From positions 1 to 24,811 of the IMG/VR virus record IMGVR_UViG_3300005782_000025: a stretch of DNA of 24,811 nt; one strand, given 5' to 3'. Each line of letters starts with the position of its first letter. The stretch's first letter is position 1. The DNA comes from a virus. The notes under the pieces are model-generated. The model ran no database searches, had not been told where the DNA came from, and saw only the letters and a list, made by a program, of their open reading frames with translations. Of this stretch, positions 1 to 24,811 are shown piece after piece. Position numbers and translations under genes: made by a program.

Positions 1-119
1 AATGATTGTATCAGACCGATTGATAAAATCATGAGAAGAAACAATACATGGTATGTACTTTTTTGTGATTCGTATCAGTATGAAGAGGCTGAGTACATGA
101 TTGATATGATTTGTGAGGA
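1..119. repeat. Left arm of a 119-base exact terminal inverted repeat
   Basis: Bases 1-119 are the exact reverse complement of bases 24693-24811. The match stops at base 120, where the left copy has A and the right copy, read on the minus strand, has G. The repeat lies inside the 3' part of a small ORF, so each end of the window carries the end of the same gene pointing inward. The true repeat may extend beyond the window. A length of exactly 119 with both ends cut at the same base also fits an assembly that broke at a repeat longer than its k-mer. Confidence 0.97.
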
Positions 120-135
120 AATCTTAGAAAATTAA
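1..135 (+). CDS. Small hypothetical protein, 3' end only (left copy)
   Basis: The frame is open from the first base and codes 44 residues before TAA at 133-135; the start lies outside the window. The visible part contains NNTWYVLFCDSYQYEEAEYM and ends in CEEILEN. The same C-terminal segment occurs on the minus strand at 24677-24811, identical except for the last few residues, which argues that the frame is really translated. I do not recognise the family. It reads toward the three left-flank genes and may share their transcript. Confidence 0.55.
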   Translation, partial: NDCIRPIDKIMRRNNTWYVLFCDSYQYEEAEYMIDMICEEILEN

Positions 136-239
136 CATTTGGGGAAACACTGGTAACCAGGCCAGCATCGTAGCTCGAGGCTACGAGTTTCCATACCCGG
201 TTAACCGGGAAATTAACCGAAACCTTGAGGAGGGTGAAT
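136..239 (+). promoter_or_regulatory. Intergenic leader with two short palindromes
   Basis: This gene-free stretch holds a hairpin at 169-185 (stem CGTAGC/GCTACG, loop TCGAG) and a perfect 14-base palindrome CCCGGTTAACCGGG at 196-209. A Shine-Dalgarno GAGGAGG at 227-233 precedes the ATG at 240. Neither hairpin has a following T tract, so they are not obvious terminators. I see no convincing -35/-10 pair, which fits transcription from upstream. Confidence 0.45.
214..234 (+). repeat. Direct repeat carrying a Shine-Dalgarno (copy 1)
   Basis: A 21-base sequence beginning TAACCGAAACC and ending GAGGAGGG is present here and again, exactly, at 532-552. In both places it ends 5 bases before the ATG of a small gene (240 and 558). 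A repeated translation-initiation segment of this length suggests that the two genes were added by duplication or recombination using a shared leader. Confidence 0.85.
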
Positions 240-449
240 ATGAAGACATTACCAACATGGAAAACAGACAGAATCCTACAGATTGTTAAAGGAATAAAAA
301 ATCAACCTATAGGAATTCAAGATTTTGACACAAGGGATACCGAAACCATTAATGCTCTTATTGAAAAAAAAATAGTGAAAATAGAAAATAATAAGCCTTT
401 TCTTACAAAAAAAGGTGAAAAGCTTTTATCTAAAATAAAAGCAAAATAA
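240..449 (+). CDS. Small hypothetical protein, possible winged-helix-like
   Basis: This is a 69-residue basic protein. I chose ATG 240 over an in-frame TTG at 225 because GAGGAGG at 227-233 is correctly spaced for it. The C-terminal half (INALIEKKIVKIENNKPFLT followed by KKGEKLL) resembles the recognition helix and wing of small winged-helix DNA-binding proteins. This is a pattern impression, not a family assignment. It lies in the left flank, outside the structural operon, and shares its leader sequence with the gene at 558. No membrane segment or signal peptide is visible. Confidence 0.6.
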   Translation: MKTLPTWKTDRILQIVKGIKNQPIGIQDFDTRDTETINALIEKKIVKIENNKPFLTKKGEKLLSKIKAK

Positions 450-557
450 CTATATCCGGGGACCTTCCCGGTATGTCTGATAAGCGGTGCGTCCGGTCGA
501 TGAGTCGATCACGTTCAGGCGGGAGTACTAATAACCGAAACCTTGAGGAGGGCAATT
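450..557 (+). promoter_or_regulatory. Intergenic spacer with hairpin and repeated leader
   Basis: A GC-rich hairpin at 452-474 (stem CCGGG at 456-460 with CCCGG at 467-471) follows the stop of the gene at 240. It lacks a T tract and is not an obvious terminator. The second copy of the 21-base leader repeat closes the spacer. I see no clear promoter. Confidence 0.35.
532..552 (+). repeat. Direct repeat carrying a Shine-Dalgarno (copy 2)
   Basis: Exact second copy of the 21-base element at 214-234. Its terminal GAGGAGGG acts as the ribosome binding site for the ATG at 558. Confidence 0.85.
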
Positions 558-767
558 ATGACAAAGATAAAATATAAAGGAGAAATATTATATAAATGTT
601 TTTTTTCACCAGGGCAGATATATTATTATGCATCTTGTTTGCCCATGCCATGTGGGTTTGGACATGTGAAAACGCTTGAGGAAGCATATCAACAAAAAAA
701 AAGATTAATGGCCTGGGCAGATCAACAGGAAATCGACTTACGCAGATGGAGAGGAGAAGAGATATGA
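558..767 (+). CDS. Small hypothetical protein with PMPCGFGHVKTLEEA motif
   Basis: This is a 69-residue protein. I chose ATG 558 over an in-frame TTG at 543 because the Shine-Dalgarno GAGGAGGG at 545-552 fits it. The N-terminal half is aromatic-rich (GQIYYYASCLPMPCGFGHVK), and the C-terminal half is a charged helix ending RRWRGEEI. Two cysteines flank the PMP segment. The layout is like small phage accessory proteins of unknown role. Its stop overlaps the next start (ATGA at 764-767), so the two are probably translationally coupled. Function unknown. Confidence 0.65.
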   Translation: MTKIKYKGEILYKCFFSPGQIYYYASCLPMPCGFGHVKTLEEAYQQKKRLMAWADQQEIDLRRWRGEEI

Positions 768-1732
768 AGACATTAACAAAGAATGAAAGAAACTTAATAG
801 AAATAAGCGAAAATTTTGACTTGCTTAAAGATTTTGAAATTAAAATTTTTAAAGAAAAAAAATATGTCAGGATTTCCAGAAATAAATATATCTGGGAATA
901 TTTTTCTTTTACGGATTTTCCAGACTTGCCAGTAAAGGCAAGTGTAGAAGAAATAAAAAATCATATAAAAATGTATCTTTTTTTTCTTGAGGAACAAAGA
1001 TATAAAGACATGGAAAGCAAACTTACAAAATATGAAAAAAAGTATATTGCACAAATTGATTTTCAAAAATTGTTTGATCTAGAAGATAAGATGATTTCTG
1101 AAAACAAATATAGGTCTATACTATTGTTAATGACAAACCACCGAATTCGTATAGGTTGCTGGGGGTACATAAATATGTACCCAGAAGAATTCGGTATATA
1201 TTACGAGTCATCACGTTTTTATTCTTATCCGAAAAACGGTGTGTTCTCAACATTGACCCACCGCCAAGATTATTCATATAAAAACGAACTATTCACTTTT
1301 GAAAGAAGAAAAAAAATGATGATTTATGAAATAATTTTAGAACGCTGCCTAAATAAAAGGTACAAGAAAAAAAGGAAAAACAGGGAAGCAATGATATATT
1401 TTCTCTTAAAAAGAAATCTTTGCAAACCAATACTGTTAAAATATGAAAAATTCGAAAAATATTGTAAATCAAAACACATTAAAACAACAAAAGAAACATT
1501 TCAATCTATAACCACAGATATATTTCAAAATGTTTTTAGTTCTACAGACAAATCAGAATTATCTATAGGCGGAGAGATCATCCTTGACGCTCCTATGTTA
1601 TTTGATAATCACGTCGAACGAAGAAATTTCGATTCAAAAATAGACAAATGTGATTTTAAAGGATATGTTCCTGCAGGAACCTGGTTAACAATGGAGGGGA
1701 AATATTACTTTCAAAAGATGAATAATAGTTAA
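764..1732 (+). CDS. Hypothetical protein, 322 residues, lysine- and tyrosine-rich
   Basis: I chose ATG 764 over an in-frame ATG at 746 because GGAGAGGAGAAGAG at 747-760 acts as its ribosome binding site and the ATGA overlap couples it to the preceding gene. The protein is basic and rich in Lys, Tyr, Phe and Ile. It has a strongly basic stretch near residues 200-215 (CLNKRYKKKRKNREAM), which could bind nucleic acid, and it ends GTWLTMEGKYYFQ. I see no signal peptide, membrane segment or catalytic motif that I recognise. It is the last full-size gene of the left flank and has no counterpart in the matching right flank. Its AT-rich composition fits an acquired accessory gene. Function not known. 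Confidence 0.7.
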   Translation: MKTLTKNERNLIEISENFDLLKDFEIKIFKEKKYVRISRNKYIWEYFSFTDFPDLPVKASVEEIKNHIKMYLFFLEEQRYKDMESKLTKYEKKYIAQIDFQKLFDLEDKMISENKYRSILLLMTNHRIRIGCWGYINMYPEEFGIYYESSRFYSYPKNGVFSTLTHRQDYSYKNELFTFERRKKMMIYEIILERCLNKRYKKKRKNREAMIYFLLKRNLCKPILLKYEKFEKYCKSKHIKTTKETFQSITTDIFQNVFSSTDKSELSIGGEIILDAPMLFDNHVERRNFDSKIDKCDFKGYVPAGTWLTMEGKYYFQKMNNS

Positions 1733-1740
1733 TTTATTTT

Positions 1741-1841
1741 CCCGAGGAGGGGACCTGGCCGGACCCTCCTCATTTTACCCGGCAGCCCCATGGGGCTGCC
1801 GGGTAAAATTGCCGGCGGGCTTACGCAAGTAGGAGGGTGCC
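1741..1841 (+). promoter_or_regulatory. Structured leader with competing anti-Shine-Dalgarno pairing (left copy)
   Basis: Three elements and a hairpin are present in order. Element 1 is GAGGAGGG (1744-1751). Element 2 is CCCTCCTC (1764-1771). The hairpin is a perfect 38-base palindrome (1772-1809). Element 3 is the Shine-Dalgarno AGGAGGGT (1831-1838), four bases before ATG 1842. Element 2 can pair with element 1 over 8 bp, or element 2 with its 5' neighbour (ACCCTCCT, 1763-1770) can pair with element 3 over 8 bp. The two pairings exclude each other. A diverged inverted copy at 24557-24660 keeps the same pairings. That it controls translation is inference. Confidence 0.55.
1772..1809. repeat. 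Perfect 38-base palindrome
   Basis: The two 19-base halves (starting ATTTTACCCGG, centre CCATGG) are exact reverse complements. As RNA it would form a long hairpin with a very small loop. It is not a standard intrinsic terminator, because the arm ends AAAAT and is followed by TGCC rather than a T tract. A degenerate inverted counterpart lies at 24593-24630. Confidence 0.95.
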
Positions 1842-1871
1842 ATGAAAACAATAAGAATATGCAAAAAATAA
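1842..1871 (+). CDS. Very short ORF (9 codons) behind a strong ribosome binding site
   Basis: ATG 1842 follows AGGAGGG at 1831-1837, and the frame reads MKTIRICKK before TAA at 1869-1871. It occupies the place that the XRE regulator holds in the inverted right-flank module and also begins MK. It could be a leader peptide, a gene truncated by recombination, or a start left without a gene. An intrinsic terminator begins 29 bases after the stop. It is too short for any homology judgement. Confidence 0.35.
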   Translation: MKTIRICKK

Positions 1872-1900
1872 GTCCCTTTGCTCTCTCGGATCTATGTGGG

Positions 1901-1925
1901 AAGCCGGGGAAACCCGGCTTTTTTT
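1901..1925 (+). terminator. Intrinsic terminator ending the left-flank operon
   Basis: The stem AAGCCGGG (1901-1908) pairs perfectly with CCCGGCTT (1913-1920) around a GAAA loop and is followed at once by TTTTT (1921-1925). It separates the left-flank genes from the structural operon, whose promoter starts two bases later. Confidence 0.92.
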
Positions 1926-1926
1926 C

Positions 1927-1955
1927 TTGACATAAAAATAAACTTATGCTATTTT
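1927..1955 (+). promoter_or_regulatory. Sigma70-type promoter for the first structural block, probably leaderless
   Basis: A perfect -35 TTGACA (1927-1932) is followed by a 17-base spacer and TATTTT (1950-1955), with TGC directly before it as an extended -10. The ATG of the gpW-like gene is at 1962, six bases after the -10, about where transcription should start. No Shine-Dalgarno precedes that ATG. Confidence 0.85.
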
Positions 1956-1961
1956 TGTAGT

Positions 1962-2249
1962 ATGGCTTGTCTTACCGTCGAGAGGCGAATTGAATTAGAA
2001 GAAAGATTACAAAAAAAAATAGCTCAACTCGAAAAATTGTATGAAGCATTTGACAATTTTGATAATGTCGAACAATACAAATTTCAATCAGCAGAAACAA
2101 TGCAGCAAACAAAATATCGAGGCATAAAAGAATTGCAGGACGCTATCGATCGGCTTGAAGCATCAATTGACAGAATTAATCGGATTCTTGGAAATACCGG
2201 ACTAAAAAATATAGTTCTAAGGCGCCGGGGGTATTGTGGCACTATTTGA
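1962..2249 (+). CDS. gpW-like head-tail joining protein
   Basis: A 95-residue protein. The frame is open further upstream (to 1878), but that stretch contains the terminator and promoter, so ATG 1962 is the sensible start. The pattern fits lambda gpW: a helical region with KELQDAIDRLEASIDRINRI near residues 56-76 and a short basic C-terminal RRRGY motif. gpW is about 68 residues, so this protein has an N-terminal extension with heptad-like helix. Lambda gpW completes the filled head and creates the tail attachment site. The position directly before the portal gene, as in lambda W-B, supports the call. It overlaps the portal start by 14 bases. Confidence 0.75.
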   Translation: MACLTVERRIELEERLQKKIAQLEKLYEAFDNFDNVEQYKFQSAETMQQTKYRGIKELQDAIDRLEASIDRINRILGNTGLKNIVLRRRGYCGTI

Positions 2250-3828
2250 TTTTCTTTTCAAAAAACAGATAAAAAAACTTGCAAAAAAAACAGCCGACAA
2301 ATATATAACACATTATGTATATAGTCTGAAAGCAGCATATAATAATTACCACTCTTACAGCGATATGTATTCAGGCGCAAAGTGGCCGTATGGTCTCTCG
2401 GCTCCCGGATCCGGTTTTCTTATCAATCATTATACTACTCGACAAGAGGTGCGGGCAAAAGTCAATGAAAATCTAATTGCAAAAAGTATAGTAAGCAGAT
2501 TTGCCGATACCGTAGCCGATATAGGCCTAAAAAGAGAATCTATCCCGGATCCTGAAATTCTGGGAATTACTCCAGAGCAGGCCGAGGAGTGGGCTGAAAA
2601 TGTTGATCGTCGTTTCCATCTCTGGGCAAAATCAAAAAAACAGCATAGATCGGGTCAATACAATTTCTATCAATCTCATAGATTATATGCTGAATGGATG
2701 TACAGGGATAATGATATTTTTACTCGCCTTTATTATTCTCAAAAAAGAGATTTACTCAATCCCCTTCAATTCGATTTTATAGAACCGAATCAAATTCGGG
2801 GAGATGCTTTTACCTCTTCTTGTTATCAATTATCAAATGATGGAGATGGAATAATAAGAAATCAGGATGGATCCGAAAAAGCCTATAAGGTTTGGTTACA
2901 AATCCCCGGGAAATATGAATACAAAGATATAGAAATTCCCGCAATTGGTCCGAGATCGAAAAGAAAAATGATGCTCCATGGATTTGCTCCTAAATATGCA
3001 GGACAGGGGCGGGGCTTTTCTCCGCTTGCTCACGCAATACAGGAATTTGAAAACGTAACAGATTTCTCCTCTTCGATTATAAAAAAAGCAATTGCACAAA
3101 GTTCTATTGCTCTCGGTGTAGAGAATGATCAACTTGATCCATCCGATCCGCTTGAAAATCTGAATATTTCGGGAGCCGGTCCTATCACAGATACCGGGGA
3201 AGAATTCGTTCAAGCGCAGCCTGCAGGACCGCGTTTGAATTATTGCCAACTTCCGGAAGCAACCTTGACAACTCCCGGAAGTGTCGGCGTTTTTAATATG
3301 CAAAAAGGCGACCACCTAAAATATTATGAAAATAAAACTCCGGCAGACAGTTACGAATCATTCATGAATACTTTTGTGTCTTATCTTTCAGCAAGTACCG
3401 GAATGCCTGTAGAATTTTTGCTCATTAAATTTAATAACAATTATTCATCTACGCGGGCTATGCTCATAATTGCCTGGAGGATTGCCCTTATATGGCGTGA
3501 AGAAATGGCGGCCGATTATCTCGATCCAGTATTCGAGGCATGGCTATCTGAAGAAATAGCTGCTGGCAGAATTCTTGCACCTGGATGGCAGGATCCGATT
3601 TTAAGGGCTGCCTGGCTTTACGGGAATTGGATCGGCTCACCCATGCCGCAAATCGATCCACAACGGGCAGCAAAAGCAAACGAAATTAATGCAGGAATGG
3701 GATTGACTACCCTGGACAGAGAGGCAAGAAATCTTAACGGATCATCAGGGAAGGCAAATAGAACAAAACTGAAAAAAGAATATAGCGAATTACCGCCGTC
3801 ACCATTCAAGAAGGGAGGAAGTGTATAA
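2236..3828 (+). CDS. Portal protein, lambda gpB family
   Basis: A 530-residue protein starting at GTG 2236. It has features of lambda-type portals: an N-terminal segment before NHYTTRQEVRAKVNENLIAKS, the EWMYRDNDIF and DFIEPNQIRGD segments near residues 150-190, the AGQGRGFSPLAHAIQEF segment near residue 255, and STGMPVEFLLIKFNNNYSSTR near residue 390. The portal forms the dodecameric ring through which DNA enters and leaves the head. The usual large terminase gene is not upstream; a terminator and promoter are there instead. The stop overlaps the next ATG (TAATG), which suggests reinitiation. Confidence 0.93.
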   Translation: MALFDFLFKKQIKKLAKKTADKYITHYVYSLKAAYNNYHSYSDMYSGAKWPYGLSAPGSGFLINHYTTRQEVRAKVNENLIAKSIVSRFADTVADIGLKRESIPDPEILGITPEQAEEWAENVDRRFHLWAKSKKQHRSGQYNFYQSHRLYAEWMYRDNDIFTRLYYSQKRDLLNPLQFDFIEPNQIRGDAFTSSCYQLSNDGDGIIRNQDGSEKAYKVWLQIPGKYEYKDIEIPAIGPRSKRKMMLHGFAPKYAGQGRGFSPLAHAIQEFENVTDFSSSIIKKAIAQSSIALGVENDQLDPSDPLENLNISGAGPITDTGEEFVQAQPAGPRLNYCQLPEATLTTPGSVGVFNMQKGDHLKYYENKTPADSYESFMNTFVSYLSASTGMPVEFLLIKFNNNYSSTRAMLIIAWRIALIWREEMAADYLDPVFEAWLSEEIAAGRILAPGWQDPILRAAWLYGNWIGSPMPQIDPQRAAKANEINAGMGLTTLDREARNLNGSSGKANRTKLKKEYSELPPSPFKKGGSV

Positions 3829-4100
3829 TGGCAAATCCAGTAATAATTGATTGTCCTGCAGGACAATGGACCGCAATAGCAATCAAGATAACAACCGGAA
3901 TAATCTGGATGAAAGATACCAGTCCGAATGTGTATCTACAAACATATCGAGATAATGGCGATCTTGCACCAACTACCGAAGATGAGGGAGTACAGATTTT
4001 CATTAATCAAAATTATGAAATAATATCGGCAGATGCTAATATCGATATATATATCTGGCCGAAAGGTGAAAACGGGAAAGTAAGGGTTGATTTGCCATGA
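3828..4100 (+). CDS. Hypothetical small beta-rich protein
   Basis: A 90-residue protein preceded by GGGAGGAAG; its ATG overlaps the portal stop. The alternating hydrophobic pattern (QWTAIAIKITTGIIWMK, EGVQIFINQNYEIISADANI) predicts mainly beta strands, and it ends DIYIWPKGENGKVRVDLP. There is no signal peptide. It may be a head-surface or trimeric fibre-base protein, judged only from its location between portal and a decoration-like gene. Codons 8-13 contain an 18-base perfect DNA palindrome. Confidence 0.75.
   Translation: MANPVIIDCPAGQWTAIAIKITTGIIWMKDTSPNVYLQTYRDNGDLAPTTEDEGVQIFINQNYEIISADANIDIYIWPKGENGKVRVDLP
3850..3867. repeat. 18-base perfect palindrome inside a coding region
   Basis: ATTGTCCTGCAGGACAAT equals its own reverse complement and lies in the codons for DCPAGQ, 22 bases after the start of the gene at 3828. 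It could be a coincidence of the coding sequence or a hairpin affecting early translation. Confidence 0.6.
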
Positions 4101-4567
4101 CTGGATTTATTGGGCCTGCCTCTCCCTGGTGGAATACACAATCCTCGAAAATAAGATTTACATCCGAGGGCGGTTTAGCGATAAGATTGATAAATGATAC
4201 CGGAGCTGTAAGCGTAAAAGGTACAATCGTAAAAGGTTCACAAAATATTAACAATGCTGTATCATTAATACCGATTGATAATCCGGATCCGCTGGGTGTA
4301 GTATATGAAGCTGGAATTCCAAATGGGGAATTGGTATGGATTGTAATACAGGGAATTGCACATGTATTATATACAACAATAGTAACTCGTGGTACTTTTT
4401 CGAGATGTCCTGCAGGCGGGGATATTGCTCCGGTGGCTGGACGAGCAATTAATGAAGCATTACCAGTACCACCTTTTGCGACAAATAAGCATTTCCAGGA
4501 GATCGGTCATCCGATAGAATCAATTGGGGTTCCAGGTTTGGCTTTGACAATATTACATTTTAACTAG
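4097..4567 (+). CDS. Putative capsid decoration-type protein
   Basis: A 156-residue protein with GLAIRLINDTGAVSVKGTIV near residues 26-45, then DNPDPLGVVYEAG, ELVWIVIQGIAHVLY, and a C-terminal block INEALPVPPFATNKHFQEIG ending in LTILHFN. I recall proteins of this layout in many phages next to head genes, usually annotated as hypothetical or capsid-associated. The repeated short beta strands resemble small capsid cement proteins such as DUF2190, but I cannot confirm membership. It follows the gene at 3828 with an ATGA overlap. A separate gpD-like decoration protein lies at 8453, so this may be a second surface protein or a fibre component. Confidence 0.6.
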   Translation: MTGFIGPASPWWNTQSSKIRFTSEGGLAIRLINDTGAVSVKGTIVKGSQNINNAVSLIPIDNPDPLGVVYEAGIPNGELVWIVIQGIAHVLYTTIVTRGTFSRCPAGGDIAPVAGRAINEALPVPPFATNKHFQEIGHPIESIGVPGLALTILHFN

Positions 4568-4578
4568 GAGAATAAAAA

Positions 4579-5097
4579 ATGATAGGAACTGGAAAAAAAG
4601 GTATGAGATGTGCTCAGCTTATAATTACAGGTGATTCTAATAATATACCAGCAGTTTTTACACTTATGAGTAAAATAAGTTTTCCAAATCTTATTTTTAC
4701 TCAGCAACTTGACAATCTTATTACTTTCGAAGAAAATACAGGGATTTTTGTTCTCCAGCATCAAGGCGTATTATATATGTCGGCAACTTTGAATTTGCAA
4801 GCATCTATTGCAATGTCAACACTCGAATTAATACCGGAATTCAATCAAGGAGATGGATGGAATCCTGGGGCGGGGAAAAAAAAGAAATGTGTTGCAACGG
4901 ATCCTGATCAAATTGAATGGGCAGGAATGAGAGAATTACAAAAAAATACGCAGATTAGATTTTATTTTGCCTCAACGGGACCGGGAGAGATTGTTTTCAA
5001 AACTGAAGTTCTGGATCCTGGAGGAATTCATGAATGTACTATACCCGCTGCAATATTTTATTTGTTTTTTCACAAAAGTAACGAACCGGTTATATAA
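4579..5097 (+). CDS. Hypothetical beta-rich protein, possible head fibre
   Basis: A 172-residue protein preceded by TAGGAG. Long alternating strands (FEENTGIFVLQHQGVLYMSA, ATLNLQASIAMSTLELIPEF) followed by QIRFYFASTGPGEIVFKTEV look like a jelly-roll, similar in pattern to TNF/C1q-like fibre heads. This is only a visual impression. A lysine-rich loop GKKKKC sits near residue 97. It is the last gene before the lysis cassette. It could be a capsid fibre, a receptor-binding or adhesion protein, or something else. Confidence 0.65.
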   Translation: MIGTGKKGMRCAQLIITGDSNNIPAVFTLMSKISFPNLIFTQQLDNLITFEENTGIFVLQHQGVLYMSATLNLQASIAMSTLELIPEFNQGDGWNPGAGKKKKCVATDPDQIEWAGMRELQKNTQIRFYFASTGPGEIVFKTEVLDPGGIHECTIPAAIFYLFFHKSNEPVI

Positions 5098-5105
5098 GGA
5101 ATAAT

Positions 5106-5519
5106 ATGTGTATGACTGACATGACAGATACAGAGAAAGACGAAATACTCACAGCTTGCAGAGAAATGAGAAATGTCAAAGGTTTTATTTCTACAATAAA
5201 AACAGAACAGGAAAAATTAAAATTACAACATAGATTTTTAGATGAAAAAATCGAAGAAGAGAAAAAAGAAAGAAAAGAAGAGATAAAAAATATGCAGGAT
5301 GAGTTTAGGGATATGGAAGAGAAAATCGAGAATAAGTTTGAGATATTTTTTTATAAAATCGGAGATATTAATAAAAGAATTGATTATAAAATAAATATGG
5401 TTTCAAATAAAATATCAGGAATTAATAAACAAATATTTATATGGATGGGTAGTATTCTTTTTTCTATTTTAGTAAGTATTATAATGCTAATTATAAGTAA
5501 AATAAATGGATGGTTTTAA
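5106..5519 (+). CDS. Coiled-coil protein with C-terminal membrane anchor (XhlA-like)
   Basis: A 137-residue protein with AGGA six bases before ATG 5106. Residues 20-75 are a strongly charged coiled coil (EEKKERKEEIKNMQDEFRDM), and residues 113-134 form one hydrophobic segment (FIWMGSILFSILVSIIMLII). Coiled coil plus C-terminal anchor is the layout of haemolysin XhlA-type proteins that accompany holins. The genes that follow (membrane protein, spanin-like ORFs, endolysin) place it at the head of a lysis cassette. It could instead be an antiholin or a structural membrane protein. Confidence 0.6.
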   Translation: MCMTDMTDTEKDEILTACREMRNVKGFISTIKTEQEKLKLQHRFLDEKIEEEKKERKEEIKNMQDEFRDMEEKIENKFEIFFYKIGDINKRIDYKINMVSNKISGINKQIFIWMGSILFSILVSIIMLIISKINGWF

Positions 5520-5520
5520 T

Positions 5521-5760
5521 ATGAACAGAAAAAAACAAATGAGTAAAAAAATGATTATCTTTTTTTCTGTTCATATTGTATTAACTATATATATGTTTTT
5601 GATTACTTTTTTTTCTCCGGAATCATTATCTATAATGGGAAATTATATTGTTTGGGCACAAATAGCCAATGCCGGAATCGCTACAGGAGGACGGGTGGCT
5701 GATGATTTTCAAAGGGGAATATATTATAAGCCAGAACTTGATGAGGAAAAGGATGAATGA
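5521..5760 (+). CDS. Holin-like protein with two membrane segments
   Basis: From ATG 5521 the protein is 79 residues. An in-frame ATG at 5506 would add five residues; I prefer 5521 because GGATGG lies seven bases before it and the previous stop is directly upstream, but this is uncertain. There is a basic N terminus (MNRKKQMSKK), then hydrophobic segments at about residues 11-31 (IIFFSVHIVLTIYMFLITFF) and 37-56 (IMGNYIVWAQIANAGIATGG), and a charged tail. Size and topology fit a class II-like holin. Its last eight bases are shared with the starts of two ORFs in the other two frames. Confidence 0.6.
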   Translation: MNRKKQMSKKMIIFFSVHIVLTIYMFLITFFSPESLSIMGNYIVWAQIANAGIATGGRVADDFQRGIYYKPELDEEKDE

Positions 5761-6196
5761 AAAAATTAATATTTGGTTTTTTATTAGTATTATTTTGTCT
5801 TGTTTTTTGGCAGGATGTATTATTATCGGAATATACAATTACATTACAGCAAATAGAAGAAATCAAGAAGCTATACGAAGAGCAGAACAGATTAACAGGT
5901 ATAATATTGCATTACTCGAAGGAAAAGAAAGAACTATTGCAGAACTTACAAGATATAGAGAATCAGAGAGAAATCGACTTGAAAGAGAAAGAAGAATTTC
6001 AGAGAGAGAAAGAAGAATTGAGGAAAGAGAAAAACAGTATAATAGTCGAGAGAGAGAACGAATTGAAAATAGTAGGGAAATCTATAGCAGGATTGGAGAA
6101 GGAGAAAGCGATATTGAAAAAATCGCTAAAACTCTCAAGGAAACAATTAGAAGAGGAAAAGAAATTATCCAGGAAATCATGGCCGGGAATAATTGA
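5753..6196 (+). CDS. Membrane-anchored coiled-coil protein with lipobox-like LAGC (spanin candidate, frame B)
   Basis: A 147-residue ORF from ATG 5753, just after GGAAAAGG. Residues 7-29 are hydrophobic and contain LAGC with Cys22, which matches a bacterial lipobox; the segment stays hydrophobic after the Cys, so a plain membrane anchor is equally possible. The rest is a long Glu/Arg coiled coil (ERERRISERERRIEEREKQY). Topology matches an i-spanin, or a lipoprotein if the Cys is used. GAA strongly outnumbers GAG, as in neighbouring genes, so this frame looks native. It lies almost wholly within the +1-shifted ORF at 5757-6251. The purine-rich composition could keep one of the two frames open by chance. 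Confidence 0.6.
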   Translation: MNEKINIWFFISIILSCFLAGCIIIGIYNYITANRRNQEAIRRAEQINRYNIALLEGKERTIAELTRYRESERNRLERERRISERERRIEEREKQYNSRERERIENSREIYSRIGEGESDIEKIAKTLKETIRRGKEIIQEIMAGNN

Positions 6197-6251
6197 TTTT
6201 CTTATTTGGGGAGTAATAGCAATATTATCATTTTTTGCAGGGAGGATATAA
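5757..6251 (+). CDS. Coiled-coil protein with N- and C-terminal membrane segments (spanin candidate, frame A)
   Basis: A 164-residue ORF from ATG 5757, four bases downstream of the start at 5753 and in the +1 frame. It has a signal-like N terminus (MKKLIFGFLLVLFCLVFW), a Lys/Glu coiled coil (EKEEFQREKEELRKEKNSII) and a C-terminal hydrophobic segment near residues 145-161 (IIDFLIWGVIAILSFFAG). The C-terminal part, after frame B stops at 6196, fills the space to the endolysin, whose Shine-Dalgarno (GGGAGG) lies in its last codons. GAA and GAG are used about equally, unlike neighbours, so the shared region may be secondary to frame B. Nested frames are typical of Rz/Rz1 spanins, though here both ORFs are long. 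Confidence 0.5.
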   Translation: MKKLIFGFLLVLFCLVFWQDVLLSEYTITLQQIEEIKKLYEEQNRLTGIILHYSKEKKELLQNLQDIENQREIDLKEKEEFQREKEELRKEKNSIIVERENELKIVGKSIAGLEKEKAILKKSLKLSRKQLEEEKKLSRKSWPGIIDFLIWGVIAILSFFAGRI

Positions 6252-6254
6252 CAT

Positions 6255-6806
6255 ATGCTTAGAGGGGCAATGTATTATCAAAAAAATCGTGAGAAATTAA
6301 TTGAGATTCAAAATAAAGTGCTTCAGGACAAAGACGTACAACCAGGGTATCCTACATGGGGAGGCCATGTAAAAAAGAAATTGCCATATGAGCCAGGACA
6401 ACAAAAAGGAATTACCTGGTGTAATAGAGGAGCAGAACGGATTGCTCGATTAGCAGGGGCAGATACAAAACCTATACTGCATCGAAAAGGAATAGGGCAT
6501 ACAAACGCTAACGGGATGTACAAATATGCCGTGAAATCTGCAAAGAGAAAAATAATCCGGGAAATCGACATCGAAACAGCGCAGATATTATCCTGGAATG
6601 GCTTTGTAATTTTAGCAACCGCAAAATGCGTGAAGGGTAATCGGCCAGGGCATGTAGTAATATTGCGGCCGACTCCCTTAGGCGAAGAACAGCTATGCGC
6701 TAATATCGGCGGACTCATGGGAGTAATGACCGTAAAAAAAGTCTTTAACGTAAATTATTTAAGCCCGATAAAATATTTTTTATTACCACGAAAAGAAAAA
6801 TCTTGA
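6255..6806 (+). CDS. Endolysin, Cys/His peptidase or amidase type
   Basis: A 183-residue protein from ATG 6255 with GGGAGG upstream. GITWCNRGAERIARL places a likely nucleophile at Cys56, and RPGHVVILRP places a likely base at His133, followed by ANIGG near residue 150. This Cys...GHVV layout is that of papain-like NlpC/P60 or CHAP peptidoglycan hydrolases; which of these cannot be settled by eye. It has no signal peptide, so it would need the upstream holin for export. It is the last gene of the lysis cassette, and its stop codon overlaps the next promoter. Confidence 0.7.
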   Translation: MLRGAMYYQKNREKLIEIQNKVLQDKDVQPGYPTWGGHVKKKLPYEPGQQKGITWCNRGAERIARLAGADTKPILHRKGIGHTNANGMYKYAVKSAKRKIIREIDIETAQILSWNGFVILATAKCVKGNRPGHVVILRPTPLGEEQLCANIGGLMGVMTVKKVFNVNYLSPIKYFLLPRKEKS

Positions 6807-6831
6807 CAAGAAAGGATTAAAATAGTAGTAT
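6803..6831 (+). promoter_or_regulatory. Second structural promoter, probably leaderless
   Basis: TTGACA (6803-6808), 17-base spacer, TAGTAT (6826-6831). The -35 overlaps the endolysin stop codon. ATG 6837 lies five bases after the -10, so transcription should start at or very near the start codon. AAGGA at 6812-6816 is about 20 bases from the ATG, too far to act as a ribosome binding site. The arrangement repeats that of the promoter at 1927. Confidence 0.75.
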
Positions 6832-6836
6832 TAGAA

Positions 6837-8453
6837 ATGCACAAGATATATGCTTTTTTAGAGTCTGAACTTATAAGCTATCTGGAAAAAATTGAAAATG
6901 CTACGCCAGAAGAAATAAAAGCAGCCGAAAGTATTTTTTCAGATAAACCACTTCCAAATATTCTTACAATTAAAGATGGAAAAGCACAAATTTTGATTCA
7001 TGGTCCGCTTACACAAAAGGGCCCTCCTCCCATTGCAAGATTTTTCGGACTTGATGGGACCGGATATATCCAAATAATTGAAGCAATCAATAATATTCCT
7101 GAAAATATAGAAAAAATTGAATTACTCATGAATACTCCAGGCGGAGAAGTGCTTGGGGTTGATAATGTTTTTCAAGCAGTGACAGCGCTTTACGAAAAAA
7201 AGGAAGTGATCGCCATTAACCAGGGTATGATTGCATCGGCAGGATACTGGATAGCCTCGGCAGCGTCACGAATTATTAGCGAATCTCCAGTGAATCTTAC
7301 GGGATCCATAGGAGTTGTTATAATCGCAGTTGATACAAAAAAATTTGAGGAAAAAATCGGAATACGTGTTGTCACGGTGGTTTCGCGCAATGCACCCGAA
7401 AAAGTACCGGATATTTCAAAAAAATCAGGGATTCGGACATTACAGGAAATGGCCGATTCTTTGGAACGAGTTTTTATGAGTCGGATTTCAGAGGGCCGCA
7501 ATCTTCCTGTAGAACATATTGAGAAATTTTATGGACGTGGAAAAGTACTTGTTTCTTTAGATCCGAATGGAACTGACGCAATTGACGTAAAAATGATTGA
7601 CGAAGTCATAACAGCAAAACAGGATGAAAAAGAAAAAGAATATGACAATGAAAATGATACAATTTATGGTATGGTTTCAGAGTTTTTTGATCCACTTGCA
7701 CCTTATGAAAACGAACACTCGGCACGTCTTTTAAGCCCGACAGTTTCAAAAATCCGTGTCCGTCGTACTTCCGGAAGCGGAAAAGGAACCGTACAGGGCG
7801 TAAAAATTCCCGAATCAATTGATATTATATGGTTCGTTCAAAAAATAGAAGAAAAGGAAGTACCCAGGGCACAGGCTTTAAGATTCCCCGTTTCAACCTG
7901 GACGGAATCAGAGGCCCGTGATTGGATAAAAAAGAAAAAATTAAAAACAATTCTTTTTGAACCTGCAAAAAAAACAAAAGCTGAAAATATAAAATCCCCC
8001 GCAGATAGTGCGGGAATCAATAAACAGGAGGTTATTATGCCAACATTAAAAAACTTTCTGGTAGAAAATCCCGCCGCCCAGGTCGAATATAATCAGGCTC
8101 TGGAAGAAAAATACAAAGCGGGGGTTGAAACCGGAAAACAAGAGATTAAGGGAGATGTAAAAAAGATTTCTCCTTTTCTTACGTCAGAAACTTATGATTC
8201 TGCCATCAAGCAAACAGCCGTGAAAGTATTGACCGGGGAAATAGGAATTGATGCTTTTCTTGCCGTAGTCTCAATTGAAGATGCAAGGAAAGAAAAGGAG
8301 AAATCTTCCGATGCAAAAAAGGAAACTAAAAAAATCGGCAATACCCCGGGACAACAGCAACAAACTGGCGGAAATGAAACCGGGGATATAAAAACAGAAG
8401 CCGATTTCCAAGCAGAAATTACAAAAATTAAAGCACAGGAAGGGGGCAAATAA
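6837..8453 (+). CDS. Prohead protease (S49/SppA type) with C-terminal scaffold region, lambda gpC-like
   Basis: A 538-residue protein. Residues 50-200 form a ClpP/SppA fold: NTPGGEV near 99-105, the nucleophile Ser134 in MIASAGYW, GSIGVV near 156-161, and SRNAPEKVPD with Lys189 as the likely general base. Residues 320-375 hold an extra segment with STWTESEARDWIKKKKL ending in LFEPAKK, not part of the S49 core. From residue 401 the sequence is a charged helical, Gln-rich scaffold-like region with its own start at 8037. In lambda, gpC and nested Nu3 have this arrangement, supplying protease and scaffold for prohead assembly. It has no Shine-Dalgarno and lies at a promoter. Confidence 0.9.
   Translation: MHKIYAFLESELISYLEKIENATPEEIKAAESIFSDKPLPNILTIKDGKAQILIHGPLTQKGPPPIARFFGLDGTGYIQIIEAINNIPENIEKIELLMNTPGGEVLGVDNVFQAVTALYEKKEVIAINQGMIASAGYWIASAASRIISESPVNLTGSIGVVIIAVDTKKFEEKIGIRVVTVVSRNAPEKVPDISKKSGIRTLQEMADSLERVFMSRISEGRNLPVEHIEKFYGRGKVLVSLDPNGTDAIDVKMIDEVITAKQDEKEKEYDNENDTIYGMVSEFFDPLAPYENEHSARLLSPTVSKIRVRRTSGSGKGTVQGVKIPESIDIIWFVQKIEEKEVPRAQALRFPVSTWTESEARDWIKKKKLKTILFEPAKKTKAENIKSPADSAGINKQEVIMPTLKNFLVENPAAQVEYNQALEEKYKAGVETGKQEIKGDVKKISPFLTSETYDSAIKQTAVKVLTGEIGIDAFLAVVSIEDARKEKEKSSDAKKETKKIGNTPGQQQQTGGNETGDIKTEADFQAEITKIKAQEGGK
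8037..8453 (+). CDS. Internal-start scaffold protein (Nu3-like), nested in the protease gene
   Basis: An in-frame ATG at 8037 (Met401 of the protease) is preceded by CAGGAGG at 8025-8031, five bases away, which is a stronger initiation site than that of the parent gene. The product would be 138 residues, MPTLKNFLVENPAAQVEYNQ onward, charged and mostly helical with a QQQQ run and an acidic, Lys-rich tail. By analogy with lambda Nu3, this free scaffold would form the core around which the capsid protein assembles, while the full-length form carries the protease into the prohead. Confidence 0.75.
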   Translation: MPTLKNFLVENPAAQVEYNQALEEKYKAGVETGKQEIKGDVKKISPFLTSETYDSAIKQTAVKVLTGEIGIDAFLAVVSIEDARKEKEKSSDAKKETKKIGNTPGQQQQTGGNETGDIKTEADFQAEITKIKAQEGGK

Positions 8454-8926
8454 TGGCAGTACAAAACAGACTTGATATTGATACACGCCCTATGATCCTT
8501 GAAGAACTGCCTTCGTGCAAGCGTCTTGATCGGGCAGTAATTGCTCAGGATGCAGGAAGAGCAGATCCGCTATTAAGCCGTACTCTTATGGCCAAAATTG
8601 CAGCTACGGGAAAATGGGTATCTTATACGGACGAAACGGCTACCGATGGAACAGCTTTTCCGGCTGGCATTTATGATCCGGAAAGATCACTCGGAGATAT
8701 TGCCGCCGCCGACATTGTGGCTGGTGATGTAAACGATGTTCCTATTATAATTTTCGGTGCTCTTTTTGATGATGAAAAACTTATTATTGAAAATAGTAAA
8801 ACTCTCGATACCGTAATCGGGGCCGGAACCGTACAGGCACAGACAGTGGCGGATGCACTTATAAAACGGTCATTAATTCCACAGTCAGCGATTTCAGGCT
8901 CACAACCTGAAAATCCGGCAGTATAA
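8453..8926 (+). CDS. Head decoration protein, lambda gpD-like
   Basis: A 157-residue protein starting at a TAATG overlap with the protease stop. DETATDGTAFPAGIYDPERS (near residues 59-80) and the following DVPIIIFGALFDDEKL are the pattern of lambda gpD, where GT.P.GI is typical. gpD trimers bind the expanded capsid and stabilise it against DNA pressure. Position between protease/scaffold and major capsid is as in lambda C-Nu3-D-E. It is somewhat longer than lambda gpD (110 residues) because of the N-terminal extension. Confidence 0.85.
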   Translation: MAVQNRLDIDTRPMILEELPSCKRLDRAVIAQDAGRADPLLSRTLMAKIAATGKWVSYTDETATDGTAFPAGIYDPERSLGDIAAADIVAGDVNDVPIIIFGALFDDEKLIIENSKTLDTVIGAGTVQAQTVADALIKRSLIPQSAISGSQPENPAV

Positions 8927-8936
8927 GGAGGAAATC

Positions 8937-10136
8937 ATGCCAATACCAGTAGATTTTTATAGCCGCTATATGGCGGAATTATTCGATCAACGAAATATAC
9001 AGGCATCTCCACGGGCTTTTCAATCTATTTTTGGAAATCCAGCAGGTGGCGGACTCACTCATTTTTCTGTCGATGAAATGACAATCAATATTGATATCAT
9101 TAAGTCGAAAGGAGAAAAACTTGCAGCTACAGTACACAGGGGTCAAAGTTCAAATCCTACGGATGTAGATAACACAACAGATTATGAATGGTCAAATATT
9201 GGAAGAACATGGCCGCTCGTTGAGGAATCGGGAAATATTAATTCGACTCAACTTCTCAAAAGAAGCCCAGGAGATAATCCTTATCAGCAAAGAACACAGC
9301 TCGAACGCAATAGAGCACTTGCCCGTGATATTCACAATGAACATATGCGGAGATCAATGCGTACATGGGAATATCAAGCAAGTCAATCAATCCTTACCGG
9401 AAAAATGCCTGCTATAATCGGGACAACGAATGTAAATTTGATTTACGATTTTTACCGTCCGGCTTCTCATACGATCGGAGTTGCAGTTCCATGGGACAAT
9501 GCATCCGCCGATATACTCGGTGATATTGATTCCGCCCTGGATATAGGCCGTGAAGATTCCTATAGACATCTTGATTTTCTTGCAATCGGTGGAAATGCAA
9601 TGAATGCATTTATCAGAGATCTTACAGTGCAAAAAATTGCAGATAATCAGCGTTTCGAGCTTATCCAGGTAAGCCTTAATTTCCCCGTACCTCCAAGATT
9701 TGCGAGATATATTAATAATGGCTGGACTGCATACGGAAGGTTACGGACTCCGAAGGGCAGGGAAGTATGGATTTTTGTGAATGATATGATCTATACCGAT
9801 TCTGCAGGAAATCCACAAAATTATATGCCCCTTGATAAGGCTTTTCTCCTTTCCTCTCAGGCACGGTTCGATCGGTATTTCGGTCCTCGTGATCGCATGC
9901 CGATAACTTCGTCAGAGATGATGTGGTATCAAGAATTTTTTGGATTTTCGATGGCAGCACCACCTATGCCGCCCAATACTCCTGCTGATGATATTGTACC
10001 GGCAGCCGCATTTTTTCATGACGGATATATGCCAGAAGGAAAGAAAACGGCAGTATTACGTACACAATCGGCTCCTATTTTTGCGACAACAGAGACGGAT
10101 GCTATTGTGGTACTCGAAGACCTGATAACACCATAA
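8937..10136 (+). CDS. Major capsid protein, lambda gpE family
   Basis: A 399-residue protein with TAAGGAGG before ATG 8937. It has the gpE layout: an N-terminal domain with SPRAFQSIFG, then IDIIKSKGEKLAATVHRGQS, a central DNEHMRRSMRTWEYQASQSI-like helix region with LTGK, AIGGNAMNAFIRD near 222, and the C-terminal KAFLLSSQARFDRYFGPRD region. It forms the icosahedral shell. Its order after protease and decoration genes agrees. Strong ribosome binding sites here fit a highly expressed protein. Confidence 0.9.
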   Translation: MPIPVDFYSRYMAELFDQRNIQASPRAFQSIFGNPAGGGLTHFSVDEMTINIDIIKSKGEKLAATVHRGQSSNPTDVDNTTDYEWSNIGRTWPLVEESGNINSTQLLKRSPGDNPYQQRTQLERNRALARDIHNEHMRRSMRTWEYQASQSILTGKMPAIIGTTNVNLIYDFYRPASHTIGVAVPWDNASADILGDIDSALDIGREDSYRHLDFLAIGGNAMNAFIRDLTVQKIADNQRFELIQVSLNFPVPPRFARYINNGWTAYGRLRTPKGREVWIFVNDMIYTDSAGNPQNYMPLDKAFLLSSQARFDRYFGPRDRMPITSSEMMWYQEFFGFSMAAPPMPPNTPADDIVPAAAFFHDGYMPEGKKTAVLRTQSAPIFATTETDAIVVLEDLITP

Positions 10137-10146
10137 GGAGGAATCA

Positions 10147-10431
10147 ATGGGAAAATCACAAATATATTGGCTTGGTCCAGGAGTATACGGATCGAAAGCA
10201 CAAAAGAATTTGCTTATTCCGGGTGATCCTATTCCTGATAATTGGTCAAAAGAAAATTTTGAGCGATTTAAAAATAAAATCGGCGAAAAGCTTGAAAAAG
10301 GAGTACTCCAGGATGTAAAGTCCCTAAAAGAGGAAATCAAAACGCTTAGAGCTGAAATTAAGGCTATTACAGCGGAGAGGGACGGACTGTTTGAGGAACT
10401 CGAAGGACGCAAAAAGGAAGGTGATGAATAA
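10147..10431 (+). CDS. Hypothetical small coiled-coil protein
   Basis: A 94-residue protein with TAAGGAGG before ATG 10147. The first 40 residues (MGKSQIYWLGPGVYGSKAQK, PGDPIPDNW) are compact and aromatic; the rest is a charged coiled coil (LKEEIKTLRAEIKAITAERD). Its place right after the capsid gene is that of lambda FI, but there is no clear sequence support for that function. Its stop overlaps the next ATG. Confidence 0.7.
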   Translation: MGKSQIYWLGPGVYGSKAQKNLLIPGDPIPDNWSKENFERFKNKIGEKLEKGVLQDVKSLKEEIKTLRAEIKAITAERDGLFEELEGRKKEGDE

Positions 10432-10604
10432 TGCCAATTATAGTACCTGACGATAAAGTTTTATATATCGGAAAACGAAAATTTAAGCCAAAAGAAAATA
10501 TTCCGGCATATATCGAAGATAAAGCAAGAGCAAATTTTGAACATATAGAATTGCCACCCGAACCGGAAACATCGGAATCATCTGAATCAGTACCGGAGGA
10601 GTAA
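10431..10604 (+). CDS. Small hypothetical protein with acidic Ser/Glu tail
   Basis: A 57-residue ORF joined to both neighbours by TAATG overlaps (10429-10433 and 10602-10606), which strongly supports it as a real coupled gene. It begins MPIIVPDDKVLYIGKRKFKP and ends PPEPETSESSESVPEE. The final GAGGAG codons double as the ribosome binding site of the next gene. It could be a small head-completion or adaptor protein; no family is recognised. Confidence 0.75.
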   Translation: MPIIVPDDKVLYIGKRKFKPKENIPAYIEDKARANFEHIELPPEPETSESSESVPEE

Positions 10605-10999
10605 TGCCAAATTTGCGTGTACGGTCAGCACAGGATGCAAGATATCTAAATGCAAAAGATTGGGGATTACCTGTAAATTTGATTTCGCCTGATGGAATAA
10701 CGTATGATACGGATATAATAACAGGCGACCAACTTAAGGCCCTTACAATCTCATATGATCGTACCACAATTGTTCCTGAAACCGGGGAAGATGTAGTTGT
10801 ACCAGATCTTATAGTTACACTTTCCCGGTTATCATTAGAACAAATTCCACAATCCGGGGAATTTTGGATAGTAGAGATTCCCGAAAGTCCAACGAGTGAT
10901 ATTATGAAAAAATTTATGATATCGCCGACAAAAGCAGTTGAAGGCGGAAAATCTAATGAGTATATACGTCTATATCTGCAAGAAGTGGAACAAGTATGA
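10604..10999 (+). CDS. Putative head-tail connector (stopper-type) protein
   Basis: A 131-residue, mainly beta protein. VPDLIVTLSRLSLEQIPQSG, followed by EFWIVEIPESP, resembles small barrel proteins that close the connector after packaging (lambda gpFII / SPP1 gp16-type role). The assignment rests on position between capsid and tail terminator genes and on size, not on a clear motif. The ATG follows GGAGGAG directly and overlaps the previous stop. Confidence 0.5.
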   Translation: MPNLRVRSAQDARYLNAKDWGLPVNLISPDGITYDTDIITGDQLKALTISYDRTTIVPETGEDVVVPDLIVTLSRLSLEQIPQSGEFWIVEIPESPTSDIMKKFMISPTKAVEGGKSNEYIRLYLQEVEQV

Positions 11000-11628
11000 A
11001 TTTTATTACGATTAAGAATTCTATCACAAATATTCTCGGTCTTGCAGAATCCGGACGTTATCGTACAGTCGGCTTCCAAAGACAAACGAGAGCGGCTGAG
11101 GAAGTGAAAGGCAATAATAGACAAGTTACCGTGTTTTTCAGCCGAGGAGATTTCCCGAAAAGTTCCGGCAGGAATACTGGACCTGTTCAGCATGATATTA
11201 CCTATCGGATTGAACTTATTGTTTCATCGGCTGCAAAAATGGATCTAAGTATAATTAATAATCCATCAAGCACACCAGAACAAAAAGCGGTAGCCTTGGC
11301 GGCGGCACACGAGGCAGCGGCTTTGGCTGATGAATTAATGGATGAATTATGGTCTATAATCTATCAAATCTTGATGGATGGCCGCAATGTTGACATGGGT
11401 CTTTCTGTAGGAACCGTAGCAAATCGTTGGATAGACTCATTTCAAAAAGATGAGCCGAGAACACGTGGAAAATTTGTTGTCCTTACAGGAATAGGAATTC
11501 TTACATTACGAACTGGAGAACAGGTATCCGGAGATACTGGAGCGCCGGGAGCAAATATAATCAATACAACCTTCGATATCAAGGATAATATTCCCGGTAT
11601 CGCAGGCGTATGGATAGATAATACATAA
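10996..11628 (+). CDS. Putative tail terminator/completion protein
   Basis: A 210-residue protein with an ATGA overlap to the previous gene. QHDITYRIELIVSSAAKMDL in the first third and a long Ala-rich helix (KAVALAAAHEAAALADELMD) are followed by a beta-rich end with GKFVVLTGIGILTLRTGE. The layout fits neck proteins of Mu-type contractile tails that sit just before the sheath gene and join tail to head. No catalytic motif is seen. Confidence in the exact role is limited. Confidence 0.5.
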   Translation: MNFITIKNSITNILGLAESGRYRTVGFQRQTRAAEEVKGNNRQVTVFFSRGDFPKSSGRNTGPVQHDITYRIELIVSSAAKMDLSIINNPSSTPEQKAVALAAAHEAAALADELMDELWSIIYQILMDGRNVDMGLSVGTVANRWIDSFQKDEPRTRGKFVVLTGIGILTLRTGEQVSGDTGAPGANIINTTFDIKDNIPGIAGVWIDNT

Positions 11629-11643
11629 GGAGGAAAAAACTAT

Positions 11644-13233
11644 ATGGGAGTAACGGTAAACAGCAAAGCGGCGATAATTGCGTCAGCTATAAGAAACCAA
11701 TCTTTCACTACAACGCCCAGGGTAGTACCAAGAAAGATTGTAATAATAGGAAACTATGATCCTGGAAAAACCGATATTGTTCCCGATCAACTTATCCAGG
11801 TAACCTCTTCAGAACAGGTAGGCAGTATATGCGGATTTGGATCCGTAATTCACCGCCTTGCAGTTCAGGCATTCAAAGGTAGTAGGGGAGAAATTGAAAC
11901 ATGGATTATCCCGCAGGAAGAGGATGACCTTGGTATTCAGGCGACCGGGGATCTGGATTTTACCGGTTCTACCGGGGAAGGTGGAAATATTTCTTTATAT
12001 ATCGGAGGAATTCTCGATTTTCCTGTAATTATTCCCGTCGTAGATGGAGCCACAGCGGCTGAAATATGTAGCGATACGGTCGATGCAATTAATGCAATCA
12101 AAGAATTACCAGTAACGGCAGCAATTAATGTAACCCCTGAAATTTGCGATATTATAGCAAAACAAAAAGGAGCATTCGGTAATAGTATTACGATTGCCTT
12201 CAATTTGAAAGGCGAATCACTTCCTCCTGGAATAGTTGTATCCGTTAGTTATTCTCCCGCACTACAATACGCAGGGCTTACCGGAGGTGCCGGAACTTGT
12301 GATATTAAGCCAGCTCTTGATGCAATGGGTACAGGGGACAATGCAAATGAAAAGTTTTTTACAGATCCAATTCACGGATACCCATGTAATCTTGTTAATG
12401 ATGATATTCTTAATTATGTTGGCGCTGGAAATGAAAAAGTAGGACTATACAGTGAATTAGTGCATCGGCCATTTCAAACTATTGTTGGTTCGAGATTAAT
12501 ACAAGAATCTGGGTTGGCTACTCTTATTGCACTCGGAAATGGAAGAAAATTGGACCGTGCGAATGGAGTTCTTGGCGCACCAGGTAGTTATTCGATAGCG
12601 GAAGAAATTTCCGCACAGGCAATGGGAATAAGGGCTAGAATTGCAAATATAAGACCGGAGGAAAATTATGTTGACAGATTATTACAAGATATCGATCCGG
12701 GTGAGCCAGAAGACAGATGGACGGATATTTACAATAATCGTGATCTTGCAGTGAAAAATGGAATTTCTCCAACAGTCGTAAGAAATGGAAATGTATATCT
12801 TCAAAATCTTATTACTTTTTATCATCCGGATGAAGTTCCGGTAAATTCAAACGGATATGCATCATTCCGTAATCTTGCTCTTATCCAAAATCTTCTCGAT
12901 TCACAATATCGTACCTTCACTACTGAAAAATGGAAAAATTTCACGATTGTCGAAGATGTGACAAAAATTACAAGTACGGTAAGCCGTGAAAAAGTCCGAG
13001 ATATCGATGCCGTACGTGATGAGTGCGTTAAATTAATAAAAGCCTGGTATGGACTAGGCTGGATATACGAAACATCTTACGCAATACAAAGACTTTCAGA
13101 TCCTGACGCAATTGTTATAAGGGGCGGAACGGATGGATTTGATATCAATCTCAAAGTAATACTCTCAGGTGAGGGATTAATTGTAAATATTACAACAGCT
13201 TTTGACACGAGCATCGCCGTCTTAAGCGAATAA
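11644..13233 (+). CDS. Tail sheath protein, Mu gpL-like
   Basis: A 529-residue protein with TAAGGAGG upstream of ATG 11644. The N-terminal part has RKIVIIGNYDPGKTD and a RLAVQAFKGSRGEIETWIIP segment; residues 100-125 (GDLDFTGSTGEGGNISLYIG) are the insertion domain typical of Mu-like sheaths. The C-terminal half contains AQAMGIRARIANIRPEENYV and NGYASFRNLALIQNLLDSQY. The sheath contracts around the tube to drive DNA injection. Direct adjacency to the tube gene confirms a myovirus-type tail. Length is slightly above Mu gpL. Confidence 0.93.
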   Translation: MGVTVNSKAAIIASAIRNQSFTTTPRVVPRKIVIIGNYDPGKTDIVPDQLIQVTSSEQVGSICGFGSVIHRLAVQAFKGSRGEIETWIIPQEEDDLGIQATGDLDFTGSTGEGGNISLYIGGILDFPVIIPVVDGATAAEICSDTVDAINAIKELPVTAAINVTPEICDIIAKQKGAFGNSITIAFNLKGESLPPGIVVSVSYSPALQYAGLTGGAGTCDIKPALDAMGTGDNANEKFFTDPIHGYPCNLVNDDILNYVGAGNEKVGLYSELVHRPFQTIVGSRLIQESGLATLIALGNGRKLDRANGVLGAPGSYSIAEEISAQAMGIRARIANIRPEENYVDRLLQDIDPGEPEDRWTDIYNNRDLAVKNGISPTVVRNGNVYLQNLITFYHPDEVPVNSNGYASFRNLALIQNLLDSQYRTFTTEKWKNFTIVEDVTKITSTVSREKVRDIDAVRDECVKLIKAWYGLGWIYETSYAIQRLSDPDAIVIRGGTDGFDINLKVILSGEGLIVNITTAFDTSIAVLSE

Positions 13234-13244
13234 AGGAGGACACA

Positions 13245-13628
13245 ATGGGTGATACAGCCGGAACAATACGAAAAGTATTAGTCGACGGAGTTTCATATGA
13301 CGTAATGGCAGATACGGACGTAACTGAGACAGCATCAAAATATCTCAATGAATCAATTCCTACGTCCGGACGAAATATAAAAAAAATGACAGCCAGGGCA
13401 GAGGTAAGGGAGGGTATTGTAATTGCGTGTAATCCAAGCGAACAAAGCGTTTTGAAAAATGTAGCAGAATCTACAAAAGATGATATACCGCTTTCGTACG
13501 TAAAAGCGGATGGATCGCAATATACCTGTGAGGGATGGATTGAATTCGAAAGCGTGACGACCATGGAAAACCGCGGCTCCATAAAAATGTATAACAGGAC
13601 GGAATGGGAATCTTTCGTCGCTAATTAA
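13245..13628 (+). CDS. Tail tube protein, Mu gpM-like
   Basis: A 127-residue protein with AAAGGAGG before ATG 13245. AGTIRKVLVDGVSYDVMADT at the N terminus and NESIPTSGRNIKKMTARAEV, then GIVIACNPSEQSVL, match the pattern of Mu-type tube proteins, in which a short beta hairpin precedes the T.SGR.... segment. Rings of this protein form the rigid inner channel. It is translated right after the sheath, the normal order in contractile tails. Confidence 0.88.
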   Translation: MGDTAGTIRKVLVDGVSYDVMADTDVTETASKYLNESIPTSGRNIKKMTARAEVREGIVIACNPSEQSVLKNVAESTKDDIPLSYVKADGSQYTCEGWIEFESVTTMENRGSIKMYNRTEWESFVAN

Positions 13629-13654
13629 TTACAAAACCAAGGAGGAAAAGATTA

Positions 13655-14116
13655 ATGACAAAATCTCTTAAAAAAATTGTATCCAGAATGAGAAATAATA
13701 AAAAAGAAGAATTTCAAATTTCCGAAGAATCGGCACTTAATGAAATTTGCAAATTACTCGAATATTATGATATTGATATGGAACGCCTTGAAGTCACAGA
13801 CGATATCGAAGTTCAAGGAGAAAGCGTGTTATATAGCCTTATAAGATATTTCAGGCTCGGAAAGCTTAAAATAGAACAAAATGAAAAGAATTTTTTTATT
13901 ACCCAGACTCTTGAAAACGGAACGGAAGTTAAATACGGGGAACCAACTGCACAAAAAAAGCGAATCATGGATAAGTGCGAAATTAAAGAACGTAATATGC
14001 GTATACAAATGTTCATGGGTGCCCTTAGTGGAATTGGTCTCGATGGAGTAGATAAATTTAACGTGCGTGATCTTGCAGTAATGGAGGTGCTAGGTAACAT
14101 TTTTTTGTTAGCATAA
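13655..14116 (+). CDS. Tail assembly chaperone, upstream frame (Mu gp41-like)
   Basis: A 153-residue protein with CAAGGAGG before ATG 13655. It is mainly helical and contains a segment ENGTEVKYGEPTAQKKRIMD and a C-terminal LDGVDKFNVRDLAVMEVLGN. Its place between tube and tape-measure genes is that of chaperones that coat the tape measure during tail assembly. The last codons contain T_TTT_TTG, and the -1 frame continues open to 14310, so it is the short form of a two-product gene. Confidence 0.82.
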   Translation: MTKSLKKIVSRMRNNKKEEFQISEESALNEICKLLEYYDIDMERLEVTDDIEVQGESVLYSLIRYFRLGKLKIEQNEKNFFITQTLENGTEVKYGEPTAQKKRIMDKCEIKERNMRIQMFMGALSGIGLDGVDKFNVRDLAVMEVLGNIFLLA

Positions 14117-14310
14117 GAAAAGACGGCAAATCAACCGTTATAAGTATTATGGATACATGGATGGGAAATATGTTTTATCGGCATCAACCTATTGATGTTA
14201 TTGATAATATGACTTATTCGGATCTGAAATATTGGAATGAATGGCACGAAATAATGATACGGGCCGAAAAAAGAGTAATTAAGGAGGCAGAATCTAAAAG
14301 AAATGCCTGA
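13655..14310 (+). CDS. Tail assembly chaperone, -1 frameshift fusion form
   Basis: Slipping -1 at 14101-14107 joins the first 151 codons to the -1 frame from 14107, giving about 218 residues. The added part (VSIRKDGKSTVISIMDTWMG, then MTYSDLKYWNEWHEIMIRAE) ends at TGA 14308-14310, overlapping the tape-measure ATG at 14303. The -1 frame has a stop at 14095-14097 just before the slippery site, and its only ATG (14149) lacks a good Shine-Dalgarno, so frameshifting is the likeliest way to express it. Frameshifted chaperone pairs are known in lambda (gpG/gpGT) and Mu-like phages. Confidence 0.75.
14101..14107 (+). promoter_or_regulatory. Programmed -1 ribosomal frameshift site T_TTT_TTG
   Basis: In the frame of the chaperone gene the codons are ATT TTT TTG, which gives the canonical X_XXY_YYZ heptamer T TTT TTG. 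Re-pairing one base back leaves TTT TTT and continues with GTT AGC in the -1 frame. The zero-frame stop TAA follows at 14114-14116. Confidence 0.8.
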
Positions 14311-16378
14311 TTTCGTAATTTCAACGATTTTCAAATCTCGAGATCAAATATCCGGTACTTTTGCGAAAATGTCCCGGTCTGCCGGGATTTTCGGTGATAA
14401 ATCATCAAAAGCTTTTCGCAGGGCCGGAAAGGCAGGCTCAGGATTCGGTAATATTTTGAAGGGAATACTTGCGGCAGGATTCATACAGCGGGGGATCACA
14501 ATGCTTACAAATGGACTTCGTGAGGTGGGCGATCAATTCATCGGACTCGATCAAAGCATAACAAGCGCATCATCAAAGTTTTCAGACCTGGATCTTAGCA
14601 CAAAAGAAGGACAGAAATCTCTTGAAGAACTTAAAAAAGCAGCACGTACCACGGGGGCATTAACAGAAAAAACAGCAGCCGAAGCCGCCGGCGGTCTGGA
14701 ATTTTGGGCACTTGCCGGCGTAAACGCAGCGCAGGCCATGGCATTACTTCCCGGATCTGTTAATCTTGCCACAATTGCTGAAAGAGATCTTGCAAGATCC
14801 TCTGATATTGCCTCCGATTCTTTGGGCGCTTTCGGACTAATGACAAAAGATACCGCCCAGTTGGAGAAGAACTTTACCCGCCTTCTTGATGTAATGTCAA
14901 AAACTATGACCTCTGCTAATACTGATATAGAGGCTATGTTTGAAACGACAAAAAAGGGAGGTGCTACCTTTACAGCGGCCGGTCAAAGTCTTGAAACATT
15001 CAATGCTATAGCAGGAATTCTCGCAAATAATGCTGTTAAAGGTTCAGAGGCTGGAACAATTATGAGAAATATGATGTTGCGACTTGCGGATCCCTCAAAA
15101 GAAGCGGCCGGTATTATTAATAATCTCGGAATTACTATCAAGGATAGTCAAGGCAATTTCAGGGATGTTATTGATATAATGGCAAATTTTGAAAAAGCGA
15201 CTGCAAAAATGGGAACAGCCGAAAAAACGGCAGCATTATCAACAATTTTCGGTGCAAGGGCAATAACTGGTATTAATATCCTTTTAAAGGAAGGCACCGA
15301 TAAAATAAGGGATTTCAGGGATGAACTTCTTAACGCTGGCGGTACCTCTGAAAAAATGGCAGCACTTATGCGTCAATCATTACAAAACCGTCTTGCAGCT
15401 CTTCAGTCAGCAGCTATAGAGGTTGGTTTTCAATTTGTGGAAAGCTTCGAAAAATTTGGAGGGGATGCAATAGGAAAATTCACCGAGTTTATCCGAGCAA
15501 TACCTATGAGAGAAATTATGGAAAATATAGCCCGACTCGGAAAACCTATAATGATGGTAGTCGATGCCATTATGTCTTTAGGAAGTGCGATTTTTGATGT
15601 TCTCAATGTTGCTTTTTCAACCTTAACGTTTAACACTGGAAAAAATATTGATATAATAGGCACCCTTGGTGAAGTGTTCGAATTTATTTCAGGAGTCATA
15701 AAATCTTTTGCGGCCGGAATAAAATTTCTTTCCCCCGTACTCGGTCCAATCGTGGCAGTCATAGGAGCCTGGACGATCGCACAATGGGCGCTTAATATTG
15801 CCCTTTCAGCAAATCCAATAGGAATTATTATTATCGCATTAACCGCCTTAATAGCTGCGATCGGCTGGGTTGTAACAAATTGGGAAAACTTAACCGCAGG
15901 GATAAAAAAAACAGTAGGAAAAATAGGAGCCTGGTTCGAAAAGTTTCTTGATAACGAATTTTTTACAGGAATAAAAGATTTTTTTACGAGCATTCCGGAT
16001 AAAATAGTACAAGGATGGGAGAAAGTAAAGAAATTTTTCACCGATTTTTATAATAATATTTTAAAGCCAATTGGTGATTTTTTTATAAATTTCGGAAAAA
16101 AAATAGAAGAGTTTGTCGGAGGTGCTGCAAAGGGAATAGGAGATATATTCACAGGAGCTTTTGAATTGGGAAAAGATATAGGCGAGGCAATTGTGGGAAA
16201 AGAAGAACCTCCGACTCCTGAAAGAATTGCACCAAATGAAACAGAATTGAAGGTCAAGAGTTCCCTCGAGGTTACCGGAAAAGTAGAATTCACCGGGGCA
16301 CCGGAAGGAACTACCGCATCGTTCGGGGTAACCGGGGCGCCCGATATTCCGGTTGAAGGGCTGGGACCAAATCGATGA
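14303..16378 (+). CDS. Tail tape measure protein
   Basis: A 691-residue protein. The N terminus is helical and Gly/Ala/Ser-rich (SRSAGIFGDKSSKAFRRAGK); residues 95-400 resemble the TP901-type tape-measure core, with TAAEAAGGLEFWALAGVNAA, LEKNFTRLLDVMSKTMTSAN and NAVKGSEAGTIMRNMMLRLA. Hydrophobic stretches near residues 470-530 (SPVLGPIVAVIGAW, GIIIIALTALIAAIGWVV) are the usual membrane-penetrating segments. It sets tail length; at about 1.5 angstrom per residue this predicts a tail near 100 nm (inference). AAGGAGG is 15 bases from the ATG, a long spacing that may rely on coupling to the frameshift product. Confidence 0.9.
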   Translation: MPDFVISTIFKSRDQISGTFAKMSRSAGIFGDKSSKAFRRAGKAGSGFGNILKGILAAGFIQRGITMLTNGLREVGDQFIGLDQSITSASSKFSDLDLSTKEGQKSLEELKKAARTTGALTEKTAAEAAGGLEFWALAGVNAAQAMALLPGSVNLATIAERDLARSSDIASDSLGAFGLMTKDTAQLEKNFTRLLDVMSKTMTSANTDIEAMFETTKKGGATFTAAGQSLETFNAIAGILANNAVKGSEAGTIMRNMMLRLADPSKEAAGIINNLGITIKDSQGNFRDVIDIMANFEKATAKMGTAEKTAALSTIFGARAITGINILLKEGTDKIRDFRDELLNAGGTSEKMAALMRQSLQNRLAALQSAAIEVGFQFVESFEKFGGDAIGKFTEFIRAIPMREIMENIARLGKPIMMVVDAIMSLGSAIFDVLNVAFSTLTFNTGKNIDIIGTLGEVFEFISGVIKSFAAGIKFLSPVLGPIVAVIGAWTIAQWALNIALSANPIGIIIIALTALIAAIGWVVTNWENLTAGIKKTVGKIGAWFEKFLDNEFFTGIKDFFTSIPDKIVQGWEKVKKFFTDFYNNILKPIGDFFINFGKKIEEFVGGAAKGIGDIFTGAFELGKDIGEAIVGKEEPPTPERIAPNETELKVKSSLEVTGKVEFTGAPEGTTASFGVTGAPDIPVEGLGPNR

Positions 16379-17643
16379 GCGATTGGATTGAAAGAACCCG
16401 CGGAACAATTAAGCTGACCTCTCCGGAAGGAAATATATTTGAGGCACTTTGGAGATCAAATCGTATATCTCAGGGGAAGAAAATAGGGGAATTTAATTAT
16501 CCAAAAATTTTGGGCTCTGTTATTCAGGATCTTGGAGTTAATAGTACAAGATATCCCATGATTTTGTATTTTGACGGTCCTGATAATGATATCGAAGGTC
16601 AAAGATTTCAGGCCGCATTCAATGAGTCGGGAGTCTGGACGATAATCCATCCGGTACTTGGTGAAAAATTATTACAGCCTATTTCCTTTTCTCCGGATAT
16701 TAATCCGACAACTTCAGGAAATGTAACCGTTTTCACAACCGAATGGATAGAACCCATTTCAGATGCTGTCATAACTTCGGTACAGGAATTAGAAGCACGG
16801 ATACAAGAACAGCAAGCGAAACTTAATGCTCAGGGTGCAAGTCAATTCACGCAAATAACGAGTCAAATTGAAACCGGTGAAACCGTGGCGATCACCGATG
16901 AGTCGAATAACTTTCTTACCTCTTACGATGAATTTCTCGATGGATTGGCTCAAATCAATTCGGATATATATAATGGAGTTGTAGGAATTAAGAGAGGTAT
17001 AGATAATACAATATTGCAACCAATCATAAATACATCTGCATTATTCGGTCAATTTCAGCAAACTCTTGAACTGCCGGCACTTGTTACAAATGATTTTGAG
17101 GCACGTATTACGCCTTACATAGACTTTGCAACCGATATTTTTACCGGTTCGGAGGGAATAGCAAATACAGCAATTGGAAAAAATACGGCGGCTACAAAGG
17201 AAGCCGTATTGTCGGCTGTTATATCAACGCTTGGAACAATAGCGATAACATCTGATTTACAAACCAGACCGCAGGCAATACAGGCAGTGGAAGACATTAC
17301 AAATTTATTTAATGAAATTACAAATAATTTGGATATTATACAGAAAAACTTTTCTGATAATACGGTCAATAATCAATATTTTTCGCAAAGTCAATCATTT
17401 TCTGAAGCATCTTTACTTATAGCTTATATTTCTGCTTATCTTTTGAGAATTTCTTTAGATTTGAAAATTGAAAAACGCTTTATTCTCAAAAAAGATCGGA
17501 CATCAATCGAAATCACTATTTCCGAATACGGGGGGCTCGGAGAAAATGATAATAATCTCGATTTATTCATTTTCTCCAATAATCTAAAAAATCGTGATAT
17601 TTTGATACTTCCGGCAGGAAAAGAGGTAGTTGTTTATGTCTGA
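16375..17643 (+). CDS. Mu gpN-like baseplate/DNA circularisation domain protein
   Basis: A 422-residue protein with an ATGA overlap to the tape-measure gene. The first 130 residues (GTIKLTSPEGNIFEALWRSN, KKIGEFNYPKILGSVIQDLG, RYPMILYFDGPDNDIEGQRF and HPVLGEKLLQPISFSPDI) match the N-terminal domain called DNA circularisation in Mu gpN and P22-like proteins. In Mu-type tails this is a baseplate hub protein contacting the end of the tube. The middle is helical; the C-terminal end is beta-rich (KDRTSIEITISEYGGLGEND). Order tape measure, gpN, gp44-like agrees with Mu. Confidence 0.85.
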   Translation: MSDWIERTRGTIKLTSPEGNIFEALWRSNRISQGKKIGEFNYPKILGSVIQDLGVNSTRYPMILYFDGPDNDIEGQRFQAAFNESGVWTIIHPVLGEKLLQPISFSPDINPTTSGNVTVFTTEWIEPISDAVITSVQELEARIQEQQAKLNAQGASQFTQITSQIETGETVAITDESNNFLTSYDEFLDGLAQINSDIYNGVVGIKRGIDNTILQPIINTSALFGQFQQTLELPALVTNDFEARITPYIDFATDIFTGSEGIANTAIGKNTAATKEAVLSAVISTLGTIAITSDLQTRPQAIQAVEDITNLFNEITNNLDIIQKNFSDNTVNNQYFSQSQSFSEASLLIAYISAYLLRISLDLKIEKRFILKKDRTSIEITISEYGGLGENDNNLDLFIFSNNLKNRDILILPAGKEVVVYV

Positions 17644-18922
17644 CATTATCTCCTTTCCTACTGCAAATAAAAGATATCAGGTAATTGAAGGCGATACATT
17701 GAATTCTATTTCTCTTAAAGCTTACGGAATTGATTCTTATATATCGAATATCGTTGCTGCAAATCCAAAACTTTCTATAAGAGAAACAAATGATTCCGGA
17801 TTGCCCGAATTAATTATAAATGAAGTATTATTTATACCGCAAATCCCTGAAAGAAGAAATGTAAACCAGGTAAAAAATAGGAGAATAATAACAGAAAAAG
17901 AAAAGGACGATTTTACGCTTATTCTTGATGACAGGGAAATTCCTGTTTTTTCTGCGAAGTTATTATTGACTATGGATACGGCAGCGGATGGATTTTCCGC
18001 ATCGATCGCATGGATTCCGGGGCTTGATAAGGAGCTGGATGCAAGATTATTGCCCTTTAAATATCCTAAAGCTGAAATTTTTCTCGGCAATGAATTACAA
18101 TTGACCGGCTACTTATATCAGGTCAATCCGGTCCTGAATAATCAAGGAAGGGTAAAAAATCTTTCAGGTGCATCATTTACGGCAGAGGCTATCGATTCAA
18201 ATGTACGCCCACCTTACGAATTGAATAATATGAATTTGCAGCAAATAGCAAATAAACGATTGAAACAAATCGGATTAAAAGCTATTTTTGAAACCGCTCC
18301 GGGTGGAAAATTTGACAGGGTAACCGCTAATCCATGGGACAAGATATTCAATAATCTCACTGAACTGGCAGCACAAAGGGGAATATTAATCTCATCAACA
18401 AAAGAAGGCAACTTTTTATTTTTTCTTCCAGGATCCGGAGAAAACTGTGGAACTATAGAGGAGGGGCAGCCCTTGGCATTGTCCTTCCAGGCTAATTATA
18501 ACGGCAGGCAAAGATTCAATACTTACAAAGCGATTGGACAATCACCAGGAGCCGATGCTCAAACGGCAATGTCAATTGATGATAATGTACCTAAAACCAG
18601 GTTATTCACTTTTTCGGTTGACGATACTACTCCTGGCGATATTCAAAAAGCGGCAGACTGGAAGCGTTCAAAAATGCTTGCAGACATTTTGACTATGGCG
18701 ATTCCGGTTTCTTCTTGGTATGCACCAAATGGAAAATTGTGGAAACCTAATAATTTTGTGACTGTTATTTCAGAAACCCTTGACCTGCCGGATGGAGTAA
18801 CTTTACTAATCCGGTCCGTGAAGTTTTTATGTGAAGTATCAGGCACTCAGGCAATACTTGATGTAGTTCCGAAAGAAGTATATACAGGTGGAAAAATTAT
18901 TGATCCATGGGGGATAAAATGA
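17636..18922 (+). CDS. Baseplate hub protein, Mu gp44-like, with N-terminal LysM-like domain
   Basis: I chose ATG 17636 over TTG 17630 because AGAGG at 17622-17626 is better placed; the product is 428 residues. Residues 12-65 (RYQVIEGDTLNSISLKAYGI...LFIPQIP) look like a LysM peptidoglycan-binding fold. The remainder (FTLILDDREIPVFSAKLLLT, AADGFSASIAWIPG, WDKIFNNLTELAAQRGILIS, PDGVTLLIRSVKFLCEVSGT) matches gp27/gp44-type hub proteins that form the trimer between tube and spike. In Mu the equivalent proteins are usually separate from a LysM module; joining them puts a cell-wall-binding part at the tip of the tube. Confidence 0.8.
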   Translation: MSDIISFPTANKRYQVIEGDTLNSISLKAYGIDSYISNIVAANPKLSIRETNDSGLPELIINEVLFIPQIPERRNVNQVKNRRIITEKEKDDFTLILDDREIPVFSAKLLLTMDTAADGFSASIAWIPGLDKELDARLLPFKYPKAEIFLGNELQLTGYLYQVNPVLNNQGRVKNLSGASFTAEAIDSNVRPPYELNNMNLQQIANKRLKQIGLKAIFETAPGGKFDRVTANPWDKIFNNLTELAAQRGILISSTKEGNFLFFLPGSGENCGTIEEGQPLALSFQANYNGRQRFNTYKAIGQSPGADAQTAMSIDDNVPKTRLFTFSVDDTTPGDIQKAADWKRSKMLADILTMAIPVSSWYAPNGKLWKPNNFVTVISETLDLPDGVTLLIRSVKFLCEVSGTQAILDVVPKEVYTGGKIIDPWGIK

Positions 18923-19287
18923 AAAGAATTACATTATGCGGATCGTCAAAATTTTGTGATTTAATGTCGGTTTGTGCGTGGTTGCTTGAAAAAGATGAAC
19001 ATGCAATAACAATGGGATTACATTTATTACCTGATTGGTATAATGCCCCACTGGACCATTTAGCAGAGCATGAAGATTGCTCAAAGGAAATGGATGAGCT
19101 TCATAAAAGAAAGATAGATATTTCAGATGAAATATTTGTCGTAAATTTTAACAATTATATTGGAGAGTCCACTCAAAGCGAAATTGAATATGCTAAAAAA
19201 TTAGGTAAAACAATTAGATATTATAATAATGATATTATAGGGAAAAAGGTTGATGCGATAATTAAAAAAATCAAGGAACCTAAATGA
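18919..19287 (+). CDS. Nucleoside 2-deoxyribosyltransferase-like protein (accessory gene)
   Basis: I chose ATG 18919 (122 residues) over ATG 18907: GGGGGA at 18909-18914 suits it, and it overlaps the hub stop as ATGA. It begins RITLCGSSKF (Rossmann-like, CGS at residues 7-9), followed by LHKRKIDISDEIFVVNFNNY (61-80) and IGESTQSEIEYAKKLGKTIR (81-100). This matches the nucleoside 2-deoxyribosyltransferase-like family often found in phages, with Glu residues in the EST..EIEYA segment as candidates for catalysis. The substrate is unknown. It sits between hub and spike genes, where no metabolic gene is expected, and is fully coupled to both neighbours. Confidence 0.75.
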   Translation: MKRITLCGSSKFCDLMSVCAWLLEKDEHAITMGLHLLPDWYNAPLDHLAEHEDCSKEMDELHKRKIDISDEIFVVNFNNYIGESTQSEIEYAKKLGKTIRYYNNDIIGKKVDAIIKKIKEPK

Positions 19288-19778
19288 CAACTGGAATAAT
19301 TACAGGGTATGAAATAGGCAAAAATAAGACCGGGACTAAGGATGTTGTACTTCTCCAGGTGCGGATTACTGATAAGGATGATATTCAGACAATTGAATTG
19401 AGGAATAACCCGGGAGTTGATTCTATACCGGCCTTAGGATCAAGAGTTGTAATATTACAAATAACTCCATCCTGGAAAATTGCGGTTGCTACAAGCGATA
19501 ATATAACTTCTGATAGTTCGGACGGAGAAATGCGGCTTTATTCGCAGGATGCCGATGTCATAATGGCCTTTATGAAACTTCTAAAATCCGGTATAATAGA
19601 AATTAATGGAAATGGAGATTTTGCCGTGAGATTTAATGCCCTTGATACGGCTTTACAGGCTTTTATCACGGATTTGAATACGAAACTTACTACGGCTTTT
19701 ACGGGAGTCGGTGGGGCCTGGCCGGGAACATCTCTTGATATTTCGGGAGCAAAAGTGGATGAGGTAAAAATTATATGA
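19284..19778 (+). CDS. Baseplate spike/assembly protein, Mu gp45-like
   Basis: A 164-residue protein with an ATGA overlap. The first 75 residues are beta-rich and look like an OB fold (DVVLLQVRITDKDDIQTIEL, SRVVILQITPSWKIAVA). Then follow DGEMRLYSQDADVIMAFMKL, GIIEINGNGDFAVRFNALDT and a closing helix, the arrangement of short Mu gp45/P2 gpV-like spikes. The trimer would pierce the outer membrane. Position after the hub and before gp46 is right for the family. Confidence 0.75.
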   Translation: MTTGIITGYEIGKNKTGTKDVVLLQVRITDKDDIQTIELRNNPGVDSIPALGSRVVILQITPSWKIAVATSDNITSDSSDGEMRLYSQDADVIMAFMKLLKSGIIEINGNGDFAVRFNALDTALQAFITDLNTKLTTAFTGVGGAWPGTSLDISGAKVDEVKII

Positions 19779-20212
19779 GCCTTAAACGTTACCAAGGAGA
19801 TCCAAGGATTTTTTTAGGGCCGGACGGTTCCTATTTCTCATATAAGGGTGGACAGCCTGAAATGGACCGGGGCTTTGAAAATCAGGTTAATATTCAATTA
19901 TTTACAATGCCAGGCTGGTGTGGGAATATTTTTTTAGGGCCGGACAGTCAGGTTGGAAGTAATTTTCTTGATACTGCGAAAGGTGCAATTAATATTGATA
20001 AGCTTAACGATACAAGACAGGCCGCAGAAAATGCATTGAAAAATCAGGCATTTGGAAAAGTTCAGGCAATAGTCACAAATCCTGAAAGCAATTTTTTGAA
20101 TGTTGAAATTATAATTGAGCCACCCGGAAAGGATATACAACGCCTTGTATTATTAAGAAATTGGAATAATTGGATAGAGCAGGCTAATGACCCGGCTTAC
20201 AGGAAGGAATAA
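19775..20212 (+). CDS. Baseplate wedge protein, Mu gp46-like (gp25-type)
   Basis: A 145-residue protein with an ATGA overlap. MDRGFENQVNIQLFTMPGWC near residues 30-50 and GKVQAIVTNPESNFLNVEII near 93-113 match phage GP46 proteins, related to the T4 gp25 fold that links the sheath to the baseplate. A small internal repeat, IFLGPDG near residue 12 and IFLGPDS near residue 51, comes from the near-identical DNA at 19809 and 19928. It is coupled to the next gene by TAATG. Confidence 0.82.
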   Translation: MSLKRYQGDPRIFLGPDGSYFSYKGGQPEMDRGFENQVNIQLFTMPGWCGNIFLGPDSQVGSNFLDTAKGAINIDKLNDTRQAAENALKNQAFGKVQAIVTNPESNFLNVEIIIEPPGKDIQRLVLLRNWNNWIEQANDPAYRKE

Positions 20213-20418
20213 TGAAAAATATTAATATCGAGATGACTGATGAATTATGGAAATTATTCAACAAAATCACAGAGGAAGTAAATATGCTAAGACCGGATAC
20301 TATTAGGGATGTGGCTTTAATTTTTTTTATTGAAAGTGGAATTAAGCATTTTAGCATGGGGAGAAATACTCTTGAACGATTGCAAGAAATAGAAAATCAA
20401 TTATCTGGGGAGAAATAA
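20212..20418 (+). CDS. Small protein resembling a ribbon-helix-helix domain
   Basis: A 68-residue protein beginning at a TAATG overlap with the gp46-like gene. INIEMTDELWKLFNKITEEV followed by LRPDTIRDVALIFFIESGIK fits a short strand plus two helices, the pattern of ribbon-helix-helix DNA-binding proteins. The fit is by eye. Mu-like phages normally run gp46 directly into gp47, so this gene looks inserted. It could be a regulator of the late operon or a small structural accessory. Confidence 0.6.
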   Translation: MKNINIEMTDELWKLFNKITEEVNMLRPDTIRDVALIFFIESGIKHFSMGRNTLERLQEIENQLSGEK

Positions 20419-20420
20419 AT

Positions 20421-21614
20421 ATGTCTCTAAGAATACCAACGACACAGGAGCAAGTCGATCAAAATATAGCTAATCTTGAAAGTAGCCTAAATCAGGAAAC
20501 TCCGGCCGTAGATGTAGCGTATAACAAAGTCAATGCAGTTATGAATGCCCTTGCCTTTACTACATTGTACAAATTTGCAGTAGAAAGGGCCCTGCAGAAT
20601 CTTGTGCTTACGGCTACCGGGGAGGACCTGGAAAAAATCGGTATCAATTATGGAGTTATAAGAAAACCGGCCGAAGCGGCAGTCATTGAAATTTCACTTC
20701 CCGCTACAAATGGAACAATTATACCTCTCACGGTAATATACACGGCAGATGCGAACGGATTACAGTATTATCCGGAAACACAAGCAACTGCATCCGGTGG
20801 ATTCGCAGTACATAATGTAAGATGTGAAGAGGTGGGAATTTCGGGGAATCTTATCATAGGTGATACATTACAAATAGACTCACAGATACCAGGTGCGCAA
20901 AGAATAGCAACTATAACAGCGCTTGTGAATACAGGTGCTGAAAAAGAAGATCAAGAAGTATATCGTAGGCGTATTCTCAATGTAATAAGAACAAGCGGAG
21001 GAGGAGGCAATACAGCAGATTACAGAAAATGGTCTGAACAAGTCGCAGGTGTTACCAGAGCTTATCCTTATTCGGGAAATCCTACCGATCTCGAAGAAAA
21101 TGACGAATCCAGTGTACCTCCTGAAAGAACAATATATATACAGGCCGATAGTGATATCGATCCGGATGGAATTGCACCACAAAGTTTGCTTGATGAAGTA
21201 GAATCGGCTATTATTACCAATTTGATTACTAGTATTTCGAATGAGCCTTTGGGGCTTACTAGCGAACATCTTTACGTACGATCTATCACAAGGACTTCAA
21301 TTTTTATAAGAATTATTAATCTTGATGTTGATTCTACCATAGAGGCTCAGGTGAAAGAAGATATCGAGGATGAACTTGAAAAGTACTTTTATAGGCTAAA
21401 ACCATTTATTTCGGGATTAGATTTTGAAAATGATCGAAAGGATAGTATAACAAATGCGTCAGTTGCCTGTGCGGTACAAAAAGTAGTTGAGGCTTACGGA
21501 GGATCGGTCGAGGGAGTAGGATTTGGTCTTTTACCAGGTAGTTTCGTATCTGCTTACGTGTTGCTTCCGGGAGAACTTACAAAATTGGGTGGGGTAGATT
21601 ATGTCACAACCTAA
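20421..21614 (+). CDS. Baseplate wedge protein, Mu gp47-like (gpJ family)
   Basis: A 397-residue protein with GGGGAG before ATG 20421. It opens with RIPTTQEQVDQNIANLESSL and has ATGEDLEKIGINYGVIRKPA (near 70-90), VHNVRCEEVGISGNLIIGDT, and then the typical GAEKEDQEVYRRRILNVIRT and SGGGGNTADYRKWSEQVAGV near residues 173-212. This is the T4 gp6/P2 gpJ/Mu gp47 family that forms the ring of baseplate wedges. It overlaps the next gene by 14 bases. Confidence 0.92.
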   Translation: MSLRIPTTQEQVDQNIANLESSLNQETPAVDVAYNKVNAVMNALAFTTLYKFAVERALQNLVLTATGEDLEKIGINYGVIRKPAEAAVIEISLPATNGTIIPLTVIYTADANGLQYYPETQATASGGFAVHNVRCEEVGISGNLIIGDTLQIDSQIPGAQRIATITALVNTGAEKEDQEVYRRRILNVIRTSGGGGNTADYRKWSEQVAGVTRAYPYSGNPTDLEENDESSVPPERTIYIQADSDIDPDGIAPQSLLDEVESAIITNLITSISNEPLGLTSEHLYVRSITRTSIFIRIINLDVDSTIEAQVKEDIEDELEKYFYRLKPFISGLDFENDRKDSITNASVACAVQKVVEAYGGSVEGVGFGLLPGSFVSAYVLLPGELTKLGGVDYVTT

Positions 21615-22407
21615 TATTTCCCGCAGACTACTTAATGCACTATTACCGGATGGACCTCCATGGTATCCGAAAAAAAATGAAGATTTTGATAAATTCCTCA
21701 ATGGCCTTTCTCTTAATATCGAAAATTTATTGTTGTACCTCGAGCAATTAAGTAATGTAAGAAATCCTTATAATATACCAATTGAATTACTTCCCGATCT
21801 TGAAAAAGAATACGGAATAATTACAAAAAATAATATCTCAATTGAAACACGGCGGATGCAGCTCGCTGTAAAAATATATACCAATGGAGGCACTGGAAGT
21901 CCGGATGATCTACAAAATGCTTTACGCGGTGCCGGATTTGATGTTTATGTTCATCCAAATGATCCGGCGATTGATCCGGCTATTTTGTTGGATCAAAATT
22001 TTCAAGTAACAATTGGAGATCCGGTTTCTGCTTATATCGGAGATCCGAACGCTTATTTCGGAAAATTTGGCGGTTATCTTTTGGTTAATGGTTCCATATT
22101 TACCAGGCGGCCAAAATATTTAGGTATTGGAGATCCGGTTTTTGCTTATATCGGAGATCCGAATGCACAAATTGGTTATTTTTTAGGTTTAGAAATTAAT
22201 GAAAAAACATATAATATCCCCACAGATTCTGATACATGGCCTTTTATTTTTTTTGTAGGTGGACAGGCTGCGAGGGGAGGATCCGGGGAATTGATATCGA
22301 TAGAGAATGCAGAAATTCCGGCTGAAAGACAATCTGAATTTGAAAATATAATATTACGGATTAAGCCTGTCTTTACGTGGGCTGGGATAATAGTAACGTA
22401 TGTTTAA
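21601..22407 (+). CDS. Baseplate/tail protein, Mu gp48-like, with IGDP repeats
   Basis: A 268-residue protein. The first 120 residues (RRLLNALLPDGPPWYPKKNE, NPYNIPIELLPDLEKEYGII, ETRRMQLAVKIYTNGGTGSP) match Mu gp48/YmfQ (DUF2313), which connects wedge to tail fibre. An insert around residues 138-195 contains two copies of IGDPV.AYIGDPNA separated by about 25 residues of glycine- and aromatic-rich sequence. The DNA copies near 22015 and 22129 are almost identical, indicating recent duplication. The C terminus returns to the family pattern (ENIILRIKPVFTWAGIIVTY). Confidence 0.85.
   Translation: MSQPNISRRLLNALLPDGPPWYPKKNEDFDKFLNGLSLNIENLLLYLEQLSNVRNPYNIPIELLPDLEKEYGIITKNNISIETRRMQLAVKIYTNGGTGSPDDLQNALRGAGFDVYVHPNDPAIDPAILLDQNFQVTIGDPVSAYIGDPNAYFGKFGGYLLVNGSIFTRRPKYLGIGDPVFAYIGDPNAQIGYFLGLEINEKTYNIPTDSDTWPFIFFVGGQAARGGSGELISIENAEIPAERQSEFENIILRIKPVFTWAGIIVTYV
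22015..22173 (+). repeat. Tandem IGDP-coding repeats in the gp48-like gene
   Basis: GGAGATCCGGTTTCTGCTTA near 22015 and GGAGATCCGGTTTTTGCTTA near 22129 are nearly identical, and each continues with TATCGGAGATCCGAA. The two units code IGDPVSAYIGDPNA and IGDPVFAYIGDPNA. Confidence 0.85.
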
Positions 22408-22419
22408 GGAGGAAAATTA

Positions 22420-23196
22420 ATGATAAATTATCAGACTACATTTACATATACAGATGGAGTTCCTTTTCCCAACACAAAAACGATTAATGCATCCGGAGCA
22501 GGAACGGCGGATGGAACGGAACTGGTTAAGGCATTTGGAGATAATATATGGGGACCTGCTCAAGCTTTGCTCCATGCGGCCGGACTTACTCCTGATAGCG
22601 TAACCGAAGCGCCAGGTACTTCACAGATACTTGATGCAATTAGAAAAATATCAGGATCCCCGGGGGAGGGAGTAATTTGGTGGAAGAGTGTTGATCCTTC
22701 TGTATCCGGAGATCGTGTTTTGCTGCTTAATGGACAAGGCATACTTCGTGCAAATTATCCGGAACTTGATGCTGCTGTATATGTGGGTGATCCGGATAAT
22801 CCAACGGCATCGGCTTTTTATCATGCAAATGATGCGGCCGGAACTTCAAGAAACACGGCCGGAATATATTTAATTTTGCCGGATACCAGGGGTTATGTGT
22901 TAAGAGGTCTTGATCTTGCCTCAAGTGTGGATCCGGATGGAGCCAGTAGGGATATAGGGAGTATCCAAGATTTTGCACTTGAAAATATTATCGGGACTAT
23001 GACGCTAAAAAATCAGGCAAATGCCGCGGCACCTACCGGAGTTTTTGCACAGACTCCTGGTGCTTCTTTTCCCGGTCTTTCTATAACACTTGGAGCATTA
23101 TCTGAAATTATGACTTTTGATGCATCAACCGTGGTTAATACAGCCACAGAAACCCGCATGATTAATATTGCCACAAAATTTGGTATAAGATATTAA
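22420..23196 (+). CDS. Tail fibre protein with collar-type domain
   Basis: A 258-residue protein with TAAGGAGG before ATG 22420. The N-terminal 90 residues, probably the baseplate attachment part, include FGDNIWGPAQALLHAAGLTP. From about residue 85 there is VIWWKSVDPSVSGDRVLLLN and then LPDTRGYVLRGLDLASSVDP with ASRDIGSIQDFALENIIGT, the pattern of phage tail-collar domains. The C terminus TETRMINIATKFGIRY is the usual end of such fibres. It would make first contact with the host surface. It is short for a fibre. Confidence 0.82.
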   Translation: MINYQTTFTYTDGVPFPNTKTINASGAGTADGTELVKAFGDNIWGPAQALLHAAGLTPDSVTEAPGTSQILDAIRKISGSPGEGVIWWKSVDPSVSGDRVLLLNGQGILRANYPELDAAVYVGDPDNPTASAFYHANDAAGTSRNTAGIYLILPDTRGYVLRGLDLASSVDPDGASRDIGSIQDFALENIIGTMTLKNQANAAAPTGVFAQTPGASFPGLSITLGALSEIMTFDASTVVNTATETRMINIATKFGIRY

Positions 23197-23228
23197 TTTT
23201 TATAATACAAAATTAATAAGGAGGAAAT

Positions 23229-24053
23229 ATGCAGACTGTAATTTTAAAAGAAATTTCAGGATATAAAATTATTCGTGGATTTAGTCGGCTTACGCCAGAT
23301 CCGGTTGAAACAAAAAAAATAATAGAACAAAAGTTAAAAAAAAGTAAAATTGCAAAGCGTATCGAGTCATTATTAAGACAAATTCAAACGATTAATAAAG
23401 CAATAATTTCTATTCATCCGGCTGCACCTCATTGTGAAAATGAAACACAAATACGACAGCTTTTCATATCCGAAGATAAAGCAAATCAGATAATTAAATA
23501 TAAGGATGAAAGAGAGAAAGTATTAATCGAATTAAAAGAATTATACAAAGAGCAGGAAAAAGAAAAAGCCGAATTAAAGATTAAGCATACAGTATATTTT
23601 GAACCACCGCCTTATGAAATTGCAAAAATAGATGAAGAAATACAGATACTCAAAGAGAAGTTTAAAAAACTTGATAAACATCAACTCCTGGATGTGCACG
23701 GAAATATAATCTGGAACTATACGGATACGACATGGTGGTTAAAAAAAGATAAGTGGGAATCTAAAAACTACAATCTCGGAGAAAAGAAAGATCCTTTCGC
23801 TAAAATCTGGAAAGACTTAACAGATTCCGAACGACTGGAAATAGAAAATCAGATTGAACAGGACAGAATTGATGCCCTAAGTCCTGAAGAAAAGAAAAAA
23901 GAAAAGCAAAAGGTTATTGATAAGATTTCCATGACGGCAGTAAATAAAAAAGTAAGTTTTGAGATAGCGGGTGACACATCGAAAAAGGCATTTGCAAAAT
24001 CAAAAAAATGGTATCAAGAAAAAATAGAAGAGATAGAAAAAAAATACGGATAA
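23229..24053 (+). CDS. Coiled-coil protein downstream of the tail fibre
   Basis: A 274-residue protein with AAGGAGG before ATG 23229. The start VILKEISGYKIIRGFSRLTP is followed by basic helices, a coiled coil around residues 85-120 (DEREKVLIELKELYKEQEKE) and another around 133-150. A Trp-rich core with NIIWNYTDTTWWLKKDKWES lies near 160-180, and a Lys-rich end follows. Position suggests a fibre assembly chaperone or fibre partner, but I recognise no known chaperone family. It is the last gene of the structural operon. Confidence 0.6.
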   Translation: MQTVILKEISGYKIIRGFSRLTPDPVETKKIIEQKLKKSKIAKRIESLLRQIQTINKAIISIHPAAPHCENETQIRQLFISEDKANQIIKYKDEREKVLIELKELYKEQEKEKAELKIKHTVYFEPPPYEIAKIDEEIQILKEKFKKLDKHQLLDVHGNIIWNYTDTTWWLKKDKWESKNYNLGEKKDPFAKIWKDLTDSERLEIENQIEQDRIDALSPEEKKKEKQKVIDKISMTAVNKKVSFEIAGDTSKKAFAKSKKWYQEKIEEIEKKYG

Positions 24054-24070
24054 CCGGAATCCCTTCCGGT
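24037..24070 (-). terminator. Hairpin with offset T tract, possible terminator for the leftward genes
   Basis: The stem ACCGGAA (24053-24059) pairs with TTCCGGT (24064-24070). On the minus strand the hairpin is followed, after eight bases, by eight T residues (24044-24037). The gap makes this weaker than a standard terminator. Confidence 0.4.
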
Positions 24071-24083
24071 AGTCCTCCTTGGT

Positions 24084-24113
24084 CCGGGGGTTGAATAATC
24101 AATCCCCGGTTTT
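24084..24113 (+). terminator. Intrinsic terminator ending the structural operon
   Basis: CCGGGGGTTGA (24084-24094) pairs with TCAATCCCCGG (24099-24109) around an ATAA loop with one G-U pair, followed by TTTT (24110-24113). The stop codon of the opposing gene lies inside the hairpin. Confidence 0.8.
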
Positions 24114-24341
24114 ATGTCTTTTCTTAATTATCCTTAATGTTTCATAACATCCTTTAGGGCAATATTTTGATTCAAAATTATTTGCATTATAGCAAAATGC
24201 CCATTTATTGCCATATTGTGAAAACATTATTTTTCTTGCATCCCGTTCATCTTTTGCATTGATTTGAATATAATAATCTTTCATTTCTTCATTGGTTTCG
24301 GGATGTTTATGCATTTGTCCAAATGTAAAATAATACGTCAT
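24099..24341 (-). CDS. Small hypothetical protein (right flank)
   Basis: An 80-residue protein beginning MTYYFTFGQMHKHPETNEEM, then DYYIQINAKDERDARKIMFS and QYGNKWAFCYNANNFE. I recall small phage-encoded proteins with this FTFGQ...ARK.MF...G.KW.F.Y layout; their function is unknown. Two cysteines in SKYCPKGCYETL could form a disulfide or bind a metal. The start overlaps the XRE gene stop, so it is the second gene of a leftward operon. Its stop lies inside the terminator hairpin. Confidence 0.75.
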   Translation of the reverse strand: MTYYFTFGQMHKHPETNEEMKDYYIQINAKDERDARKIMFSQYGNKWAFCYNANNFESKYCPKGCYETLRIIKKRHKTGD

Positions 24342-24556
24342 ACTTTGTCCTCCTTTAATTTGCCGAAATTTTGTATTTCAATTTCATGTTTGATTTTTTC
24401 TATAAGCATTTTCCGATAAGCGACCGGCGGTACACGCTTTCCTTGTTCCCATGCCTGATAGGTACTAAGGGAAAATCCTAAAAATTTTGACATAGATTCC
24501 TGGGTATATCCTATCCTTTTCCGATAGCTTTTCAATTGATCGCTAAATGATTTCAT
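24338..24556 (-). CDS. XRE-family helix-turn-helix regulator
   Basis: A 72-residue protein. Residues 17-45 (YTQESMSKFLGFSLSTYQAW followed by EQGKRVPP) are a clear Cro/CI-type helix-turn-helix, with the usual Q18-E19, LG and W.QGKR positions. The start ATG 24556 follows GAGGAGAG (24571-24564 on the minus strand). It is the only recognisable regulator in the window apart from two small doubtful ones. It lies behind the structured leader, so its own translation may be controlled by it. Target sites are unknown. Confidence 0.85.
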   Translation of the reverse strand: MKSFSDQLKSYRKRIGYTQESMSKFLGFSLSTYQAWEQGKRVPPVAYRKMLIEKIKHEIEIQNFGKLKEDKV

Positions 24557-24660
24557 TCCCTTTCTCTCCTCTTACGTTTCTGCCCGCCGGCAATTTTACC
24601 CAGCAGCCCCATGGGGCGACCGGGTAAAATGAGGAGAGTTTACGTAATGCCCTCCTCGGG
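24557..24660 (-). promoter_or_regulatory. Structured leader with competing anti-Shine-Dalgarno pairing (right copy)
   Basis: Read on the minus strand: element 1 GAGGAG (24657-24652), element 2 CTCTCCTC (24638-24631), a 38-base hairpin (24630-24593), then element 3, the Shine-Dalgarno GAGGAGAG (24571-24564), seven bases before the XRE start. Element 2 pairs with element 3 over 8 bp, or its CTCCTC part with element 1 over 6 bp. The sequences of elements 2 and 3 differ from the left copy, yet remain complementary. The hairpin has two G-U pairs only when read as minus-strand RNA, the sense strand of the XRE gene. Confidence 0.55.
24593..24630. repeat. Degenerate 38-base palindrome (right copy)
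   Basis: Inverted counterpart of the perfect palindrome at 1772-1809. As minus-strand RNA the arms pair with two G-U pairs and one C-U mismatch. Confidence 0.9.
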
Positions 24661-24676
24661 GGCCAAAAAGTGCGGT

Positions 24677-24811
24677 TTAGTTTAAATTTAACTCCTCACA
24701 AATCATATCAATCATGTACTCAGCCTCTTCATACTGATACGAATCACAAAAAAGTACATACCATGTATTGTTTCTTCTCATGATTTTATCAATCGGTCTG
24801 ATACAATCATT
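24677..24811 (-). CDS. Small hypothetical protein, 3' end only (right copy)
   Basis: The minus-strand frame is open from the window edge and codes 44 residues, with TAA at 24679-24677. It is identical to the left copy except that it ends CEELNLN instead of CEEILEN. It lies 17 bases upstream of the structured leader of the XRE regulator, so it is probably the upstream gene of that leftward operon. Confidence 0.6.
   Translation of the reverse strand, partial: NDCIRPIDKIMRRNNTWYVLFCDSYQYEEAEYMIDMICEELNLN
24693..24811. repeat. Right arm of the 119-base exact terminal inverted repeat
   Basis: Exact reverse complement of bases 1-119; see the left arm. Confidence 0.97.

Follow-up and report, generated by a model that had tools for sequence, protein, structure and literature searches.

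A reiterated phage mRNA leader before unrelated small genes, best read as a putative Shine-Dalgarno-sequestering switch

The leader of the phage lambda cIII mRNA is described, in a passage of PMC4166951 that cites Altuvia et al. 1989, as adopting two exclusive folds which expose or occlude the ribosome-binding site, while an account of aapA3 of H. pylori, a type I toxin mRNA, attributes control of translation to a metastable hairpin that sequesters the Shine-Dalgarno (SD) sequence (PMC6733600). A different kind of start-associated element is found in the cluster K mycobacteriophages, in which the SAS and ESAS elements are repeated, nearly all in one orientation, immediately before the start codons of different gene families outside the structural region; these elements include an SD core, the SAS consensus being a 13-bp GGGATAGGAGCCC-type sequence located 3 to 7 bp before the start, and about half are accompanied by an upstream inverted repeat (PMC3203893). 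Departures from ESAS generally do not support RNA pairing according to its authors, who favoured DNA-binding proteins (PMC3203893). In prophages, multiple hammerheads flank single genes, an arrangement for which transcript processing has been suggested (Perreault et al. 2011, PMC3088659).

The locus examined here lies near the right end of the window, that is, the whole 24,811-nucleotide stretch of viral DNA that was analyzed, an IMG/VR contig. The leader copy at this position, designated R, spans element 1 through the ATG of an XRE-type regulator gene (24554..24657, minus strand) and scores 107.5 bits with covariance model R1. Element 1 (GAGGAGGG, 24650..24657, minus strand), the putative anti-anti-SD, is separated by an 11-nt loop from element 2 (CTCTCCTC, 24631..24638, minus strand), the putative anti-SD, with which it forms eight of eight pairs, one of them G-U. 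Element 2 is followed by hairpin P2 (24593..24630, minus strand), which has 17 paired positions in 38 nt, two of these being G-U and one a C-U mismatch, and by the small hairpin P3 (TGCC-GGCG-GGCA, 24581..24592, minus strand), for which compensatory changes are seen among the copies (U-A, A-U, G-C to A-U). The SD of the XRE gene (GAGGAGAG, 24564..24571, minus strand) is located 7 nt before the ATG (24554-24556, minus strand), and all eight of its pairs with element 2 are Watson-Crick. The initial annotation had placed these three elements in front of the XRE gene, and all are indeed present there on the minus strand; its observation that element 1 can still pair with element 2 in this copy likewise holds. 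It had further reported two G-U pairs in the hairpin on the strand transcribed into the XRE mRNA only, and these are indeed found, both becoming A-C mismatches on the opposite strand, together with the C-U mismatch that it did not mention.

The gene behind R encodes a 72-aa XRE-type HTH protein (24338..24556, minus strand; Pfam HTH_3, 9.4e-08, and HTH_31, 1.1e-07), the end of which is overlapped by an 80-aa gene (24099..24341, minus strand; PHROG 13997). Upstream of R lies the 3' part of a gene encoding MRTNLTRKERKQ... (24677..24811, minus strand), here termed gene X, whose stop codon is located 19 nt before element 1, and no promoter-like site was returned by a scan of the stretch that separates it from the XRE gene. 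The contig ends, window positions 1-119 and 24693-24811, constitute a perfect 119-nt inverted repeat within gene X, which is thus present in opposite orientations at two sites about 24.6 kb from each other; a duplicated gene at which the assembly broke is the probable explanation.

R had been described as the second of two copies of the leader, and, while the second copy is real, the window virus harbors at least three, with five known in total. The left copy, L, occupies 1744..1844 on the plus strand (97.2 bits, model R1), with element 2 (CCCTCCTC) at 1764..1771 and a P2 of 17 perfect pairs at 1772..1809, a perfect 38-bp palindrome as DNA (both on the plus strand). L leads into an ORF of 9 codons (MKTIRICKK, read from the sequence; 1842..1871, plus strand), after which a terminator-like hairpin with a T run is located at approximately 1903-1926; this ORF is possibly the relic of a lost gene. 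The third copy, U (L014:5471-5572), precedes gene X in IMGVR_UViG_3300028837_001169, a contig of this virus that extends further and is 100% identical over window positions 226-24811. Pattern searches retrieved the fourth and fifth copies, Q (L019:3331-3434, contig 3300028837_001110) and S (L017:8060-8167, contig 3300037297_000142), one in each of two gene-unrelated phages. Across phages the leader is 81-90% identical, though these phages have few or no other similar DNA stretches in common: in tblastn and blastn comparisons, only the leader and a weak methyltransferase similarity link the S phage to the window virus, and the Q phage is linked to it by the leader, a second leader, the methyltransferase, a single small gene, and a further weak match.

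Copies were sought with DNA patterns in IMG/VR, in distant searches of phages and plasmids, with one pattern in a genome collection, and by a covariance-model scan of the collected loci and of 395 genomes from the phylum of the sole host-genome match. Beyond the five copies, those searches yielded just a weak variant (L017:5804-5899, E 2e-5), which has an anti-SD, a hairpin, and an SD without element 1. In the collections scanned, the leader is carried by only three viruses; the 395-genome phylum sample contained no real leader copy. A match in L064 was set aside as a G+C-rich hairpin judged to have arisen by chance, and L016 and L059-L063 have short words in common only. The portal protein had a single genome match, to a Desulfobacteraceae metagenome-assembled contig (49% identity).

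The five copies share one orientation and one layout, in which a same-strand gene stops 8-19 nt ahead of element 1; after this come element 2, P2, P3, the SD (GAGGAGAG or AGGAGGG), and the ATG, with the SD 2-7 nt before the start. Given the close placement of the same-strand stop before element 1, the leader sits in a polycistronic array. The ORFs that follow are unrelated, being the XRE gene (R), gene X (U), the 9-codon ORF (L), and ORFs of 56 and 62 aa in the Q and S phages, in neither of which was an XRE homolog detectable. For this reason, the proposal that the XRE gene is the natural controlled target of the leader finds no support as a generalization.

Elements 1 and 2 form eight of eight pairs in every copy, whereas element 2 and the SD do so only in R, with 7/8 in L, U, and Q and 6/8, including a G-U, in S. 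It had been claimed that element 2 and the SD of R differ from those of the left copy and are still fully complementary, which is correct for R but not for L. At the variable position, element 1, element 2, and the SD vary in concert, reading G/U/A in R, A/U/A in Q, and G/C/G in both L and U. R is the copy with a G-U in its element 1 pair yet perfect pairing to the SD; such triple variation is of the kind that would tune a balance between two states. P1, the hairpin formed by elements 1 and 2, is an 8-pair G+C-rich structure with an invariant AUUUUA directly after it. P2 as RNA contains mismatches and G-U pairs in four of the five copies; read as DNA, its dyad departs from Watson-Crick complementarity at 4-6 of 17 positions in U, Q, and S, most of which still pair as RNA. 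Invariant columns are found mostly in helices and the loops and linkers vary, with the exception of the P3 GGCG loop, which is present in four of the five copies.

A covariance model was built from the five copies and then used to realign them. In the resulting alignment, standard pairs occupy 97.1% of cells across the three helices, against 44-59% (maximum, 58.6%) when partners were slid by 1-3 columns. Six pairs (one in P1, three in P2, and two in P3) are changed on both sides, compared with 2.3 in shuffled alignments (1 of 500 as high), and the covariation score is 0.243 versus 0.150 (0 of 500), values to be read for five sequences, two of them (L and U) nearly identical around P1, in an alignment fitted to the structure. 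P1 and the helix between element 2 and the SD each contribute one variable position. On the mRNA strand, P2 has 12 G-U cells and 3 A-C cells, the latter belonging to one shared column and the cells not being independent; this asymmetry is as expected under selection on RNA rather than DNA. RNA fold z-scores are -4.5 for R and -4.9 for L and only -2.1 for U. An SD, an anti-SD, and an anti-anti-SD matching over 7 nt were found together before 2 of the 175 genes called in the three phages and in none of 3500 shuffled upstream regions, and the XRE leader triple at 8 nt was absent from 3000 shuffles. The anti-SD:SD half alone appeared in 27 of 3500 shuffled regions and is cheap because all SDs resemble each other, an anti-SD such as CTCCTC being able to pair with part of any GGAGG-type SD, such that most of the SD pairs come nearly free. 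The initial annotation's suggestion that RNA pairing, not a DNA site, is under selection is supported by these compensatory and G-U changes, which constitute good but, for five sequences, not final evidence.

Folding was predicted with flanks of 0 to 60 nt at 25 or 37°C, with ribosomes, proteins, and kinetics ignored. Under all of these conditions R is predicted to be mainly closed, i.e., with the SD paired to element 2 (P 0.88-1.00), and is the most strongly SD-closed of the copies. U, Q, and S are predicted to be open, element 1 being paired with element 2 at P 0.99-1.00 for all flanks, although in U at 37°C the SD is predicted to be mostly paired by other bases, and the predicted state of L shifts with the flank (bistable). 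In R, an upstream CUUUUUGG is able to pair with element 1, which would favor the closed state further, while in S, predicted to be open by 12 kcal/mol and with six of eight SD pairs, a closed state is doubtful. Sequence and folding together place mutually exclusive pairings, one of them over the SD, in R, L, U, and Q and, weakly, in S. A possible pseudoknot between the P1 loop and the sequence before the SD in R (UUACGU/ACGUAA) was dropped, as it is inconsistent among the copies.

We propose, with a probability of roughly 55%, that the leader is a portable, cis-acting phage mRNA element which would set translation initiation of the small ORF that follows. In the open state, element 1 would capture element 2, so that hairpin P1 stacks on P2 and the SD is free; in the closed state, element 2 would instead pair with the SD, which would form a three-way junction around P2 and P3 and hide the SD. 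The two states would be mutually exclusive, and we infer that both arise in the cell and affect translation. Individual copies may have been tuned separately, the XRE copy toward the closed state and most others toward the open one, in which case little regulator would be made as long as the closed fold is left undisturbed. One natural candidate for the trigger is traffic of ribosomes on the upstream gene, given how close its stop is to element 1; co-transcriptional folding is another, and the 5'-to-3' order of the elements implies that the open fold would form first during transcription.

The main rival to this proposal, and in our estimation an unlikely one, is that the leader is an RNA-processing or operon-punctuation element, whose P2 stem and P1 would be cut by RNase III or shield RNA ends, so that a polycistronic phage mRNA is split up into messages the size of one gene. 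RNase III sites in phage T7 split the polycistronic mRNA in this manner, and the start of the leader 8-19 nt past the upstream stop is consistent with such a role, as is the occurrence of hammerhead-like leaders in the same small-gene arrays, including the E 0.0091 match in 3300037297_000142, given the processing function suggested for prophage hammerheads (PMC3088659). Processing does not, however, predict the matched variation of element 1, element 2, and the SD, and the mismatches and G-U pairs of the P2 RNA in four of the five copies also argue against it; moreover, there is almost no conserved unpaired core, and the leader is itself unlikely to be a ribozyme. The same lack of a conserved unpaired core led us to reject a ribozyme or ligand aptamer, and a metabolite riboswitch, which would show a highly conserved unpaired ligand-binding core, is not what the copies resemble. 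We regard as improbable the further possibility that the leader is a DNA element, either a portable module or a boundary for recombination, which as a mobile palindrome or a patch of homology would help to shuffle small genes and regulate nothing itself. Leader identity of 81-90% between phages that otherwise have little or no similar DNA in common is what such a module would leave behind, and the lead-in by L to just 9 codons, a 26-nt SD-plus-first-codons motif that recurs four times, and a switch of sequence exactly at an SD between two assemblies of the window virus point the same way. Yet the shared orientation and close SD-to-start spacing of all five copies argue against it, as do the compensatory and G-U changes that keep RNA pairs, which would be needless for a DNA homology patch. 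The two roles can coexist.

An operator at which the palindrome binds the XRE protein, providing autoregulation at R and control of structural genes at L, is very improbable. The perfect 38-bp palindrome of L and the placement of one copy before xre and of another ahead of the portal operon recall the usual phage repressor layout, but as DNA the Watson-Crick complementarity is lost at 4-6 of 17 dyad positions in U, Q, and S, most of which still pair as RNA, the Q and S phages are without a detectable XRE homolog, and the sites abut the SD, with no promoter-like site found beside R. Least probable of all is a transcription attenuator in which P1 and AUUUUA form a weak terminator and the closed fold an antiterminator: the 8-pair G+C-rich P1 does stand directly before the invariant AUUUUA, but this holds only four U, a terminator scan gave no terminator-like site at the leaders, and its U run belongs to P2, as the 5' arm of that conserved helix.

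The arrays that carry the switch leader also hold G+C-rich leaders of other kinds. Hammerhead-like leaders sit directly before the SDs of small genes, comprising a hammerhead II match in contig 3300037297_000142 (L017:6920-6979, minus strand; E 0.0091, below the gathering score), a core in the Q phage just upstream of the gene before Q (L019:4022-4090, minus strand, and about 12166 on the minus strand; core motif only), and others at L037:670-741 (plus strand; below gathering) and L045:1-86 (plus strand; core motif only); each of these either lies in the arrays of the switch leader or has the GAAACCTTGAGGAGGG end. Virus 3300022698_000334 carries leaders of this kind, likewise ending in GAAACCTTGAGGAGGG, with a weak Rfam score. 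The hammerhead core itself, CUGANGA ... GAAA with three stems, is absent from all five copies of the switch leader. A second kind of leader, CCCGGTATGYCTGRTAAGCGGTGCGTCCG...CCGAAACCTTGAGGAGGG, is present at window positions 456-557 (plus strand) and at L019:4260-4380 (minus strand) with 92% identity over 92 nt, in phages that otherwise have mostly different genes; its long conserved segments appear unpaired, and it has no match in Rfam.

Other features were noted in the same genomes. The two assemblies of the window virus diverge left of window position 226 (window 1-225 versus L014:5471-5712), such that one holds an intact gene X 3' end and a separate leader, while in the other gene X is truncated exactly at an SD, which suggests either that the strains vary here or that recombination took place at the leader. 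The 26-nt stretch TGAGGAGGGTGAATATGAAGACATTA, spanning an SD, a start, and the first codons, occurs at L014:5227-5252, 5713-5738, 6031-6056, and 6237-6262 before four different genes, three of which begin MKTL. An intergenic leader of about 200 nt (L014:5030-5240) before a 73-aa gene contains several short segments that are complementary to one another and might fold into a pseudoknot, and window positions 22012-22189, in a 268-aa tail-region gene, hold two 64-nt direct repeats, 80% identical and 114 nt apart.

It is possible, although we advance this tentatively, that this phage group possesses a toolkit of portable RNA start modules, including the SD switch, hammerheads, and at least one further leader, which move from phage to phage independently of genes. 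If so, each small gene in a polycistronic message would receive its own processing and translation setting. The arrays shared with hammerhead-like leaders offer a concrete setting for the question of phage hammerhead role. Repeated start-associated phage elements had been noted previously and not explained, RNA pairing being judged unlikely in the best-described case; the combination of RNA covariation with an explicit anti-SD and anti-anti-SD makes the idea of portable RNA start modules directly testable with reporters.

With respect to known systems, Rfam 15 gave no gathering-score match in the window and, under lax scanning, only unrelated subthreshold matches at the leaders, while a mir-8 match was dismissed as a plain hairpin artifact. 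The prophage hammerheads are likewise structured RNAs between small phage genes, with several per region, and aapA3 resembles the leader in SD sequestration but differs in its bacterial toxin-antitoxin context and in not being reiterated. By genomic behavior, the closest system is SAS/ESAS, also composed of repeated start-associated elements before genes of different families; the SDs of the present leader lack SAS flanks, however, and here the departures support RNA pairing and an anti-SD and anti-anti-SD are explicit. By mechanism, the closest system is lambda cIII, both being phage mRNA leaders with exclusive folds, predicted in the present case, that open or occlude the ribosome-binding site; temperature control is not indicated here, since the predicted states are equal at 25 and 37°C in four of the five copies. 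Whereas cIII involves one leader and one regulator gene, at least five leaders stand before unrelated ORFs in three phages here, and the leader is best supported as an SD-sequestering switch, a known type of mechanism, that would here be reiterated as a portable module.
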